A DNA stretch of 64,000 nt from Planotetraspora mira. GTDB lineage: Bacteria > Actinomycetota > Actinomycetes > Streptosporangiales > Streptosporangiaceae. Positions 1-64,000 of the stretch are shown here, piece by piece (position 1 is the stretch's first letter; each line of letters starts with the position of its first letter). The notes below the pieces were generated by a model. It made no database searches. It was not told where the DNA came from and saw only the letters and a program-made list of their open reading frames with translations. The stretch covers positions 186,001 through 250,000 of the forward strand of contig NZ_BOOO01000008.1 of assembly GCF_016863275.1 (NCBI RefSeq), written 5' to 3'. A program made the translations under genes and the position numbers.

Positions 1-1133
<1,133 letters not shown>

Positions 1134-1169
1134 GTACGGCACGACATGTAGAAGCACACGTGACCCAAT

Positions 1170-1193
1170 CAAAAGGGCAACAGCACCCTTTTG
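1170..1193 (+). terminator. hairpin terminator after ABC-F gene
   Basis: Perfect 8-bp arms CAAAAGGG and CCCTTTTG around an 8-base loop, 36 bases after the ABC-F stop and 26 bases before the next start. The T-run is the arm itself (TTTTG). It could also be an operator for the following regulator. Confidence 0.6.
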
Positions 1194-1219
1194 TGTGATT
1201 TGAGTCATAACGTGTCACT

Positions 1220-2134
1220 ATGAGCGCCAAGAAGCCGCTTGGCGATTTCCTGCGAGCCAGGCGCCAGGTCACGAGTGTCGATCAGGTGGGGCTCGCGGGC
1301 GGAGGCAGCCGCCGCATCCCGGGACTGCGCCGCGAGGAGGTCGCCACGCTGGCCGGCGTCAGCACGGACTACTACATCCGGCTGGAGCAGGGCAGGGAGC
1401 GCCATCCCTCTGACCAGGTGCTCCAGGCTCTGGCGCGAGTCTTCGACCTCACGCCGGAAGCCGCCGAACACATGTACGATCTCGCCAGCCCCCGGCCCCA
1501 CCGGCGCCGGACTCCCGGCGGGAGCGACCGGGTCAGCGCGGGCGTGATGCGGCTTCTGAACAGGTGGGACCACGCTCCGGCGTTCGTGGTGAACCACCGG
1601 CAGGACGTGCTGGCCAGGAACCATCTGGCCGACGGCCTCCATGGATGGCTGGACCACAGCGACAACCTGCTGCGGTTCACCTTCCTCAATCCCGCATCGC
1701 ACGAGTTCTACCTGGACTGGGAAGACGAGGCCCTGGCCAAACTGGCCGATCTGCGCGCCTTCCTGGGCGCGGACCGCGACGACCCCGCCGTGTCCGAACT
1801 GGTGGAGGAGCTTTCTGAGGCGAGCGCGGACTTCCGCCGGATGTGGGCCCGCCACGACGTCCGCGCCAAGACCGACGAACTCAAACGCCTTCACCACCCA
1901 GTCGTCGGCGACCTGGTCCTCTGGCACGAGACATTGGCCATCGCCAGCGCTCCTGACCTGCGCATATTCGTCAGCTCAGCAGAGCCCGGCAGCCCCTCCG
2001 AACGGGCCCTCGCACGCCTGGCCATACTCGAACGCGACGCTCACGTGCCCCGGTCCGTTCGCCGTGCCGTTCCGAACGTCGCCGGGCGCAGAGGCGAGGA
2101 CGAGCGACCGTTCAGGCAGGTTCGTCACAGGTGA
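1220..2134 (+). CDS. XRE-family regulator with MmyB-like ligand domain
   Basis: The protein has 304 residues. The N-terminal helix-turn-helix carries the family hallmark PGLRREEVATLAGVS and YYIRLEQGR; the rest matches the MmyB-like ligand-binding domain (PAFVVNHRQDVLARN; LRFTFLNP; FRRMWARHDV; HPVVGDLVLWHETL). These are one-component DNA-binding regulators, usually of a neighbouring oxidoreductase or their own gene. The Arg-rich tail is longer than in relatives and overlaps the 3' end of the convergent LysR gene by 23 bases, so the last roughly 25 residues may be read-through past an ancestral stop. No oxidoreductase sits immediately beside it. The ligand is unknown. Confidence 0.92.
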   Translation: MSAKKPLGDFLRARRQVTSVDQVGLAGGGSRRIPGLRREEVATLAGVSTDYYIRLEQGRERHPSDQVLQALARVFDLTPEAAEHMYDLASPRPHRRRTPGGSDRVSAGVMRLLNRWDHAPAFVVNHRQDVLARNHLADGLHGWLDHSDNLLRFTFLNPASHEFYLDWEDEALAKLADLRAFLGADRDDPAVSELVEELSEASADFRRMWARHDVRAKTDELKRLHHPVVGDLVLWHETLAIASAPDLRIFVSSAEPGSPSERALARLAILERDAHVPRSVRRAVPNVAGRRGEDERPFRQVRHR

Positions 2135-3065
2135 CGTCCGGTGCCGCTTCGCCTGGCACCCGGCGGGTGGTATCCAGCCAGTGGAGTCGGTGGGCGATTT
2201 GGCGAGCCGTATCGATGACGGCGGCCACGTAGGGTGACGGATCCCCCGCGCGCCACAGGAGTGACCACGGGTAAAGCGGCACCGGTTCGATGAGCGGCCG
2301 CCATACGGTGCCCGGCCGGCTGGACGTGCGGGAGGAAGCCGGCACGCACAGGACACAACGATGCTGGAGCACGAGATCGGCGGCCGCGCGGTTGCTCTCG
2401 ACGGTTCCCTCGTAGATGGAGGGGACGAATCCGGCCGAGCTGCACAGTTCCCCGACGAACTGGTTGAATTCCGGTGTGTGGGTCTCCTCGCCGAGCAGGA
2501 GTTGTTCCTCGGCCAGGGCGGCGACGGGCACGCCCTCCTGGAGGGCGAAGCGGTGGGTGGCGGGGACAAGCACGCCCAGCGGATCGAGCCGGATGAGCTC
2601 GGAGACCACGCTGGGCGAGGGCTGGGAGGCATGGCCGATCCCGATCTCCAGGCGCCCGTCGGCCAGTTGGCGGTACTGCTCGGGCGTGCCGGCTTCGACC
2701 TGGTGGATCGTCAGTTCCGGGTGGCGCCGCTGCACGGCTCGCAGGATCTGCGGCATGGAGTCGTAACTCGCGTCGACGATGCCCGCCCGGAGGGTTGGCG
2801 GCGACTCGGCGGTGTTCCGGGCCGCATGGGCCGCCCGGCCGACGTGGTCGAGAATCTGGCGGGCCTCGACGAGGAAGGCGGCGCCGGCCGGGGTGAGCTC
2901 GACGTGGTGGGTGCTGCGGTTCAGCAGTCGCACCCCGAGTTCACGTTCGAGACGTTGCACCTGCTGACTCAGGGCGGACTGGACGATGTGCTCGCGAAGG
3001 GCTGCCCGGCCGAAGTGCAGTTCCTCAGCCAGCGTCACGAAATAGCGGAGTTGGCGTAGTTCCAT
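2112..3065 (-). CDS. LysR-family transcriptional regulator
   Basis: 317 residues from ATG at 3065 (MELRQLRYF), which matches the usual LysR start; an ATG three codons upstream is also possible. The N-terminal winged helix reads FVTLAEELHFGRAA, QSALSQQVQRLERELG and LLNRSTHHVELT; the remainder is a LysR substrate-binding domain (LTIHQVEAGTPEQYRQLADGRLEIGIG). The 3' end overlaps the convergent XRE gene. The desaturase gene lies upstream on the same strand with a 171-base gap, so co-transcription is possible but not evident. Target unknown. Confidence 0.93.
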   Translation of the reverse strand: MELRQLRYFVTLAEELHFGRAALREHIVQSALSQQVQRLERELGVRLLNRSTHHVELTPAGAAFLVEARQILDHVGRAAHAARNTAESPPTLRAGIVDASYDSMPQILRAVQRRHPELTIHQVEAGTPEQYRQLADGRLEIGIGHASQPSPSVVSELIRLDPLGVLVPATHRFALQEGVPVAALAEEQLLLGEETHTPEFNQFVGELCSSAGFVPSIYEGTVESNRAAADLVLQHRCVLCVPASSRTSSRPGTVWRPLIEPVPLYPWSLLWRAGDPSPYVAAVIDTARQIAHRLHWLDTTRRVPGEAAPDVTCDEPA

Positions 3066-3236
3066 GGCCGCCACCCCCTTCCCGCAGGGCGGTGCCGAGG
3101 CGGACCCTTCTCCACACCCTAGGTCCCCGAGAGGGCCGGCAGCCGTCCAGGCGCGTGGATCGGGGAAACGAGACCGTCACGATCACCACGGATGATGATC
3201 GTCCACATCGCCGACGGCGGCCTCCGGAGGCGCCGG

Positions 3237-4241
3237 TCAGAGTCCGGCCGGTGCGCGGGCGTCCGCGGAGACGTCGGTCCTGCGGCGGCCTTCGATGCGG
3301 TCGTGGTCGGCCCAGCGGACGTCGGTGGCCCAGCCCAGACGCTCGAAGATCCGGATCAGTCCGGCGGCCGGGTCGATCTGGAACCGGTCCAGACCGTGCC
3401 GGGCGCAGGTGGGTTCGCTGTGGTGGCCGTTGTGCCAGCTCTCCCCGAATGAGAGCAGGGCCAGCGGCCACAGGTTGGTCGAGCGGTCGTGGCGGCGTGT
3501 GGTGAAGGGTCTGCTTCCGATGACGTGGCAGAGGGAGTTGACGCTCCAGGTGACGTGCTGCAGGAGAGCGACGCGGACCAGCCCGGCCCACAGGAACGCG
3601 GTGATCCCGCCGAACAGGCTGCCGCTGATCGCCCACCCGGCCAGGAACGGCAGTGCCAGTGACACGGCGCACAGGGCGGGGAAGGCGCGTGCCACCCTCA
3701 CCATCGCCGGGTCGGCGAGCATGTCGGGTGCGTAGCGCGACGCCGGGGTCGGATCGTCGGTGAACATCCAGCCGAGATGAGCGTGGGCGAGTCCACGAAG
3801 CTGGCCGTACAGGCTGGTGCCGTACCGGTAGGGGGAGTGCGGATCGCCGGGTCGGTCGGTGAAGGCGTGATGGCGGCGGTGGATCGCCACCCAGTCGATC
3901 ACGTTGCCCTGGAAGCTCATCGAGCCGGCGACCGCCAGGGCCACCCGAAGCCCCGGGCGTGCGGTGAAAGATCCGTGGGTGAGCAGCCGGTGGAACCCCA
4001 CGGTCGCCCCGAGCCCGGTGACCACGTAGAAGACTCCGGCCAGCAGCAGATCGGTGAGCACGACGCCGTGGCCCCACGCCAGCCAGATCCCGAGCCCCAG
4101 CGCGACGAACGGCACCACCACGATGGTCCCGGTCAGCCACGTCTGGGCCCGGCCGGCTGGAGCGTGCTCCACGGTCCCGGGGAATGGTGACACACCGTCA
4201 TAGTCCTCCCGGCGTCTCACCGGTTGTTCAGAAACAGTCAT
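3237..4241 (-). CDS. membrane fatty acid (acyl-CoA) desaturase
   Basis: 334 residues with the three histidine boxes of di-iron acyl desaturases: HRLLTH (84-89), HRRHH (121-125) and HNGHH (about 260). Hydrophobic spans at about 35-55, 62-80 and 165-210 fit a membrane-embedded enzyme. The family inserts a cis double bond, typically delta-9, in stearoyl/palmitoyl chains using O2 and an electron donor, adjusting membrane fluidity. The gene begins 19 bases after the stop of the UBP zinc-finger gene on the same strand, so the two probably form an operon. Confidence 0.94.
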   Translation of the reverse strand: MTVSEQPVRRREDYDGVSPFPGTVEHAPAGRAQTWLTGTIVVVPFVALGLGIWLAWGHGVVLTDLLLAGVFYVVTGLGATVGFHRLLTHGSFTARPGLRVALAVAGSMSFQGNVIDWVAIHRRHHAFTDRPGDPHSPYRYGTSLYGQLRGLAHAHLGWMFTDDPTPASRYAPDMLADPAMVRVARAFPALCAVSLALPFLAGWAISGSLFGGITAFLWAGLVRVALLQHVTWSVNSLCHVIGSRPFTTRRHDRSTNLWPLALLSFGESWHNGHHSEPTCARHGLDRFQIDPAAGLIRIFERLGWATDVRWADHDRIEGRRRTDVSADARAPAGL

Positions 4242-4260
4242 GAGCCTCTTCCGTCTCGCT

Positions 4261-4572
4261 TCACACGGCTCGTCCGTGCACGTAGCACCATCGCCAGGCC
4301 GTATCCGTCTCCAGCGCGCCGACCACCGGGTGGTCGGTCTCCTGGTAGTGCGCCCGGGCGTGGCCGCCCGGCGAATCGTCGGAACACGCGACCCAGCCGC
4401 ACGTCAGGCAGACCACCAGTCGCGCCCAGGTCAGGCCGAGGATCAGGCACATCGCGCATTCGGGGGCACCCTGTTCGACCCCCAGCGGCATACTGAGGTG
4501 TTGGCAGCGCGGCGCCCGACCGTTCGGAGCGCCCTGGGCGCGGACATTCACGCCCCCCACATTCAGGGCCAT
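4261..4572 (-). CDS. UBP-type zinc finger protein
   Basis: 103 residues from the ATG at 4572, which has a GAGGGGG ribosome site 6 bases upstream; a longer in-frame extension to 4632 lacks one. Metal ligands fit a ZnF-UBP fold: C39 and C42 (ECAMC), C55/C58/C63 (CLTCGWVAC), H71, H75, H81 and C96. In eukaryotes this fold binds ubiquitin C-termini; in Actinobacteria small stand-alone versions are common and of unknown role, since canonical ubiquitin is absent. Its place just upstream of the desaturase suggests a shared job, perhaps metal or redox sensing; that is inference. Confidence 0.85.
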   Translation of the reverse strand: MALNVGGVNVRAQGAPNGRAPRCQHLSMPLGVEQGAPECAMCLILGLTWARLVVCLTCGWVACSDDSPGGHARAHYQETDHPVVGALETDTAWRWCYVHGRAV

Positions 4573-4940
4573 CACGACCCCCTCAAGGTGACAGTGACGC
4601 GAGCTGCGCCGACTGACCTGCCTGCCAGTCAACGTGACCGGCGGGCCGGGCGGAAACAGGCAATCTCAGCAAAGGTCATCACCGGCCGCGATAGCGGGCC
4701 TGCCGCCGAGCACCGTCCCGTCAAGCGGAAGCCCCCGGGGGCGTGCGACCCAGGTGATCTGCCACCACGATGAGCTTTGCTGACATCGGCCGTTTCCGTT
4801 CGCCGGTGGATGTCGTTGACTCAAGGTGCCCGGCTCCCGCCTTCAGGCCTGTACGCCGGATGTTCACGGCCGGTCGGACAGGCCGCACTCTGCCTGCTCG
4901 AGAGAGTGACGGACCCTCCCGCCGTGATCGAGGAGGCGGC
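4573..4940. other. intergenic region, no gene recognised
   Basis: 368 bases between the divergent zinc-finger and STAS genes. It must hold both promoters. I see no convincing -35/-10 pair. A 21-codon minus-strand frame (4721-4786) has no good ribosome site. Confidence 0.5.
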
Positions 4941-5336
4941 ATGAACGCCAGCGACAGAACCAGCGGACCACGGGGTTCCCTCGGCATCATCGGCGGCCGC
5001 GTCGCCGGACCTTTCGAGGCCTCCGGGCCGCGCCTGCGCATCACCCCGTCCCTCTATCCGCAGGGACTCTGGATAGAGGGTGACCTCGACCGCACCACCA
5101 TGGCGGCCCTGACTGACGCGCTCGCCTCGCCGGCGAGGGGCGGCAGCCTCTTCGTCGACCTCGGCGGCCTGGTGTTCATCGACATCGGCGCCCTCCGCGC
5201 CCTGGTCACGGCAGCCACCCGGCTGGAGGGCGACCACGTTCTGACGTTGCGCTCGGTGCCGCCGCGAGTGCGACGCCTGCTCGACCTCACGGGCTGGCAT
5301 GACGCGCCCCACCTCTACGTGGATGAGCCGGCGTAG
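4941..5336 (+). CDS. STAS-domain anti-anti-sigma-like protein
   Basis: 131 residues from ATG at 4941, preceded by a perfect AGGAGG four bases upstream, so I prefer this start over in-frame ATGs from 4770. Residues about 40-125 form a STAS domain: LWIEGDLDRTTMAALTDAL, LFVDLGGLVFIDIGALRAL, then a C-terminal LLDLTGW. The conserved phosphorylatable Ser of SpoIIAA/RsbV (usually D-S/T-x-G) is replaced here by FIDIGAL, so classic kinase switching at that position is doubtful. No anti-sigma kinase is adjacent. A role in sigma-factor partner switching or as a MEDS/STAS sensor partner is inferred from the family only. Confidence 0.85.
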   Translation: MNASDRTSGPRGSLGIIGGRVAGPFEASGPRLRITPSLYPQGLWIEGDLDRTTMAALTDALASPARGGSLFVDLGGLVFIDIGALRALVTAATRLEGDHVLTLRSVPPRVRRLLDLTGWHDAPHLYVDEPA

Positions 5337-5405
5337 CCCCTCAGGCGAAACTCATGAACGCGTACAGCCGAACAGATCGACGGCCGTCGCCACGGCGGAG
5401 AATGA

Positions 5406-5897
5406 TCAGCCGTCAGGGGCCCGGTTGAGCGAGCCCGCTGGTCCGGGCAGGCCGGGGCGAGGCCAGGAGCGCCCCTCGTGGTCCTCGACCGCCATGTTGA
5501 ACCGGGTCAGAACGCAAGCGAAGTCGGCGAGGTCCTCCGGCGTCCAGTCGGCCAGCACGACACCCAGCCCGTCGGTGGCCCAGGCACGGTCGGCGTGCAG
5601 GCGGCGCAGTCCCTCGGCCGTGATGCGCACCTTGCGCGCCATCCCGCCGTCCGGGTCGGGGATCCGCTCGGCCACGCCGGAGCGCAGCAGGGCCGCGGTC
5701 TGACGGTTGACCGTCGACGTGTCCAGCCCGAACGCCTCCGCGAGCTGGCCGATCGACATCGGCCCCTCGATCTCGATCCGGCTGAGCAGGAGGTAGGCGC
5801 TGCGTTCTAAACGACCTCTCGTCCCGAACGCGCCCATGGCGACACTGCGGCCGATCAGCCTCAGCTCACGCTCGATTTCCGTGATCTCTCTGTCCAT
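5406..5897 (-). CDS. MarR-family transcriptional regulator
   Basis: 163 residues with the MarR winged helix: ERSAYLLLSRIE, SIGQLAEAFGLDTSTVNRQTAALLRSGVAERIPDPDG and RKVRITAEG. It is divergent from an MFS drug exporter; the shared 128-base spacer carries two palindromes that suit a MarR dimer. The likely role is repression of the exporter and itself until a ligand binds, which is inferred from the arrangement. Confidence 0.93.
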   Translation of the reverse strand: MDREITEIERELRLIGRSVAMGAFGTRGRLERSAYLLLSRIEIEGPMSIGQLAEAFGLDTSTVNRQTAALLRSGVAERIPDPDGGMARKVRITAEGLRRLHADRAWATDGLGVVLADWTPEDLADFACVLTRFNMAVEDHEGRSWPRPGLPGPAGSLNRAPDG

Positions 5898-5945
5898 GCC
5901 CGCACCTCCCTCGTGCCTCGACTGGACCCCACCCCCTGATTATGC

Positions 5946-5974
5946 ATGCTGCACAGCATATGTATGATGCATAT
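5946..5974. promoter_or_regulatory. overlapping palindromes, probable MarR operator
   Basis: ATGCTG-CA-CAGCAT (5946-5959) has perfect 6-bp arms, and the next 17-mer ATATGTATGATGCATAT (5958-5974) is a near-perfect palindrome sharing two bases with it. Both are AT-rich islands midway between the divergent MarR and MFS starts. Confidence 0.65.
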
Positions 5975-6025
5975 CGCCTGGTCCGGGGATCCTGGCCGGC
6001 TTTGTCAACGTCGAGCGGAGACGTA

Positions 6026-7486
6026 ATGAGCACCACCGCCCCCGTATCGCGCACCGGCGCGATCGTGAGCGTGCTGGCCGCCGCCGGAATCACGGTGTCG
6101 GTCATGCAGACCCTGGTCGTCCCCCTCATCCCAGAGTTGCCTCAGCTCCTGCATACCTCGGCGGCCAACGCCACGTGGGCGATCACCGCCACTCTGCTCG
6201 GAGGAGCGGTCGCCACACCGGTCGTCGGCCGGCTCGGCGACCTTTACGGCAAGCGCCGCCTGCTGCTGATCAGCACCGCCCTGCTGGTCATCGGCTCGCT
6301 GGTGTGCGCGCCCGCGAACTCGCTCGCCCCGATGGTCATCGGCCGGACGCTGCAGGGCTTCGGGATGGGCGTCATCCCCCTCGGCATCAGCATCATGCGC
6401 GACGTCCTGCCCGCCGAGCGGCTGGGATCGGCCATGGCGATCATGAGCTCCTCGCTCGGAGTCGGCGGCGCCCTCGGTCTGCCGGCGTCGGCCGCCGTCG
6501 CGCAGAACGCCGACTGGCACGTGCTCTTCTGGGGCTCGGGCGCCCTCGGCCTCATCGCGGGCGTGCTGGTCCTGTTCTTCATCCCCGAGTCCTCCGTACG
6601 GGCCGGGGGGCGCTTCGACTTCGTCGGCGCGATCGGCCTGTCCGCGGGACTACTCTGCCTGCTGCTGCCGATCTCCAAGGGCGGGGACTGGGGCTGGGGC
6701 AGCGGCACCACGCTCGGGTTGTTCGCCGCCGCGGCCGTGATCCTCCTCCTGTGGGGCGCGTGGGAACTGCGCCACACGGCACCGTTGGTCGACCTGCGCA
6801 CCAGTTCGCGCCGCCCGATCCTCATGACGAACCTCGCGTCCATCGTGGTCGGCTTCGCGATGTACGCGATGTCCCTGGTCGCCCCGCAGTTGCTCCAGCT
6901 TCCCGAAGCCACCGGCTACGGCCTGGGCCAGACCATGCTCGAGGCCGGACTGTGGATGGCCCCCGCGGGTCTGGTCATGATGGCCGTCTCACCGCTCGCC
7001 GCCAGAATCTCCGCCGCGCGCGGGCCCAAGATCTCCCTGCTCATCGGCGCGCTCGTGATCGCCGGCGGGTACGGCGTGGCGCTCACGCTCATGGGCAGCG
7101 CGTGGGGCGTGCTGGTCTTCGCCGCGGTGATCAGCGGGGGTGTCGGCTTCGCCTACGCGGCCATGCCGGCCCTGATCATGAGTGCCGCCCCCGCCTCGGA
7201 GAGCGCCGCGGCCAACGGCCTGAACAGCCTGATGCGTTCGATCGGCACCTCGACGGCCAGCGCCGTCATGGGCGTGGTCCTGGCCCACATGACCGTCCAA
7301 CTGGGTCCGGTCAGCGTGCCGTCCGAGGCCGGGTTCCGCGCCGACTTCATGATCGCCGCGGGCGTCGCCCTGCTCGCCGCTCTCGTCGTCCTTGCCATCC
7401 CCGGCCGCGCGGGAGGCGCGCTCGCGCGGCGCACCGCCCGGCAGGGCGCCCAGGACGCCGTCGTGGAAGGGTCCGCCCTCCGGTAG
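6026..7486 (+). CDS. MFS drug:H+ antiporter (DHA2, 14-TM type)
   Basis: 486 residues from ATG at 6026 with GCGGAG just upstream; earlier in-frame ATGs lie inside the probable operator. It has about 14 hydrophobic segments. Motif A-like GRLGDLYGKRRLL follows TM2, and the TM5 antiporter motif region reads GLGVGGALGLP-like (SSSLGVGGALGLP). This is the EmrB/QacA-type architecture of proton-driven multidrug or antibiotic exporters in the cytoplasmic membrane. A MarR gene is transcribed divergently and probably represses it. Substrate unknown. Confidence 0.93.
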   Translation: MSTTAPVSRTGAIVSVLAAAGITVSVMQTLVVPLIPELPQLLHTSAANATWAITATLLGGAVATPVVGRLGDLYGKRRLLLISTALLVIGSLVCAPANSLAPMVIGRTLQGFGMGVIPLGISIMRDVLPAERLGSAMAIMSSSLGVGGALGLPASAAVAQNADWHVLFWGSGALGLIAGVLVLFFIPESSVRAGGRFDFVGAIGLSAGLLCLLLPISKGGDWGWGSGTTLGLFAAAAVILLLWGAWELRHTAPLVDLRTSSRRPILMTNLASIVVGFAMYAMSLVAPQLLQLPEATGYGLGQTMLEAGLWMAPAGLVMMAVSPLAARISAARGPKISLLIGALVIAGGYGVALTLMGSAWGVLVFAAVISGGVGFAYAAMPALIMSAAPASESAAANGLNSLMRSIGTSTASAVMGVVLAHMTVQLGPVSVPSEAGFRADFMIAAGVALLAALVVLAIPGRAGGALARRTARQGAQDAVVEGSALR

Positions 7487-7499
7487 AGAACCCGACGTG

Positions 7500-7550
7500 G
7501 ACGGCGCCGGACCAGGCAGCCCCTCTGGTGGGGCGGCGGCCGGCGCCGTC
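7500..7550. terminator. bidirectional hairpin between convergent genes
   Basis: Perfect 11-bp arms GACGGCGCCGG (7500-7510) and CCGGCGCCGTC (7540-7550) lie between the MFS stop and the HxlR gene stop. No T-run, as usual in high-GC actinobacteria. Confidence 0.6.
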
Positions 7551-7558
7551 TCGGCGCC

Positions 7559-8275
7559 TCACCCCACTGCGGGTGCGGGGCGCGGGAACAAGGCGAGGAA
7601 CCGCTCGGCGACGCGCTGGTCGCCGAGGAGATCGAGGTCTTCCGTCCGCAGTGCGTCATCGAGGTCGCGTCCGCCGAACACCAGGGCCCGCAGTGTGGCC
7701 GGCCCGGTCATTCGCAGAACGGCGTCGGCCGTGCCTGGCGCGACAGTCGGCCCATCCCCGTTCCCGCCCGTATCCGGCCCGGTCCGGCCGAGGGCGGCGC
7801 GGCTGAGGTCGACCCGGCCGTCAGCGATCCCGGCATGGAAGCGGTCGTCGCCCAGCCACAACTCGACCTGGGCCCTGAACTCACCGGCCGCCTCGCCGTC
7901 GAAGGCCGTGCGCATCGCGATGATGAGCGCGTCGGCGCTCAACTCCCCGTCCGTGGTCATCGGCGCGCGGCTCCCCCAGCGGCCCAGATGGAACAGGACC
8001 GGCTCCAACTCACGTCCCCAGGCCGTCAGTTCGTACGCCCAGGAGACGGCCGGAGGCCCGAGCCTGCGCCGCCGTACGACCCCGGCCTCCTCCAGTTCAC
8101 GCAACCGGTGAGTCAGGACGTTCTGGCTCAAGGCGGGCAGGCCGCGGTGCAGGTCGGAGAACCGTTTGGGGCCCAGCAGGAGCTCACGGACGACGAGGAG
8201 GGCCCACCTTTCGCCGACCAGGTCCAGTCCGCGCGCGATGCCGCACGGGTCGTCATAGGTGCGCTTGCCCGGCAT
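7559..8275 (-). CDS. HxlR-family regulator with C-terminal SCP2-like domain
   Basis: 238 residues. The N-terminal half is an HxlR winged helix: CGIARGLDLVGERWALLVVREL, LGPKRFSDLHRGLP, LSQNVLTHRLRELEEAGVV. After residue about 120 a domain resembling the sterol-carrier (SCP2) fold follows, ending in a long tail (LRMTGPATLRALVFGGRDL). HxlR-SCP2 fusions are widespread in Actinobacteria; the C-terminal domain is presumed to bind a hydrophobic ligand. It is divergent from an alpha/beta hydrolase across a 119-base spacer that contains a palindrome, suggesting ligand-controlled expression of the hydrolase. Confidence 0.9.
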   Translation of the reverse strand: MPGKRTYDDPCGIARGLDLVGERWALLVVRELLLGPKRFSDLHRGLPALSQNVLTHRLRELEEAGVVRRRRLGPPAVSWAYELTAWGRELEPVLFHLGRWGSRAPMTTDGELSADALIIAMRTAFDGEAAGEFRAQVELWLGDDRFHAGIADGRVDLSRAALGRTGPDTGGNGDGPTVAPGTADAVLRMTGPATLRALVFGGRDLDDALRTEDLDLLGDQRVAERFLALFPRPAPAVG

Positions 8276-8317
8276 GGCAGGAGTGTAGCCAAAGCGCTTG
8301 CATATCAGGAGCGTCCA

Positions 8318-8332
8318 CTCCTAGGTTAGGAG
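8318..8332. promoter_or_regulatory. palindrome, probable HxlR operator
   Basis: CTCCTA-GGT-TAGGAG has perfect arms. A further AGGAG occurs at 8308-8312. It lies between divergent HxlR and hydrolase genes. Confidence 0.55.
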
Positions 8333-8394
8333 CAGATTGTGAAGTCCAGGCTCCTTCCCGACGTCCGGTCCGGCACGAAAGAGGCCCCCAGCAC

Positions 8395-9090
8395 GTGACG
8401 ACCTATGTCCTGATCCCCGGTGCCGCGTCCACCTCCTGGTACTGGCATCGGGTCACCCCTCTGCTGCGCGAACGAGGCCACGACGTCGTGGCGGTCGACC
8501 TGCCGTGCGACGACGACCGCGCCGGGCTGGCCGAATACGCCGACGCCGTGGTGGACGCCGTCGGGGGCCGCACCGGCCTGGTGTTGGTGGCCCAGTCGAT
8601 GGGGGGATTCACCGCGCCGATGGTCTGCGACCGGATTCCCGTCGACCTGCTGGTCCTGGTGGCCGCGATGGTCCCGCGGCCGGGTGAGAGCCCGGGCGAC
8701 TGGTGGACCGCGACGGGTCAGGAGCAGGCCCGCCGCGAGAACGAGGAACTCGAAGGCCGTGACCCGGACGCGCCGTTCGATCCGGTCACGGCCTTCCTCC
8801 ACGACGTTCCCCCTGAGGTCGCGGCCGAGTCGGCCCATCACGTGCGGGAACAGTCGGGCACGCCGTTCGAGAAGCCGTGGCCGCTTCCCGCCTGGCCGGA
8901 CGTGCCGACGCGGTTCCTGCTCTGCCGGGGCGACCGGTTCTTCCCCGCGGCCTTCCAGCGGCGCGTCGTCAGGGAACGGCTCGGTTTCGACCCGGACGAG
9001 ATGGGCGGGGGTCACCTGCCCGCGCTCGCGCGTCCCGCCGAACTCGTCGATCGGCTGGAGGCCTACCGGATCTCGATCAGCGACTCATAG
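8395..9090 (+). CDS. alpha/beta hydrolase (salicylate esterase-like)
   Basis: 231 residues from GTG at 8395 (TTYVLIPGAASTSWYW). It shows the oxyanion region LIPGAA, nucleophile elbow AQSMGG, acid in LCRGDRFFP and catalytic His in GGGHLP. Small hydrolases of this plant methyl-salicylate-esterase-like type act on esters or hydroxynitriles. Substrate unknown. The gene overlaps the convergent membrane-protein gene by 6 bases. Control by the divergent HxlR regulator is likely. Confidence 0.88.
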   Translation: MTTYVLIPGAASTSWYWHRVTPLLRERGHDVVAVDLPCDDDRAGLAEYADAVVDAVGGRTGLVLVAQSMGGFTAPMVCDRIPVDLLVLVAAMVPRPGESPGDWWTATGQEQARRENEELEGRDPDAPFDPVTAFLHDVPPEVAAESAHHVREQSGTPFEKPWPLPAWPDVPTRFLLCRGDRFFPAAFQRRVVRERLGFDPDEMGGGHLPALARPAELVDRLEAYRISISDS

Positions 9091-9795
9091 GGCCGCCAGA
9101 ACGTCCACGACGGCGCGCGCCGCGGACCCGAGACCCCCTTCGAAGGAGACCGCGATCATCGCGGGAACGCAGAGGGACAGGACGAAGCCCCGGATGCCGC
9201 CCATCGGGTTGGCCAGCGGCTCCTGGGCCTCGACTCCCCACCACAACGATCGCGGTTCGAGGAGCAGGTACAGGACGGCGCCGATCTGGCCAAGGGCGAA
9301 CAGCCAGAGCCAGGCCCACCGGTTGCCCACGCGATGCTCTTTCGTACGGAGCATCATGACGAACGAGATGATCCAGGCGAGCGTCACCAGCCAGCCGAAG
9401 AAATCCGGGACACGGAGCGTCCACATGGCGGCGAGCCACCGGGGGTGGGTCAGGCTTTTCGCCCCCACCACGTACGGATAGGTCCCCCCGGGCCAGACGA
9501 GGTTGGTCAGGCCGTGCTTCAGGTTGGGGTCCACCGAGTGGTACCAGGTGAACGGGCTGGTGGACCAGCGGAGATCGACATCGTGATCGACGTGGCGATA
9601 GATCACGGCGGACACCTGTCCGGCGTACAGGGTCGCGTGGAACTCCGCGGCGGAACGTTCCTGAGGGAGTGCGGCGAAGAAGGCGAGCAGCGTGCCCCAC
9701 AGGAGCACGACGAGCAGGATCACCCGGACGAACACCGCGGTGATCCGGTCCACCTGGCGCATCACCGGCAGTTCTTGGTACAGCCGCACTCGCAT
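9085..9795 (-). CDS. hypothetical membrane protein
   Basis: 236 residues, not recognised. A hydrophobic helix at about residues 20-45 (VFVRVILLVVLLWGTLLAFF), an extracytoplasmic stretch with WSTSPFTWYHSVDPNLKHG, then three further helices between about 132 and 222. The loop is aromatic-rich. No motif gives a function, and the neighbours (hydrolase, rnhB) do not help. Confidence 0.75.
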   Translation of the reverse strand: MRVRLYQELPVMRQVDRITAVFVRVILLVVLLWGTLLAFFAALPQERSAAEFHATLYAGQVSAVIYRHVDHDVDLRWSTSPFTWYHSVDPNLKHGLTNLVWPGGTYPYVVGAKSLTHPRWLAAMWTLRVPDFFGWLVTLAWIISFVMMLRTKEHRVGNRWAWLWLFALGQIGAVLYLLLEPRSLWWGVEAQEPLANPMGGIRGFVLSLCVPAMIAVSFEGGLGSAARAVVDVLAAL

Positions 9796-9976
9796 CCCCC
9801 GTCGTACTTATCAGTTGATCAGGGGAATTCTCCGGTCAAAGGTGACGGGGCGCCAGATGAAACGCGTGTGATGTTTCGGCCGCCTCGGCGCGTGCCTGTC
9901 GCACTCATGTTTCCCGTGATGCGGAACCGTGGCCGCCTGCCATGATGGGCCGACGCTGAACGATTGGAGTGACCTC

Positions 9977-10735
9977 GTGAGCGACACGTTGCCCGGCGTC
10001 CCCGGCGTCCCCGCCGGGAAACGGGCCGCGGCACGCCCGGCCGCCGGTTACGAGATCGAGCGCCAACTGGCCGCGGGCGGAGCGACCCTCATCGCCGGCG
10101 TGGACGAGGTCGGCCGCGGCGCCTGGGCCGGGCCGTTGGTGGTCTGCGCGGCCGTCACCGATCTGAGCCCGGCGCCGGAGTTGCCGGGCAGGGCCGGCCG
10201 GACCGTGCGGCTCAACGACTCCAAGCTGCTGTCCCCCGCGCATCGCGAGGCGTTCGCCGAAGTCCTGCCGGGCTGGCTCGCCGGTCACGCCATCGGCGAG
10301 TCGAGCCCGGCGGAGATCGACGAGGTGGGCATGACCGAGGCGCTGCGGCGCGCGACCCTCAGGGCACTCGACGCCCTGCCGCGGCGTCCGGACATGGTGA
10401 TCCTCGACGGCAAGCACGATTTCCTGGGCAGGCCGTGGCGCGTGCGGTGCGAGATCAAGGCCGATCAGCGCTCGGTCAGCGTCGCCGCCGCGTCGGTGCT
10501 GGCCAAGGTGCATCGCGATCGCCTGATGGCGGCACTGGCCTCCGATCATCCCGCGTACGGCTTCGCCGACAGCGCGGGCTATCCCTCCCCAGTGCACCAG
10601 GAGGCCCTGGCGGCCGCCGGGCCGACCCCGCACCACCGGCTCTCCTGGTCCTACCTCGACGACCTCCCCCAGTGGCGGCATCTCAGGAAGCATCGTGATC
10701 CGCTGGCCGGCTCCGGCCAGATGACACTGCTCTGA
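9977..10735 (+). CDS. rnhB: ribonuclease HII
   Basis: 252 residues from GTG at 9977, preceded by GGAGTGACCTC. The DEDD catalytic set is visible: D43 and E44 in [13 protein letters not shown], Asp in MVILDGKHD, and Asp in [17 protein letters not shown]. The enzyme cleaves RNA in RNA/DNA hybrids and single ribonucleotides embedded in DNA, in the cytoplasm. In many Actinobacteria rnhB follows rplS and lepB; that context is missing here, so the gene has been relocated or this is an isolated copy. Confidence 0.96.
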
Positions 10736-10745
10736 TTCCCTGCCC

Positions 10746-11579
10746 CTACTCGGCGAGGAAGGCGAGCAAGGCCTCGTTGACCTGCTCCGGATGCGTCCAG
10801 GCGATGTTGTGCGGGCCGCCCTCGACCTTCACGAACCGCAGATCCTTGATCAGCCCGGGCAGCCGGGCGGCGGTCGCCTCGAAGGGCAGGATGCGGTCGG
10901 CGTCGCCGTGCACGACCAGGGTCGGGATGTCGAACTTCGGCAAGTCCTCACGGAAGTCGGTCAGCCACGTTCCGACACACGCGTAGGTGGCGTGAGCCGA
11001 CGCGTCGGCGGCCACGTTGAAACTCGCCTGCCAGGCCTGGTCGCTGATGCGCGTGCCGGCCAGGACGTCGGTGTTGTAGAAGTTGTCCAGGAAGTCCTTG
11101 AGGTAGGCGAACCGGTCCGCGACGATCGCCTTCTGGATCCCCTCGAAGACCGCTCCGTCGACGCCCTCGGGATTGTCGTCCCTCTTGAGCAGGAAAGGCG
11201 GGATCGCCCCCAGCAGCGCGGCCTTCTTCACGCGCGCCGTGCCGTACGTGCCGATGTAACGGGTGACCTCGCCCGTCCCCATCGAGAAACCCACCAGCAC
11301 CACGCTGTCGAGACCGAGTTCGTCGAGCAGGGTGCCCAGGTCGGCGGCGAAGGTGTCGTAGTCGTATCCGACGGTCGGATGGCTGGACCGCCCGAAGCCG
11401 CGGCGATCATAGGTGATCACCCGGTGACCGGCGGCGAGCAGGACCCTCTGCTGTTTCTCCCAGGATTGCCCGCTGAGCGGGTATCCGTGGATCAGCACCA
11501 CAGGTTCGCCCGTGCCGTTGTCCTCGTAGTAGATCTCGATGTCGGAGCCGTTCTCCTGACCGACGGTGACTCTGGGCAT
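10746..11579 (-). CDS. alpha/beta hydrolase, non-heme chloroperoxidase-like
   Basis: 277 residues. It shows the HGYPLSG oxyanion motif (about 30), TYDRRGFGRSS, nucleophile elbow GFSMGTGEV (Ser about 98), acid in VVHGDADRILPF and His in EGGPHNIAWTH. This set and length match the cofactor-free chloroperoxidase/arylesterase subfamily, which uses the Ser-His-Asp triad for esterase and perhydrolase activity. Physiological substrate unknown. The stop is 10 bases from the convergent rnhB stop. Confidence 0.93.
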   Translation of the reverse strand: MPRVTVGQENGSDIEIYYEDNGTGEPVVLIHGYPLSGQSWEKQQRVLLAAGHRVITYDRRGFGRSSHPTVGYDYDTFAADLGTLLDELGLDSVVLVGFSMGTGEVTRYIGTYGTARVKKAALLGAIPPFLLKRDDNPEGVDGAVFEGIQKAIVADRFAYLKDFLDNFYNTDVLAGTRISDQAWQASFNVAADASAHATYACVGTWLTDFREDLPKFDIPTLVVHGDADRILPFEATAARLPGLIKDLRFVKVEGGPHNIAWTHPEQVNEALLAFLAE

Positions 11580-11768
11580 GGCTTCTTCCCCCGAATCTCA
11601 TGACCACATCGCAGGTTGGGCCGGTGAGACCACGTGGTCCCCCCAACCAAGGATGCCCTCCTGCCGGGCCGGTCGGCCGGGCACCCCGCGTGGGCCCCGC
11701 CTTGCGGCTTGCCGCCGGAGCCGAGGATCGTGTGCCGGAGGTCGGCGGGCCGGACGTCGGACGCCCAG

Positions 11769-11903
11769 GCTTCAGCGGCCGTGTTTCAGCGGGCCGTGTT
11801 TCAGGGGGCCGGGTTTCGGCGGGCCCGGGTTTCGGCGGGCCCGTGTTTCAGCGGGCCGTGTTTCAGCGGGCCGTGTTTCAGCGGGCCCGTGTTTCAGCGG
11901 GCG
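11769..11903. repeat. tandem 15-16 bp hairpin repeats
   Basis: About eight consecutive units of GGCC(C)GTGTTTCAGCG. Neighbouring units form stems GGCCCG / CGGGCC around TGTTTCAG. The last unit contains the sirtuin stop codon. One or two units vary (GGGTTTCGG). The array fills the 314-base gap between the sirtuin and the hydrolase start; the rest of the gap (11580-11768) shows nothing recognisable. Confidence 0.85.
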
Positions 11904-12832
11904 GTGCCGAGCTCCGCCAGCAGGGCGGTGAGGGCCGAGCCGAGCGGAGCGTCCAGAGCCACGAGGGCGTGGTCGTCGCCCCGGGTCGCGCCCTTGTTGA
12001 TGATCGCGACAGGTATGGCGCGCTCGCCGGCGTGACGGACGAACCGGAAGCCGGACATCACGGTCAGCGACGACCCCAGAACCAGCAACGTCCTGGCGTC
12101 CCCCGTCAGCGCGTAACACTCGTCGACGCGAGGGCGCGGCACGTTCTCGCCGAAGAACACGACGTCGGGCTTGAGCATGCCGCCGCAGCTGTGGCAGTCG
12201 ACGATCTCGAAGCCGTCGATCTGGTCATCGGCGATCACGGCGTCACCGTCGGGATTGATCGCACTCACCTGGGCGCGCCAGCCAGGGTTGGCCTCGCGCA
12301 GTTGCTGGTCGAGCAGCCTGCGGGCGGTGCGCTGACCGCAGGAAAGACACATCACCCGGTCGATGGCGCCGTGGAGTTCGATCACCTGCTGGGCGCCTGC
12401 GGCCTGGTGCAGGCCGTCGACGTTCTGGGTGATGATCCCGGCGACCAGGCCGCGAGCCTGCAACTCCGCGACCGCGTGATGACCGGCGTTGGGCGCGGCG
12501 CGGGCGATGTGCCCCCAGCCCAGATGACTCCGGGCCCAGTAGCGGCGGCGGGCCTCGGCGCTGCCGATGAACGTCTGGTACGTCATCGGATCGGCCTGCC
12601 GCCTTCTACCGGTCTCTCCTCGGTAGTCGGGGATGCCGGACTCCGTCGACAGGCCGGCTCCGCTGAGGATCACCACCCCGCCGTCCGCGACGAGGTCGAC
12701 CAGCGTCCTGAACGCGGGGCCATCGGGCACGCCTGTTCGATCGGTGGGGTCCGTGCCGTGCGCAGGGTCCGCGCCGTGCCTGTGGTCCATTCGATCTGTT
12801 CGATCCGTACGGTCCGCGAACGCATCGGACAT
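11894..12832 (-). CDS. sirtuin (SIR2 family NAD-dependent deacylase)
   Basis: 312 residues from ATG at 12832. It shows the NAD-binding GAGLSTESGIPDYRG (about 56-70), TQNVDGLHQAAG, catalytic His in ELHGAIDRV, a Cys4 zinc site (CLSC and CHSC), and GSSLTVMSGFRF. It is a class II/III-type bacterial sirtuin that removes acyl groups from lysines with NAD. The first 45 residues are a low-complexity Asp/Arg/Thr/His repeat (DRTDRTDRMDH...) unlike the compact start of most sirtuins; translation may start further in. The stop codon lies in the last unit of a tandem hairpin repeat. Confidence 0.94.
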   Translation of the reverse strand: MSDAFADRTDRTDRMDHRHGADPAHGTDPTDRTGVPDGPAFRTLVDLVADGGVVILSGAGLSTESGIPDYRGETGRRRQADPMTYQTFIGSAEARRRYWARSHLGWGHIARAAPNAGHHAVAELQARGLVAGIITQNVDGLHQAAGAQQVIELHGAIDRVMCLSCGQRTARRLLDQQLREANPGWRAQVSAINPDGDAVIADDQIDGFEIVDCHSCGGMLKPDVVFFGENVPRPRVDECYALTGDARTLLVLGSSLTVMSGFRFVRHAGERAIPVAIINKGATRGDDHALVALDAPLGSALTALLAELGTAR

Positions 12833-12972
12833 AACGCCACGAGGCTCATCTATCGCCCGAGTCACTCCTCCATGGTGCCCGACATCCGCACCTGCCCGGG
12901 ACAACGCCCCGGCCGCCGAGAGGACGGCCCGGCCACCGGGAATCGATGATCGCCGGCGATCGTTACCTCGCC

Positions 12973-13362
12973 ATGAGCGTGATTCCCGATGACCTGATTG
13001 ACCTGCTCGAGCGGCCGATTTTCGGCAATCTCGGCACGATCCGGCCCGACGACACCGTGCAGGTGAACCCGATGTGGTTCGAGTTCGACGGTGATCAGAT
13101 CCGGTTCACCCACACCACTTACCGCGCCAAGTACCGCAATCTCCAGCACAACCCGTCGATGAGTCTGCTGATCATCGACCCGGACGACCCGCTGCGCTTC
13201 CTCGAGGTCCGAGGCAGCCTGGTCGACGTCGTACCGGACCCCGAGGGGGCGTTCTACGTGCGCCTCGGCCGGCGCTACGGGGATCCGGACACGCCGCCGC
13301 CGGCGGACAGCAAGGACCGCGTCATCCTCGTGATGGCCGTGAAGAAGAGCGCGAGGAAGTAG
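12973..13362 (+). CDS. PPOX-class F420-dependent oxidoreductase
   Basis: 129 residues from ATG at 12973 (MSVIPDDLIDLLERP); an ATG at 12946 in frame is an alternative, neither with a good ribosome site. The split beta-barrel flavin/F420-binding pattern is clear: IFGNLGTIRPDDTVQVNP, WFEFDGDQIRFTHT, RAKYRNLQHNPSMSLLIID, LEVRGSLVDV. These proteins reduce substrates with F420H2 or bind flavin. Substrate unknown. A strong hairpin follows. Confidence 0.9.
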   Translation: MSVIPDDLIDLLERPIFGNLGTIRPDDTVQVNPMWFEFDGDQIRFTHTTYRAKYRNLQHNPSMSLLIIDPDDPLRFLEVRGSLVDVVPDPEGAFYVRLGRRYGDPDTPPPADSKDRVILVMAVKKSARK

Positions 13363-13424
13363 GCGAGCCGGCGGTTCCGGATCGTCTCACCGGCCGGTGG
13401 TGAGCACGATCCGGAACCTCGCCT
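13361..13424. terminator. long hairpin after the PPOX gene
   Basis: Arms GGTTCCGGATCGT (13373-13385) and ACGATCCGGAACC (13406-13418) are perfect complements; AGGCGAG/CTCGCCT extends the stem outside, and CACCGGCCGGTG forms a second stem in the loop. Confidence 0.75.
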
Positions 13425-13446
13425 CGTTCCCGAGCGAGCGTCATAC

Positions 13447-13824
13447 CCGCGTGATCATGCACAGGTTCGGAGATGTACGCCCTGACCTGCACACTCACCG
13501 TCCGTGATCATGCACAGGTTCGGAGATGTGCCGCTTGAGCTGCACAAACGCCTGACGTGATCATGCAAATGCGCACCCTGCGGCCTGGGCATCCCGCTGC
13601 ATGATCACAACATGCGTACGGCCAGGCCGGCGATACCCCAGACGAAAGTGCGCATGATCACGACCTGAATCGCCCCAGCTCAAGGGGGATCTACACGAAG
13701 GTGTGCATGATCACGCCACGTGTCCGGCCAGCTCAGAGATGGTTTTCACGAAGGTGTGCATGATCACGCGCAAAGGGGGGGCAGGTCAGGGCGTACATCG
13801 CCGAACCTGTGCATGATCACGCGG
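13447..13824. repeat. 53-bp periodic palindrome array with polarity inversion
   Basis: Eight copies of GTGATCATGC or its complement start at 13451, 13504, 13557 (forward), then 13599, 13652, 13705, 13758 and 13811 (reverse). Spacing is exactly 53 bases except 42 at the switch. Each unit continues with a degenerate CACA..TTCG and a TGAGCTG-like block about 32 bases in. The outer units form a 44-bp inverted repeat (13447-13490 and 13781-13824) with one mismatch. Unit sequences diverge between the fixed blocks. The last copy overlaps the stop codon of the methyltransferase gene. Confidence 0.95.
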
Positions 13825-14635
13825 AGGGGCGGCGGGTGGCTAGGCCTAGGCCGCCTACGGCGCCGGCTTCGCCTTGCTTGACGATCGGGACATCCCGCGG
13901 ACGCCAATCCTGCAGGGCGACGACTCCGGGGTCGACCAGGTCGAGTCCCTCGAAGAAGGCCGCCACCTGTGCCGGCGTCCGGGACGCGGCACCGGGTGCC
14001 GACGTGCGGCTGAACACCTGCCGCCCCTCACGCTCCTGATCCTCGCTCAGCGCTCCGATGGATCCGTGCGAGACGACGAGATAGCCGCCAGGCCCGAGGG
14101 CGGACCTGAACGTCGCCGCGATGTCCGCCGCCTCGTCGTCGTCGGGGACGAAGTGCAGAACGCCGAGCAGCAGGATCGCCACGGGCTGGGAGAAATCGAG
14201 GTGGCCGCGGACGTCCGGGTGATCGAGGAGCGCCTGCGCCTTCCTCATGTCGGCGTCCACGGCGATCACGTGGACGTTCTCCGAGAGCAGGGCCCTCGCG
14301 TGGGTGAGCACGATGGGGTCGTTGTCGACATAGACGACACGCGAATCCGGCACCAGTTCCTGGGCGACCTGGTGGACGTTCCGCTGCGTCGGCAGCCCGG
14401 CCCCGACGTCCAGGAACTGCCGGATCCCCTGCCCGCTGAGGTAGGTCACGGCGCGAACCAGGAACTCGCGGTTCTCCCTGGCGACGTCCCGGACATTGGG
14501 CAGGATCTCGATGATCTTCTCGGCCGCCTCGCGGTCGGCCGCGAAATTGTCCTTGCCACCCAGGTAGTAGTCGTACATCCGCGCGACGCTCGGTGTGAAC
14601 GGATCAACCCCGGATGGTGCCTTGAAGTCGTTCAC
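13817..14635 (-). CDS. SAM-dependent methyltransferase (Methyltransf_19/DUF574 type)
   Basis: 272 residues from GTG at 14635, which has GAGGAGT five bases upstream; a longer frame to 14797 is not supported. Family hallmarks: PSVARMYDYYLGGKDNFAADR, NREFLVRAVTYLSGQGIRQFLDVGAGLPT (SAM motif I), VVYVDNDPIVLTHARALL and a LGVLHFVPD motif. These actinobacteria-specific proteins occur in many paralogs, often with regulators; substrates are largely unknown. The C-terminus ends inside the 53-bp repeat array. Confidence 0.93.
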   Translation of the reverse strand: MNDFKAPSGVDPFTPSVARMYDYYLGGKDNFAADREAAEKIIEILPNVRDVARENREFLVRAVTYLSGQGIRQFLDVGAGLPTQRNVHQVAQELVPDSRVVYVDNDPIVLTHARALLSENVHVIAVDADMRKAQALLDHPDVRGHLDFSQPVAILLLGVLHFVPDDDEAADIAATFRSALGPGGYLVVSHGSIGALSEDQEREGRQVFSRTSAPGAASRTPAQVAAFFEGLDLVDPGVVALQDWRPRDVPIVKQGEAGAVGGLGLATRRPSA

Positions 14636-14858
14636 GCCACTCCTCACGCTGATCCCGGTCAGAGAAGATCGTAAGCCATCCGCCTTCCCTTGTGGATCTT
14701 TATCGCCATTCCGGATCCATTCGATCATCAATCGTTTGCAGGACAGGGAAGGCAACCCGTAGTGGATCCAGATCGGCCTCGGGGCCACGGCGATCAACGC
14801 GCAGGTGCATTCGATTGCGAGACAGCCGCACCGTCCGGTCTCGCGGCCGCACCGGCGG

Positions 14859-15623
14859 TCATGCGGGGTCGGAGACGCTCCAGATCTGGCCGGTGGCGTC
14901 TCCCGGCAGCCGGGAGACCAGCGATCGGGCGGACTGTTCCGAGCTGATCAGCGTCCCGCCCAGGTGATAGCGACTGAACTGCTCGTGCAGGCCCGCGCCG
15001 ATCTGGTCGGGGTCCTGCTCACGGATCCACGCCTGCATGGCGGTGTCGACCCGCCCGGGCCGGAACGCGTTCACGGTGACGCCGCTGCCCGCCAACTCCG
15101 CGGCGAGGTTGACCGTGTGGGCCTCCAACGCCGCCTTGGCCGTGGCGTAGGCGTTGGCCCCGATCATGGCCGTGGGGCGCTCCGCGACTCCGCTCGAGAC
15201 GTTGACGACACGCCCCCACCCGCGGCCGATCATGGCCGGCAGCAGCGAGAAGGTGAGGGTCGCGGCGGACACGAGGTTGACGTCGATCGCGGCGGCCCAC
15301 TCTGCGGCGTCCACGGCGGCAGTGGGGCCGAGCGGCCAGACGACACCGGCGTTGTTGACGAGGATGTCGACGTGACCGAGATCGTCACCCACGCCGCCGA
15401 GCAGGTGGGCGATCCGGTCGGGGTGGGCGAGGTCCCCGCGTACGACGAGCGCCTCGCCACCCTCGGCCCGGACCAGGTGCGCGGACTCGGCGAGCTCACT
15501 CTGCGAGCGCGCCAGGAGGACGGTCCGCGCACCGGCCCGGGCAAGCTCCACTGCGACGGCCCGGCCGATTCCGCGGCCGGCTCCTGTGACCAGCGCGGTC
15601 CTGCCTTCGAACGGTTTCACCAT
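14859..15623 (-). CDS. SDR-family NAD(P)-dependent oxidoreductase
   Basis: 254 residues from ATG at 15623 with GGGGGAG upstream. Rossmann motif TGAGRGIG (about 13-20), NNAG, the catalytic Ser in VNVSSG and YATAK. The classical SDR fold reduces or oxidises carbonyl/alcohol groups with NAD(P). Hit region LLARSQSEL suggests NADP preference (Arg after the second beta strand). Monocistronic, so the substrate cannot be inferred. Confidence 0.93.
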   Translation of the reverse strand: MVKPFEGRTALVTGAGRGIGRAVAVELARAGARTVLLARSQSELAESAHLVRAEGGEALVVRGDLAHPDRIAHLLGGVGDDLGHVDILVNNAGVVWPLGPTAAVDAAEWAAAIDVNLVSAATLTFSLLPAMIGRGWGRVVNVSSGVAERPTAMIGANAYATAKAALEAHTVNLAAELAGSGVTVNAFRPGRVDTAMQAWIREQDPDQIGAGLHEQFSRYHLGGTLISSEQSARSLVSRLPGDATGQIWSVSDPA

Positions 15624-15805
15624 GATCAGCGACTCCCCCGGTGCTCCGATGCGGCCACGCTGAAGCCGTATCGCGACCGGACAGCAGACGATGCCCGGGC
15701 AAGAGTCCGGCGGCGCCCGCGACACCTTATTCCAGGCGGTCCCGCGTCAGAACGCCGGTCTCCGCGGCGGAGTCGAGACGAACCGAGAAGAGACCGGACG
15801 GGCAG

Positions 15806-16450
15806 TCAGGCCCGGTCGCTCGATTGTGCCGCCCAGTAGTCGCCCGAGGCCCTCGACGCCGCCGAGGCCTCGGCCGTCTCGAAGCCCGGAGCCATGGACG
15901 CGGCCGTGCCCGGCAGGTACTCATGGTGGTCGATGCCGAGCAGCCTGATCCAGCTCTGCTGGCCATAGGTCAGCGCGATGCAGCAGCCGAGCTCGACGAG
16001 CTCGGCCTCGGAGAAGTGCCGGTGCAGCCGCTCCCAGAACGCGTCGTCGGCCTCGAGCCCCCACGCGATGGCCTCGGCGTAGGAGAGCGCGGCGCGCTGC
16101 CGCTCGTCGTACTTCGAGGACGACTCGAAGTTCAGCAGGTCGTCGTACTGCTGCTCGACCAGGCCCGCGGCGCTCGCCTTGATCGAGCGCTGGTTGCCGC
16201 AGAACTCGCACTTCACCGTGCGGGAGATGTAGACGCGGCAGAGTTCCTTGATCGCGTGGTCGCAGACTCCGCTGTGGAACAGGGCCTTCCAGGAGTCGGC
16301 GAACGCCCAGAAGGCGTTCGGCGCGTGCGCTCGGACGGCCGAGCTCTCCGGCCGGGGCGTGCCCTCACGAGCACATCTGTGCATCTCCTCCCGCATCGCC
16401 TCGTCCATCGACTCCATCGGTACGTAGCTGATGCGATTCGTGTTCGTCAC
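15806..16450 (-). CDS. carboxymuconolactone decarboxylase/AhpD-like protein
   Basis: 214 residues. The core matches the CMD/AhpD all-helical fold: LFHSGVCDHAIKELCRVYIS, then the redox CEFCGNQ with the proton-relay pattern of AhpD-like peroxidase-associated proteins, and ALSYAEAIAW. The CxxC suggests thiol redox chemistry rather than decarboxylation. The C-terminal 35 residues are Ala/Ser-rich and probably disordered. Standing alone between an SDR and an AraC regulator. Confidence 0.85.
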   Translation of the reverse strand: MTNTNRISYVPMESMDEAMREEMHRCAREGTPRPESSAVRAHAPNAFWAFADSWKALFHSGVCDHAIKELCRVYISRTVKCEFCGNQRSIKASAAGLVEQQYDDLLNFESSSKYDERQRAALSYAEAIAWGLEADDAFWERLHRHFSEAELVELGCCIALTYGQQSWIRLLGIDHHEYLPGTAASMAPGFETAEASAASRASGDYWAAQSSDRA

Positions 16451-16663
16451 AGTGCGCTCCCATCTGGTGGTCGTCCCGCCCCCGACTCAGAACGCCGCAA
16501 TCGTTTGCACACCCGATGCTGCACCAGCGCCGGAGCGGCGGTCAAGACATTCAGGACACGAGCCGCGTGGCCCGGCCCGGGCGAACCGGGTGATCCGTGC
16601 TGAGAAATCCGGTCTTCCCCGATGCGCGGGCGGCGAGGATCGTAGGAGCACGAGCGGCGACGC

Positions 16664-17551
16664 GTGAGTCAGGCGGTGACGGTCATGGCGGGAGAGCCGA
16701 TATCCGAGATCGTCCAGTGGCGTCCCGCGGCGCCGTTGCGACCGTATGTCACCTGGTACACCGGATATCGCGAGGCCGGCATGGGTCCTGGCCGGCACCG
16801 AGGCCTGCCGTCCCCGTATCTGACCCTGATCATCGCGTTGGACGAGCCGCTCGTCATCGCCGCCCACCCGGACCCGCGCACTCCGCCGGCCGAGTACGGC
16901 ACGCTCGTGGGCGGTCTCCACACGACCCCTGTTCTGATCACGCACGACGGCCGGCAGTCGGGCATCCAGCTGAGCCTTTCGCCGTTCGGCGCCCGGGCGT
17001 TGCTCGGCCTGCCCTCCGGCGAGCTCGCCGGCGCCGTCCTCGACGCCGCCGACGTCGTGGGACCGTTCGCGAACCGGCTGAGGGAGCAGGTGTTGTGCGT
17101 CTCCGGCTGGGCGGCGCGATTCACCGTGCTCGACGAGGCGTTGTCGGCACGGCTCGACGCGGGCGTGCGCCTCCAGGACGAGGTCGTGCACGCCTGGAAC
17201 CGCCTGCTGACGACGGCGGGAGCCGTACCCGCCTCGGAACTGGCCCGCGAGGTCGGATGGAGCGGCCGCTACCTGAGCCGCCGGTTCGGCGTCGAGGTCG
17301 GGCTGAGCCCGAAGGCGGCCGCGCGGGTCGTACGGTTCGACCGGGCCCGCCGGTTCATCCAGCGGCAGGCCGGCGACGATCGCGGTCTCCCGCTGTCCGC
17401 CGTGGCGGCGGCGTACGGCTACTACGACCAGGCCCATCTCGCGCGCGACTTCGGCGAGTTCGCCGGCTGCTCACCCACCCGATGGCTCGACGAGGAGTTC
17501 CGATACGTCCAAGGCGTGGCCGGCGACCCGGTGCCAGACTCGGCCTCATGA
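16664..17551 (+). CDS. AraC-family transcriptional regulator
   Basis: 295 residues from GTG at 16664; ATG at 16685 is equally plausible because neither has a close ribosome site. N-terminal half is a DUF6597-like sensor (WRPAAPLRPYVTWYTGYRE); C-terminal half is the double helix-turn-helix (ASELAREVGWSGRYLSRRFGVEVGLSPK; LSAVAAAYGYYDQAHLARDFGEFAGCSPTRW split across two helices). The stop overlaps the start of the VOC gene as ATGA, so the two are translationally coupled; this regulator/VOC pair is common in Actinobacteria. Confidence 0.93.
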   Translation: MSQAVTVMAGEPISEIVQWRPAAPLRPYVTWYTGYREAGMGPGRHRGLPSPYLTLIIALDEPLVIAAHPDPRTPPAEYGTLVGGLHTTPVLITHDGRQSGIQLSLSPFGARALLGLPSGELAGAVLDAADVVGPFANRLREQVLCVSGWAARFTVLDEALSARLDAGVRLQDEVVHAWNRLLTTAGAVPASELAREVGWSGRYLSRRFGVEVGLSPKAAARVVRFDRARRFIQRQAGDDRGLPLSAVAAAYGYYDQAHLARDFGEFAGCSPTRWLDEEFRYVQGVAGDPVPDSAS

Positions 17552-17958
17552 CAGACGCAGCCCCACCACCCCAGGTCTATCCCTCACTGCGCGCCCGCGA
17601 CGCACGCGGCCTGATCAGGTTCCTCGTCGACGCCTTCGGCTTCGAGGAGACCGTCGTCTACGGCGAAGGCGACCGCGTCGACCACGCCCAGCTCTCATGG
17701 CCGCTCGGTGGCGGCATCATGCTCGGCAGCGTCCGCGACACCCCCGACGACCCATGGCCGCTACAGGCGGGCGTATTCGGCGCGTACGTCGTGACCGACG
17801 ATCCGGACGGCCTCTACCAGCGGGCGACCGCCGCCGGCGCCAAGGTGACCCAGGAACTCCACGACACCGATTACGGCTCCCGCGATTTCACGGTCGTCGA
17901 CCCCGAGGGCAACCTGTGGTCGTTCGGAACCTACCGGGGCGAGCCCCGCAGGACCTGA
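17548..17958 (+). CDS. VOC-family (glyoxalase/bleomycin-resistance fold) protein
   Basis: 136 residues, starting at the ATGA overlap with the AraC gene. Paired beta-alpha-beta-beta-beta repeats: YPSLRARDARGLIRFLVDAFGFEE, LSWPLGGGIMLGS and a second half ending DYGSRDFTVVDPEGNLWSFGTY. The metal ligand pattern (His in VDHAQL, Glu in DPEGN) is partly kept. May be a metal-dependent enzyme or a small-molecule binder. A hairpin-forming ACCGCGACCGC/GCGGTCGCGG pair follows at 17958-18025. Confidence 0.88.
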   Translation: MTDAAPPPQVYPSLRARDARGLIRFLVDAFGFEETVVYGEGDRVDHAQLSWPLGGGIMLGSVRDTPDDPWPLQAGVFGAYVVTDDPDGLYQRATAAGAKVTQELHDTDYGSRDFTVVDPEGNLWSFGTYRGEPRRT

Positions 17959-18083
17959 CCGCGACCGCCGGCCACGGGCCTGATCGCGACCACCCGCACG
18001 GGCATGGTCCGGATCGCGGTCGCGGGCTACGGGCCTGATCGCCGGGTCGTGACGATCCCGCCGAGTCCGTTTACCTTCATGAC

Positions 18084-18407
18084 ATGGGGACGTTCGACCG
18101 GCGGCGCGGCCAGGATGACCGAGATCCCGGACACACCCGCCTCAAGCGTCTCACCGTGTTGCTGAGCGTGCTCGCGGTCGCCGTCACCGCGGCCGTGCTT
18201 GCGGTGGTCATCTCCGTCGACGCGTCACGGCGGCGGCCCGCCCCCTCCCCGCATCCGGACACCGTCTCCCCCACGCCTGAGGCCATGTCCGCCCCTGTCC
18301 TCCGTCATCTGGCCTCCATCTCCGCCGTGGCCGGGGCGCTGTCGGTGACACTCAGCCCGGGAACCCTCGCGACCGACCGGGGCGTCCGCCCCTGGAAGAT
18401 CATTTGA
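18084..18407 (+). CDS. small single-pass membrane protein, unknown
   Basis: 107 residues, not recognised. A basic N-terminus (HTRLKRL) precedes one hydrophobic helix at about 22-44 (TVLLSVLAVAVTAAVLAVVI), then a Pro/Ser-rich extracytoplasmic stretch (RRRPAPSPHPDTVSPTPEA). The last 40 residues are low complexity. No strong ribosome site. It could be a genuine cell-envelope protein or a chance frame; codon pattern favours coding. Confidence 0.5.
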   Translation: MGTFDRRRGQDDRDPGHTRLKRLTVLLSVLAVAVTAAVLAVVISVDASRRRPAPSPHPDTVSPTPEAMSAPVLRHLASISAVAGALSVTLSPGTLATDRGVRPWKII

Positions 18408-18553
18408 CCCGGCCCCGTACAGGGGAGGGCTCCCTCTGCGGCAGACCATGTGATCACACGGAATCCGGAAGCTCCGCCACACGCCGGTCTCGCGGGCGGC
18501 CGGCAGGCGTACCGTCGTCAAAGGGGGGTACGCGGCCGGGGGGAAGTGCTGCG

Positions 18554-19771
18554 ATGCGCGACGATGAGCGGATGCTGGGCGGGCTGCTGGCCGCCAGTCA
18601 TCTGGCCGCCCTGGAGGATCTCCCCGCCCTGGTCGCCGAGCACGCCGCCGTCGTCGGCATCTCCCAGCCGATGATCTATCTGTCGGACCTTCAAGGCCGG
18701 TTCCTCGCTCCCCTGCCGGGTCAGCACGACGAGGCGGGGCGGCCGCTCGGCTCCATGGGCGTCGATGCCACCGTCGCCGGACGGGCGTACCGGAATGTGG
18801 AGGTCGTCCGGGTCCCGGCCGCCGAGGCGGCGGAGGGCGGGGCGTCGCGCAAGATGTGGGTGCCGTTGCTCAACGGCACCGACCGGGTCGGTGTTCTGGG
18901 GCTGACCGCATCCGTCGACGACGAGCACGCCGAACGGCACGCCACATCGCTCGCCTCGCTGATCGGCCTGCTGGTGGTGAGCAAACGAGACTCCAGCGAC
19001 GCCTACGCGCGGCTCCTCCGGGCGGAGCGGATGACACTGTCCGCCGAGGTGCTCTGGAACCTGATGCCTCCCGGGACCGTCGCCACCGACGAGATCGTGG
19101 TCAGCGCCGTCCTCGAACCGGCCTACGAGGTGGGCGGGGACGCCTACGACTACGCGACCGACGGCGACAAGGTACATCTGTCGATCTTCGACGCCATGGG
19201 GCACGACACCGAGGCCGGGCTGACCGCCTCCGTCGCGATCGGTTGTTATCGCAACACCCGGCGCAAGGGCACCGACCTGCTGACCGTCAGCGAGACCATC
19301 GACGAGGCCATCGCCGAGCAGTTCGCCGTCCAGCGCTTCGCCACCGGGATCCTGGCCACCCTGGACACCAGGACAGGCTCGTTGACCTGGATCAACAGGG
19401 GCCACCATCCGCCCCTCGTGATCCGCCACGGACGGCAGGTCGCCACTTTGGAGACCACGCCGTCGCCCCCCATGGGTCTGCGGCTGGGGGCCACCGTCGG
19501 GCCCGCGAACTACCAGCTCGAACCGGGCGACCGGCTGCTCTTCTACACCGACGGGATCATCGAGGCCAGGAACCCCGACAACGAGGTGTTCGGGCTGGAG
19601 CGGTTCATCGACTTCGTCATCCGCCGCGAGGCCGACGGCATGCCCGCACCGGAGACGCTGCGCCGGCTCATCCAGACGATCCTGGACCATCAGCACGGGG
19701 TCCTGCAGGACGACGCCACAGTGGTGCTCGTCGAGTGGCACGCCCAGCGCCATGACCGGCTCACGGTGTGA
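18554..19771 (+). CDS. SpoIIE-type PP2C phosphatase with N-terminal GAF-like sensor
   Basis: 405 residues from ATG at 18554 (GGGGGGAAG upstream). Residues about 1-155 resemble a GAF sensor (VVGISQPMIYLSDLQGRFL; VPLLNGTDRVGVLGL); about 190-395 are the SpoIIE phosphatase domain with metal ligands in VGGDAYDY, DAMGHD, INRGHHPPLV, YTDGIIEARN and QDDATVVLVEW. Such proteins dephosphorylate anti-anti-sigma (STAS) partners, linking a signal to sigma-factor release. A STAS protein is encoded at 4941-5336, but there is no evidence they pair. Confidence 0.93.
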   Translation: MRDDERMLGGLLAASHLAALEDLPALVAEHAAVVGISQPMIYLSDLQGRFLAPLPGQHDEAGRPLGSMGVDATVAGRAYRNVEVVRVPAAEAAEGGASRKMWVPLLNGTDRVGVLGLTASVDDEHAERHATSLASLIGLLVVSKRDSSDAYARLLRAERMTLSAEVLWNLMPPGTVATDEIVVSAVLEPAYEVGGDAYDYATDGDKVHLSIFDAMGHDTEAGLTASVAIGCYRNTRRKGTDLLTVSETIDEAIAEQFAVQRFATGILATLDTRTGSLTWINRGHHPPLVIRHGRQVATLETTPSPPMGLRLGATVGPANYQLEPGDRLLFYTDGIIEARNPDNEVFGLERFIDFVIRREADGMPAPETLRRLIQTILDHQHGVLQDDATVVLVEWHAQRHDRLTV

Positions 19772-19840
19772 CACGGCGGCGGGGCGATCGGAGATCGAGA
19801 CACCGGACGACCGGGACGAGGGCGCACGCACCACGCGCCG

Positions 19841-20365
19841 ATGAGTGATCATTGGACCATGCGGTCGAAACCCCTCCTGTTGCTGGACGTGGACGGCGTG
19901 CTGAACCCGTCCCGCCGGTCGTCGCTCCGGTATCGGCGTCACACCTGCGTGGTCGACGGCGGTCTGTACAGACTGCTGCTCGACAAGCGGCACGGTCCCC
20001 TGCTGCTCGCGCTGGCCCGCGAAACGGACGCCGAGCTCGTCTGGGCCACGACCTGGGAGGAGCACGCCAACGTGGAGATCGCCCCGCGCGTCGGGCTGCC
20101 GCGCCTTCCGGTGATCCAGGTGACCGGGGACCCCGTCTCGACCGCCGGTGAACACTTCAAGACCCGCGCGGTCGCCGACTACGTGAACGGCCGGCCGTTC
20201 GCGTGGTTCGACGACGGGCTCACCTCCGCCGACCACGACTATCTCCGGGCCCACGAGGGGGTGGGCGATTTCCTGCTGGTCGACGTCGACGCACGTCACG
20301 GCCTCGACGAGGGTCATCTCGCCCAGGCGCGCGAATGGCTCACGCGTACGGCGGGCGCTTCCTGA
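19841..20365 (+). CDS. HAD-like protein of the Swiss-army-knife RNA-repair type
   Basis: 174 residues; ATG at 19859 is an alternative start. It opens with the HAD nucleophile motif LLLLDVDGVLNP, followed by WATTWEEHAN and a C-terminal FAWFDDGLTSADHDYL. The spacing matches the HAD_SAK_2 family, whose relatives are fused to RNA-repair enzymes; the stand-alone version is common in Actinobacteria and is presumed a phosphatase. The gene lies close behind the PP2C gene and before an isochorismatase-fold gene but shares no obvious pathway. Confidence 0.8.
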   Translation: MSDHWTMRSKPLLLLDVDGVLNPSRRSSLRYRRHTCVVDGGLYRLLLDKRHGPLLLALARETDAELVWATTWEEHANVEIAPRVGLPRLPVIQVTGDPVSTAGEHFKTRAVADYVNGRPFAWFDDGLTSADHDYLRAHEGVGDFLLVDVDARHGLDEGHLAQAREWLTRTAGAS

Positions 20366-20430
20366 CGCTGACGTATCCGGGTGTCAGGGCCGCCGAGCGA
20401 GGCGCGCCGCTTCGGCCTATGATCATCTTC

Positions 20431-20931
20431 ATGACCTCCGCGCTCGTCCTGATCGACCTCATGCCCCGAATCATCGCGTTGCCCCTTGCCCCGCACTCCG
20501 GCGAGGAGGTGCTCCGACGCAGCCGTCGGCTGGCTGAGGTCTTCCGGGCGAATGACCGCCCTGTGGCGCTGGTCCGGGTCGAACGGCCGAATGTGACCGA
20601 GCAACCGCCTGGCAGCGACCTCGTCGACGGCCTGGTCGAGGAGGGTGACATCGTGGTCGTCAAGCGCACCATCGGGGCGTTCCACGAGACCGATCTGCAC
20701 GACCAGTTGCGTCGTCGCGACGTGACCACGCTGGTGCTCGCCGGATTGGTCACCACGATGGGGGTGGAGTCCACGGCCCGGGCGGCCAGTGATCATGGCT
20801 ATGAGCTGGAGTTCGTCGCCGACGCGATGTCCGGGCTCGCCGCCGACGAGCACGACTTCACCATCGAGAAGATCTTCCCCCGGTTCGGCATGGTGCGGAA
20901 CACCGACGCCTACGTCGCCCTCGGCCATTGA
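20431..20931 (+). CDS. isochorismatase-fold protein lacking the catalytic cysteine
   Basis: 166 residues from ATG at 20431 (MTSALVLIDLMP); ATG at 20419 also fits. The fold is clear: D9 in LVLIDLM, K78 in VVKRTIGAFHETDL, and LAGLVTTMGVESTARAA. The nucleophilic Cys of nicotinamidases and cysteine hydrolases, expected at residue 111, is Gly. Isochorismatases such as PhzD work without the Cys, so the protein may be a vinyl-ether hydrolase type or non-catalytic. No chorismate pathway genes are nearby. Confidence 0.88.
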   Translation: MTSALVLIDLMPRIIALPLAPHSGEEVLRRSRRLAEVFRANDRPVALVRVERPNVTEQPPGSDLVDGLVEEGDIVVVKRTIGAFHETDLHDQLRRRDVTTLVLAGLVTTMGVESTARAASDHGYELEFVADAMSGLAADEHDFTIEKIFPRFGMVRNTDAYVALGH

Positions 20932-20956
20932 CCGGCACCGGCGTCGGCCGGACGCG

Positions 20957-21157
20957 CTAGCCGCGGTCGCCGTTACCGTTGCCGTCGCCGTTGCCGCGGT
21001 TGGCGATGATCACCGCGAAGGGCGGGATCGCCAGCGCCACGATGGAGACCGCGATGGCCGCCGGCACCGAGAAACGCGCGATCACCGTTCCGGCCAGGAC
21101 GAAGAGCGCCAGGCAGGTCCCCATCAGGATGAAGTAGACCCGACGACGGTTCCGCAT
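20957..21157 (-). CDS. DUF3099 small membrane protein
   Basis: 66 residues from ATG at 21157 with GGGAGGAC upstream. Opening RNRRRVYFILMGTCLALFV, two hydrophobic helices and the ending IIANRG followed by a Gly/Asn/Asp tail are typical for DUF3099, an actinobacterial family of unknown role. The stop is 25 bases from the convergent isochorismatase stop. Confidence 0.85.
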   Translation of the reverse strand: MRNRRRVYFILMGTCLALFVLAGTVIARFSVPAAIAVSIVALAIPPFAVIIANRGNGDGNGNGDRG

Positions 21158-21315
21158 GACGTCCTCCCGCCTCCGAACCCCGGCATCGTCCGAACCTGTC
21201 CACCTCATCACTACCCGCACCGGCTCCCGACGGACAGGACCGGCACACGCGGGCGGATCAACGGAAACAGGGACCGGCATGCGCGCCGACCGGACGGGGT
21301 CCATAGGCTCGGACG

Positions 21316-21942
21316 GTGACTGAACCGATCATCGTGGTACGGGACGTGCACGTCGAACTGGGCGGCACCGCCGTTCTCCGCGATGTCGACCTCACGGTCG
21401 CCCGTGGCGACATCGTGGCCGTGCTCGGCGTCAACGGCGTCGGCAAGTCGACGTTGCTGCGCTGCATCGCGGGCCTCCAGCCGCCGGCGTCCGGGGAACT
21501 CGGGGTCCTCGACCGGCCGCCGTCCGACGACTCTGGTTTCTGGCGTGACGTGGTGCTCGTCGGCGACGAACCGGCCTGGTACCCGGGGCTGACCGTCCAG
21601 GAACATCTGGAACTGATGCACGCCGTCCACCGATCGTCCCGCCTGGACGTCGAGGTCGCCCTCGACCTTTTCGACCTGGAGAAACGGCGCGACATGGCAC
21701 CCGCGACCCTGTCGACCGGGCAACGGCAACGACTGTCGCTGGCGATGGCGCTGCTCCGGCCCAGCCTGCTCCTCCTGCTGGACGAGCCCGAGCGCGGGCT
21801 CGACTCGGCGTTCAGGAGCCGGCTGGCGGCGATCCTGACGGAGTACGCCGCCGCGGGCGGCACCGTGGTGATGGCGACCCACGACCTCGAGTTCGCCCGA
21901 CACGCCCGCGCCCGGGAGCTCACGCTGGAGGCCGCGGCGTGA
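21316..21942 (+). CDS. ABC transporter ATP-binding protein
   Basis: 208 residues from GTG at 21316. Walker A GVNGVGKST (about 39), Q-loop region VVLVGDEP, signature LSTGQRQRLSL, Walker B LLLLLDEPERGLD and H-loop ATHD. Its stop overlaps the start of the DUF6297 permease as GTGA, so the two form one exporter. Substrate unknown. Confidence 0.93.
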   Translation: MTEPIIVVRDVHVELGGTAVLRDVDLTVARGDIVAVLGVNGVGKSTLLRCIAGLQPPASGELGVLDRPPSDDSGFWRDVVLVGDEPAWYPGLTVQEHLELMHAVHRSSRLDVEVALDLFDLEKRRDMAPATLSTGQRQRLSLAMALLRPSLLLLLDEPERGLDSAFRSRLAAILTEYAAAGGTVVMATHDLEFARHARARELTLEAAA

Positions 21943-23483
21943 ACGACGTCCGGACCGCACGCGCCTTCATCCGGTCGCGCGGCCGTGGGCCCACGAGCTG
22001 GTCCGACCGCTATGTCTCCCTGTTCACGCTGACGGTGGCGGCGGCCGTTCTGGCCGATCCCCTGACCACCGCGTTCGCCGCTCTCACGGCCACCTCCCGT
22101 CAGGTGGATCCGTCCAGGCTGGGTGCCGGGATCGCCTTGGTCGCGCTCGCCTACGCGGGTTTCCTCTCGCTCGCCCGCAGGGTCGGCCCGGTCGTCCTGC
22201 CCGCGACCGACGCGGCCTGGCTGCTGCTCTCCCCCCTTCCACGCCGGAACGTGCTGCGCCGGACGTCGGCGATCCTGCTGGCGGCCTCTCTGGCGAGTGG
22301 GGCCGGGCTGAGCCTGGCGCTGTTCGCCGTGCTCGCCGGGTCCGCGGGCCACGACACGCTGGTCCTGGCCGTCGCGGTGCTCGTCGGGCTGTCCGCGGCG
22401 GTGGGCGGGATGGCCGCGGCCGTCGTGGCCCAGTCGTCCCCCACGTGGGAGTCGTGGCTGCGCGGGGCGGTGGTCTCCCTCGTCGTCGCGGCCGTGCTGA
22501 CCGCGGTGGCGGGAAGCGGCCCCGGACGGCAGGTGCTCGCCGCCGTCACCGGCGCGCCGCGGTCACTGGGCGCGGCCCTGGCGGGCTTGTCGGCCGCCGC
22601 GGCACTCCTCCTGGTACGGCAGGCCTGGCGAGCCCTCGGCCGCATCCACGTGAGCTCCCTTCTGGCCACGTCCACCCGCGCGGGCCATCTCGCCGCCGCG
22701 GCCGTCGTCATGGATCCCGGCGCCCTGACCTGGGCCGCGGAGGACAACCACTGGAGGGCACGCGTCCTCAGGTCCCGCCCGTGGCCCGCGCTGCTGTCCC
22801 GAGGCGCGCCGTGGTCGCGGCATGCCGTGTCCGCCCCGATGGCGCTGGCCTGGCATGACTGGCGACGGCTGGCCCGGCGACCCGGGCGGCTGACGGCCCT
22901 GCTCGGGACCGCCGCGCTGCCCGCCCTGGCCGCGCAGGCCCAGGGCGGACTGTCGGCCGTCGCGGTGACCGTGCTGATCGCAGGGGCGCTGACTGCGGCG
23001 GCGGTCTGCACCGCCGGTGCCCGCCGCGACGGCGAGGACCCCGGCCTCGCGCGGTTGTTCGGCGTGAACGTCCGTGCCGTACTCGCCGCACGGGCTCTGC
23101 TGCCCTTCCTGATGAGCGCCGCCTGGCTCACGCTCGCCCTCGGGGTGCTGACGGTGACCGGTGCCCTGACGGGCCCGTGGTGGCTTCTCGGCCCGCTGGC
23201 CGCACCCGCGCTGGCCGCGGGGGCACTGCGGATGGCACGGCGGCGTCCGATCGACCATTCGATGCCGGTGATCGACACTCCGAGCGGAGCCGTCCCCACG
23301 GGCTGGGTCGTCTGGGCGTTGACGGGAGTGGACGTCGCCGCGATCGGCTGCGCGCCCATGCTCTACGCCCTGGCGGTCCGGCCGCCCGACCCCGGCGCCT
23401 TCGTCGCCGCGCAGGCCGTCTGCGGCATCGCCGTTCTGGCCGCCTTCCTGCTGGGTGCGAAGACGGGCGTCCGGCGAGGGTGA
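21939..23483 (+). CDS. DUF6297 ABC-2-like permease
   Basis: 514 residues from GTG at 21939, coupled to the upstream ATPase. About 12 hydrophobic segments, in two clusters around a more polar centre (about 225-310). The opening RTARAFIRSRGRG and the SPLPRRNVLRRT loop match the DUF6297 family, always found behind an ATPase in Actinobacteria. It probably forms the membrane half of an export complex. Confidence 0.85.
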   Translation: MNDVRTARAFIRSRGRGPTSWSDRYVSLFTLTVAAAVLADPLTTAFAALTATSRQVDPSRLGAGIALVALAYAGFLSLARRVGPVVLPATDAAWLLLSPLPRRNVLRRTSAILLAASLASGAGLSLALFAVLAGSAGHDTLVLAVAVLVGLSAAVGGMAAAVVAQSSPTWESWLRGAVVSLVVAAVLTAVAGSGPGRQVLAAVTGAPRSLGAALAGLSAAAALLLVRQAWRALGRIHVSSLLATSTRAGHLAAAAVVMDPGALTWAAEDNHWRARVLRSRPWPALLSRGAPWSRHAVSAPMALAWHDWRRLARRPGRLTALLGTAALPALAAQAQGGLSAVAVTVLIAGALTAAAVCTAGARRDGEDPGLARLFGVNVRAVLAARALLPFLMSAAWLTLALGVLTVTGALTGPWWLLGPLAAPALAAGALRMARRRPIDHSMPVIDTPSGAVPTGWVVWALTGVDVAAIGCAPMLYALAVRPPDPGAFVAAQAVCGIAVLAAFLLGAKTGVRRG

Positions 23484-23547
23484 ACCGCCCACCTGCGGTA
23501 CGGCGCCAGGCCGCAGGTGGGGGTGTACGCCGGCGACCGCGGACGCG

Positions 23548-24183
23548 TCAGGCGCCGTGCCTGTCGTTCCCGTGGTCGTCGAGCCCGCGGTCGTCGTTCC
23601 CATGGCCGTGGCGTCCATGGTCGTCGCCTGCCTCGTGGCTTCCGTGATCGTCGTTCCCGCCTCCGCGCCGACCGTGGTCGTCGTCCACGTCGTGCCGGGC
23701 AGGATCGTCGCCGAGGCCGCGGGCGGCGCGAACGCCGTCGTCGCCTCGGTCCTGGCGGAGCCGCACGACGGTCCCGCTGTCCGCGGAAACCTGGACGTCG
23801 TACTCGATACCGCCCTTGACCAGTTTCACCTCCCACACGCGGTGGCCGTGCTCCAATTCACGTTCCACCCCGGTGACGCGCGCCCCGGGGACCCGCGCCC
23901 CGGCGATCTCGATCGCCTGCCGGGAGGTGATCCCCGCCGGCGTCGCGGTCGCGGTCTCCGGAGTGGGCGTGGGAGCGGCGGCCGCGTCCGTGGGAGTGGT
24001 GTCCGCCGGCCCGGTGCTCGTGCCGTCGGACGGTGAGGGTGTGCCCGTGTTCTCCATGGCCGACGGTGCGCCGGGAGAGGCCGCCGCGAAGGTGCTCGTG
24101 GCCACCAGGCCGATGAGGGCGACCGACCCGGTCGCCGCGAGGGCCAGCTTCGCCGTCTTGCTGATGCGTGGTGTGTTCGTCAT
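23548..24183 (-). CDS. secreted PepSY-domain protein with His/Asp/Gly-rich tail
   Basis: 211 residues. Signal-like N-terminus (KTAKLALAATGSVALIGLVA) ending near AAASP; a Thr/Pro/Ala linker to about residue 82; a PepSY domain about 84-142 (ITSRQAIEIAGARV, VWEVKLVKGGIEYDVQVSADSG); then about 60 residues rich in Asp, His, Gly and Arg with a repeated NDDHG/GDDHG pattern. PepSY domains modulate proteases or bind metal/envelope partners; the tail looks metal-chelating (inference). It lies downstream of a two-component system with a matching CTTA motif in its promoter. Confidence 0.88.
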   Translation of the reverse strand: MTNTPRISKTAKLALAATGSVALIGLVATSTFAAASPGAPSAMENTGTPSPSDGTSTGPADTTPTDAAAAPTPTPETATATPAGITSRQAIEIAGARVPGARVTGVERELEHGHRVWEVKLVKGGIEYDVQVSADSGTVVRLRQDRGDDGVRAARGLGDDPARHDVDDDHGRRGGGNDDHGSHEAGDDHGRHGHGNDDRGLDDHGNDRHGA

Positions 24184-24207
24184 GTCGCCAGAGTCGGCGA
24201 GAGCACG

Positions 24208-24234
24208 CTAAGCCCGCGCTGGCGCGTCGTTAAG
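24208..24234 (-). promoter_or_regulatory. CTTA half-sites upstream of the PepSY gene
   Basis: On the minus strand CTTAA (24234-24230) and CTTAG (24212-24208) are 22 bases apart, two helical turns, each followed by CG. The same core repeats every 11 bases in the promoter region of the response regulator (26227-26252). Confidence 0.5.
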
Positions 24235-25507
24235 GGGTTCCTAATTCGAGGATCACGGTGGCGCCGCCCCCGGGAGTCGCGTCGAGCAGGAGCGATCCGC
24301 CCGACGTCTCCGCGGTTCGCCGGGCGATGTCCAGGCCCAGCCCGGTCGATCCCGCGCCGCTCCTGCCCCGTTCGAGGGGATCCCCGGCACCCTGCACGGA
24401 CGGGAATCCGGGCCCCGAGTCGGCCACCAGCAGCCGTACGCCCTCCGGCGCGGGCGCGAGCCGTACGGCGAAGGGGGTGCCCTCTGGCGTGTGGGCGAAG
24501 ACGTTGCCGAGCAGGGCGTCGACGCAGGCGGACAGGTCGGCGCCGCTGACGGCCACCGTCAGCGGTCCCCGCGGCAGGTCGAGCTCCATCGGCCGGTCCT
24601 GGTCCTCGGCCAGGACGGCCCAGAACGTCACGCGCTCGCGCACCACCTCCGCCGCGTCGCAACCGGCGCTCTCCTGCGACCTGCGGCGTACGTCGGTGAT
24701 GACCGAGGTCACGGCACGTTCCAGCGCGTCGACCCGGGTCTGCAGCCGCGCGGCCGCCTCCGGGTCGGACAACGACTCGACCTCCAGCCGCAACCCGGTG
24801 AGGGGGGTGCGGAGCCGGTGGGAGAGGTCGGCGGCGGTCTCGCGCTCCTCGGCCAGCAGGTCGCTGATGCGCCCGGCGAGATGGTTGAGCGCGAGCCCCA
24901 CGTCGCGCACCTCCGGAGGCCCGCTCACGGCGGTCCGCGCGGTCAGGTCGCCGCCGGCCAGCCGGTGGGACACCCGGGCGAGCCCGGTCATGGGCCGGGT
25001 CAGGGCGAGCGCGAGGCGGTCCGCCACGAAAATCCCCACCCCGATCAGCGCGAGCCCGAGGACGAGCATGCCGAGCCAGACCTCCGGCACGCCGCGGGTG
25101 AGGTCCCCCCGGGTGAGAATCGTCCGGACCACGACGGTGCCGCCGGAGACACCCTGGACGGCGACCAGGACCTCCAGCCCGGAGGATGTCTCGGCCACGA
25201 GGCTGCGTCCACGCGCGGCGAGGTCCACCGCGGGAGATCGCGGCACGGGTGAGCCGACGACGTCTCCTCCCGGCAGGAAGACCGTGATCGCATGCCCGCT
25301 CGACGCCGAAGTGCGCTCGGCCGTCAGCGCGAGGCCGTCGGCGTCCGCCGTCCCCACGACCGCGGCGACGGACTGCGCCTCGGCGGTCGCCTGGCTGACG
25401 GCGCCGCTCTCGACGAGCTGGCGGACCAGCAGTCCCAGCGGGACGAGCAGGGCGATGAGCACGAGCGAGGTCGTGGCGGCCACCAGCACGGCCAGCCAGC
25501 GCCTCAT
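24230..25507 (-). CDS. sensor histidine kinase
   Basis: 425 residues from ATG at 25507, overlapping the regulator's stop as ATGA. TM helices at about 7-27 and 144-163 enclose a periplasmic domain; HAMP about 164-215; H-box DLSHRLRTPLTG with H230; N-box region VDALLGNVFAHTPEGT; G1 VADSGPGFP; G2 GSTGLGLDIARR. Extracellular signal unknown. It presumably phosphorylates the neighbouring OmpR-type regulator and controls the PepSY gene and the secreted protein at 26279. Confidence 0.95.
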   Translation of the reverse strand: MRRWLAVLVAATTSLVLIALLVPLGLLVRQLVESGAVSQATAEAQSVAAVVGTADADGLALTAERTSASSGHAITVFLPGGDVVGSPVPRSPAVDLAARGRSLVAETSSGLEVLVAVQGVSGGTVVVRTILTRGDLTRGVPEVWLGMLVLGLALIGVGIFVADRLALALTRPMTGLARVSHRLAGGDLTARTAVSGPPEVRDVGLALNHLAGRISDLLAEERETAADLSHRLRTPLTGLRLEVESLSDPEAAARLQTRVDALERAVTSVITDVRRRSQESAGCDAAEVVRERVTFWAVLAEDQDRPMELDLPRGPLTVAVSGADLSACVDALLGNVFAHTPEGTPFAVRLAPAPEGVRLLVADSGPGFPSVQGAGDPLERGRSGAGSTGLGLDIARRTAETSGGSLLLDATPGGGATVILELGTP

Positions 25508-26184
25508 GACGGCTCGACCAGCTTGACCCCGACGCCGCGAACGGTCTGGATATAACGGGGATTCTGCGCGCTCTCTCCCAGTTTCCGCCGCAACCACGAC
25601 AGGTGGACGTCGACGGTCTTGTCGGCTCCCCCGTACGGCACCAGCCAGACCTCGGTGAGGAGTTCCCGCTTCGTGACGACCTCCCCCGGCCGGGATGCCA
25701 GGTAGTAGAGCAGGTCGAACTCGCGCGGCGTGAGGTCGAGGGGCGTCCCATCGAGGGCGGCTTCGCGACTGCGCAGGTCCAGCCGGAGGTCGCCGATGCT
25801 GACCGAGGAGTCCGTACGGCTCTCGGCCATCCGCCGCAGCACCGCCCGGACGCGGGCGTCCAGTTGTGCCGCGCTGAAGGGTTTGACGACATAGTCGTCG
25901 GCTCCCGCGTCCAGCAGGCGGACCACCTCGGCCTCGTCGTCCCGCGCCGTGGCGACGATCACCGGGACACGGCTGACCGCGCGGAGCATGCGCAACATCT
26001 CGGCGCCGTCCAGGTCGGGCAGGCCGAGGTCGAGCACGACCAGGTCGGGGCGTTCCGCGAGTGCCAGCCGCAGCCCGTCGAGCGCGGTGTGAGAGGACGA
26101 CACCGCGTGCCCCCGGTCGCGCAACCCACGCGTCAGGGCGGTACGGATGGTCGTGTCATCCTCGACGAGCAGGACGTTTGCCAT
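25504..26184 (-). CDS. OmpR/PhoB-family response regulator
   Basis: 226 residues. Receiver domain with acidic pocket VEDD, phospho-acceptor D52 (VLDLGLPDLDG), T79 region and K101 (ADDYVVKPF). C-terminal winged helix about 128-222 (LDLTPREFDLLYYLASRPGEVV; VDVHLSWLRRKLGE; YIQTVRGVGVKL). First gene of an operon with the kinase; transcribed divergently from the secreted protein at 26279 across a spacer with CTTA repeats. Confidence 0.96.
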   Translation of the reverse strand: MANVLLVEDDTTIRTALTRGLRDRGHAVSSSHTALDGLRLALAERPDLVVLDLGLPDLDGAEMLRMLRAVSRVPVIVATARDDEAEVVRLLDAGADDYVVKPFSAAQLDARVRAVLRRMAESRTDSSVSIGDLRLDLRSREAALDGTPLDLTPREFDLLYYLASRPGEVVTKRELLTEVWLVPYGGADKTVDVHLSWLRRKLGESAQNPRYIQTVRGVGVKLVEPS

Positions 26185-26226
26185 GTGGATTTACGCTAAC
26201 TGGTCCCGAGCCGCTGACATAAGGGG

Positions 26227-26252
26227 CTTATCACGCCCTTAACCCCGTCTTA
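26227..26252. promoter_or_regulatory. CTTA direct repeats, probable response-regulator site
   Basis: CTTA occurs at 26227, 26238 and 26249, exactly 11 bases apart, as expected for tandem OmpR/PhoB-family monomers. The array sits in the 94-base spacer between the response regulator and the divergent secreted-protein gene. Confidence 0.65.
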
Positions 26253-26278
26253 TCGTTCCGGCAGGAAGGATCGGCCCC

Positions 26279-26767
26279 ATGAACCGGCGCCTGCTCCTCG
26301 TGGTCACAGGGTGGCTGACGGTCGGGCTCATCGCCACGGGCGCGGGCCTGACCCTGACGGCCGTTCTGGGAGACACGGTCACCGGGGCCGGGAGTCGCGC
26401 GCTGTCCGCCGACGAGGTCCGGCAGGCGCTCGAGACCTCGGACGCCACCCCGACCGCGACTCCGTCGGCCGCGCCGCCGCCTTCCCCGACCGCGTCGGCG
26501 CCGTCCCCGTCCGCGTCCCCCAGAAGGGCGGGTACGACCCGCGTCATGACACTGTCCGGAGGCGTCGTCGTCGCCCGGTGCTCCGGAGGCGTAGTCACAC
26601 TGGAGTCGCTGACCCCGGCCCCGGGATACCAGGTCGACGACGCCGAACGAGGCCCAGGGGACAGGGTGCGGGTGAAGTTCGAAAGCGAGGAGCGGCACGG
26701 CTCCAAGTCCGAGATCGAGGTGCGGTGCTCCGGCGACCGCCCCGTGGAAACGGTCAAGGACCACTGA
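26279..26767 (+). CDS. secreted/anchored protein of unknown function
   Basis: 162 residues. N-terminal signal anchor (RRLLLVVTGWLTVGLIATGAG), a Pro/Ser/Ala/Thr linker at about 58-82, then a small conserved domain about 88-160 (TLSGGVVVARCSGGVVTLESLTPAPGYQVDD; VKFES; IEVRC) with two Cys that may pair. Similar proteins sit beside PepSY/two-component loci in other Actinobacteria. Likely controlled by the divergent response regulator. Function not recognised. Confidence 0.75.
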   Translation: MNRRLLLVVTGWLTVGLIATGAGLTLTAVLGDTVTGAGSRALSADEVRQALETSDATPTATPSAAPPPSPTASAPSPSASPRRAGTTRVMTLSGGVVVARCSGGVVTLESLTPAPGYQVDDAERGPGDRVRVKFESEERHGSKSEIEVRCSGDRPVETVKDH

Positions 26768-26886
26768 CCTGGGCCACGACGGGCATGTGAACCGTCCTCG
26801 CGGCCTTTACAACGTAGATTCAGATGAGTCGGTGTGCGACAGCTGGAGCGCGCATGCCTCGCTGCTTCCGATCGCGGTCATCGGGC

Positions 26887-27222
26887 CTATGCGAGCCCGT
26901 TCTCATAGGCGGTCACGATCGCGTCCATGAGACCGGGGAAACGCGCTTCGAGGTCTTCGTCGCGGAGCGCGGTCCACCGGCGGTTGCCGTCTTCCCTCTG
27001 GCGGATGACTCCGGCCTCGCGGAGCACCCGGAAGTGGTGGGTGAGCGTGGAGGGGGCGACGTCCACCGCGAATGTGCCGCACGCACGCTCCGGCGCGGCG
27101 CGCAAAGTCTGAACGATCGTCATCCGAGTGGGGTCCGAGAGCGCGTGCAGGATGTCCAGCACGTCGAACTCGTCCGGCTCCGGATGGGTGAGCGCTGGAC
27201 GGTTGCGCGGTGATCTCGGCAT
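26887..27222 (-). CDS. ArsR-family winged-helix regulator
   Basis: 111 residues from ATG at 27222 with GAGGTG upstream; the open frame continues to 27459 but lacks support. Typical ArsR helix-turn-helix: ILHALSDPTRMTIVQTLRAAPE, APSTLTHHFRVLREAGVIRQREDG. The pair of Cys needed for the classic metal site is absent (one Cys, in RACGTFAV), so it likely senses something other than arsenic or cadmium, or acts through redox. Divergent from a quinone oxidoreductase, which it probably represses. Confidence 0.92.
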   Translation of the reverse strand: MPRSPRNRPALTHPEPDEFDVLDILHALSDPTRMTIVQTLRAAPERACGTFAVDVAPSTLTHHFRVLREAGVIRQREDGNRRWTALRDEDLEARFPGLMDAIVTAYENGLA

Positions 27223-27260
27223 CTCAACACCTCTCATTCGACATTCATCGTACAAGAGTG

Positions 27261-27281
27261 ATACGACTTTCGTCATACGAC
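27261..27281. promoter_or_regulatory. direct repeat in divergent ArsR/oxidoreductase promoter
   Basis: ATACGAC occurs at 27261-27267 and 27275-27281, 14 bases apart, in an AT-rich island between the two starts; ACGA-CTT-TCGT between them is a small palindrome. Candidate ArsR site. Confidence 0.4.
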
Positions 27282-27304
27282 GAACGTCGAAATAGGAGAT
27301 GACC

Positions 27305-28294
27305 ATGCGCGCATTGATGATGACCGGGCCGTCGCAGGGAGTGGACCGCACGGTGATCCACGAGATCGAGGTGCCAGAGCCGGGCCCGGGCCAGGTGACC
27401 GTCGACGTGGCATACGCCGGGATCAACTTCGTCGATGTGATGGCACGTCGCGGCGACACCGGCTACGGCAGCGCCTGGCCGTACGCGCCGGGAGTCGAGG
27501 TGTCGGGGACGGTCCGGGAGGTCGGCCCCGGTGTCACGGGTCTGACCGTAGGACAGCGTGTGGCCGCCTTCACCGCGGGCGGCGGTCTGGCAGAGGTGAC
27601 CCGGGCACGGGCGGAGCACACGGTGCCGGTGCCCGACCGGGTCCCGTCGACTGTCGCTGCGGCGGCTCCGCTCATGCTCACGACCGCGCTGCTTCTCCTC
27701 TGCGACGCCGCACGGTTCCGGCCGGGCGAGACCGTGCTGGTGCATTCCGCCAGCGGCGGCGTCGGAAGCGCCGTCGCCCAACTGGTGCCGACGCTCGGCG
27801 GGGGGTTGCGCATCGGCACCGTGGGCCGTCCCGGCAAGGTCGCTTCGGCGCTGAAGAGCGGGTACGACGTGGCGGTGACGCGGGGTGAGGACCTGGACGA
27901 GGCGGTGCGGGCGGCCACCGGCGGCGCCGGGGCGGACATCGTGCTCGACCCGCTGGGCACCGCCATGCTGGAGACGGATCTGACCGTCACGGCTCCCGGC
28001 GGCCGGATCGTCCTGTTCGGCAACGCGGGCGGCGGGAAGCAGGTTCCGCTGCCACCGGCCGGACGGCTGATCGGCGGCAACCTCGCCATCAGCGGCTTCA
28101 GCATCAGCAGTCTGTGGGCCACGGCGCCGCACCGCGCCTCAGCCGGCCTGCGCCGGGTCCTCGATCTGATCGCCGAAGGCCGGCTGGACATCACACCCAC
28201 CGAGGTCGGCTCGCTCACCGACGTGCCCGCGGTTCACCAGTTGCTCGCCGAGGGGCGCGGTGACGGCAAGTACGTCGCCCGCCTTCAGGGGTGA
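27305..28294 (+). CDS. zinc-type alcohol dehydrogenase/quinone oxidoreductase (MDR family)
   Basis: 329 residues from ATG at 27305 (AGGAG seven bases upstream); ATG at 27299 overlaps that site. GroES-like N-terminus (EVPEPGPGQVTVDVAYAGINFVDVMARRG), hinge AAAAPLMLTTALLLLC, NADPH-binding VHSASGGVGSAVAQL. Structural and catalytic zinc Cys are absent, as in the zeta-crystallin quinone reductase branch. Probably reduces quinones or enals with NADPH; induced through the divergent ArsR regulator (inference). Confidence 0.93.
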   Translation: MRALMMTGPSQGVDRTVIHEIEVPEPGPGQVTVDVAYAGINFVDVMARRGDTGYGSAWPYAPGVEVSGTVREVGPGVTGLTVGQRVAAFTAGGGLAEVTRARAEHTVPVPDRVPSTVAAAAPLMLTTALLLLCDAARFRPGETVLVHSASGGVGSAVAQLVPTLGGGLRIGTVGRPGKVASALKSGYDVAVTRGEDLDEAVRAATGGAGADIVLDPLGTAMLETDLTVTAPGGRIVLFGNAGGGKQVPLPPAGRLIGGNLAISGFSISSLWATAPHRASAGLRRVLDLIAEGRLDITPTEVGSLTDVPAVHQLLAEGRGDGKYVARLQG

Positions 28295-28418
28295 CCCTCA
28301 TCGGTGCGCCGATCAGAACGTCGTGGGTGGCGGTCACTCGCTGCCGGGGCCGCGACCCCGGCGATCTCGACGGAGAAGGCAGTTGTCCTCCACGTGGTTT
28401 CCGTGAACGATCCGGAGG

Positions 28419-28943
28419 GTGACCACGTTGTTCCTGACAGTCGGCCTGCCCGGGGCCGGAAAGACCACGAGGGCGCGGCAGCTGGCCGAGGAGCACAGCG
28501 CGCTGCGGCTGACCCCTGATGAGTGGATGATTCCGCTGTTCGGCGAGCCGGAGGCGGACGGGAAGCGCGATGTGCTGGAAGGACGGCTGCTCTGGCTCGG
28601 CCTGGAGGCGCTGAGGGTGGGAACCGACGTGGTCCTGGATTTCGGATGCTGGTCTCGTGATGAGAGATCCGCGATCCGCTGGTTGACGGAGTCTGTGGGC
28701 GCGTCCTGCCACCTCGTGTACGTGCCGGTGAACCATGAGACCCAACGCGCTCGGATCGCCCATCGCCGGTCGACCACTCCGGATCAGACCTTCCCGATGA
28801 GTGAGGCGGACCTCCTGCGCTGGAGGGCGCTGTTCGAGGAGCCCGACGCCGCGGAACTCGATGGACATGAGATCGGCGGTCCGCCTCCTGGGTGGTCGGA
28901 TTGGCTGGAGTGGGCCGCCGATCGGTGGCCGTCGTTCAAGTGA
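28419..28943 (+). CDS. P-loop AAA-type kinase/ATPase
   Basis: 174 residues from GTG at 28419; TTG at 28428 has better spacing from CCGGAGG and may be the true start. Walker A GLPGAGKTT begins almost at the N-terminus, a DEWM motif follows, then DVVLDFGCWSRDER and CHLVYVPVNHETQRARIAHR as in small zeta-toxin/chloramphenicol-phosphotransferase-like kinases (AAA_33). Substrate unknown; many relatives are annotated only as ATP-binding. Confidence 0.87.
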   Translation: MTTLFLTVGLPGAGKTTRARQLAEEHSALRLTPDEWMIPLFGEPEADGKRDVLEGRLLWLGLEALRVGTDVVLDFGCWSRDERSAIRWLTESVGASCHLVYVPVNHETQRARIAHRRSTTPDQTFPMSEADLLRWRALFEEPDAAELDGHEIGGPPPGWSDWLEWAADRWPSFK

Positions 28944-28980
28944 CTCTGACCGGAACGAGGACCTGGAGGCCCCGGTGCCG

Positions 28981-29997
28981 TCAGCCGATGAAGGCGGGGT
29001 TGAGTGCGGCGACGGCCACCCGTTCGGCCTTGCCGGTGCCGTCGGCGGGGACGGACCACAGGTCGTCGCCGTAGTCGCCGGCCAAGCCGTACATCACGGT
29101 GTGCTCGTCCGACCAGACGACCTGGTCGTCGACGCTGCGCGACTCGGCGAGCGGCGTCTCCTCCATGGTCTTCAGGTCCAGCGCGTACAGCCGCCACGGC
29201 TCGTCCGGGTCCGCGTCGGGGACACGTTTCTTGAAGACCAGACGCGTGGCGTCCGGCGACAACGACGGGCATTCGACGTTGGTGCGCATCGTCGTCAACG
29301 TCTGCGCGGCGACGTCGCCGTGCACGAGGTAGGTCTGGCCCTTGGTGGCGAGCGTCGCGTAGAAGTGTCCGTCGTCGGCGAAGGTGACGCCCCAGAAGTT
29401 CACATCGGCGGCGTGGTAGGGCCTGCCCTCTTTTATGATCTTGTAGGTCTCCAGGCTCGGGGTCAGCGCCCACGTCCGCGTGTCGACGATCGAGGTCCGG
29501 GTGGAGAAGTCGCTCCCCGCGTAGGAGTCGCCGCCCACGAAGACCGTCCACGCGGCCATGTGCCCGGACGGCGAGACTCGCGTCCGGGTCGGGATGCCGG
29601 CGATCGGGAAGTCGTGCAGCGTCCGCAGCCGGGAGTCGAGGATCGATGCGAAGTAGGTCTCCTGCAGCGGGCCGTCCTCCTTGCGCAGGCACACCCCGGT
29701 CCCGGCCGCCGCGTAGAAGCGCAGGCAGCGGACCGGCGCGGCGACGCGCGCTCCGCCCGGGTCGTTCACCGGCACGGAGACCAGGTCGTCCCGGTACGGC
29801 CCCCAGGCCATGTTCCGGAAGACCATCCGCCCCGCGCCCGCGAGGCTGACGGCCCCGGCCGAGACCGGCGGGCCGCCCGGCTGTGCCGTGTCGAGCGCGC
29901 CCGCCCGGTGGGACGCGCGCATCACCGAGGCGAACGCCACCGTCCCCAGCAGCGCCACCGCGACCACCAGGGTGATCAGACGTGCCCGGGCCGTCAT
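28981..29997 (-). CDS. membrane-anchored beta-propeller (TolB/PD40-like) protein
   Basis: 338 residues from ATG at 29997, overlapping the MFS stop as ATGA. N-terminal anchor about 4-26 (LITLVVAVALLGTVAFASV). The rest has repeated blades with the PD40-like pattern VSPSGHMAAWTVF, FADDGHFYATL, CPSLSPDATRLVFKK, WSDEHTVMYGL. Two Cys (CLRFYAAAGTGVCL) may pair. Probably an extracytoplasmic binding or sensing protein. Third gene of an operon with a phosphoesterase and an MFS protein. Confidence 0.82.
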   Translation of the reverse strand: MTARARLITLVVAVALLGTVAFASVMRASHRAGALDTAQPGGPPVSAGAVSLAGAGRMVFRNMAWGPYRDDLVSVPVNDPGGARVAAPVRCLRFYAAAGTGVCLRKEDGPLQETYFASILDSRLRTLHDFPIAGIPTRTRVSPSGHMAAWTVFVGGDSYAGSDFSTRTSIVDTRTWALTPSLETYKIIKEGRPYHAADVNFWGVTFADDGHFYATLATKGQTYLVHGDVAAQTLTTMRTNVECPSLSPDATRLVFKKRVPDADPDEPWRLYALDLKTMEETPLAESRSVDDQVVWSDEHTVMYGLAGDYGDDLWSVPADGTGKAERVAVAALNPAFIG

Positions 29998-31328
29998 GCG
30001 GTCTCCGGCCCGCGCAGCGCGTACGCCGCCCACCCGGCGCACACGGCGAGACCCGCCATGGCGATGCCGAGGACGGCCTGGTCTCCGATCACGGTCCACG
30101 CGGCGCCGAAGGCGATCGAGCAGCAGAACCGGGCGAGCGCCTGCCCCGTCCCGATCAGCGCGAGCCCGCTCGCCCGCAACTCGGCCGGTACGGCACCGGC
30201 CGCGGCGGCGGGGAGCACACCGTCGGTGGCGGCGTAGAAGGTCCCGTGCAGGGCGAGCACGACGAACGCCAGTGCGTCGTTGTGCAGCGGCGTCAGCAGC
30301 AGGCCGTACGCGAGCAGCAGCGCGAGATGGCCGCCGAGGAACACGCGCCTGCGGCCGACCCGGTCGGCGAGCACGCCCAGGGGCATGGCGAGCACGAGGA
30401 AGAAGAAGGCGGTGCCGAGCGGCAGCAGCGGGAACAGGCGCTCGGAGATCCCGAGCCGGTGCTGCACCATCAGGTAGACGAACGCGTCGCTCACCGTGGT
30501 GAGCCCGAGCAGCGTCGCGGTGACGGTCAGCCGCCGTACGTCGGGGATCCGCAGCAGCGCCATCGCGGACCGCAGCGTGACGGGCGGCGAGGCGGCCGCG
30601 GCGTCGTCGCCGCCCGAGGCGCCGTCGGTGCCGTCGGTGACGGCGGGGTTCGCCGTGACCGCGGGGGCACGTCCTCCGGGGACGAAGAGCACGAGGACCA
30701 GGACGCCCAGCGCGGCGATGCAGAAACTCACCGTGAAGACCGCGTCGTATCCGTCCGCGGCCATGCCCAGGACCAGGAACGCGACGATGGGGCCGAGAAG
30801 GGCTCCGCCCGTGTCCATCGCGCGGTGCACGCCGAAGGCCCGCCCCCTGTTCTCCGGGGTCGAGGCCAGCGAGATCATCGCGTCGCGCGGAGCGGTGCGT
30901 ATCCCCTTTCCGGTCCTGTCGAGGGCCAGCACCCCGCTGATCAGCGGCAGGGTGTGCACGAAGAGGAGCAGCGGCTTGCAGAGGGCGGACAGGCCGTAGC
31001 CGACCACGGCGACCGCCTTGTGGCGGCGCCCCCGATCGGCGAGGTGGCCGCCGAACAGGCGCACGAGCCCGCTGACCCCGTTGTAGACGCCGTCGAGCAC
31101 GCCGAACCCGAGCGGGCTGAGGCCGAGACCGGCCACCACATAGAGCGGCAGCACGGCGGTGACCATCTCCGAGGAGACGTCCGTGATGAGACTGACCGTT
31201 CCCAGCGCGAGAACCGTGGCCGGGATCGCCCGCAGGGCCCGGCCCGGCTGAGCGGCCCGATCAGTCCGACCTTGGTCCGCGTCTGTGGGAGCGGTGGCGG
31301 CGGTCGGGCCGCGATCAGCCAGGTACAA
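29994..31328 (-). CDS. MFS transporter
   Basis: 444 residues from TTG at 31328, two bases after the phosphoesterase stop and six after a GGAG; no ATG lies before the first helix. About 12 hydrophobic segments with the loop 2-3 motif GGHLADRGRRHKAV and the TM5 region RTGKGIRTAPRDAMI, which resembles the YajR/SalX-like DHA1 branch. A long polar central loop (about 222-255). Substrate unknown; coupled translation with both neighbours. Confidence 0.92.
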   Translation of the reverse strand: MYLADRGPTAATAPTDADQGRTDRAAQPGRALRAIPATVLALGTVSLITDVSSEMVTAVLPLYVVAGLGLSPLGFGVLDGVYNGVSGLVRLFGGHLADRGRRHKAVAVVGYGLSALCKPLLLFVHTLPLISGVLALDRTGKGIRTAPRDAMISLASTPENRGRAFGVHRAMDTGGALLGPIVAFLVLGMAADGYDAVFTVSFCIAALGVLVLVLFVPGGRAPAVTANPAVTDGTDGASGGDDAAAASPPVTLRSAMALLRIPDVRRLTVTATLLGLTTVSDAFVYLMVQHRLGISERLFPLLPLGTAFFFLVLAMPLGVLADRVGRRRVFLGGHLALLLAYGLLLTPLHNDALAFVVLALHGTFYAATDGVLPAAAAGAVPAELRASGLALIGTGQALARFCCSIAFGAAWTVIGDQAVLGIAMAGLAVCAGWAAYALRGPETA

Positions 31329-31330
31329 GC

Positions 31331-32218
31331 TCAGCTCCAGATTCCGGTGATGTCCGAGGCCGACGCGGCGTTGCCCGCGTGCGTGCTCGTGCCGACCATG
31401 TCCTCAAGGGTGCGGAGCAGGTTGTAGTGGTTGTACTTCGTGGCGGAGGTGCTGCCCGCCTTGACCGGCTGGCCGTACACGACGGTCGCGATCTTGTTGC
31501 CGCTCAGGCTGTTGTCCTCGTCGAAGGTGACGACGAGCAGGCTGTTGTTGGCCTTCGCCCAGGTCGCGTACGCGCCGAGCTTGTTCTTCACCCACGTGTC
31601 GCCGGTCGAGACCGAGCAGTCGTGCATGTCGCTGCACAGGTTCGGGGTGACGTACGAGATCTTCGGGAGCTTCGTGAAGTCCGTCGGGAACTGCGCGAAG
31701 GTGTACGCCGAGGAGGTCGGGATGTTCTTGAAGCCGAACCAGGGGTTGTGCTTCTGCGCGTACTTGCCGGAGCTGTTGGTGCAGACGGTCGAGCCCTGGC
31801 TGGGCAGGCCCTCGTTGTAGCTGGCCCAGGTCTTGCCGGCCGCGATCGTCTCCGAGGCCAGGTTGGCCGCGGAGCTGAAGCCGATCGTGACGCAGCCGTC
31901 GCCGGTGATGCCCTGCGTGGAGCCGGAGAACATGGCGTAGTAGTTCGGCTGGCTCGGGTGCGTCTCGGCGTACATGTTGGTGAGGTTCGCACCGCCCTTC
32001 GCCAGCGAGTTGATGTAGGGGGCGCTGGAGCTGCCGATGACCTGGGAGTAGGCGTGGTTCTCCATGACGACCACGACGATGTGACTCGGCGACGGCACCG
32101 TGGCGGCGGAGCTCGCCTGGGTACCGGTCCACAGTCCGATCGCGGCGACGATCCCGAGAGCGGAGGCGACCGAGACGAGCGCCTTGCGGGCACGCGTCTT
32201 TCTGACGGATACGACCAT
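31331..32218 (-). CDS. secreted phosphoesterase (acid phosphatase/phospholipase C fold)
   Basis: 295 residues from ATG at 32218 (AAGGACAGTC upstream). Sec signal about 1-38 (ALVSVASALGIVAAIGLW...ASSAAT). Phosphoesterase-family motifs: VVVVMENHAYSQVIGS, HPSQPNYYAMFSGS, NLCSDMHDCSV, VVTFDEDNSLSGN. Metal-dependent extracellular hydrolysis of phosphate esters is expected. First gene of a three-gene operon; low-phosphate control is possible but no clear PHO box was seen. Confidence 0.93.
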   Translation of the reverse strand: MVVSVRKTRARKALVSVASALGIVAAIGLWTGTQASSAATVPSPSHIVVVVMENHAYSQVIGSSSAPYINSLAKGGANLTNMYAETHPSQPNYYAMFSGSTQGITGDGCVTIGFSSAANLASETIAAGKTWASYNEGLPSQGSTVCTNSSGKYAQKHNPWFGFKNIPTSSAYTFAQFPTDFTKLPKISYVTPNLCSDMHDCSVSTGDTWVKNKLGAYATWAKANNSLLVVTFDEDNSLSGNKIATVVYGQPVKAGSTSATKYNHYNLLRTLEDMVGTSTHAGNAASASDITGIWS

Positions 32219-32426
32219 GACTGTCCTTCGTACAGGGGGCTGCGAGGCGATGTCAGGGTAGATCCACTCAGAAAGATTCACTCAGTGAAGCGAGATGAAT
32301 AGCGCCCAAACATTGGGGTTCCATCTCTCGCCGCGGGACGGCGGCCGACCAGGGCGCGCGGCGGAGCCGCCTTCGCCGGTGGGAGACTCCTCGACGTCCC
32401 TGGAAACGAGCCCCGGAGAAACGGCG

Positions 32427-32831
32427 ATGACCGCGACCATCGACAAGATCGCATGGATACACCTGGAGGACGGCAAGGTCCTCAGCACCCGGACGCGGGG
32501 TAAGGACGTCTACTACTTCCCCGGCGGAAAGCGCGAGCCCGGCGAGACCGACCTCGACACCCTCACGCGCGAGATCGACGAGGAACTGGCCGTCGCCGTC
32601 CTGCCCGCGACCGCCGAACTCCTGGGCACCTTCCAGGCTCGGGCGCACGGTCACGCCGGCGACGTCACTGTACGGATGACCTGCTACACCGCCGACCACC
32701 GGGGAACGCCGACGGCCAGCGGCGAGATCGAAGAGGTCATCTGGCTGACCTACGCCGACCGCGACCGCGTGTCACCCGTCGACCAGATCATCTTCGACCA
32801 TCTCCACGAAGCCGGTCTCCTTCTTCCCTGA
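32427..32831 (+). CDS. NUDIX hydrolase
   Basis: 134 residues from ATG at 32427 with GGAG eight bases upstream. Nudix box about 41-63: GGKREPGETD...REIDEELAV, with the metal-binding REIDEE intact and the final Gly replaced by Ala. Hydrolyses nucleoside diphosphates linked to another group; the exact substrate is unknown. Stop is 5 bases from the convergent gene stop. Confidence 0.93.
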   Translation: MTATIDKIAWIHLEDGKVLSTRTRGKDVYYFPGGKREPGETDLDTLTREIDEELAVAVLPATAELLGTFQARAHGHAGDVTVRMTCYTADHRGTPTASGEIEEVIWLTYADRDRVSPVDQIIFDHLHEAGLLLP

Positions 32832-32836
32832 CCCTG

Positions 32837-33157
32837 TCAGCCGAGCGCCTTCTCCAACTGCGCCTTGCTCATGGCCGAGCGACCCTTGATGCCGCGCCGC
32901 CTGGCCTCCGCGTAGAGCTGCTCCTTGGTGCGGCCACCGGCACCGGAATGCGAGCGCAGCCCTCCGCGGCGGGAGGAGGAGATGTCGTCGATGGAGGTAC
33001 GGCTCTTGGTGCGGGACTCCCCCGCGCGGGCCCGTTCCTTGTTCACGGTGCGGGCGGCGATCTCCTCGGCCACCTTCTCGCTCTTCCCCCGCTTCTTGAC
33101 GCTGTCCTTGATGTGCTCGTATTGGCGTTCCCGCTTGGGACTGGAACCACGTGGCAT
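32837..33157 (-). CDS. small basic protein with Rho-N/SAP-like C-terminus ('plasmid stabilization' annotation)
   Basis: 106 residues from ATG at 33157, GAGGTGAGG upstream. Highly charged: SPKRERQYEHIKDSVKKRGKS at the front, RTVNKERARAGES in the middle and a C-terminal helix-extended-loop-helix (TKEQLYAEARRRGIKGRSAMSKAQLEKAL) like Rho N-terminal or SAP domains that bind nucleic acid. Relatives are annotated as plasmid stabilization proteins without proof. Confidence 0.82.
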   Translation of the reverse strand: MPRGSSPKRERQYEHIKDSVKKRGKSEKVAEEIAARTVNKERARAGESRTKSRTSIDDISSSRRGGLRSHSGAGGRTKEQLYAEARRRGIKGRSAMSKAQLEKALG

Positions 33158-33236
33158 GTTCCTCACCTCGCCGAATCGGCTCGTCTCATTCCGGGCTACC
33201 CGTGAAGCCCGGGCTGACACGCCCCATGGCCCGGGG

Positions 33237-34052
33237 TCATCCGCCGACGGGGTGGGTCATCGACAGCCTGGTCAGAGCGCGTTCGGACGAGCTGCCCGGC
33301 TCGGCCTGCGCGATGAAGATCCGCTGGCCGGGGGAACCGTCGATGGAGAACGTCACATGCCAGAGGATCAGCTCGCCGACCTCGCGGTGGACGATGCGCC
33401 TGAACTCCTGTGATCTGGCACCCACGTCGTGACGGGCCCAGATACGGCGGAAGTCCTCACTCGCACGGGACAACTCCTCCACCAGACGGAGGAGGGACGG
33501 ATCGAGTCCCGGCCCCGCCACCGCCCGCAGGTGCGCCACCTTGGAGGATGCCTCCTGTTCCCAGTCCGGGTAGAGCTTGCGCGACTCCGGGTTGAGGAAC
33601 GTCAGCCGCAACAGGTTGTCGGTGTGCGCGAGCCCCTCGTAGAGGGCGCGGGCCACCGCGTTGAGGGCGAGCACGTCCAGCCGGTCGTTCGTCACGAGTG
33701 CGGGTATGCGGTCCAGGCTGCCGATGAGCCGCAACACGTTGCGGTCGACGTGGGCCGACTGGCGCTCCCTGCGCTTGGACGGGCGCGGGTTGACCAGCTG
33801 GTACAGATGCTCGGTGGCATCGGCGTTGAGCCGGAGCGCCCGGGCAAGAGAGGCGAGCACCTGATCGGAAGGATGGCGTTCTCTCCCCTGCTCCAACCTG
33901 ATGTAGTAGTCGGCGCTGACCCCTGCGAGCAGGGCCACCTCGTCGCGCCGCAACCCCGGCGTCCTCCGGCGTCCGACGTCCGGCAGGCCCACCTCGTCAA
34001 CGGTGACGGCCTGACGTCGGGCGCGCAGGAACTCGCCCAAGGGACTTTTCAT
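33237..34052 (-). CDS. XRE-family regulator with MmyB-like ligand domain
   Basis: 271 residues from ATG at 34052 (MKSPLGEFLRARRQ). Hallmarks TPGLRRDEVALLAGVS and YYIRLEQGRERHPS, then MmyB domain (PALVTNDRLDVLALN, LRLTFLNPESRKLYPDWE, FRRIWARHDVG, HREVGELILWHVTF). Close paralog of the regulators at 1220, 35515 and 53558. It lies downstream of an aldo/keto reductase on the same strand, which it may control. Confidence 0.93.
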   Translation of the reverse strand: MKSPLGEFLRARRQAVTVDEVGLPDVGRRRTPGLRRDEVALLAGVSADYYIRLEQGRERHPSDQVLASLARALRLNADATEHLYQLVNPRPSKRRERQSAHVDRNVLRLIGSLDRIPALVTNDRLDVLALNAVARALYEGLAHTDNLLRLTFLNPESRKLYPDWEQEASSKVAHLRAVAGPGLDPSLLRLVEELSRASEDFRRIWARHDVGARSQEFRRIVHREVGELILWHVTFSIDGSPGQRIFIAQAEPGSSSERALTRLSMTHPVGG

Positions 34053-34184
34053 GCCAGGCAGACTAGAAAAACTCGGGTAAAAACGATTAAAAGGGGGCGT
34101 TGAGGACGTCTCCTCACCGGGAGATTTTGCGGGCAATTTGCCGAGCGCTCCCTCCTTTCCGCGTTCCGGACACCACGGTGGCCA

Positions 34185-34225
34185 CATGCCGGCGACCGCC
34201 CTCCGCGGAGGTGGTCGCCGGCATG
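34185..34225. terminator. hairpin terminator after the aldo/keto reductase gene
   Basis: Perfect 13-bp arms CATGCCGGCGACC and GGTCGCCGGCATG, with an internal CTCCGCGGAG stem, 20 bases past the reductase stop. Confidence 0.75.
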
Positions 34226-34244
34226 GGACGCCGCGACCCGGCGG

Positions 34245-35273
34245 CTACCGCCGGCGCAGCGCCTTGTCCGCGAGCGCCGGGGGCACGAAGTAGTTGTCCG
34301 CCGGGTTCAGATCGGTGCCCGGCGGCACGATCTCGTCGATCCGGTCGAGGACGTCCTCACTCAACACCGTGCCCGCGCCGGCCAGCAGGCCGTCCAGGTG
34401 TTCCATGGTGCGCGGCCCGAGGATCACCGACGTGAGGGCCGGGTGTGCCAGGACGAATCCGAGCGCGAGGTGGGGCAGCGGCAGGCCCGCCTCCTCCGCG
34501 AGTTTCGTCAGCTCGCCGACGGCCTGCAGCTTGCGCGCGTTCTCCGGCAGCGACGGGTCGAACTTGTGCCGCTCGACGGCCGCGCGTCCCGGGCTCGCCA
34601 GGTCGATGTCCGCCGCCTGCGTGTACTTGCCGGACAGCCATCCGGCCGACAGAGGCCCCCAGGTCAGCACGCCCATGCCGTACTTCTGCGTCGCCGGCAG
34701 CACCGCCGCCTCCACGCCGCGCGCCAGGATCGAGTACGGCGGCTGCTCGGTGCGGAAACGCACGTGGCCACGCCGTTCGGCGACCCACTGCGCCTCGACG
34801 ATCTGCTCGGCGGGGAAGGTGGAACTGCCCACCGCCAGGACCTTGCCCGCCCGGACCAGGTCGGTGAGGGCGGAGAGGGTCTCGTCGATGTCCGTGCGCG
34901 GATCGGGCCGGTGAACCTGGTAGAGATCGATGTGGTCCGTGCCCAGGCGCCGCAGGCTGCTCTCCACCTGGCGGACGAGCCAGCGCCGGGAGCCACCGCC
35001 GTGGTTGACCTCCTCGTCCATGGGGAGGCCGGCCTTGGTCGCCAGGACGACCTCGTCACGGCGGCCCTTGAGGGCCTTCCCGACGATCTCCTCCGACTCC
35101 CCCGCCGAGTAGACGTCGGCGGTGTCGACGAAGTTGATCCCGGCGTCGAGGGCGCGGTGGATGATCCGGACGCTCTCGTCGTGGTCCTTGTTTCCCAGGC
35201 CACCGAACATCATCGTGCCGAGCGCGTACTCGCTCACCGAGATCCCGGTGCCACCGAGGATTCTGCGCTTCAT
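34245..35273 (-). CDS. aldo/keto reductase
   Basis: 342 residues from ATG at 35273 (KRRILGGTGISVSEYALGT). TIM-barrel AKR motifs: NFVDTADVYSAGESEEIVGKAL, VVLATKAGL, YQVHRPDPRTDIDETL; catalytic Asp/Tyr/Lys are in those segments and His in VHRPDP. C-terminal NADPH loop SVILGPRTMEHL. Resembles the AKR11/12 group acting on a broad range of aldehydes and ketones. Flanked by two MmyB-type regulators, one downstream and one divergent. Confidence 0.94.
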   Translation of the reverse strand: MKRRILGGTGISVSEYALGTMMFGGLGNKDHDESVRIIHRALDAGINFVDTADVYSAGESEEIVGKALKGRRDEVVLATKAGLPMDEEVNHGGGSRRWLVRQVESSLRRLGTDHIDLYQVHRPDPRTDIDETLSALTDLVRAGKVLAVGSSTFPAEQIVEAQWVAERRGHVRFRTEQPPYSILARGVEAAVLPATQKYGMGVLTWGPLSAGWLSGKYTQAADIDLASPGRAAVERHKFDPSLPENARKLQAVGELTKLAEEAGLPLPHLALGFVLAHPALTSVILGPRTMEHLDGLLAGAGTVLSEDVLDRIDEIVPPGTDLNPADNYFVPPALADKALRRR

Positions 35274-35491
35274 TGAGTGCTGCCTCCAGCAGATCGTTTT
35301 CGGGGATACGGACACAGCCTCCGCTACACCGCCGACCGCGCACCAGGCCTGGCTCAACCTGGGTCTGTCAGAACCACTTATCGCGGAGGCCGACACCTGA
35401 CGGCGAGCACACATCGCGGCGATGCCGGGAGGCGTCCGGAGGTTCGATGACCCTGTAGCCGTGGGCTCGCAGGTCAGAGGCGTTGCAGTGA

Positions 35492-35507
35492 ATACATGTG
35501 CTTGTAT
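35492..35507. promoter_or_regulatory. small palindrome before the XRE start
   Basis: ATACA-TGTGCT-TGTAT just upstream of ATG 35515 in the 241-base spacer between the divergent aldo/keto reductase and XRE genes; candidate auto-operator. The rest of the spacer shows nothing clear. Confidence 0.4.
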
Positions 35508-35514
35508 GGCAGGC

Positions 35515-36378
35515 ATGGGGCATGCCGAGGACGAGATCACTCCATTCCTGAAGGCGCGGCGGGCCGCGCTCGACGCCGCCGCGCTCGGTCTCCCTGACGG
35601 GATCGCCCGGCGGCGGGTACGCGGCCTGCGCCGCGAGGAGGTCGCCCAACTGGCCGGAATCAGCGTCGACTACTACACGCGCATCGAGCAGGGCCGCGCG
35701 CCCGCCATCTCCGACGCGGTGCTCGACGCCGTCGCGCGGGCGTTGCATCTGACCTCTGCGGAGCACACCTACCTGCGCAACATCACCGCACCCGGGCGGC
35801 GAGCCGGCAGGGGCACCTGCGAGGGATCGGGTCCCCGCCCGGAGGTACGGCCGCAGATCCGGGAGTTGCTGGACGCGATGGGCGACGTCGTCCCCGCCTT
35901 CGTGTACGGCCCGGGCATGGACCTGCTGGCCTGGAACCGGCTGGCCGGCCGGCTCTCGTTCGACTTCGACGCGCTCACGGGGGCCGACCTCAACTTCGCC
36001 CAGCTGATCTTCCTCCGCCCCGAGGCCAGGGTGCTGTATCCGGAGTGGGAGAACGTGGCGGAAGGGATCGTGGCGATCCTGCGCTCCGAGGCCGGGCAGC
36101 ACGTCGGCCGGGCCCGCGTGCGGGAGGTCATCTGCGACCTGCGGGAGGCCAGCGAGGAGTTCCGGCGCTTCTGGGGCGAGCAGACCGTGCTGGATCCCGA
36201 CATCGGCACCAAGCACATTCGCCACCCCGAGGTGGGTGACCTCATGGTGACCTTCGAGTCGTTCCCGCTCCCCACCGACCCGGGTCAGCGGTTGTGCACG
36301 TACACGGCGCCGAATGGGTCGGCGACGGAGGAGCGGCTGCGCATGCTGGCGGACCGGGTCGGCGCGGGCGTCGCCTGA
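35515..36378 (+). CDS. XRE-family regulator with MmyB-like ligand domain
   Basis: 287 residues from ATG at 35515; ATG at 35506 is also in frame but overlaps a palindrome. Hallmarks RGLRREEVAQLAGIS and YYTRIEQGRAPAIS; MmyB domain with PAFVYGPGMDLLAWN, FAQLIFLRPEARVLYPEWE, FRRFWGEQTV and HPEVGDLMVTFESF. Divergent from the aldo/keto reductase, its probable target. Confidence 0.93.
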   Translation: MGHAEDEITPFLKARRAALDAAALGLPDGIARRRVRGLRREEVAQLAGISVDYYTRIEQGRAPAISDAVLDAVARALHLTSAEHTYLRNITAPGRRAGRGTCEGSGPRPEVRPQIRELLDAMGDVVPAFVYGPGMDLLAWNRLAGRLSFDFDALTGADLNFAQLIFLRPEARVLYPEWENVAEGIVAILRSEAGQHVGRARVREVICDLREASEEFRRFWGEQTVLDPDIGTKHIRHPEVGDLMVTFESFPLPTDPGQRLCTYTAPNGSATEERLRMLADRVGAGVA

Positions 36379-36471
36379 CGCCCGCACGGTCGACGCCGCG
36401 CGGGTGGACGCACCGCCGGTCGACGCCGCGCCGGCTCACCGCGGCCTGACCGTCCCGCGACGCCGGAACAC

Positions 36472-36840
36472 CTAGCCCGCGAGCCGGCGCCTGACGGCGA
36501 GAAGGGCGGCGTCGAGATCCACGCCGAGTTCGCGCACGGCCGTCGCGTAGGCCCGCGCCGCCTCCGCGAGCCGCGTGTCGCGCTCCTTGTCGGTCATCTC
36601 GGGGATCGCCCGCACGACGGTGCCCTGCCCCACCCGGCCCCGCAGGTATCCGGCGCTCTCCAGCTCGCGGTAGGCCCGGGCGACGGTCCCGGACGCGAGG
36701 CCGAGGTCGCCGGCGAGTTGCCGGATGCTCGGCAACCTGGACCCCTCCTTCAGCTCACCGGCGCGGATCAACGCGGCGATCTGCGTTCTCAGCTGCTCGT
36801 AGGGCGGGACGGACGCTTCGACGTCGATCTCGACGATCAT
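36472..36840 (-). CDS. GntR-family regulator (YtrA type)
   Basis: 122 residues from ATG at 36840 (MIVEIDVEASVPPYEQLRTQ). GntR winged helix: LKEGSRLPSIRQLAGDLGLASGTVARAYRELESAGYL and GQGTVVR. Short C-terminal helical tail, as in the YtrA subfamily that controls ABC transporters or membrane proteins. Its start overlaps the upstream membrane-protein stop as ATGA. Confidence 0.93.
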   Translation of the reverse strand: MIVEIDVEASVPPYEQLRTQIAALIRAGELKEGSRLPSIRQLAGDLGLASGTVARAYRELESAGYLRGRVGQGTVVRAIPEMTDKERDTRLAEAARAYATAVRELGVDLDAALLAVRRRLAG

Positions 36841-37178
36841 GTCGACGCCCTCGGCGCGAACCGGCGGGCGCGAACCCGGACTCCGAACCAGGCGTACCCG
36901 GCCGACAACCACATCCCGATGGTCAGCCAGGTGAGGATCCAGTTGAACGGCTCGGGGGCGTCGAGATCGAGTTGGATCGCCCACATCACATTGCCGGCGG
37001 CCAAGCACATCAGGGCGAGCGACGCACCGCTGATGGTCTGCAGGGAGCTCGAGCGGATCGCGTCGTCCGCCGCTCCCAGGTCGGCCGGCAGCACCGGCCG
37101 GGCACGGCCGACGATGAGCCGTCGCGCCGACCACATGACGACCGCCACCGCCGCCATGCCGCCGACGGCCAGGATCAC
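36837..37178 (-). CDS. small membrane protein coupled to GntR regulator
   Basis: 113 residues from GTG at 37178. Helices at about 1-17, 47-70 and 82-98 (WILTWLTIGMWLSAGYAW), with a charged loop between the first two. Translationally coupled to the YtrA-type regulator, an arrangement common in Actinobacteria where the membrane protein is of unknown role (DUF1648-like context in relatives). Confidence 0.75.
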   Translation of the reverse strand: MILAVGGMAAVAVVMWSARRLIVGRARPVLPADLGAADDAIRSSSLQTISGASLALMCLAAGNVMWAIQLDLDAPEPFNWILTWLTIGMWLSAGYAWFGVRVRARRFAPRAST

Positions 37179-37245
37179 CGTCGACGGCCGCAGATCCGAC
37201 TGGCGGCGTCGGGTGGCCGAGGCCGCCTGCGCCCGATCAGGATGA

Positions 37246-38517
37246 CTACACGGCGGCCAGGCGGGCGGCGGACTCGGCGAGGGGGCCGAGGACGTCCTCG
37301 ACGACGTGATGGAGGAGCCGGCCGTCCCGCTTGACGATCCGGCCGCCGACGATGACGGTGTCGACCGACCGGGTGTCGGCGGAGAGCACCACCGCGCCCA
37401 CCGCGTCGTGGGCCGGGGCGACTCCGAGCAGGTCGGTCCTGAGCAGCACCAGGTCGGCCTGTTTGCCCACGCCGAGAGTTCCGACCAGGTCGCCGAGCCC
37501 GGCGGTCCTGGCTCCGTCGACGGTGGCCGCCCGCAGCGTGTCCCGCGTGGTGAAGCCGATGTTCGGCCGTGCCCTCTCCAGGGCGTACGCCGCCCGCATC
37601 AGGCTGAACATGTCGCCGGGGCCGCTGACCACGGTGTCCGCGCCGAGCCCCGCCGGGACGCCTGCCGCCACCGCACGCCCGGTGATCGGGTAGCCGAGCC
37701 CCAGCTCCACCTCGACGACGGGTGAGACGGAGACGGCGCCGCCACTGGCGGCGATCCGCTTGAGCGCCTCGTCGGAGTAGTGGTTGCCGTGGACGTAGCT
37801 CGTCGACGGGGCCAGGAGGCCGTTCCGCTCCAGGAAGTCGAGGCCGCGGTCGGCCCGCTCGGTGTCATAACCCATGTGGACGGTCACCGCCAGGTCGAGG
37901 TCGCGGGCCAGTCGCCACTCGTGCAGCGCCTCCTCCTCGCTCACGATCTCCGGGCCCAGGGGGGCGATCGCCATCGTCACTGTGCCGCCCGCCGTGCCGA
38001 AGTGTTCGTCGTGCACCCGGCGTCCTTGCGCGGCCAACGCTTCGGGATCGCCGCCTTGGGGGTGGCAGTACCCGAAGACGGCCCTGATCCCGGAACGCCT
38101 CAGCGCCTCGACGGCCGCCGCCGTGTGATCCGGCGTGAACTGGATGTGCGACCAGTCGACGAGTGTCGTGATGCCGGCGTCGAGGCATTCCAGCGCTCCT
38201 GCCAGGTTGCCCGCGTAGACGTCCTCCGGCCGGTAGGCGGGAGCCAGTCGCCCGAGGACGCGCTCGAGATAACCGGAGAAGGCGATGTCGGGGCCGATCG
38301 CCCGGATCCCCGCCTGCCAGGTGTGCCGGTGGGTGTCGACGAAGCCCGGCAGCACGAGCATGCCGCGCGCGTCGATCACCTCGGCGCCCTCGGGCTCGGA
38401 CAGGTCCGGCCACACGGCGGCGATCCGGCCGTCCTCGACCAGCACGTCGGCGGGAGCGACCGTGACGGGGTCGGTGTCGACGGCGACGCCGCCCTTGATG
38501 AGCAGTCTTGTAGTCAT
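37246..38517 (-). CDS. amidohydrolase/deaminase (cytosine deaminase-like)
   Basis: 423 residues. Metal-binding HxH in [13 protein letters not shown], further ligands in [11 protein letters not shown] and [11 protein letters not shown], and the terminal Asp in [16 protein letters not shown]-terminal [14 protein letters not shown] is typical of the composite domain. Resembles the ATZ/TRZ branch that deaminates or dechlorinates N-heterocycles. Divergent from a MarR gene across a 61-base AT-rich spacer full of AAAAGCTT. Confidence 0.93.
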
Positions 38518-38520
38518 GCA

Positions 38521-38550
38521 AAAAGCTTAGAGAAAAGCTTTTTTAAAAGC
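38521..38550. promoter_or_regulatory. AAAAGCTT repeats, probable MarR operator
   Basis: AAAAGCTT at 38521-38528, the perfect palindrome AAAAGCTTTT at 38533-38542, and AAAAGC at 38545-38550, 12 bases apart, directly upstream of both divergent starts. Sharp AT island in a GC-rich context. Confidence 0.75.
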
Positions 38551-38578
38551 AATGTAGTGAGAGAGGTACTCTCGACCC

Positions 38579-39091
38579 GTGCACGAAGGGGAACGAGACG
38601 AGGTCGACGCGCTTGTTCCGGCGTGGGAGTCGAGCATGGCGCCGCACGTCGTGGCCTGGCTCGAGCTCAGCAAGCGGGTCTCGCGCGTCGGCGGGCTGCT
38701 GGAGCAGGCGATCAGGAACGCGCTCGCCGAGCTCGGCCTGACCTACGCCGAGTTCGACGTGCTGGCCGCGTTGCGCCGCGCGGGCGAGCCGTACCGGCTC
38801 AAGCCCAGTGAGCTGACCAGGTCGCTCTTCCTCACCTCGGGCGGAACGAGCAACGTCCTGCAGCGACTGGCGGCGGCGGGCCACGTGGAGCGCGAGGCGG
38901 ACACGGGAGACGCGCGCAGCCGCTGGGTCCGCCTGACCGAGGAGGGCGTGCGGGTCACGGAGGCCGCGCTGGCCGCCTCGGTCCGGGCACACGGCGAGAT
39001 CCTGCGCGACGTCCCGGAAGACGCCGTACGGCAGGCCGCCGACGCCCTCCGCGAGGTCCTCCTGGTCATCGGCGGCCGGCGTTTCCGCTGA
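38579..39091 (+). CDS. MarR-family transcriptional regulator
   Basis: 170 residues from GTG at 38579. Winged helix: LGLTYAEFDVLAALRRAGEPY, LKPSELTRSLFLTSGGTSNVLQRLAAAGHVER, DARSRWVRLTEEG. Probable repressor of the divergent amidohydrolase through the AAAAGCTTTT elements; its ligand may be the hydrolase substrate. Confidence 0.94.
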   Translation: MHEGERDEVDALVPAWESSMAPHVVAWLELSKRVSRVGGLLEQAIRNALAELGLTYAEFDVLAALRRAGEPYRLKPSELTRSLFLTSGGTSNVLQRLAAAGHVEREADTGDARSRWVRLTEEGVRVTEAALAASVRAHGEILRDVPEDAVRQAADALREVLLVIGGRRFR

Positions 39092-39108
39092 CGGCGGCGC
39101 GGTGCCAC

Positions 39109-39876
39109 TCAGGGCAGGGTGAGGATGCGGGGGCCCTCCTCGGTGACGGCGACGGTGTGCTCGATGTGGGCCGCCCGGCTGCCGTCGACGGTGAGCAGGG
39201 TCCACCCGTCGGAGGCGGTGCGGTAGTCGTCGCGCCCGCCGGCCATGAGCATCGGCTCGATGGCGAGCGTCAGGCCGGGACGCAGGGGGAAGCCGCGCCC
39301 GGGCCGTCCCCGGTTGGGCACGTGGGGGTCCTCGTGCATGCGGCGGCCGATGCCGTGGCCGCCGAAATCCCGGGGCATGCCGCAGCGAGCCGACCGCGCG
39401 GCGGCGCCGATGGCGTGGCCGATGTCGCCGATGCGGTTGCCCGGCATCGCCGCGGCGATGCCGGCGTCGAGGGCCTTCTGCGTGGCGTCGATCAGGGCTT
39501 GGTCGGCGGGCCTGGGGGTGCCGACGATGAAGCTGACGGCGGCGTCACCGGTCCAGCCGTCGAGTTCCGCGCCGCAGTCGACGCTGACCAGATCGCCGTC
39601 GCGGAGACGGTAGTCGGTGGGGATGCCGTGCACGATGGCGTCGTTGACCGACGTGCAGATCACCGCGGGGAAGGGGCTGAAGGCGAAGGCGGGCCGGTAG
39701 CCCAGGAAGGGTGAGCCGGCCCCGGCCTCGCCGAGGACGGCGCGGGCCGCTTCGTCCAGTTCGCGCAGTGACACTCCCACGTCCGCCGCTTCGCGGGCGG
39801 CGGCGAGCGCGTGGGCGACGACGCGTCCGGCCTCCCGCATCGCGTCCAGCGCCGTGTCGGATTTGATCTCGACCAT
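39109..39876 (-). CDS. map: type I methionine aminopeptidase
   Basis: 255 residues from ATG at 39876 with GGGAG nine bases upstream; the frame stays open to 40938 but upstream sequence is not coding. Dimetal ligands all present: VDCGAELDGWTGDA (two Asp), GHGIGRRMHEDPHV (His), LAIEPML (Glu), IEHTVAV (Glu). Removes N-terminal Met from nascent proteins. Its neighbour is a divergent small XRE protein rather than the usual adk/secY cluster, so it is probably a second, accessory copy. Confidence 0.95.
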   Translation of the reverse strand: MVEIKSDTALDAMREAGRVVAHALAAAREAADVGVSLRELDEAARAVLGEAGAGSPFLGYRPAFAFSPFPAVICTSVNDAIVHGIPTDYRLRDGDLVSVDCGAELDGWTGDAAVSFIVGTPRPADQALIDATQKALDAGIAAAMPGNRIGDIGHAIGAAARSARCGMPRDFGGHGIGRRMHEDPHVPNRGRPGRGFPLRPGLTLAIEPMLMAGGRDDYRTASDGWTLLTVDGSRAAHIEHTVAVTEEGPRILTLP

Positions 39877-39916
39877 CTCGTGCGACTCCCAATCCCCGAC
39901 TGGCGGTCCAATTCTT

Positions 39917-39926
39917 ATACCGGTAT
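39917..39926. promoter_or_regulatory. palindrome in map/XRE divergent promoter
   Basis: ATACCGGTAT is a perfect 10-base palindrome flanked by TT and TA in the 63-base spacer, with AT-rich surroundings; likely operator of the XRE protein. Confidence 0.6.
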
Positions 39927-39939
39927 TAGTATCACGGGC

Positions 39940-40215
39940 ATGGTGAGAACTCCTTTGACTCCGTGGGAGCGGCAGCGCGGAGAACGGTTCGGCTCGCTGC
40001 TGCGCCAGGCGCGCGGCGAGCGCAGCATGGTGGAGATCGCGGCGGCGGCCGGAGTGTCCGCGGAGACGCTGCGCAAGATCGAGACCGGGCGTGCGCCGAC
40101 CCCGGCCTTCTTCACTGTCGCGGCCCTGGCCGCCGCTCTGGAGATGTCCCTGGACGAACTGGCCGGAGCCTGTTCGAAGGGCGCCGACGGGCGAGCGCAG
40201 GCCTTGCCGGTCTGA
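39940..40215 (+). CDS. small XRE-family DNA-binding protein
   Basis: 91 residues from ATG at 39940. Nearly all is one helix-turn-helix domain (FGSLLRQARGERSMVEIAAAAGVSAETLRKIETGRAPTP split over five helices; LAAALEMSLDELAG). No ligand domain. The map/XRE divergent pair is conserved in several actinomycetes, to my recollection, with the XRE protein probably controlling both. Confidence 0.9.
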   Translation: MVRTPLTPWERQRGERFGSLLRQARGERSMVEIAAAAGVSAETLRKIETGRAPTPAFFTVAALAAALEMSLDELAGACSKGADGRAQALPV

Positions 40216-40298
40216 TCGTGCGCGCGCGGGCCCTGCCTGCCGAGCCGCACCGCCGACGCGCAGTCTGGCAGGACACGAAGGCCACCCTGCATCGCCGC

Positions 40299-41294
40299 TC
40301 AGCGCGGCGTACGCAGGACCCGGACCGGTGACATGCCGTATTCCGCTTCGTGCGCGGCGGCGAACCGGCCCAGGTGGGTGAACCCCCAGGAACGCGCGAT
40401 CGACGCCACCGTCTGCACGGACGGGTCCGCGGCGCGCAGGTCGTCGTGCGCGCGACGGAGCCGGACCTTCCGGAGATAGGCCATGGGCGGCATCCCGACA
40501 TGACGCTGGAAGCCTTCCTGCAACGTCCGGACGCTGACGTGGCATCGCGCGGCGAGCGTGGAGATCGTCAGCGGCGTCTGGGGCTCGGCCTCCATGATGT
40601 CGATCGCCGTGCGGATCGCGATCGGACGGCCCGCCTCGGCCGGCGCGTCGAGCAGCTCGCGGTACGGATGATCCGCGGCCAGCAGGAAGCCGCGGATGAA
40701 GCCGTCCACGAGCGGCGGCGCGACCAGTGGCTGCAGGACGACGCTGTCGGCGTCGCCGAGCTGGTGGTTGAGCATCATGAGCATCCGAGCCCAGCTCCGG
40801 GCGCGACCTGTCGTCATGTCCAGGCTCGGCGCGAAGGGGATCTGTGAGGTCACCGGCAGCCCCAGCAGGGCCTCCAGCGCCCGGTCGAGCGCGGTCCGCT
40901 CGAACCCCACGCAGACCAGCCGGCAGTCCCCGGCCCACCTCGTCAGGGCGGTGTCGCCCTCGGGCCGGTACACCACGGCCCTGTCCCGCGTCGCGACGAC
41001 GTCCACACCACGATGCCGGGACTCGACGTGGCCGGAGATCGGAAGGTTCAGGTGGTAGCTCGCACGCAGCTCGCTGCCCTCCACCCGTAGATCCACCCCG
41101 TGGATGGCCTCACCGAACGAGACCGGCCCGATCCACCCGAAGCGCTGCACCGGCGTGACCGTGGTCGGCTTGCTCAGCACGGTGACCCGTAACCTCTGCA
41201 ACGCGGTACGGCAGTCGTCGCCGGGTGGTTCCGCCGAGGCCGCGCCGGTCGGCGAAGTCGGCTGCGCCGACGACTGTGAGGTGCTCTGTTCCAT
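40299..41294 (-). CDS. AraC-family regulator with AraC_binding_2-type sensor
   Basis: 331 residues from ATG at 41294. N-terminal cupin-like sensor (IHGVDLRVEGSELRASYHLNLPISGHVESRH); C-terminal double HTH (LTISTLAARCHVSVRTLQEGFQRHVGMPPMAYLRKVRLRRAHDDL in segments; VASIARSWGFTHLGRFAAAHEAEYGMSP). Follows the siderophore importer on the same strand after a terminator hairpin, so a role in iron uptake is possible but not shown. Confidence 0.93.
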   Translation of the reverse strand: MEQSTSQSSAQPTSPTGAASAEPPGDDCRTALQRLRVTVLSKPTTVTPVQRFGWIGPVSFGEAIHGVDLRVEGSELRASYHLNLPISGHVESRHRGVDVVATRDRAVVYRPEGDTALTRWAGDCRLVCVGFERTALDRALEALLGLPVTSQIPFAPSLDMTTGRARSWARMLMMLNHQLGDADSVVLQPLVAPPLVDGFIRGFLLAADHPYRELLDAPAEAGRPIAIRTAIDIMEAEPQTPLTISTLAARCHVSVRTLQEGFQRHVGMPPMAYLRKVRLRRAHDDLRAADPSVQTVASIARSWGFTHLGRFAAAHEAEYGMSPVRVLRTPR

Positions 41295-41405
41295 GTGAAC
41301 GGCTATCTGTTCATCGGTCCACGGTTCTCCGCGCCATAACGTACGTGACGGATATTGACAAAAGGGCGGTTTATTGCAAAAAGTCGGCAATTCCCGGCAG
41401 GCCTC

Positions 41406-41439
41406 AGGGCCGGCAGCCGGGTCACCGGCGGCCGGCCCT
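41406..41439. terminator. terminator hairpin ending the iron-uptake operon
   Basis: AGGGCCGGCAGCCGG and CCGGCGGCCGGCCCT pair with 14 of 15 matches around GTCA, 65 bases past the binding-protein stop. Confidence 0.75.
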
Positions 41440-41503
41440 GTCGGGGCGTCCTGGATCGAGCAGGCGATCGAGTACGCGGATCAGCGAGTGCGGACGCGGA
41501 CCG

Positions 41504-42478
41504 TCACTTCTGGATCAGCGGCGTCAGGAACTTCTTGACGTCGTCGACGACCTTCCCTGCGGCGGTGACCCCGATGCCGGTCATCCAGACCTCGTCGTCC
41601 ACGACCTGCACGTGCCCGGCCTTGACGGCGCTGAGCTTGTTCCACAGCGGTCCGGCGGTCACCTGGGCCTGCTGCTTGGCGGCGTCCGCCCCGAACGCGC
41701 TCACGAAGATCATGTCACCGTCGACCTGGTCGATCTGCTCCGGGCTGATCGGGGCGAACCGCCGGTCGGCCTTGCCCTCGAGGAGCTGCTCCTGCGGACG
41801 GCCGACGCCGATGTCGTTCAGCACGATCCCGGCGAACGAGTCGGGGCCGTACTCGCGGATCTCCGCGGGCCTGAAGCGGATCAGGCTGATCTTCAGCTTG
41901 GCCGGGTCGCCGAGCTCCTGCCCCACCGCCTTGGCCTGCGCCTCGTACGCCTGAAGCTTCTGCTCCCCCTCGGCCTTCTTGCCGACCGCTTCCGCGTCCA
42001 GCAGGAAGTTCTCCTTCCAGGTGATGCCGACCTTCTCGGTGAACACCGTGGGCGCGATCTTCGACAGCTCGTCGTAGAACTTCTCCTGCCGGAACTTCGA
42101 GCCGAGGATCAGATCGGGCTGCAGCGCGGCGATCGCCTCGAGGTCGGGCTCCTGGAGCGTTCCGACCGACTTGATCGTGGCAAAGGACGGACCCAGATAT
42201 TTCGGGATACCGGACTGCTCGTCCGGCAGGGCCGCGCCGACCGGAGTGATGCCGAGCGTGTAGAGGGAGTCCAGCTTGTCGGTGTCGAGCACAACGATGC
42301 GCGACGGGTGCTCGGGCACCTTCGTCTCACCCATGGCGTGCTTCACGGTACGCGTGGCGCCGGCCGCCGAGCCGGAGTCGCCGCTGCCGCTCCCGCCGCC
42401 GCACGCGGTCAGGGCCAGGCCGGCCATCGCCACGACGGCCACCCCCCTGGCCAGCCGGCTGAATCCGTGGAACCTCAC
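41504..42478 (-). CDS. iron-siderophore ABC transporter substrate-binding lipoprotein
   Basis: 324 residues. Lipoprotein signal with lipobox LTAC (Cys about 26) followed by GGGSGSGDSG. FecB/FhuD-like clamp: VKHAMGETKVPEHPSRIVVLD, YTLGITPVGAALP, LQEPDLEAIAALQPDLILG, and a C-terminal VWMTGIGVTAAGKVVDDVKKFL. Binds ferric siderophores outside the membrane and delivers them to the two permeases. Last gene of the operon, 25 bases after the ATPase. Confidence 0.95.
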   Translation of the reverse strand: MRFHGFSRLARGVAVVAMAGLALTACGGGSGSGDSGSAAGATRTVKHAMGETKVPEHPSRIVVLDTDKLDSLYTLGITPVGAALPDEQSGIPKYLGPSFATIKSVGTLQEPDLEAIAALQPDLILGSKFRQEKFYDELSKIAPTVFTEKVGITWKENFLLDAEAVGKKAEGEQKLQAYEAQAKAVGQELGDPAKLKISLIRFRPAEIREYGPDSFAGIVLNDIGVGRPQEQLLEGKADRRFAPISPEQIDQVDGDMIFVSAFGADAAKQQAQVTAGPLWNKLSAVKAGHVQVVDDEVWMTGIGVTAAGKVVDDVKKFLTPLIQK

Positions 42479-42503
42479 TGTGTCTTCTCCTCTCGCTTTC
42501 CTG

Positions 42504-43340
42504 CTACGCCGGTGCGTCCGGCACGACCATCGGCGCCCCCGTCACCGGGCACGGCACCACCACGCCGCCGAGGCCGAACACGTCGGCCAGGCATTCGGCG
42601 CTCATCACCTTGTCCGGCGTGCCCTGATCGACCACCCGGCCGTCCTTCATGACGACGAGGTGGTCGGCGTATCGGCACGCCTGGTTGAGGTCGTGCAGGA
42701 CGGCGATCACGGTGCGCCCGCCGTCGCGGTTCAGCCGCCGCAGCAGGTCGAGGACTTCGACCTGGTGGGCGAGGTCCAGATATGTGGTGGGCTCGTCGAG
42801 CAGGAGCGCGTCGGTGTCCTGCGCGAGCGTCATGGCGATCCACACCCGCTGCCGCTGGCCGCCGGAGAGCGCCTCCACGCTCTGGTCGCGCACATCCGTC
42901 AGGCCGGTCAGGGCCAGCGCCCGCTCGACGGCGGCGGAGTCCTCCGCGCCCCACTGCCGGAACCACCGCTGGTACGGCTGGCGCCCCCGGGCCACCAGGT
43001 CGGCCACGGTCACCCCCTCGGGAGTGACCGGGCTCTGCGGCAGGACACTGAGCCGGCGCGCGAGTTCCCGGGTGGGCTGTGCGTGCAGGTCGGCCCCGTC
43101 GATGAGCGCCGCGCCGCCGCGAGGGGCGAGCAGTCGCGCCATCGTGCGCAGCAGGGTGGACTTCCCGCAGGCGTTGGGACCGATGATCACCGTGAAGGCG
43201 CCGGCCGGCAGTTCCAGGTCGAGTCCCTCGATGACCAGCCGGTTGCCGTATCCCACGCTCAGGTCGCGGGCGGCCAGCCGTACCGGCGCGCGCGACTCGC
43301 CGCCGTCCGTCGGGGACGGCGGCACGTGCTCGTCTGTCAT
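42504..43340 (-). CDS. iron-siderophore ABC transporter ATPase (FecE/FepC type)
   Basis: 278 residues from ATG at 43340, whose A is shared with the permease stop (TGATG). Walker A GPNACGKST, signature LSGGQRQRVW, Walker B ALLLDEPTTYLDL, H-loop LHDLNQACRYADH. Energises uptake by the FecCD permeases. Confidence 0.96.
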   Translation of the reverse strand: MTDEHVPPSPTDGGESRAPVRLAARDLSVGYGNRLVIEGLDLELPAGAFTVIIGPNACGKSTLLRTMARLLAPRGGAALIDGADLHAQPTRELARRLSVLPQSPVTPEGVTVADLVARGRQPYQRWFRQWGAEDSAAVERALALTGLTDVRDQSVEALSGGQRQRVWIAMTLAQDTDALLLDEPTTYLDLAHQVEVLDLLRRLNRDGGRTVIAVLHDLNQACRYADHLVVMKDGRVVDQGTPDKVMSAECLADVFGLGGVVVPCPVTGAPMVVPDAPA

Positions 43341-44380
43341 CAGGGCGTCCTCCGTACGAGCAGCCACAGCAGATAGGGGCCCCCGAGGACGGCGGTGAGC
43401 ACGCCGACGGGAAGCTGGACGGGTGCGAACGCCGTGCGGGCGATCAGGTCGGCGACCACGGTCAGCAGCGCCCCGGCGGCGGCCGAGCAGGCCAGCGGCG
43501 GGCGCTCGGCGCGCACGAGGCGACGGGCGAGTTGGGCGGCGGCGAGCGCGACGAAGTCGACGGCCCCCGCCTGCGAGATGGCCAGCGCGGCGAGCACCAC
43601 CCCCACCACGCCCAGCAGAAGACGCCGTTGCGTCACCCGTACGCCGAGGCCGCGGGCGACCCCGTCGTCCAGGGCCGTGGTGTCCATCGCGCGTCCGGCC
43701 CACAGCAGCACCGGGAGGAGCACCACCAGCGGGATCAGCAGGATCCGCGCCTCGGCGTAGCCGGTCCCCGCCACGCTGCCCGCCAGCCAGACCTGGGCGC
43801 GCTGCCCGTCGATCGCGTCGGCGCCCACGATGAAGATCTCGGTGAGCGCCTTCGTCGCCAGCGCGACCGCGATCCCGCACAGCACGAAGCGGCGGGCGGC
43901 CAGGCCGTAGCGCCAGGACAGCGTGAACACCGCCGTGGCCGCGGCCAGGCCGCCCAGCAGCGCGAACGGCCCCAGCCACGCGGCGCCCAGGTCGGTGCTC
44001 ATCACGACGGTCGCGGCGAATCCCGCGCCCTGGCTGACGCCGATGATGTCAGGACTGGCGAGCGGGTTCCTGCTGACCGCCTGCAGCAGCGCCCCGGACA
44101 GCCCGAGCAGGGTGCCGACGGCGAGGGCCACGACGATCCGCGGAAGGCGCAGATCCTGGACGACGACGGTGAAGGGCCCGTCGCCCGCGAGCGCGCGCAC
44201 GACGTCGGTGGGGGCCACGAACGTGCTGCCCACGCCGAGCGACACCACCACGGCGACCGCGGTGAGGGCGAGGAGCAGCAGGAACATCCCCGCCGCGCGG
44301 CGGCGAAGCACGAAGGTCAGCGGCCCGGCGCTCACGACGCCACGGCCCGCCACCGGATAAGACGGCACGCCGGTCCTCAT
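43340..44380 (-). CDS. FecCD-family siderophore permease
   Basis: 346 residues from ATG at 44380, overlapping the first permease's stop as ATGA. About ten helices; signature LRLPRIVVALAVGTLLGLSGALLQAVSRNPLASPDIIGVSQGAG (in parts) and the ATPase-contact region GLGVRV. Pairs with the permease encoded upstream. Confidence 0.95.
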   Translation of the reverse strand: MRTGVPSYPVAGRGVVSAGPLTFVLRRRAAGMFLLLLALTAVAVVVSLGVGSTFVAPTDVVRALAGDGPFTVVVQDLRLPRIVVALAVGTLLGLSGALLQAVSRNPLASPDIIGVSQGAGFAATVVMSTDLGAAWLGPFALLGGLAAATAVFTLSWRYGLAARRFVLCGIAVALATKALTEIFIVGADAIDGQRAQVWLAGSVAGTGYAEARILLIPLVVLLPVLLWAGRAMDTTALDDGVARGLGVRVTQRRLLLGVVGVVLAALAISQAGAVDFVALAAAQLARRLVRAERPPLACSAAAGALLTVVADLIARTAFAPVQLPVGVLTAVLGGPYLLWLLVRRTP

Positions 44381-45375
44381 GCGGTCACCGTCCGTCCGCG
44401 CCGGACGAGCAGGATCAGGAAGGGGGCGCCGACGAGCGCGGTGACGATCCCGGCTCTGATCTCGGCGGGCGGAACGACCAGCCTGCCGATCACGTCCGCC
44501 GCCAGCAGCAGCACGGGACCGAGCAGCAGCGACACGGCCATCACCCACCGGTGGTGGGCGCCGACCAGCCCGCGGGCCAGGTGTGGAAGGGCGAGCCCGA
44601 CGAACCCGATGGGCCCGGCCGCGGCCACCGCGGCGCCGGTCAGGACGATCGCCGCGACGGCGGCCGTCAGCCGTACACGGCCGACGTTCTGGCCGAGGCC
44701 GCGGGCGACGTCGTCGCCGAGGGCGAGGGCGTCCAATCCGCCGGCGACGCCGAAGGCCAGCACGATTCCGGCCACCACGAACGGCAGCACCCACAGGGCG
44801 ACCTCGATCGGGCGGCCGGACAACGACCCGACGGCCCAGAAGCGATACTGGTCGAAGGTCTTCACATTGACCGTGAGGACCCCGATCACCACGCCGGTGA
44901 GGGAGGCGTCCAGTGCGGTGCCCGCCAGCGCGAGGGTGACCGGCGAGGCGCCGTCGCGGGCACGGGCCGCGAGGGCGTACACGAAGGTCCCGGCCAGCGC
45001 GGCGCCGGCGATGCCGAACCAGATGTAGGAGGGAAGCGTCGTCATCCCGAAGACGTTGATCGCCGCGACCACGCCCAGCGACGCGCCGGAGGAGACGCCC
45101 ATGATCCGCGGGTCGGCCAGCGGGTTCCGGGTGAGCGCCTGCATCAGGACTCCGGCCGTCGCCAGTCCCGCGCCGACGGCGATCCCGATGATCGTCCGAG
45201 GCGCCCGGAGCGACCACAGGATCGCGCTCGCGTCGCTGTCGTCCGGCCGCAGCAACACCTCCAGCACGCGGCCGGGTGCGATCCCCCGACTGCCCGCCGC
45301 CAGGCTCAGCACCACGGTGGCGGCCAGCAGCACCGCCGACCCCGCCAGTACGGCGAGGCGCCTGTTCGTCCTCAT
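44377..45375 (-). CDS. FecCD-family siderophore permease
   Basis: 332 residues. First gene of the operon, 40 bases below an iron box. Signature LRAPRTIIGIAVGAGLATAGVLMQALTRNPLADPRIMGVSSGAS (in parts), GLGQNVG coupling loop and about ten helices. Together with the second permease it forms the membrane channel of the importer. Confidence 0.95.
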   Translation of the reverse strand: MRTNRRLAVLAGSAVLLAATVVLSLAAGSRGIAPGRVLEVLLRPDDSDASAILWSLRAPRTIIGIAVGAGLATAGVLMQALTRNPLADPRIMGVSSGASLGVVAAINVFGMTTLPSYIWFGIAGAALAGTFVYALAARARDGASPVTLALAGTALDASLTGVVIGVLTVNVKTFDQYRFWAVGSLSGRPIEVALWVLPFVVAGIVLAFGVAGGLDALALGDDVARGLGQNVGRVRLTAAVAAIVLTGAAVAAAGPIGFVGLALPHLARGLVGAHHRWVMAVSLLLGPVLLLAADVIGRLVVPPAEIRAGIVTALVGAPFLILLVRRGRTVTA

Positions 45376-45414
45376 CGCCCGCCGCCCACCCTGTGCCCCG
45401 TTCGCCCGATCAAA

Positions 45415-45433
45415 CCAGGTAAGGCTTACCTAA
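45415..45433. promoter_or_regulatory. iron box (DmdR/IdeR operator)
   Basis: The core AGGTAAGGCTTACCT (45417-45431) is a near-perfect palindrome, extended by TAA on one side; it matches the actinobacterial iron box TTAGGTTAGGCTAACCTAA at most positions. Its place before the first permease predicts repression by Fe2+-bound DmdR/IdeR. Confidence 0.88.
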
Positions 45434-45546
45434 CCGGGGGGATCCTAGGGGATGACCATTGCGGACGACAAATCACGAAATATCCGATACCTGACGGCCC
45501 GTCGGAGCGAGGGCGTGTCAGTCCGACGACGTCTGACGTGACGGGG

Positions 45547-46236
45547 TCACAACTCGGTGCTGCGCGGCGGGGTCGGGGTCCCGTGGATCAGTTCGGAATG
45601 GGCCGCGAAGGCCTGGGCGGCCAACGGCCCGATGACCGAGCGGGCCTCCGGCGGCATGTTGGAGATGGCGAGTTCGACGATCTCGGGATCGCCTTCGTAC
45701 ATCAACATGCCGAAGCCGAGGGGCAGGCTCTCCGGGTCGACGTCCGCCGCTCCCGCCTGGACCATCCGATTCCACTCGGTGATGGTGATGTGCTTCTCCA
45801 TGAGCGGGACCACGTGCTCCTCCTCCACCCCCAGGTGCTCCTTGAGCAGCGGGAGGAACCGGTCGAGGACGTCGGCCAGAGCCTCGCGGGGCTCGGGGCC
45901 CGCACTGCCGCGCCAGGCGGCGATCGCCTCGTCGATCTCGGCCGCCGTCCTGGCGACCTCCTCGTGCTGACTCTCCATCAGGCGGACGACGGGAGCCAGA
46001 TCCTCGGGGACACGCTCCAGCAGCAGGGGCCAGACGTGCTCGTCCTCGCTGTGGTGGTGATGGTGGAGGACGGTCGCCACGCCCTCGATGTGGCCGGCGA
46101 CGATCCGCGCCCGTTCGTGGTCGCCGGCCGCGACCGCGCGGACCAGACCCGGCATGAGCGCGAACTCACGCCGGAACATGTTGTGCAGCATGTACATTTC
46201 GCGGCCGTCGAAGTGCGACGCGGCGGCAATCGTCAT
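45547..46236 (-). CDS. hemerythrin HHE-domain protein
   Basis: 229 residues from ATG at 46236 with CTGGAG seven bases upstream. Ligands of a di-iron hemerythrin: H18 region (MLHNMFRREF), VLHHHHHSEDEHVWPLL, MESQHEEV, and LKEHLGVEEEHVVPLMEKH. Binds O2, NO or iron; relatives act in nitrosative-stress or redox signalling. The C-terminal 60 residues are a second helical piece. It lies just upstream of the collapsed kdp locus's end on the same strand but is 355 bases away. Confidence 0.93.
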   Translation of the reverse strand: MTIAAASHFDGREMYMLHNMFRREFALMPGLVRAVAAGDHERARIVAGHIEGVATVLHHHHHSEDEHVWPLLLERVPEDLAPVVRLMESQHEEVARTAAEIDEAIAAWRGSAGPEPREALADVLDRFLPLLKEHLGVEEEHVVPLMEKHITITEWNRMVQAGAADVDPESLPLGFGMLMYEGDPEIVELAISNMPPEARSVIGPLAAQAFAAHSELIHGTPTPPRSTEL

Positions 46237-46591
46237 AGCGCTCTCCAGATTAATCTTCGGTTCAGGAAACGAGGCGACGTCAACGAGCCCAAGACGATTG
46301 ACATCGCTCGTGTGATGTTAATTCCTGACTTGCTGAAGATTTGGGAGTGATGCGCTATGTGGCCAGTCTTCCGCGGTAATCGGACAGACCTCACGGCGTG
46401 GATGATCTCCCTGGTCAGGCCTGGTTCATGCGGCCGGGGCACACCTCTCCGGATTCGGGGACTCGGCCCGACGTAGCCGCTCCCCCGAAAATCACCTTCG
46501 CCGGTCCGGCCGAATCAGTCCGAACGAAATCGGAGTCGAATTCCGCTCCAATTCCACTCGAATTCAGAAGGAAGCGTTTTCACCACTCCGA
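46237..46591. other. intergenic region, AT-richer, no gene seen
   Basis: 355 bases between kdpE and the hemerythrin gene. It holds a TTGACA (46298) and a pair of TCGAATTC motifs (about 46533 and 46556) but no coding frame or RNA I recognise. Confidence 0.4.
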
Positions 46592-47256
<665 letters not shown>

Positions 47257-47260
<4 letters not shown>

Positions 47261-47313
47261 GACGACACCTGAACGGAACGCGCCGCCGGCGCTGCGGACA
47301 GAGTAGGGGTCAT
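47257..47313 (-). pseudogene. 18-codon kdpA'-'kdpD deletion scar
   Basis: ATG at 47313 has an excellent ribosome site (GGGGGAGG), starts MTPTLSAAP like many KdpA proteins, lies 55 bases after kdpF where kdpA belongs, and ends VQVSS with a TGA overlapping the kdpE start, where kdpD should end. The simplest reading is an in-frame or near-frame deletion joining the first codons of kdpA to the last of kdpD. An independent leader peptide is the alternative. Confidence 0.6.
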
Positions 47314-47368
47314 GGCGAGACCTCCCCCTGGCGTGTCATCGGGCACGAGCGTGCCGCCCGTCGCCCCA

Positions 47369-47458
47369 TCAGAACCACTCCGCCTTGAAGAGCGCGATGC
47401 CCACATAGATGAACACCGCGACGGACACAGTGAGTAACAGAACGTTGACGACGCTCAT
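47369..47458 (-). CDS. kdpF: KdpF small membrane subunit
   Basis: 29 residues, one helix: starts MSVVNVLLLTVSVAVFIYVG and ends ALFKAEWF, the KdpF pattern. In an intact operon it stabilises the KdpABC potassium ATPase. Here the ATPase genes are missing. Its start overlaps the preceding small gene as ATGA. Confidence 0.85.
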   Translation of the reverse strand: MSVVNVLLLTVSVAVFIYVGIALFKAEWF

Positions 47459-47538
47459 ACGCGATCGAGCCCCTTGATCAGGCCCAGCATCGCGAGCGTG
47501 AACCCAACGATTCCCAGCACAACCAGCACGTCAGCCAC
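47455..47538 (-). CDS. 27-residue membrane peptide upstream of kdpF
   Basis: GTG at 47538; one helix (LVVLGIVGFTLAMLGLIKG) ending LDRV. Actinobacterial kdp operons often begin with such a small hydrophobic frame before kdpF. The start is uncertain since no ribosome site is seen. Confidence 0.6.
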   Translation of the reverse strand: MADVLVVLGIVGFTLAMLGLIKGLDRV

Positions 47539-47723
47539 GAAGACAGTGTCGGCACCAGGCCGGTGGAGGCGAGGTGAAGCCCCGGCCCATCCCAGTAGAG
47601 AATCGGTGAACGGCAGGAGCCGTCCGGCGCCCACCGCCGCCCTGCTCGGTCAGCGAGAGGGCAGGCGACGCCGCCCGCTGCGGCGGGGCGGCCTCGATGG
47701 ATCAAGCGGCCATCGGCAGGACG

Positions 47724-48644
47724 CTAGAACCCCAGACCGAGCAGCACCGTGTGGGCGTTCTCCAGGCGGTGGACATGTTTCCCGAGCTTCGCCACGGAGG
47801 ACACCTTCTCCGTCTTGAGAACCTCGACGAGGTGGCGTGCCAGCCAGTCACCATCCACGTCGCCAGGACCGCCCGCGTCGAACGTCCACGACCGCCGGGT
47901 CCGTTCGACCCGCTGCGACCAGCCCAGTCCCTCGCCCGGCGAGAAGTAATTGAACCAGCCCTCGACGGTCAGCCGTTCGGCGGAACGGATGGCAATGATC
48001 TCGCGGCTTCCCCCGAACGCGGTGACGCCCACGTTCCTGCCGATCGCGTACGTCTCGGCGGGCAGCGTGCGGAGGAACGCCGACAGCAAAGCCGGCAGTG
48101 CCGTCCACCGGGGTACCCGCCACCCGCCCGGCGTGCTGAGCCCCTCATTGGCGGCGTCCAGATACTCGATGACGAAACCGCCCGGCAGTTGCGACGGCTC
48201 CCCCCACTCGAAGGCGGCCTGCCGCCATTCCTCATACGGCTCCGTCGGCTGCAGGGAAAGCTCCGCGCCGGTCTCGGCGGCGCGCAATTCGAGCGATTCG
48301 GCGCCGGGCCGCCGCCAGCGCAGGAAAGGGGCTCCCCAGTCCGGCGACCGCTCGTACCAGGGGCCTATCGGGCCATGACTGCCGACGCTGTCGGCGGCGC
48401 CGATCGCCTCCTCCACCGCCCCGGCATGCCGCCGGAAAGCAGCGGCCGGTTCTCCGTCCAAGGAAATGGGGACGACGAGACCGCGATACTCCCGGTCGCC
48501 CGCGTACCGCCGCTCATGCTCCTGCACCGGGACCAACCGGCCACGCCCCTCAGCCAGCGGACGCAGCACCTCACCGGACCAGTCGCCGGGGTCCACCTCG
48601 CGCCACAACCACCGGGCGATGTCGGCGATGTCGTCCTTCCCCAT
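47724..48644 (-). CDS. hypothetical protein
   Basis: 306 residues, not recognised. Soluble, Trp-rich and acidic; motifs such as IADIARWLWREVDPGDW, GPWYERSPDWGAPFLRWRR and WFNYFSPGEGLGWSQRVERT. Good actinobacterial codon pattern. It is divergent from the TPP-riboswitch/tenA unit, but nothing links them. Confidence 0.8.
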   Translation of the reverse strand: MGKDDIADIARWLWREVDPGDWSGEVLRPLAEGRGRLVPVQEHERRYAGDREYRGLVVPISLDGEPAAAFRRHAGAVEEAIGAADSVGSHGPIGPWYERSPDWGAPFLRWRRPGAESLELRAAETGAELSLQPTEPYEEWRQAAFEWGEPSQLPGGFVIEYLDAANEGLSTPGGWRVPRWTALPALLSAFLRTLPAETYAIGRNVGVTAFGGSREIIAIRSAERLTVEGWFNYFSPGEGLGWSQRVERTRRSWTFDAGGPGDVDGDWLARHLVEVLKTEKVSSVAKLGKHVHRLENAHTVLLGLGF

Positions 48645-48707
48645 ATACGCGATCTTAGGGCGGAGAAGTTGCGGTAACGGGGGTTCCGTGCGTTAGCCTC
48701 GACCACG

Positions 48708-48800
48708 ACACCGCGGGAGCCCGGCGCACCGGGCTGAGAGTGTGGCTGGCGCGGCCACAGACCGCTCGAACCTGACCGGGTCATGCCGGCGTAGGGAGTT
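48708..48800 (+). ncRNA. TPP riboswitch (THI element)
   Basis: Matches the conserved core: GCGGGAGCCC, then GGGCTGAGAG (pyrimidine-sensing helix), and CTCGAACCTGACCGGGTCATGCCGGCGTAGGGAG (in parts; pyrophosphate-sensing helix). It ends about 12 bases before the tenA start, so it probably masks the ribosome site (in GTAGGGAG) when TPP binds. Confidence 0.95.
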
Positions 48801-48811
48801 GGTCCGAAACT

Positions 48812-49507
48812 ATGTCCGAGTCGACCTTTCCGCAAGCGACCCAACGGACCTTCAGCGAAGAGCTGTGGGATGCGATCGTCCCGATCTACCAGGCGATCCT
48901 CGACCATCCGTTCATCACGGGCCTGGTCGACGGCACCTTGCCGCACGACTCCTTCCGGCACTTCGTGGTGCAGGACTCGCACTACCTGCGCGACTACGCC
49001 CGGGCCCTGGCGCTGTGCGCGGCCAAAGCGCCGACCGAGGACGACGTACGAGCCTTCGCCGGCGACGCCGCGGGAGCGATCGCCGCCGAGCAGGACATGC
49101 ACGGAGCGTTCATGGCCGATCTCGGCGGCTCCGCCGAGCAGGCCGCGACGCTGCCCGTGGGGCCGACCACTCGGGCGTACACCAGCTACCTGCTCGCGAC
49201 CGTGCACGGCGGATCGTTCCTTGACGGCCTCGCTGCGGTGTTGCCCTGCTACTGGATCTACGCCCGTGTCGGCGAGGCACTGCTCGAACGCTCGTCACCC
49301 GACCCGCTCTACCGCCGCTGGATCGCCACCTACGGGGACGAGGCGTTCCAGAGCGTGGTCCGCCGGGTCGTCGCCCTGGCCGACCGCGTCGGGGACGAGG
49401 CGACCGTCGCTCAACGCTCCCGCGCCCGCGAGCACTTCATCACCACGTCTCGCTACGAATGGATGTTCTGGGACGCCGCCTGGCGACGCGAGTCCTGGCC
49501 GATCTGA
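48812..49507 (+). CDS. tenA: TenA-family aminopyrimidine aminohydrolase (thiaminase II)
   Basis: 231 residues. Active-site pattern: D55 in VVQDSHYLRDYARAL, C146 in VLPCYWIYARVGE, E216 in RYEWMFWDAAWRRE. Hydrolyses aminopyrimidine salvage intermediates from degraded thiamine to HMP. A TPP riboswitch stands directly before it, confirming a thiamine role. No other thi genes are nearby. Confidence 0.95.
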   Translation: MSESTFPQATQRTFSEELWDAIVPIYQAILDHPFITGLVDGTLPHDSFRHFVVQDSHYLRDYARALALCAAKAPTEDDVRAFAGDAAGAIAAEQDMHGAFMADLGGSAEQAATLPVGPTTRAYTSYLLATVHGGSFLDGLAAVLPCYWIYARVGEALLERSSPDPLYRRWIATYGDEAFQSVVRRVVALADRVGDEATVAQRSRAREHFITTSRYEWMFWDAAWRRESWPI

Positions 49508-49569
49508 CGCCTGATGGAAGTGGCCGGCCCGCCTCCTGGCAGGCCTTCGTCTCGACCGGGCAGTGACTC

Positions 49570-50574
49570 TTATTTCGCGAAATACGACTTAACTGCCGAC
49601 ACGAACATATCGATGTCCGCCCGGTTGACGTCCATGTGCGTGACGAAGCGCGTGCCGTACAGGATCTGCGTGAGAATGCCGCGCTCGTGCAGCGATGCTT
49701 CGAGCGCCGCGCAATGCTCCTGCGGGAACTGGACGAACACCATGTTGGTCGCGTGCGATCGCACGCGGACCTCGTCGATTTCCGCGAGCCCGCGCGCGAG
49801 ATGCTCGGCGTTCTCGTGGTCTTCCGCGAGACGATCGACATTGTGTTCGAGCGCGTACAAGCACGCCGCCGCGAGCACGCCCGACTGCCGCATGCCCCCG
49901 CCCAGCATCTTGCGCCACCGGCGCGCGCTCTCGACCAAGGCCTGGCTGCCGACCAGCACCGAACCGACAGGTGCCCCCAACCCCTTCGAGAAGCAGATCG
50001 AGACCGAATCGAACGGCGCGCACAGCGCGGCGATCGATTGACCCGACGCGACGGCCGCATTGCAAACGCGCGCGCCGTCGAGATGCGTCGCGAGACCGCG
50101 GCTCTTCGCCAGCGCGGCCGCTTCGGTGACATACCCGGCCGGCAGCACCTTCCCGCCGATCGTGTTCTCGAGCGCGAGCAAACGCGTTCGTGCGAAGTGA
50201 TCGTCGATCGGCTTGATCGCCGCGGCGATCTCGTCGAGCGGCAGGGAACCGTCCGCGGCGTTCTCGATGGGCTGCGGCTGAATGCTGCCGAGCACGGCCG
50301 CGCCGCCGCCTTCATTCCTGTACGTGTGCGCCAGTTGGCCGACGATGTATTCGTCACCGCGGCCGCAATGCGCCATCAACGCGGCGAGGTTGCTCTGCGT
50401 GCCGCTCGGAAAGAACAGACCCGCTTCCTTGCCGGCACGCTCCGCGACGGTCGCTTGCAGGCGCAGGACGGTCGGGTCGTCGCCCCAGACGTCGTCACCG
50501 ACTTCGGCCGCCACCATCGACGCCAGCATCGCCTGACTCGGACGGGTAACAGTGTCGCTGCGCAAGTCGATCAC
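49570..50574 (-). CDS. ltaE: low-specificity L-threonine aldolase
   Basis: 334 residues. PLP-enzyme motifs: IDLRSDTVTRPSQAM, DDVWGDDPTV, FFPSGTQSNLAAL, HLDGARVCNAAV, and the PLP lysine in CFSKGLGAPVGS. Splits threonine to glycine and acetaldehyde. The protein and its codon choices (frequent TCG, GCG and CGC, more AT at third positions than neighbours) look proteobacterial, especially Burkholderiales-like. It stands alone with no link to tenA or the DinB gene. Confidence 0.95.
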   Translation of the reverse strand: MIDLRSDTVTRPSQAMLASMVAAEVGDDVWGDDPTVLRLQATVAERAGKEAGLFFPSGTQSNLAALMAHCGRGDEYIVGQLAHTYRNEGGGAAVLGSIQPQPIENAADGSLPLDEIAAAIKPIDDHFARTRLLALENTIGGKVLPAGYVTEAAALAKSRGLATHLDGARVCNAAVASGQSIAALCAPFDSVSICFSKGLGAPVGSVLVGSQALVESARRWRKMLGGGMRQSGVLAAACLYALEHNVDRLAEDHENAEHLARGLAEIDEVRVRSHATNMVFVQFPQEHCAALEASLHERGILTQILYGTRFVTHMDVNRADIDMFVSAVKSYFAK

Positions 50575-50855
50575 GTCAGGGCCTTCCTGTGGATGACATC
50601 AACGGCCCACAGCCGCTCGAAGCGCTCGTGCGGGCCAGACGACGGGTCACAGGAGTGTAGTGCGATCCGAAAATACGCCTTTGAGCGGGTCAAACCTGGT
50701 CACGTATCGACGGATGGTGTCTTCTTGCCCTGGATGACCAGGCCGGCGCGCCATGGCTGGGTCGTTCGGTGGTCTCGGGAGCGCGAGGCGGAGCCGGCGC
50801 AGCGAATCCTCGGCCGTGGCCAGACGGTACTTCACCGGTGAGAGGATCGTGAGCC

Positions 50856-51359
50856 GTGACCGACAACCGCGTTCCCCCTCCCTTCATCGGCGACGAGCGC
50901 ACCATGCTGAACAACTGGCTCGACTGGCACCGCGAGACCCTGACCGTCAAATGCGCGGGGCTCTCGGAGGAGCAACTCCGCGAACGCTCCGCGCCGCCGT
51001 CGACCATGTCGCTGCTCGGGCTGGTCCGCCACATGGCACACGTGGAGCGCGCCTGGTTCCGCCGCGTGCTGAACGACGAGGACGTCCCCCTCCTTTACAA
51101 GACCGACGACCCCGACGCCGAATTCAACGACGTGGACACCGCCTCCGCCGAGGAGGCTTTCGCCACCTGGCGGGCCGAGGTCGAGCACGCCCGCAAGCTC
51201 TCGGCCGAGGTGCCGCTGGACGCCATCGGAAAGCAGCAGCGCCATGGGCAGGACTGCTCCCACCGCTGGATCCTCGTCCACATGATCGAGGAGTACGCCC
51301 GGCACAACGGCCACGCCGACCTGCTGCGCGAGCGGATCGACGGCGTCACCGGCGAATAG
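50856..51359 (+). CDS. DinB-family protein (DUF664)
   Basis: 167 residues from GTG at 50856 with GAGAGG upstream. Four-helix DinB fold: LNNWLDWHRETLTVKCAGLSEEQLRER, LGLVRHMAHVERAWFRRVL, and IEEYARHNGHADLLRERI. The three His expected of the metal site fit RHMAHVE and RHNGHADLL. Probably a metal-dependent thiol transferase relative; substrate unknown. Confidence 0.9.
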   Translation: MTDNRVPPPFIGDERTMLNNWLDWHRETLTVKCAGLSEEQLRERSAPPSTMSLLGLVRHMAHVERAWFRRVLNDEDVPLLYKTDDPDAEFNDVDTASAEEAFATWRAEVEHARKLSAEVPLDAIGKQQRHGQDCSHRWILVHMIEEYARHNGHADLLRERIDGVTGE

Positions 51360-51732
51360 TCCGATCCCACCACCGTGATCACGCACAGGTCCAATGAGCA
51401 GGGCCCGCTCCGCGGCAACACACCGCCCCATGACTGCCGCACGCAGCTCCACCAAAGCGCCATCGAGCCACCGATCACCATGCCGTTCGACTCAAGGGCA
51501 GAAGCGCGGCAGACCAGAACGACACGCCATCCAGTACGGCGAGCATGTGGGGATGATTAGGACATCAGGTAACCGTTTCAGCGTGGGACATGCCCGGGAT
51601 GATCAAGTGACGCGTGTGCACCATCCGAAACGTCCAAGCAGGTCAGACAGCCTGACAAGCCAAGACGGACAGCGCTCTCCTACAGCGGACGCGCAGGCTT
51701 GACCAAGATCGGCTCCGGGGGCCGGATCCTGG
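51360..51732. other. gene-poor region with repeat copy A
   Basis: 373 bases. At 51375 a lone relative of the 53-bp repeat (CGTGATCACGCACAGGT). From 51585 a copy of the tRNA-like repeat. No coding frame is convincing. Confidence 0.5.
51585..51707 (+). repeat. tRNA-like direct repeat, copy A
   Basis: Two blocks match copy B (55708-55830) at identical spacing: GGGACATGCCCGGGATGATCA (19 of 21) and, 74 bases further, AGCGCTCTCCTACAGCGGACGC (20 of 22). The second resembles a tRNA anticodon arm with CTCCTAA-like loop; middle sequence is diverged. Confidence 0.6.
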
Positions 51733-52323
51733 TCACTTAGCGACTGCCGTGTACTCGGCGAGTACGGCTAGGACTGCGCGGCGCATGAGCTTCTCCGCAT
51801 CGTTGAGCACGCTCGGCATGGAGTTCGTCGCCGAGCCGTCCAGCAGGCGAAATTGCGAGTAGGGCCGGTCGTCGCCGTGCATCTCGGCGTTGCGCGCTTG
51901 GTACACCGTCCTCATAAACGTTTGGATTTGAAGAGCGTCAGCCTTCAGTTCTGGGTCACCGGCCAGTAGAGCAGCCGCAGCCGCAGCGATCTTGTCCCCT
52001 TTGGTGCCTTGCGGCAGGTTCGCGCGCTTGATGAAAAGAGCTTCCGCGGACATCATCAGGTCGATCAGGCGGTCGGCGTCGACACGGCGTGATCCGGCAA
52101 ATACGAGCCGTCGAATGGCCATCTGAAGCGAGCGGTCGGCCTGCACATCGGGCAGGCTCAGCGCCGCATAGGTGGCGCGGAAGATATCCAGTGCATCAGT
52201 CAGCAAGTAGGTCACTCGATCGTTGTCCGCGCCCTCAAAGGCGCTCAACATCGCCGATACGCCTTGGACGCTTGGGAACTCGTCATCTGCTTGGGCGAAC
52301 ATACTGCGCATCAAGCACATTTG
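51733..52323 (-). pseudogene. Apea-like HEPN protein, 5' truncated
   Basis: The C-terminal about 190 residues survive ([14 protein letters not shown]... to EYTAVAK). Middle [14 protein letters not shown]-like region and the HEPN signature RNAEMHGD (R-x4-H) suggest an RNase of the kind found in abortive-infection systems. The 5' end is interrupted by an RNase HI fragment on the other strand; codons before about 52310 belong to it. Confidence 0.65.
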
Positions 52324-52324
52324 G

Positions 52325-52511
52325 GGTGGAGAGCCCGAGCAGACGACCAATAACCGCATGGAGCTTCTGGCTGCCTGTCGAGCACTGGAAAGCCTCACCA
52401 AACCGGCAACGGTACGCCTGCACACCGACAGCCAGTACGTACGTCAAGGCATCACCGAATGGGTGCCGCGCTGGCACCTCAATGGCTGGACAACAGCCGC
52501 AAGAACGCCGT
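52325..52511 (+). pseudogene. RNase HI internal fragment
   Basis: Frame [51 protein letters not shown] is the middle third of rnhA. It includes the Glu and Asp of the active site (RMEL, HTDSQY) but neither end. The sequence looks proteobacterial. It abuts the HEPN fragment at one side and a VRR-NUC fragment at the other. Confidence 0.8.
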
Positions 52512-52712
52512 CCAGCCAGTCCTCCGGCCGCCACACCGCGACGTCCATCCCAACCGCGGTGAGCGCCGCCATGCACGCGGCCTGCGCCGCCGAGATGACA
52601 CCACGCGATCCAGCTCACGGAACATGATGCGCTTCTTGCCCACGTGGACCAGGACAAGGTCGGGGAACCCCGGCGGGGAGTGCTTGCTGCTCCACCAGCA
52701 CCACACCTGCTG
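52505..52712 (-). pseudogene. VRR-NUC phage nuclease, truncated and frameshifted
   Basis: Minus-strand frame 1 gives [22 protein letters not shown]; one frame on gives [21 protein letters not shown] and [13 protein letters not shown]. Joined they are a VRR-NUC domain with a small frameshift near 52605. The N-terminal 20-30 residues are missing where the XRE gene ends. Confidence 0.75.
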
Positions 52713-52730
52713 ACGTTCCCCGCGATGGGC

Positions 52731-53558
52731 TTAAGGGATCAGGGAGTCCAGCAGTCGCAGGCGCTGCGCAGAATCGGAGCCGTGTGCGGCGCCGAGGAAG
52801 ATGATGCGTTGCCCGGAGTTCTCCCCCAGTCCCAAGGTTTCCTCGTTCAGAGTCAGGCGGCCGACCATGGGGTGGTCGAGCTCGTACACTCCGTTCGTGC
52901 ACTGACTGACTGGGTGGACAGCCCAGAATCGGGCGAACTCCGAACTCTTGATACTCAGCTCGCCGATCAATTCCGCGAGCTGAGTATCGTCGGACAGATC
53001 ACCGGTGGCCATCCGCAGGTAGGCGGCCACATTACGGACCTGGTCGGCCCAGTTGACCATGAGGTCGCGCATCGCCGGTTCGAGGACCACCTGTTTGGCC
53101 AGATTAGGCCGCTGCCCCTGAGTGAGGCCGAAGAGCGCATAGCCGAGCCGGTTCGCGCCGAGCAGGTCCATGTATCGTCCGACGATCAATGCCGCCTGCT
53201 CGCTGTTGCTCTCGACCAGTGCGAGCAGTGAGTCGCGGATCTTTTCGGGCCCGGGGTCCCGTTGGGCGCGCTGCCCGGGCCAGGCCAGGCGCAGCAGGTG
53301 AAGTCGCTCGTTGTCGTCGAGACGCAGCGCGTTGGCGATCGCTTCCACTACCGATTCGGACATTTGGTGGCTTTCCCCCTGCTCGATGCGGGCGTAGTAG
53401 TTCACACTCACGCCCGCGAGCAAAGCCACCTCCTCGCGCCGCAGCCCCGGAACCCGCCGAACCGTCCCGTATATCGGAACGCCCGACTCGGCGGGGGCCA
53501 GCGCCGCCCGCCGCGACCGCAGGAAGTCCCCGAGTTCCGTGTTCCGCTGCTCGCTCAC
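52731..53558 (-). CDS. XRE-family regulator with MmyB-like ligand domain
   Basis: 275 residues from GTG at 53558 with GGGGGC upstream. Hallmarks PGLRREEVALLAGVS and YYARIEQGESHQMS; MmyB part AALIVGRYMDLLGAN, FARFWAVHPV and HPMVGRLTLNEETL. Divergent from an SDR gene, its probable target. Together they form an intact cassette inside decayed phage genes. Confidence 0.93.
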   Translation of the reverse strand: MSEQRNTELGDFLRSRRAALAPAESGVPIYGTVRRVPGLRREEVALLAGVSVNYYARIEQGESHQMSESVVEAIANALRLDDNERLHLLRLAWPGQRAQRDPGPEKIRDSLLALVESNSEQAALIVGRYMDLLGANRLGYALFGLTQGQRPNLAKQVVLEPAMRDLMVNWADQVRNVAAYLRMATGDLSDDTQLAELIGELSIKSSEFARFWAVHPVSQCTNGVYELDHPMVGRLTLNEETLGLGENSGQRIIFLGAAHGSDSAQRLRLLDSLIP

Positions 53559-53798
53559 GCCCCCATCCTGCTCCTGCACCCCCGGGACAACCAACCCACG
53601 CCATGGGTACCCACAACGTGGTGAGGCGCCGCACCCACCCGCCGGGCCAGTCTCGTAGGCATGACCAAGCAGCCCACCTGTGTCACGTGGACCGTCGCCC
53701 GGGAGATCGTCGCCGGGCTGCGGATGCCGGGGTAGCACACGTGTTGGCGCGCCGGCAGCAGTCCCACCGAACTGCGGTAAATGATTGTGAGGACACCC

Positions 53799-54554
53799 AT
53801 GCATCGGAAGCTCACAGGCCAAGTCGCCCTGGTGACGGGCGGATCGCGCGGAATGGGGGCAGCCATTGCCGTCAGGCTCGCGGCTGATGGAGCCGACGTG
53901 GCGTTCAGTTATGCCGCCGACCCCGAGAAGGGCAAGAAGACCCTCGCGGCCATCGAAGCGACCGGCCGTCGCGGATTGGCTGTCAAGGCCGACCAGGCCG
54001 ACCCCAGCCGAGCACAGCAACTTGTCCGCCAGGTCGCCGATCACTTCGGTCGACTCGACATCCTTGTCAACAATGCGGGGGTGCATGTCACGGGAACTGT
54101 CGACGCGCCGGATCGCGACCAGAGCGCCTTCGACCGCCAGCTGGCCATCAACCTTCAAGCAGTTGTCAGTACGGTGGTCGCTGCGGCGCCCCTCCTGCCG
54201 GAGGGAGGGCGGATCGTGTCTATCGCCTCCAATGGATCCGCCACCACCAGCGCGCCCTTCCCCGGTATCTCCGACTACATCGCGACGAAGGCTGCGGTCG
54301 TCGCCTACACCAAGGGCTGGGCGCGCGATCTCGCCCCACGCGGCATCACCGTCAACGCGATTCAGCCCGGCGCGATAGATACCGATATGAACCCGGCTGA
54401 TGCGGAAGATGCCTCGTTCGTCACCTCACGCACCCCGATAGGGCGGTTCGGGCGCCCCGAGGAGATCGCGGCCGCCGTCTCCTTCCTCGTCGGGCCGGAG
54501 GCTGCATTCATCACCGGAGCCAGCCTTCCGGTCGACGGCGGTTTCAGCTGCTGA
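53799..54554 (+). CDS. SDR-family oxidoreductase
   Basis: 251 residues from ATG at 53799, with GAGG seven bases upstream; ATG at 53781 is less likely. TGGSRGMG (about 12-19), NNAG, SIASNGS with the catalytic Ser, and YIATKAA. C-terminal GPEAAFITGASLPVDGGFSC is the FabG-like finish. Probable target of the divergent MmyB-type regulator. The 240-base spacer holds a GGGTACCC palindrome near 53605 and a 24-codon frame (53661-53735) without a ribosome site. Confidence 0.94.
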   Translation: MHRKLTGQVALVTGGSRGMGAAIAVRLAADGADVAFSYAADPEKGKKTLAAIEATGRRGLAVKADQADPSRAQQLVRQVADHFGRLDILVNNAGVHVTGTVDAPDRDQSAFDRQLAINLQAVVSTVVAAAPLLPEGGRIVSIASNGSATTSAPFPGISDYIATKAAVVAYTKGWARDLAPRGITVNAIQPGAIDTDMNPADAEDASFVTSRTPIGRFGRPEEIAAAVSFLVGPEAAFITGASLPVDGGFSC

Positions 54555-54751
54555 CCCTCAAGGTCATGAGGGAGGTCGGCCGGGGCCGCGGTCAGCAGGG
54601 CCCCGTGCACGGCGCCGTCCTTGTCCCACCGCTCACCCGAGTGGATCGCGAGCACCCCGCGGTAGTCCGTGATCCATGACCGGTTCTCGATGCGCTTGCC
54701 GCGGCGGGCGATGCTCCACGACCAAGGCGGCCTCACGGTGATCGCCTTCAC
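54555..54751 (-). pseudogene. ASCH-domain protein, 3' truncated
   Basis: Starts GTG at 54751, overlapping the DUF5131 stop as GTGA. KAITVRPPWSWSIARRGKR, IENRSW and YRGVLAIHSGERWD are an ASCH N-terminus. Coding sense ends at the antisense of the SDR stop, so the 3' part was lost when the XRE/SDR cassette arrived. Confidence 0.75.
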
Positions 54752-55206
54752 GTGGTCACCCGCCGGGGCTGCTCGTCCCAGATGCGGCCGTCCAGCACCC
54801 GGCCCGCCGCCTTCTTGCCCCACCTGCGGATCGGCTCCATCCCGTCAGATAGCGCCACCCGCTCGAGGGACCACGGCTTGTGGCCGATCTCGTGGATGTG
54901 CCACATGGTCCGGCCGTCCTTGACGTAGTAGTTGCCGGTGTGGACGTGGGTCGCGCCGGCGGCCTCCGACTGCTTCTTCGCCTCGGCGAGTTCGGCGTCG
55001 GTGCCCTGCCAGCCCACCTTCGGGTCGCAGACGCGGACGACGAACGGTGCCGGCCCCCATTCCCCCCATTGTTTGAAATGAAAAGGCACCTGGGCGGCGA
55101 CGGCCTGGTCCCGGAGAGACCGCGCCCAGGCGGGGTGCATCGGGCGGGCGTCGGGGCCTGATTCGCCTCCGACGATGACCCAGTCGATGGGTTGCACCTG
55201 GCGTCT
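54748..55206 (-). pseudogene. phage Gp37/Gp68 (DUF5131) C-terminal part
   Basis: IDWVIVGGESGPDARPMHPAW, SLRDQAVAAQVPFHFKQWGEWGP and a C-terminal MEPIRRWGKKAAGRVLDGR are the family's C-terminal half. The N-terminal half with the Fe-S Cys motif is absent; upstream the frame breaks near 55206 into another fragment. Confidence 0.8.
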
Positions 55207-55421
55207 GGTCGCAGGCCGAACGACGTGTAGGCGAACGTGCCCTCGTCGTCCAGGATGAGGCGGCCGATGTTGTTCCAGGCGTGGACGTACCGCCCGGTCG
55301 CCTGGGGTGCCTTGGACTGGAATCCGTCGTCCATGGTGATGGTGACCCCGTACGGTGGGGCGCCCTGCTCGCGCATGTTGCGCAGCCAGCCGCACGGCCC
55401 GCGGCCCCACCGCTCGGACAA
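55190..55421 (-). pseudogene. unrecognised phage-type gene fragment
   Basis: A minus-strand frame reads MSERWGRGPCGWLRNMREQG, TITMDDGFQSKAPQATGRYV and FAYTSFGLRPDARCNP before breaking into the DUF5131 frame. Codon pattern supports coding. Not recognised. Confidence 0.45.
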
Positions 55422-55921
55422 CGAACTCGCCGACAGCCTCGCTACCCGCGGCCGTCAGGAGGCCCTGCAGCTGCGGACCAGCGTCGACACCGGGCCCCCA
55501 CCGCCCCTCGACATCGGCGGCGACCACCAGACCAACGCGAAGTCCCAGGAACCCCTATGGACTTCGTAGATCCGCCTCCGAGCCGCAGCATTCCGGGGAC
55601 GCTCACCTAGGCTTCGGCGCCAACTGCCGTGGAGAACTATGGAGCTGCCGTGACCGCCCTTCGTCTGCTTGTCAGTGAGTAACGTAGCTGCCCGACTCCG
55701 CCGTTGCGGGACACGCACGGGATGATCATGTAATACACGACAGGTGTATGGCGCGTCCCCGAAGCTCAGGCCGTAAGGGCCAGATGTGTGACCAGCGCTC
55801 TCCTAAAGCGGGCGCCGCAAGTTCGCAGCCTGTCAGGCGGTAGACCTTGACCTAGTCTCTTTCACCTCCGCTTGGTTCCACGGCGCGGAGATCAAGCATC
55901 ACCAGAGCTCCTATCGCCACT
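55422..55921. other. gene-poor region with repeat copy B
   Basis: 500 bases without a convincing gene. Contains the second tRNA-like repeat (55708-55830) and a perfect ATACAC/GTGTAT inverted repeat at about 55733-55749. Confidence 0.5.
55708..55830 (+). repeat. tRNA-like direct repeat, copy B
   Basis: GGGACACGCACGGGATGATCA, then 74 bases on AGCGCTCTCCTAAAGCGGGCGC followed by GCAAGTTCGCAGCCTGT, like the anticodon arm (loop CTCCTAA, anticodon CCT, Arg) and T arm of a tRNA. An AGCTCAGG D-arm-like block precedes. The acceptor arms do not pair, so it is not a working tRNA. Confidence 0.6.
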
Positions 55922-56134
55922 TCAGCGATCCGGGTCCATCGCTGATATCAGCTCGTGTGCGAGTGTGACGCGCGGTACCCCGACGCTGACCTTGGCCGCG
56001 CGAAGGACGAGGCCGCCGAACATGAAGCCGACCTCAGTCGGCCTACCGGCCATGACGTCGCGCGCCATCGAGGTGTAACTCGGCGTCGAAGGCGGTCCAG
56101 ACTCACGAGCCCGTTCGACGAACGTACGGATCAC
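55922..56134 (-). pseudogene. ketopantoate reductase C-terminal fragment
   Basis: About 60 recognisable codons: SYTSMARDVMAGRPTEVGFM and FGGLVLRAAKVSVGVPRVTL match the ApbA/PanE C-terminal helical domain (usually SMLQDV.AGRPTE). The N-terminal NADP domain is absent. Confidence 0.7.
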
Positions 56135-56166
56135 CTAAGGTCCTGGGATGCAGCGGCCCACGAAAC

Positions 56167-57777
56167 TCAGGGCTGGAGCATGAGGGATGCGCAGTGTTCG
56201 GCGATCATCATCGCGGGGGCGTTGGTGTTGCCTCCGGTGATGGACGGCATGATCGAGGCGTCGGCGACGCGCAGGCCCTCGACGCCGCGCACCCGAAGTT
56301 CCGGATCGACCACCGCCCGCTCGTCGGCACCCATCCGGCACGTGCCGACCGGGTGGTACACCGTCGTGGCGCGGTTCGGCACCTCGGCGGCCAGAGCGGA
56401 CCGGTCCGGGTAGGCGGGGCCGGGGGCGAGCTCGCCGGTCACATCGGCAGAGATGATCTTGTTGGCCATCACGTCGCGGACGAGATCCATCCCGTCCAGG
56501 AGCAGCCTGCGGTCGTCCGGCTCGGCGAGGTAGGCGGGGTCGATGACCGGCGCGGCCGTGGGGTCGGCGGAGGAGAGCCGGAGGGTGCCCCGGCTCTTGG
56601 GGTAGATCAGCGTGGCCAGGAGGGTGAGCGACGGGCGCGGGTCGACCTTGTGCCTGATGGGCGCGTCCTGGTTGGGGCCGGGGTACCCCCAGGGAAGGGC
56701 GTGGATCTGGATGTCGGGGACATCGCCGGAGGCCATGGAGCTGCGGACGAAGCCGACGGCCTCGAAGACGCTGCGGCTCACCCAGGTGGTGCCGCCGCGC
56801 AGCGTCTCCCTGATCAGTCCTGCGGCGAAGTACCGCGCGGTGCCGCTGTTGCGGGCCGACTTCATGAGATACGTCATCGGGACGAACATGTGGTCGTGCA
56901 GGTTGTCCCCGACCGGCAGGTCGGCGACGACCTCGATGCCGTGCTCGCGTAGGTGCGCGGCGGGGCCGACGCCTGAGAGCATGAGGAGCTGCGCCGAGCC
57001 GAATGTGCCGGCAGCGAGTATCACCTCCCGGGTCGCCCGGATCGTCCGGTGCCCTTCCTTGGTGATCACGTCCACCCCGGTGGCCCGGCCGTTCCTGAGC
57101 ACGACGCGAGTCACCAGGCAGCCTGTCTCGATCTTGAGGTTCGGCAGGCCGTGGCCGTCCAGGTACCCGACCGACGAGCTGTAACGCAGCCCGCGGTGGG
57201 CGCTTTGCTGGAAGAGCGAGGCGCCTTCCTGGTACTCGCCGTTGTAGTCGTCGTTCTTCATGACGCCCGCGGTGTCGGCGAGGGCCTCGATGAAGGCTTG
57301 CGAGGCCGGGGTGATGTCCTTGGCGCGGGTCACCTGGATCGGGCCGCCGGATCCGCGCAGGTCGGTGCCGCCGTCCTCCCAGTTCTCCATCCGCCTGAAG
57401 CTCGGCAGGACGTCGGCGTAGCTCCAGCCCTGGCAGCCCTCGGCCGCCCAGTCGTCGTAGTTCCGGCGGTGGCCGCGCACGAACACCATCCCGTTGATCG
57501 ACCCCGAGCCGCCGAGCACCCTCCCACGGGTCTGCGGGATTCTGCGGTCCAGCGCGGCGGCCTGCGGGCTGCTGTAGTAGCCCCAGTCCAGCCGCTTCTT
57601 CAGCTCGGGGATGTTGTGGAACACGGCGATCAGCCCGGGTTTGCGCACGAGCCTCGACCGGTCGGATCCGCCTGCTTCCAGCAGAATGACGCGGGCCCCG
57701 GTGTCGGCGAGCCGTCTGGCCAGCACACATCCGGCGCTCCCGGCCCCAACGATGACATAGTCGGCGGACTCATCCAT
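56167..57777 (-). CDS. GMC-family oxidoreductase (choline dehydrogenase-like)
   Basis: 536 residues. FAD-binding VIVGAGSAGCVLARRLAD at the N-terminus, GGSGSINGMVFVRGHRRNYDDW, second GMC signature GTFGSAQLLMLSGVGPAAHL and C-terminal active-site His in VYHPVGTCRMG and TNAPAMMIAEH (Asn/His pair). Oxidises an alcohol with FAD. Substrate unknown. It stands between two gene remnants and was probably brought in with them or spared by them. Confidence 0.95.
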   Translation of the reverse strand: MDESADYVIVGAGSAGCVLARRLADTGARVILLEAGGSDRSRLVRKPGLIAVFHNIPELKKRLDWGYYSSPQAAALDRRIPQTRGRVLGGSGSINGMVFVRGHRRNYDDWAAEGCQGWSYADVLPSFRRMENWEDGGTDLRGSGGPIQVTRAKDITPASQAFIEALADTAGVMKNDDYNGEYQEGASLFQQSAHRGLRYSSSVGYLDGHGLPNLKIETGCLVTRVVLRNGRATGVDVITKEGHRTIRATREVILAAGTFGSAQLLMLSGVGPAAHLREHGIEVVADLPVGDNLHDHMFVPMTYLMKSARNSGTARYFAAGLIRETLRGGTTWVSRSVFEAVGFVRSSMASGDVPDIQIHALPWGYPGPNQDAPIRHKVDPRPSLTLLATLIYPKSRGTLRLSSADPTAAPVIDPAYLAEPDDRRLLLDGMDLVRDVMANKIISADVTGELAPGPAYPDRSALAAEVPNRATTVYHPVGTCRMGADERAVVDPELRVRGVEGLRVADASIMPSITGGNTNAPAMMIAEHCASLMLQP

Positions 57778-57995
57778 GTGGCCCTCGCAAGCGACGATGA
57801 ACGACTACGACACCGCAGCCAGAGCGAATGTACTCCACAACCCAAACGCTTGGTCAAGATGCTGATCGTTATTGGAACGACGGTCTGCAGCGATTCCCAC
57901 TCCTTCTCGAAGGCTTGATTGACATAGGAATGCGCGAACTGGAGTACTCCCCTACCGAGTGCTGAATAGCCTGCCGTCTGTCGCTGTTCCTTGGG
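57778..57995. other. upstream region of the GMC gene
   Basis: Holds the presumed promoter; AT-richer than surroundings. No gene or repeat recognised. Confidence 0.3.
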
Positions 57996-58190
57996 CGCAC
58001 AATCCTGCGCGGTCCTCACGACTATGAGGCCTATTTCAACGAGCACCGTTCACACCGTGCGCTGAACCAGGCCAGGTCCGGCACTCCCTGTCCCCCTCGA
58101 CACCGGCATCACGGTCATCCGACGAGACCGGCTCGGCAGCCTGCTACACGAATACTCCCGGTCGCCTGAGGTGACACGAAAAACGGCACC
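57996..58190 (+). pseudogene. integrase/transposase C-terminal remnant
   Basis: Frame at 57996: HDYEAYFNEHRSHRALNQA, the C-terminus of an rve-type integrase core. After a frameshift, the frame at 58099 gives ITVIRRDRLGSLLHEYSRS, the usual actinobacterial ending (RRDRLGGLIHEY). The catalytic core is gone. Confidence 0.75.
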
Positions 58191-58214
58191 GACAGCCACC
58201 GGCCGACCGGCGGT

Positions 58215-59120
58215 TCATCCCTTGGTGGCACCCGCAAGCATGCCGGAGACCAGAGCGCGCTGCGAGAACAGGAAGAGGACCAGTACCGGCACGATGGCGA
58301 TGATGATCGCCAGTGCCAGTTCCGGGCTGGTGATGTTCAGGCCGGCACCGGCCACCGGGTTGAACGACGGGGTGGACGACAGCAACTGGTTCAGCCCCAC
58401 CTGGATCGGAAACTGGTCGCTGTTCGGCAACACCAGGTACGGGAGGAAGAAATTGTTCCAGTTGCCGACGAAGCTGAAGAACGCGACGAGCGCGGCGACC
58501 GGTTTCGCCAGCGGCAGCGCGATCCGGGTGAACAGCTGCCATTCCGAACATCCGTCGATGCGCGCCGCGGCCAGGATCTCCCTCGGCAGGGTCGTCGCGA
58601 AGTAGATGTACACCAGATAGACGCCGAAGGGGTAGAACGAGAACGGCAGGATGACTGACCAGATCGTGCCGATCAGCCCGAATTGGTTGAGCTCGAGGAA
58701 GATCGGCAGCACCAGGGTCGCCGTCGGCATGATCATGACCACTAGTGTGATTACGAGCAGGGTTTTCCGGCCCCGGAACTTCGTCAGCGCCAGCGCGTAT
58801 CCGGCGGGCACGCTGGTGGCCAGGGTGACAACGAGCGCCCCGATGGAGTAGACCGCGGAATTGCGCAGCCAGACCAACAGCGCGTGGTCCTGAAACGTGA
58901 TCAGGTGCCGCCAGGCCGCGCCGAGATTGGCCAGAGACCCGAAAGACAGCGGGTTGTCATGGATGAGCTCGTTCGCCGTCTTGGTCGGGGCGAGCAGCAG
59001 CCAGATGACCGGAACGATGAAGAACAGCAGCAGTGCCGCGAACAGCACGATCACGATGAGGTTCGGCACCAGGGTCGACTGGCGGCGCCGTGTCGCCGAC
59101 GCGTGAGAGGTGTTCGTCAT
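58215..59120 (-). CDS. carbohydrate ABC transporter permease (MalG type)
   Basis: 301 residues from ATG at 59120, overlapping the upstream permease stop as ATGA. Six helices; the EAA loop region reads EILAAARIDGCSEWQLFTRIALPLAKP. Last gene of the transport operon. No dedicated ATPase follows, so a shared MsiK-type ATPase probably drives it, as is usual in Actinobacteria. Confidence 0.95.
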   Translation of the reverse strand: MTNTSHASATRRRQSTLVPNLIVIVLFAALLLFFIVPVIWLLLAPTKTANELIHDNPLSFGSLANLGAAWRHLITFQDHALLVWLRNSAVYSIGALVVTLATSVPAGYALALTKFRGRKTLLVITLVVMIMPTATLVLPIFLELNQFGLIGTIWSVILPFSFYPFGVYLVYIYFATTLPREILAAARIDGCSEWQLFTRIALPLAKPVAALVAFFSFVGNWNNFFLPYLVLPNSDQFPIQVGLNQLLSSTPSFNPVAGAGLNITSPELALAIIIAIVPVLVLFLFSQRALVSGMLAGATKG

Positions 59121-60055
59121 GATTCGTCCACCTTGAACAGGTCGGAGCGGGTCACCAGCAGCGCGGCACAGATCAGCCCGAGCGCGAGCAGGAAGATCGA
59201 GATCGCGGCGGCGCCGTTGAAGTCGCCGTGCTGGAAGGCGTAGACGTAGGCCAGCTGGTTGGGTGACCATGTCGGGCTGACTCGGCCGAGGCTGGCGGTC
59301 TGAAGCATCTGCGGCTCGACGAACAGCTGTGTGCCGCCGGCGAACGCGAGGATCGCCATGTAGGCGATCCACTTGCGGATCATCGGGATCTGGATGTGCC
59401 ATGCGGTCTTCCACGGGCCGGCGCCGTCCGTCCGGGCCGCTTCCAAAACCTCGTCGGGGATGTTGTTGAGCGCGCCGTACATCACCACGATCCAGCCGCC
59501 GGCACCGGTCCAGAATGCGATCAGCACGAGGATCACCGGGAGATCGCCCGGCGACAGCACCGCCGCGAAGTCGGCGAAACCCAGGGAACGCAGCAGCCAC
59601 GACACCGGGCTGACCGCCGGGTCGAGCATGAACAGCCACACGAGCACGCTCGCCACGCCCGCGAGCGCGCCCGGCAGGTAATACAGGAAGCGGAAGATCG
59701 CCGAGAGTCTCGGTCTCATCCGGCTGCGCAGGACGATGGCGACGACGACTGTCAGCACCACCACCGACAGCAGCCACATCACCAGGTACAGCGAGATGTT
59801 GAGGAAGGCGGGCGCGAACCGGTAGTCCTGCGCCACCTTGATGAACTGGTTGAGCCCGGTGAACTGGCCGCGGTCGTTGGTCAGCGCCAGAAAGAACGCG
59901 TACACCGTGGGGAAGATCCCGAAGGCCAGCAGCAGGATCGCGTAGCCGGAGACGAACAGGTAGCCGGCCAGGCCGGCCCGTCGTCGCGTGGTGGCGCGAC
60001 GACGGACCGGCGTGACAGAGGACACTGCTTCATGTCCAGTGTTCAATGCGGTCAT
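59117..60055 (-). CDS. carbohydrate ABC transporter permease (MalF type)
   Basis: 312 residues from ATG at 60055, overlapping the binding-protein stop as ATGA. Six helices, with EAA loop EVLEAARTDGAGPWKTAWHIQIPM. Basic N-terminus TPVRRRATTRRRAG faces the cytoplasm. Partner of the MalG-type permease. Confidence 0.95.
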   Translation of the reverse strand: MTALNTGHEAVSSVTPVRRRATTRRRAGLAGYLFVSGYAILLLAFGIFPTVYAFFLALTNDRGQFTGLNQFIKVAQDYRFAPAFLNISLYLVMWLLSVVVLTVVVAIVLRSRMRPRLSAIFRFLYYLPGALAGVASVLVWLFMLDPAVSPVSWLLRSLGFADFAAVLSPGDLPVILVLIAFWTGAGGWIVVMYGALNNIPDEVLEAARTDGAGPWKTAWHIQIPMIRKWIAYMAILAFAGGTQLFVEPQMLQTASLGRVSPTWSPNQLAYVYAFQHGDFNGAAAISIFLLALGLICAALLVTRSDLFKVDES

Positions 60056-61440
60056 TTGGTAGCAATCGTGTATCCGACGGACTTCGCCTCGTCGGTGATC
60101 GCCGTCTGCCACTGCGGAAGCGTCTCGGTGAGGGTCTTGCCCTGGGTCAACGCCGGCAGTACGACGTTCGACCAGGCCGTGGCGTCGCTGAACTTGGTGT
60201 TCGACCAGCCGGTCCAGACGAGATCGGCCGCCTGCTCGAAGACGGCGCTGATGTCGGTCGCGAAGTACTTGCTGTTCGCGGGGTTGGCCAGCCACGCCTT
60301 GGCCGCCGGGACATAGGCGGGGTAGGTCGGCGCGTTCGCCTGGAAGTCATTGGATGTGGTGAGCCAGGTGGCCAGGTCGGTGGACGCCTTCAGGTTCTTG
60401 CTGTGCGAGGACACCATCCAGACCCCGCCGCCCACGTTGCCGGTGGCCGCGGTGGTCTCCCCTTCCCAGGTCAGCGGGGCCGCGGCGGCGATCTGTCCGG
60501 CCGGGACCTTGAAGGCCGCGTTGAACAGGTACTGCCCGTACCAGGACGGGCCGTTGGCCATCACCACCTTGCTGCCGCCAGGGTCCTTCGCGAAGCCCTG
60601 GCTGAAGAAGCCCTGCGTGGTCACCGCCTTGGCGGCGATCAGTTTGTCGAGCAGGGTCGCCATCCGGGTGCAGTTTCCGTCCGTCAGATCGACCTTGAGT
60701 GTGGCCGGGTCCTCCAGTTGAAACGCCGGGCACTGGCTCGACCAGAAGTAGGACTCTTGGGAGTTGGTGTCGCCGACGGCACCGACCAGGTACCCGGGGT
60801 GTTCCTTGGCGACCTGCTCCCCCAGCGCCTCGTACTGCTCCCAGGTGGTGGGCACCTGGTAGCCGAACTTGTCCATGAGCGTCTTGTTGTACCAGAGCAC
60901 GACCTGCGCGATGTCGTTGCGCAGGCAGTAGGTGTGCCCGTTGAACTGGCACGGTGCCAGCGAACCCTTGGCGAAGCCGTCGAGCGTCTGCTGTGGCACC
61001 AGGTTCGCATCCAGCGGGGCGGCGAAAGCCGTGGCGGACGGACTGGTCGGCTGGGAGGCCCACGTGACGTCCGTGGGGCTGCCGAACACGACGTCCGGCC
61101 AGCCGTTGCCGGTCCGGTCGAACAGTTGCACCTTGGTCTGCAGGTAGGTCGAACCGTTCGCGCTGCCGTCGTAGGTGACGATGTTCATCTTCACGTCGGG
61201 GTGCGACTTCTGGTACTGCTGCACGGCTGGAAGCCGGGTCGAGTCCGCCCATACCGTGATCTGCGATCCGGCGGTCTGCGCGGCGGGCTTGAAGGCGGCC
61301 GACGGGCTCGCCGTGGGGGTCGACTGTGTGGCGCTCGCGCAGCCGGCCAGCACCGTGGCTGCCGACAGCGACAGCAGTGCGAAGGCACTGCGCGACACCA
61401 GGCGCCGCATGCCTGGCTTCGCCGACTCGGGTGACTTCAT
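60052..61440 (-). CDS. extracellular sugar-binding lipoprotein
   Basis: 462 residues from ATG at 61440 with GGAAGG upstream. Lipobox VLAGC (Cys about 34). Family 1 solute-binding fold: QITVWADSTRLPAVQQYQKS, MNIVTYDGSANGSTYLQTKV, VLWYNKTLMDKFGYQVPTTW, and the aromatic-rich C-terminal lobe. Delivers an oligosaccharide or sugar acid to the two permeases. The enolase-superfamily gene upstream suggests an acid sugar. Confidence 0.95.
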   Translation of the reverse strand: MKSPESAKPGMRRLVSRSAFALLSLSAATVLAGCASATQSTPTASPSAAFKPAAQTAGSQITVWADSTRLPAVQQYQKSHPDVKMNIVTYDGSANGSTYLQTKVQLFDRTGNGWPDVVFGSPTDVTWASQPTSPSATAFAAPLDANLVPQQTLDGFAKGSLAPCQFNGHTYCLRNDIAQVVLWYNKTLMDKFGYQVPTTWEQYEALGEQVAKEHPGYLVGAVGDTNSQESYFWSSQCPAFQLEDPATLKVDLTDGNCTRMATLLDKLIAAKAVTTQGFFSQGFAKDPGGSKVVMANGPSWYGQYLFNAAFKVPAGQIAAAAPLTWEGETTAATGNVGGGVWMVSSHSKNLKASTDLATWLTTSNDFQANAPTYPAYVPAAKAWLANPANSKYFATDISAVFEQAADLVWTGWSNTKFSDATAWSNVVLPALTQGKTLTETLPQWQTAITDEAKSVGYTIATK

Positions 61441-61469
61441 GGATATGCCTTCCTGCATTTTAGGGGGGT

Positions 61470-62567
61470 TCAGGCGCCTGGCTCGACGAATTGTCGCAGC
61501 TCAGGTCCGTAGTCGAAGTGCGCGGGCAGGGAGATCCCCGGCCCCTGCGGGGCGTGCACCAACCCCGCCGCGTCGACGTGCCGCTCCCGCACCACGGTGC
61601 GGGACGTCACGAGCGATTCGTAGTAGGTGGTGTTCGAGATGGCCATGCAGAGGTGGTGGTTCGGGATGTCCGAACCGTGCACCTCCGCCCGGATCCGGTA
61701 CGCGTCGGCCAGGTGGGCCGTGCGCATCGCACCGGTGATGCCGCCCCGCAGGGTCGTGCTGGTGCGCACGCCGAACGTCGCCGCACCGGACTTGATGAAG
61801 TCGGCGGAGTTCATGTGTGCTCCGTCGGAGGTCTCTGCCACCAGCAGGGGAACGTCCGTCGCCTCGGCCAGTCGCTGGTATGCGGTGATGCTGAACTCGC
61901 GCATCGGCTCCTCGTACCAGAGGTAGTCGGCCTCGCTGAGGGCGCGGCCGAGCCGGATCGCATCCGGCAGGTCGAACCCGGCCGAGCCGTCGTACATGAG
62001 CGGCACGTCCGGGCCGACGTGCTCGCGCAGTGCGACGCACAGCGCCGCGTCCCGGGTGGCGTCGCCCCAGGCGTGCAGCTTGATGCCGTGGTATCCGAGG
62101 TCGAGGCACTGATCGGCGACGTCGAGGAACTCTTCGGTGGTGGCGAAGGTCGATGTCGACGCGTACGCCGGGATCTCCGTACGGAAGCCGCCGAGCACCT
62201 GCCAGGTGGGCTGTCCGCTCACCCGGCCGGCGAGGTCCCACAAGGCGATGTCGATCAGGCCGAGGGTGGGCAGCGGGAGCTCCTGGATCCGGTCCAGTTC
62301 CCACACCCGGTGCCACAGCCACTCGCGCTGGAATGGGTCCTGCCCGAGCAGCTCCTCCCGGAACACGCGGTCCACCAGGTCCTGCAACATCACCGCCGCA
62401 CCCGGGCGGGCGAACAGCGCGACTCCCTCCGCGCCCTCGTCGGTGCCGATGCGCAGGACCGCGCCCTCGCCCGCGGGGGCGCTGCCGCCCAGTCCGTGCC
62501 GCCACTGGAACGGAGGGTCTGCCGCCGGGACGTGGATCCGGTGGACCTCAACATGCGTGATCTTCAT
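61470..62567 (-). CDS. enolase-superfamily sugar acid dehydratase
   Basis: 365 residues. Mandelate-racemase-type barrel: K in GIKLHAWGDATRD (KxH), metal Asp in LMYDGSAGFD, Glu in WYEEPMREF, Glu in LLVAETSDGAH, and catalytic His in VHGSDIPNHHL. Probably dehydrates an aldonic or uronic acid. Precedes the transporter by 29 bases on the same strand. Confidence 0.93.
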   Translation of the reverse strand: MKITHVEVHRIHVPAADPPFQWRHGLGGSAPAGEGAVLRIGTDEGAEGVALFARPGAAVMLQDLVDRVFREELLGQDPFQREWLWHRVWELDRIQELPLPTLGLIDIALWDLAGRVSGQPTWQVLGGFRTEIPAYASTSTFATTEEFLDVADQCLDLGYHGIKLHAWGDATRDAALCVALREHVGPDVPLMYDGSAGFDLPDAIRLGRALSEADYLWYEEPMREFSITAYQRLAEATDVPLLVAETSDGAHMNSADFIKSGAATFGVRTSTTLRGGITGAMRTAHLADAYRIRAEVHGSDIPNHHLCMAISNTTYYESLVTSRTVVRERHVDAAGLVHAPQGPGISLPAHFDYGPELRQFVEPGA

Positions 62568-62610
62568 ACTGACTTTCTGTTCAGGGGGCGCCGTTCGCCC
62601 CGGGCCTGCT

Positions 62611-64000
62611 TCAGAAACCGCCGTAGACCTGCAGTTCGTAGATGCTGCCGCCGTTCCAGTTCGACCCGGTGACGGTCAGCCGGACATACCGCGCCTGCAC
62701 CGGCGCCGGGGCGAAGGAGGGGTTGGTCCGGTCCGTGGTGGCCGTGGCGGTGTGGTCGTCGAACGTCGACCACGCCGTTCCGTCCTGTGAGTACTCGAGC
62801 CGGTACTTGTAGCCGTTGGTCAGCTCGAACGTCGTCACGATGCTCTTCACGGAGGTGACCTGACCGAGGTCGACCTGGATCCATGACGGGTCGGGAAGGC
62901 CGAGCCCCTGCGCCCACCGGGTCGACAGATCACCGTCGACGGCCAGCGACGGGATGTTCGGCTCCGAATACGAGGACACCGTCACCGGCTTCTTCAACGC
63001 GAGATCGTTGTCCGCCGGGGTGGTCAGCGTCAGCTGACTCGGCGTGGAGGTGTTGCCGGCCGCGTCCTGTGCGGTGACCGAGAACGTGTACGCGGTCGCG
63101 GGGGTCAGCCCGGACACGCGCAGTGTCGTCTGCCCGGTCAGCGCGATCTGCCTACCGTCCTGGGTGACCGTGTAGCCCGCGATCCCCGTGTCGTCCGTCG
63201 CGGCGGGCCAGCTCAGGTCCAGGGCGCTGGGCAGCAGCACGTTCGCCGACGGCTTTCCGGACAGGACAGGGGCCTGCGTGTCGGTTCCCGTAGCCAGTGG
63301 AGCGCCGTAGACCTGCAGTTCGTAGATACTGCCGCCGTTGAAGTTGGACCCGGTGACGGTCAGCCGCACATAGCGGCCGGCGATCGGCTGGGCGAGTGAG
63401 GAGTAGTTCGCCGAGGTGTTCGTGCTCGTGGCGGTGTGGTCGTCGAAGGTCACCCAGTGGCTCTGGTCGGTCGAGACCTCCAGCCGATACTTGTACCCAC
63501 TCGACTTCTCGAAGGTGGTGATGACGCCGCTGACGTTGTACTGCGCACCGAGGTCGACCTGGATCCACGACGGGTCGGGAAGGCCGAGCCCCTGCGCCCA
63601 CCGGGTCGACAGATCACCGTCGACGGCCAGCGACGGGATGTTCGGCTCCGAATACGAGGACACCGTCACCGGCTTGTTCAGCGCCAGGTCGGTGCCGGAG
63701 GGCATCGTCACGGTGAGCTTCTTGCTCGTGCGTGACTGGTTGCCCGCCGCGTCCCGCGCGGTCACGGTGAAGGTGTACTTCCGTCCTGCGATCAAGCCGG
63801 TGACGCGTGCCTGCGGGCCCTTGGAGGCGCTGACCAGCTCGCCGTCGCGGTAGATGGAGTAGCCGGTGACGCCGACGTTGTCCTGCGAGGCGGGCCAGCT
63901 CAGCTGGGCGACGGTCGGGAACGCCGTCACCGCGGAGGGCGTGCCGGGAACCGACGGCGCGGAGTGGTCGGCGGACGGCTGGTCCGGGTCGAGGTGACGG
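62611..64000 (-). CDS. secreted protein with FN3 and F5/8-type C (discoidin) modules, 5' end outside window
   Basis: Open to the right edge; at least 463 residues visible. Order from the edge: fibronectin type III domain (VAQLSWPASQDNVGVTGYSIYRDG), discoidin (SYSEPNIPSLAVDGDLSTRW; WIQVDLGAQYNVSGVI; YVRLTVTGSNFNGGSIYELQVYG), second FN3, second discoidin, stop. Such tails bind polysaccharide in extracellular glycoside hydrolases or lyases; the catalytic part must lie to the right. The two discoidin modules share a nearly identical 128-bp stretch. Confidence 0.92.
   Translation of the reverse strand, partial: RHLDPDQPSADHSAPSVPGTPSAVTAFPTVAQLSWPASQDNVGVTGYSIYRDGELVSASKGPQARVTGLIAGRKYTFTVTARDAAGNQSRTSKKLTVTMPSGTDLALNKPVTVSSYSEPNIPSLAVDGDLSTRWAQGLGLPDPSWIQVDLGAQYNVSGVITTFEKSSGYKYRLEVSTDQSHWVTFDDHTATSTNTSANYSSLAQPIAGRYVRLTVTGSNFNGGSIYELQVYGAPLATGTDTQAPVLSGKPSANVLLPSALDLSWPAATDDTGIAGYTVTQDGRQIALTGQTTLRVSGLTPATAYTFSVTAQDAAGNTSTPSQLTLTTPADNDLALKKPVTVSSYSEPNIPSLAVDGDLSTRWAQGLGLPDPSWIQVDLGQVTSVKSIVTTFELTNGYKYRLEYSQDGTAWSTFDDHTATATTDRTNPSFAPAPVQARYVRLTVTGSNWNGGSIYELQVYGGF
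62863..62990 (-). repeat. duplicated discoidin segment, copy 1
   Basis: 128 bases identical but for one position to 63547-63674, at an offset of 684 bases (228 codons, one FN3+discoidin unit). Confidence 0.9.
63547..63674 (-). repeat. duplicated discoidin segment, copy 2
   Basis: Partner of 62863-62990; flanking parts of the modules are more diverged, which suggests local gene conversion. Confidence 0.9.

Follow-up and report, generated by a model that had tools for sequence, protein, structure and literature searches.

Intergenic arrays of a constrained, polar box in Planotetraspora that may be read by a dedicated DNA-binding protein

What maintains a row of eight identical short words, evenly spaced and switching orientation partway along, between two genes of the soil bacterium Planotetraspora, a genus of Streptosporangiaceae? 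We analysed this array within a 64,000-nt stretch of the genome (hereafter the window). All eight copies of the core, GTGATCATGC, are exact and lie within positions 13451-13820, starting where the original prediction had placed them, with the first three on the + strand and the last five on the - strand. The core spacings are 53, 53, 42, 53, 53, 53 and 53 bp, which confirms the six 53-bp steps and the single 42-bp step at the orientation flip. The left arm consists of cores at 13451..13460, 13504..13513 and, innermost, 13557..13566, joined by two bodies, one at 13461-13503 with ACAGGTTCG and TGACCTG and the other at 13514-13556 with ACAGGTTCG and TGAGCTG. A centre at 13567..13598 separates it from the right arm, in which cores at 13599..13608 (innermost), 13652..13661, 13705..13714, 13758..13767 and 13811..13820 (outermost) are joined by four bodies (13609-13651, 13662-13704, 13715-13757 and 13768-13810); at the second of these cores the TTCG block is on the - strand. 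The blocks CACA..TTCG and TGAGCTG, said to be kept by each unit, are real, but a consensus of 254 units (below) describes them better. The TTCG block is missing at the innermost core of each arm, so that an arm reads core-[body-core]n. With one mismatch allowed, the window gives 13 matches to GTGATCATGC; 100 shuffles gave 4.56 +/- 2.26 and always fewer than 13.

The array sits between two convergent genes, one of the pyridoxamine 5'-phosphate oxidase family on the + strand (12946..13362; PF01243, E 1.8e-13) and one of the S-adenosyl methyltransferase family on the - strand (13817..14635; PF04672, E 4.2e-90), both called with a codon-bias caller made for this analysis that overextends some starts. 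The outermost right core contains the TGA stop codon of the second gene, giving a 4-base overlap. A perfect 13-bp inverted repeat resembling a terminator hairpin (13373-13385/13406-13418) lies between the stop of the left gene and the array. No Rfam family reached its gathering score at the array, a relaxed threshold produced one weak match under the cut-off, and plasmid and phage sequences searched with the array gave no match. Elsewhere the window carries a TPP riboswitch (48703-48814; RF00059, 63.1 bits) and about nine copies of a 15-bp tandem repeat, TTCAGCGGGCCGTGT (11763-11906), adjoining a gene that we take from its sequence to be Sir2-like.

The core recurs throughout the genome to which the window belongs (G000), with 972 exact copies (475 + 497) against about 7.2 expected at 70% GC and no copies of a control word that reads backwards. 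Core pairs at 53 +/- 1 bp number 641 in this genome and 729, 132, 571 and 655 in four congeners, the low value being that of G002, and the same search found none in 55 further genomes. A strict pattern of five units in a row matched four stretches of Planotetraspora silvatica and one of P. kaengkrachanensis among named genomes. The genome-wide search that had been proposed as a check therefore finds that hundreds of further copies preserve the 53-bp spacing, some of them in genera other than Planotetraspora.

We read 2.56 Mb over five Planotetraspora species and found 81 intergenic arrays comprising 447 cores, an array being a group of at least two cores, with lone cores excluded. Each arm has the structure core-[43-bp body-core]n. 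With orientation written as arrowheads, 31 arrays are '><', 23 are '>', 25 are '<', two are '><><' and none is '<>'; 48 of the 81 are thus one-armed. Same-strand cores are 53 bp apart in 302 of 329 cases, a count biased towards 53 because a core carrying one or two mismatches was accepted only when another lay 52-54 bp away. The distance across the orientation switch is not constant: the listed centres span 20 to 152 bp, with 25 bp the commonest. One such centre (G000:C1:279158-279312) contains a hairpin-like CGTACGGCATGCGC...CGCATGCCGTAC, and related centres occur at the same locus in G003, G004 and G001. Counts pooled over the five species are not independent, because the loci are orthologous.

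Arrays tend to abut gene ends, with 65 of 90 flanking 3' ends but 17 of 48 flanking 5' ends overlapping an array or lying within 30 bp of it (species pooled). Convergent placement exceeds divergent placement by 29 to 9 (p 0.0013) when the orthologous arrays of the five genomes are pooled, and by 8 to 4 in G000 alone (p 0.38). This preference for 3' ends would suit an element acting at the RNA level, in which facing arms, once transcribed, fold into long hairpins and so terminate or process mRNAs where convergent genes meet, and the window array does fold at -221 kcal/mol compared with -142 +/- 6 for 100 shuffles. The suggestion of a non-coding element is to that extent admissible for the '><' arrays, but the one-armed majority could form no such hairpin. 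In addition, one-armed arrays between co-directional genes follow the direction of transcription in only 15 of 26 cases, and mirror units are 0.37-0.48 alike in their free columns compared with 0.38 for random pairs. We therefore regard an RNA-level function as very unlikely.

Alignment of 254 units bore out the conserved blocks and refined their consensus to CGTGATCATGC-ACAGGTTCG-N13-YGACCTGC-N4-AC-N-C-N4-C, in which the core is fixed by the way units were selected. The best-conserved positions outside the core are 0, 11, 13 and 16-19 (within ACAGGTTCG, of which 12, 14 and 15 are looser), 33-39 (YGACCTG), 45-46 and 53. Blocks aside, units of one array are nearly as dissimilar as random units. 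Free-column likeness of at least 0.72 occurs in 19 of 473 same-locus pairs compared with 6 of 6,277 cross-locus pairs; alike units thus cluster within loci, and units therefore duplicate or convert locally. At five aligned loci the number of units differs mostly by whole 53-bp steps. Pairing within the unit between CAGGT and ACCTG was considered and rejected, since the strongest column links are mainly between neighbouring columns and not between those two blocks.

The arrays are stable in position. Those of G000 recur in the same orientation at 10/10 comparable loci in G003, 9/9 in G004, 5/5 in G001 and 7/10 in G002, where two of the remaining loci are emptied and one is changed. Conversely, five of seven G001 arrays recur in G000 and four of seven in each of the other three species, leaving at most three loci that bear an array only in G001. 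Orthologues of the window array itself read '>>>>><<<<<' in G003 and '>>>><<<<<' in G004, and the one in G002 ('><><<') is fragmented. In the close species G004 the best-matching unit is on the same strand in 39 of 39 cases, with a median difference of 0.12 in the best matches. Positional conservation extends to another genus: in G060 a one-body array separates two genes of a xanthine-dehydrogenase-type operon that also flank an array in G000, and the proteins encoded on either side are 81% and 85% identical. In G003 (C55 16387-17558) and G002 (C4; L085 15377-16553), two extra genes separate the array from its left flanking gene; the window lacks them, and they are uncalled in G004. The idea that arrays are hotspots of gene-order change is not supported, as 10 of 13 gene pairs with an array are conserved compared with 190 of 263 others (7 of 11 compared with 121 of 161 for G001).

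We polarised sequence changes along lineages to assess constraint, using 9-10 loci that were picked in the anchor genome and in which some aligned G003 and G002 units may not be true counterparts. With three genomes and the G000 arrays, the G003 lineage changed at 1/202 core positions, 11/168 block positions and 60/316 free columns, and the G002 lineage at 26/227, 41/198 and 60/316, respectively. Polarisation with five genomes gave 1/336 core and 105/380 free changes for G003, and 18/223 and 36/217 for G002. The G002 core is less changed than its free columns at p 0.018 with the G000 arrays and at p 0.065 with G003 as anchor (18/236 compared with 29/222). Thus, the core is near-frozen in the G003 lineage while free body columns change fast. 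The suggestion that the period and the blocks seem selected is supported in that both are constrained. In G002, which also has fewer arrays and the fewest 53-bp pairs (132 compared with 571-729 in the other four genomes), constraint has largely been lost; because its core is still somewhat less changed than its free columns, the loss is partial or recent. G002 is also richer in near-misses: a looser pattern raises its count from 132 to 181 (1.37-fold) and that of G000 from 641 to 694, the range for the other four genomes being 0.99 to 1.09. The boxes are constrained as a family. Purifying selection or local conversion may underlie the constancy of the core.

These comparisons also bear on the possibility that the arrays are MITE-like elements or remnants of a transposon family with long inverted ends, for which facing arms, sites empty in some species and arms enclosing single genes could be cited. 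Against it, most comparable arrays occupy the same loci between species, and in one case (the G060 operon) between genera; the core is constrained; and Y1 transposases (PF01797), the only type searched, are absent in G000, G002, G003 and G004 and give four matches in G001. One array (G001:C12:106375) is present only in G001, the other four species having the two genes overlapping by 4 bases. Of 272 candidate copies, the 40 that were scored include none close to it, the next best being 73% identical over most of its length or 80% over shorter stretches. Recent mobility, as in the proposed mobilisation as inverted halves, thus finds no support, and constraint, orthologous positions and the lack of close copies all speak against a decayed segment of a known transposon. 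We consider a transposon origin hardly tenable.

Between the cores, the sequence evolves fast. From G000 to G004, free columns changed at 141/973 positions (0.145), the values for fourfold sites and for the remaining intergenic DNA being 0.061 and 0.050; from G000 to G003 the values are 447/1057 (0.42), 0.189 and 0.138. Core changes over the same intervals number 5/500 and 10/540. Array bodies thus evolve at roughly double the rate of these neutral references, and the core far more slowly. The free columns are therefore not merely neutral.

Such rapid change counts against a reading of the boxes as DNA-uptake-like tags, in which a receptor prefers DNA carrying core and tag, so that recombination maintains the words wherever intergenic sites tolerate them and each lineage has its own dialect: biased recombination does not obviously predict free columns that outpace fourfold sites. 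DNA uptake sequences (DUS) are not known to occur in 53-bp phased rows. Competence through ComEC proved uninformative, as all 28 genomes carry the gene whether or not they have arrays, and it does not discriminate. Resemblances to DUS (PMC3630211) do lie in the fixed core, the dialects that mark lineages, the inverted pairs between genes and the decay seen in one species. On balance, uptake tags are a decidedly unlikely explanation.

Each box opens with the fixed core, GTGATCATGCA, and the tag that comes after it is specific to the lineage, reading CAGGTTCG in the window array. The corresponding block in G000, G003 and G004 is ACAGGTTCG (ACAGG), and in G001 it is AGAAGTTCG, with G12 in 55 and A14 in 57 of 59 units. 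As the shared arrays are orthologous, the G001 tag represents a coordinated shift across nearly all units examined. The loss of constraint in G002 and the tag shift in G001 both point towards a trans-acting reader.

We then followed the box beyond the genus. A sequence model at E 0.01 matched 63 of 200 family genomes, most of them once or twice and weakly, with ten genomes outside Planotetraspora reaching at least six matches. A pattern admitting the A/T variant and one mismatch matched 29 of 341 family genomes and no controls. Thirteen genomes had at least eight matches: the five Planotetraspora, G085 (493), G109 (286), G209 (173), G225 (64), G060 (63), G143 (62), G216 (45) and G222 (8). In these Streptosporangiaceae the core reads GTGATCATGC or GTGATCTTGC, each lineage has its own tag and YGACCTG is largely retained. 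Exact core pairs at 34-64 bp occur in 8 of 394 genomes of the class, namely G373 (165 pairs), G432 (94), G371 (22), G579 (13), G491 (6), G143 (3), G000 and G637, the last with a single pair that is probably due to chance. Tags outside Streptosporangiaceae are ATCCCGCC, [CG][AG]TCCTGGG, CGCCAGCGC or CGCCAGACC, and CGTTCGCCC; G371 has GCCGCTCGG plus variants that differ between its arrays. The 20 distinct loci outside the family comprise 16 that are two-armed and inward-facing, two that are one-armed (L151 and L156) and two misfits (L150, '<<><', and L159, with an extra outward one-mismatch site). Viral contigs contained no exact 53-bp core pairs, and six viral stretches with looser spacing were judged to be chance or unrelated repeats from their tags and the absence of facing arms.

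Spacing at these loci outside Streptosporangiaceae varies from 22 to about 70 bp. The exact 53-bp spacing (five helical turns) is thus a Streptosporangiaceae feature that other actinobacterial families do not share, and helical phasing, as in the suggested phase-locked operator, is therefore not a general need. The same variability weighs against the arrays being chromosome-organising or boundary sites, at which a nucleoid protein polymerises on phased units and facing arms make loops or domain borders. Besides their strong constraint, arrays offer this idea a mean spacing of 27 kb (CV 0.71; 58 intervals, orthologous ones included) and an alternation of neighbouring arms, half-arrays included, in 14 of 16 cases in G000 (p 0.002), which falls to 9 of 14 in G001 (p 0.21). 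Their distribution is, however, patchy: the A/T one-mismatch pattern has no match in ten other species of genus g86 (10 of its 15), nor is there a match in G388, a congener of the positive G432, and core density differs about twofold between contigs. A role in chromosome organisation accordingly seems unlikely to us.

A clue to the reader comes from the genes that facing arms enclose. Outside Streptosporangiaceae, four of six such genes, from four genomes and two families, encode homologues of an AbiEi-REase family. L153 (G371; left-arm cores with one mismatch) and L169 (G579) enclose homologues that are 40% identical over 301 aa. Three loci were selected only by a gap of about 1 kb between facing arms, and two of them enclose the same family (L201 in G432 and L203 in G491), the third, L202, enclosing an epimerase; L164 (G373) encloses a MobA-like enzyme. 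L159, whose gene is non-homologous, is left out of this count, its left side being a lone one-mismatch core. AbiEi proteins are common in actinobacteria, and part of the linkage between gene and array could therefore reflect cargo.

Profile searches identify the family unevenly: in Pfam, L201 passes the AbiEi_4 and AbiEi_1 cut-offs, L153 passes AbiEi_1, L169 and L203 pass none, and the REase model MTES_1575 scores under its cut-off in L201, L203 and L169. NCBIfam gave no match on the L153 and L169 proteins, and the PADLOC AbiEi models match all four enclosed proteins. An AlphaFold2 model of the L201 protein (pLDDT 89.9) is matched by Foldseek to AbiEi (6y8q, E 4.5e-6), and its C-terminal part to the catalytic domain of the homing endonuclease I-Bth0305I (3r3p; TMt 0.72, probability 1.00, E 0.054). 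The enclosed family is predicted to combine an AbiEi DNA-binding part with a putative nuclease-like part.

A distant homologue, a DUF559 gene of Tsukamurella tyrosinosolvens (NZ_LR134454.1), has on either side an inward-facing pair of a different, unrelated word (L205 2821-2884 and 3772-3835; four copies of the word in 6.75 kb). This pair was found at 18 places in seven records, all of T. tyrosinosolvens and apparently of one assembly. A Nonomuraea homologue has no clear inward-facing flanking repeats, and among 108 candidate stretches in viral contigs no family member was confirmed.

Enclosed genes within Streptosporangiaceae are of other kinds. Split arrays in Planotetraspora enclose a single gene for a thiolase or an enzyme that, from its sequence, is presumably GNAT-like (L140 1502-3054, L142 13-1563 and G000:C13:228798-230219), and four further facing-arm stretches in G001 or G000 hold no gene or other genes. 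At G060 L148 1502-3013, facing arms '>>' (1502, 1555) and '<<' (2951, 3004) enclose the downstream gene of the xdh-type operon. These enclosed genes count against an AbiEi-type reader, as does the lack of a Planotetraspora homologue in the DNA read, which was 2.56 Mb over five genomes, including 0.96 of the 9.03 Mb (10.7%) of G000. The MobA-like enzyme and the epimerase outside the family, the MTES_1575 scores under the cut-off, the Nonomuraea homologue and the tag variation within G371 weigh in the same direction.

The explanation that we favour, with a rough probability of 0.45, is that the array consists of polar boxes recognised by a DNA-binding factor with sequence specificity, a protein of the AbiEi-REase kind being the candidate reader. 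Of the readings that had been suggested, protein binding is the most likely. AbiEi is reported to bind two inverted 23-bp sites separately, and the authors propose that one monomer occupies each site, with the winged helix on a conserved part of about 11 bp and the other domain on the rest (PMC3985639). Core plus tag measures about 20 bp, with the core outermost and the boxes inverted, so that size, layout and outward-in polarity appear to agree with the AbiEi sites as that source describes them; the boxes are therefore proposed for an AbiEi-REase-like reader.

Such a reader would join a winged helix of the AbiEi type to a nuclease-like part, and one monomer of it may bind each box with the core at the outer end; in Streptosporangiaceae each box sits in a 53-bp unit. 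That the boxes stay near-unchanged between species is probably owed to a dedicated protein that reads them and binds or cuts DNA. Further, the gene and its population of boxes might persist together, rather as RAYTs and REPINs do, and box-directed breakage and repair could account for fast evolution between cores and for changes in unit number mostly by whole 53-bp steps. The proposal builds on observed features: constraint, its large loss in G002, the G001 tag shift, inward polarity and gene linkage outside the family. We infer the identity of the reader in Planotetraspora, as well as binding, cutting and any benefit to the host.

A bolder version, which we find doubtful, is that fusion of AbiEi with a homing-type nuclease and core-plus-tag boxes form a new repeat-enzyme partnership unrelated to REP/RAYT. 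Cutting and short-tract repair would then keep about 1,000 boxes intact, speed mutation between them and shift the whole population when the taste of the protein changes, and different lineages, including Tsukamurella with its unrelated boxes, would carry their own versions. If an AbiEi-nuclease is the reader, the arrays provide a working hypothesis for a poorly understood actinobacterial group (AbiEi / DUF559 / MTES_1575), and a second type of enzyme able to keep a repeat population in a bacterial genome. G002, with constraint largely lost, and G001, with a changed tag, constitute natural experiments through which the reader could be found by comparing complete genomes.

Among the open-access literature matches listed, none describes a near-thousand-copy word that stands mostly in rows with fixed spacing, polarity and lineage dialects. 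The arrays are unlike CRISPR, as had been stated: a 10-bp core, bodies that share blocks and two orientations take the place of near-identical longer repeats, unrelated spacers and a single orientation. The MIRU of Mycobacterium tuberculosis are intergenic tandem units, often of 53 bp, that abut stop and start codons, and they are near-identical direct repeats. The arrays resemble them in unit length, tandem intergenic arrangement and the abutting of codons, but differ in that units have diverged except in their blocks and often form two facing arms. Neisseriaceae DUS (PMC3630211) likewise combine a constant core with lineage dialects, many intergenic copies and inverted pairs. Core and dialects are present here too, with an A/T variant in the core and a tag that varies within G371; the two differ in that the boxes here form phased rows of many copies separated by a 43-bp body, point inward from one side only and showed no link to competence. 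REP/REPIN-RAYT systems share hundreds of short intergenic elements, inverted pairs, vertical maintenance and a supposed dedicated enzyme (PMC8049555), and the inverted pairs of a short intergenic repeat that define a REPIN are found here in 31 '><' and two '><><' arrays of 81. Differences lie in the 53-bp phased rows, the core plus tag and the candidate enzyme, AbiEi-REase in place of a RAYT; G000 has no Y1/RAYT gene, so that a RAYT mobiliser is rejected there. The AbiEi operator boxes of type IV toxin-antitoxin systems have inverted 23-bp half-sites and a conserved part of about 11 bp (PMC3985639), and an AbiEi domain recurs in the array-enclosed proteins, although no abiEii partner was noticed at those loci. 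Here, however, the boxes number hundreds, stand in rows distant from the gene instead of forming one operator, and would be read by an AbiEi part fused to a nuclease-like one.
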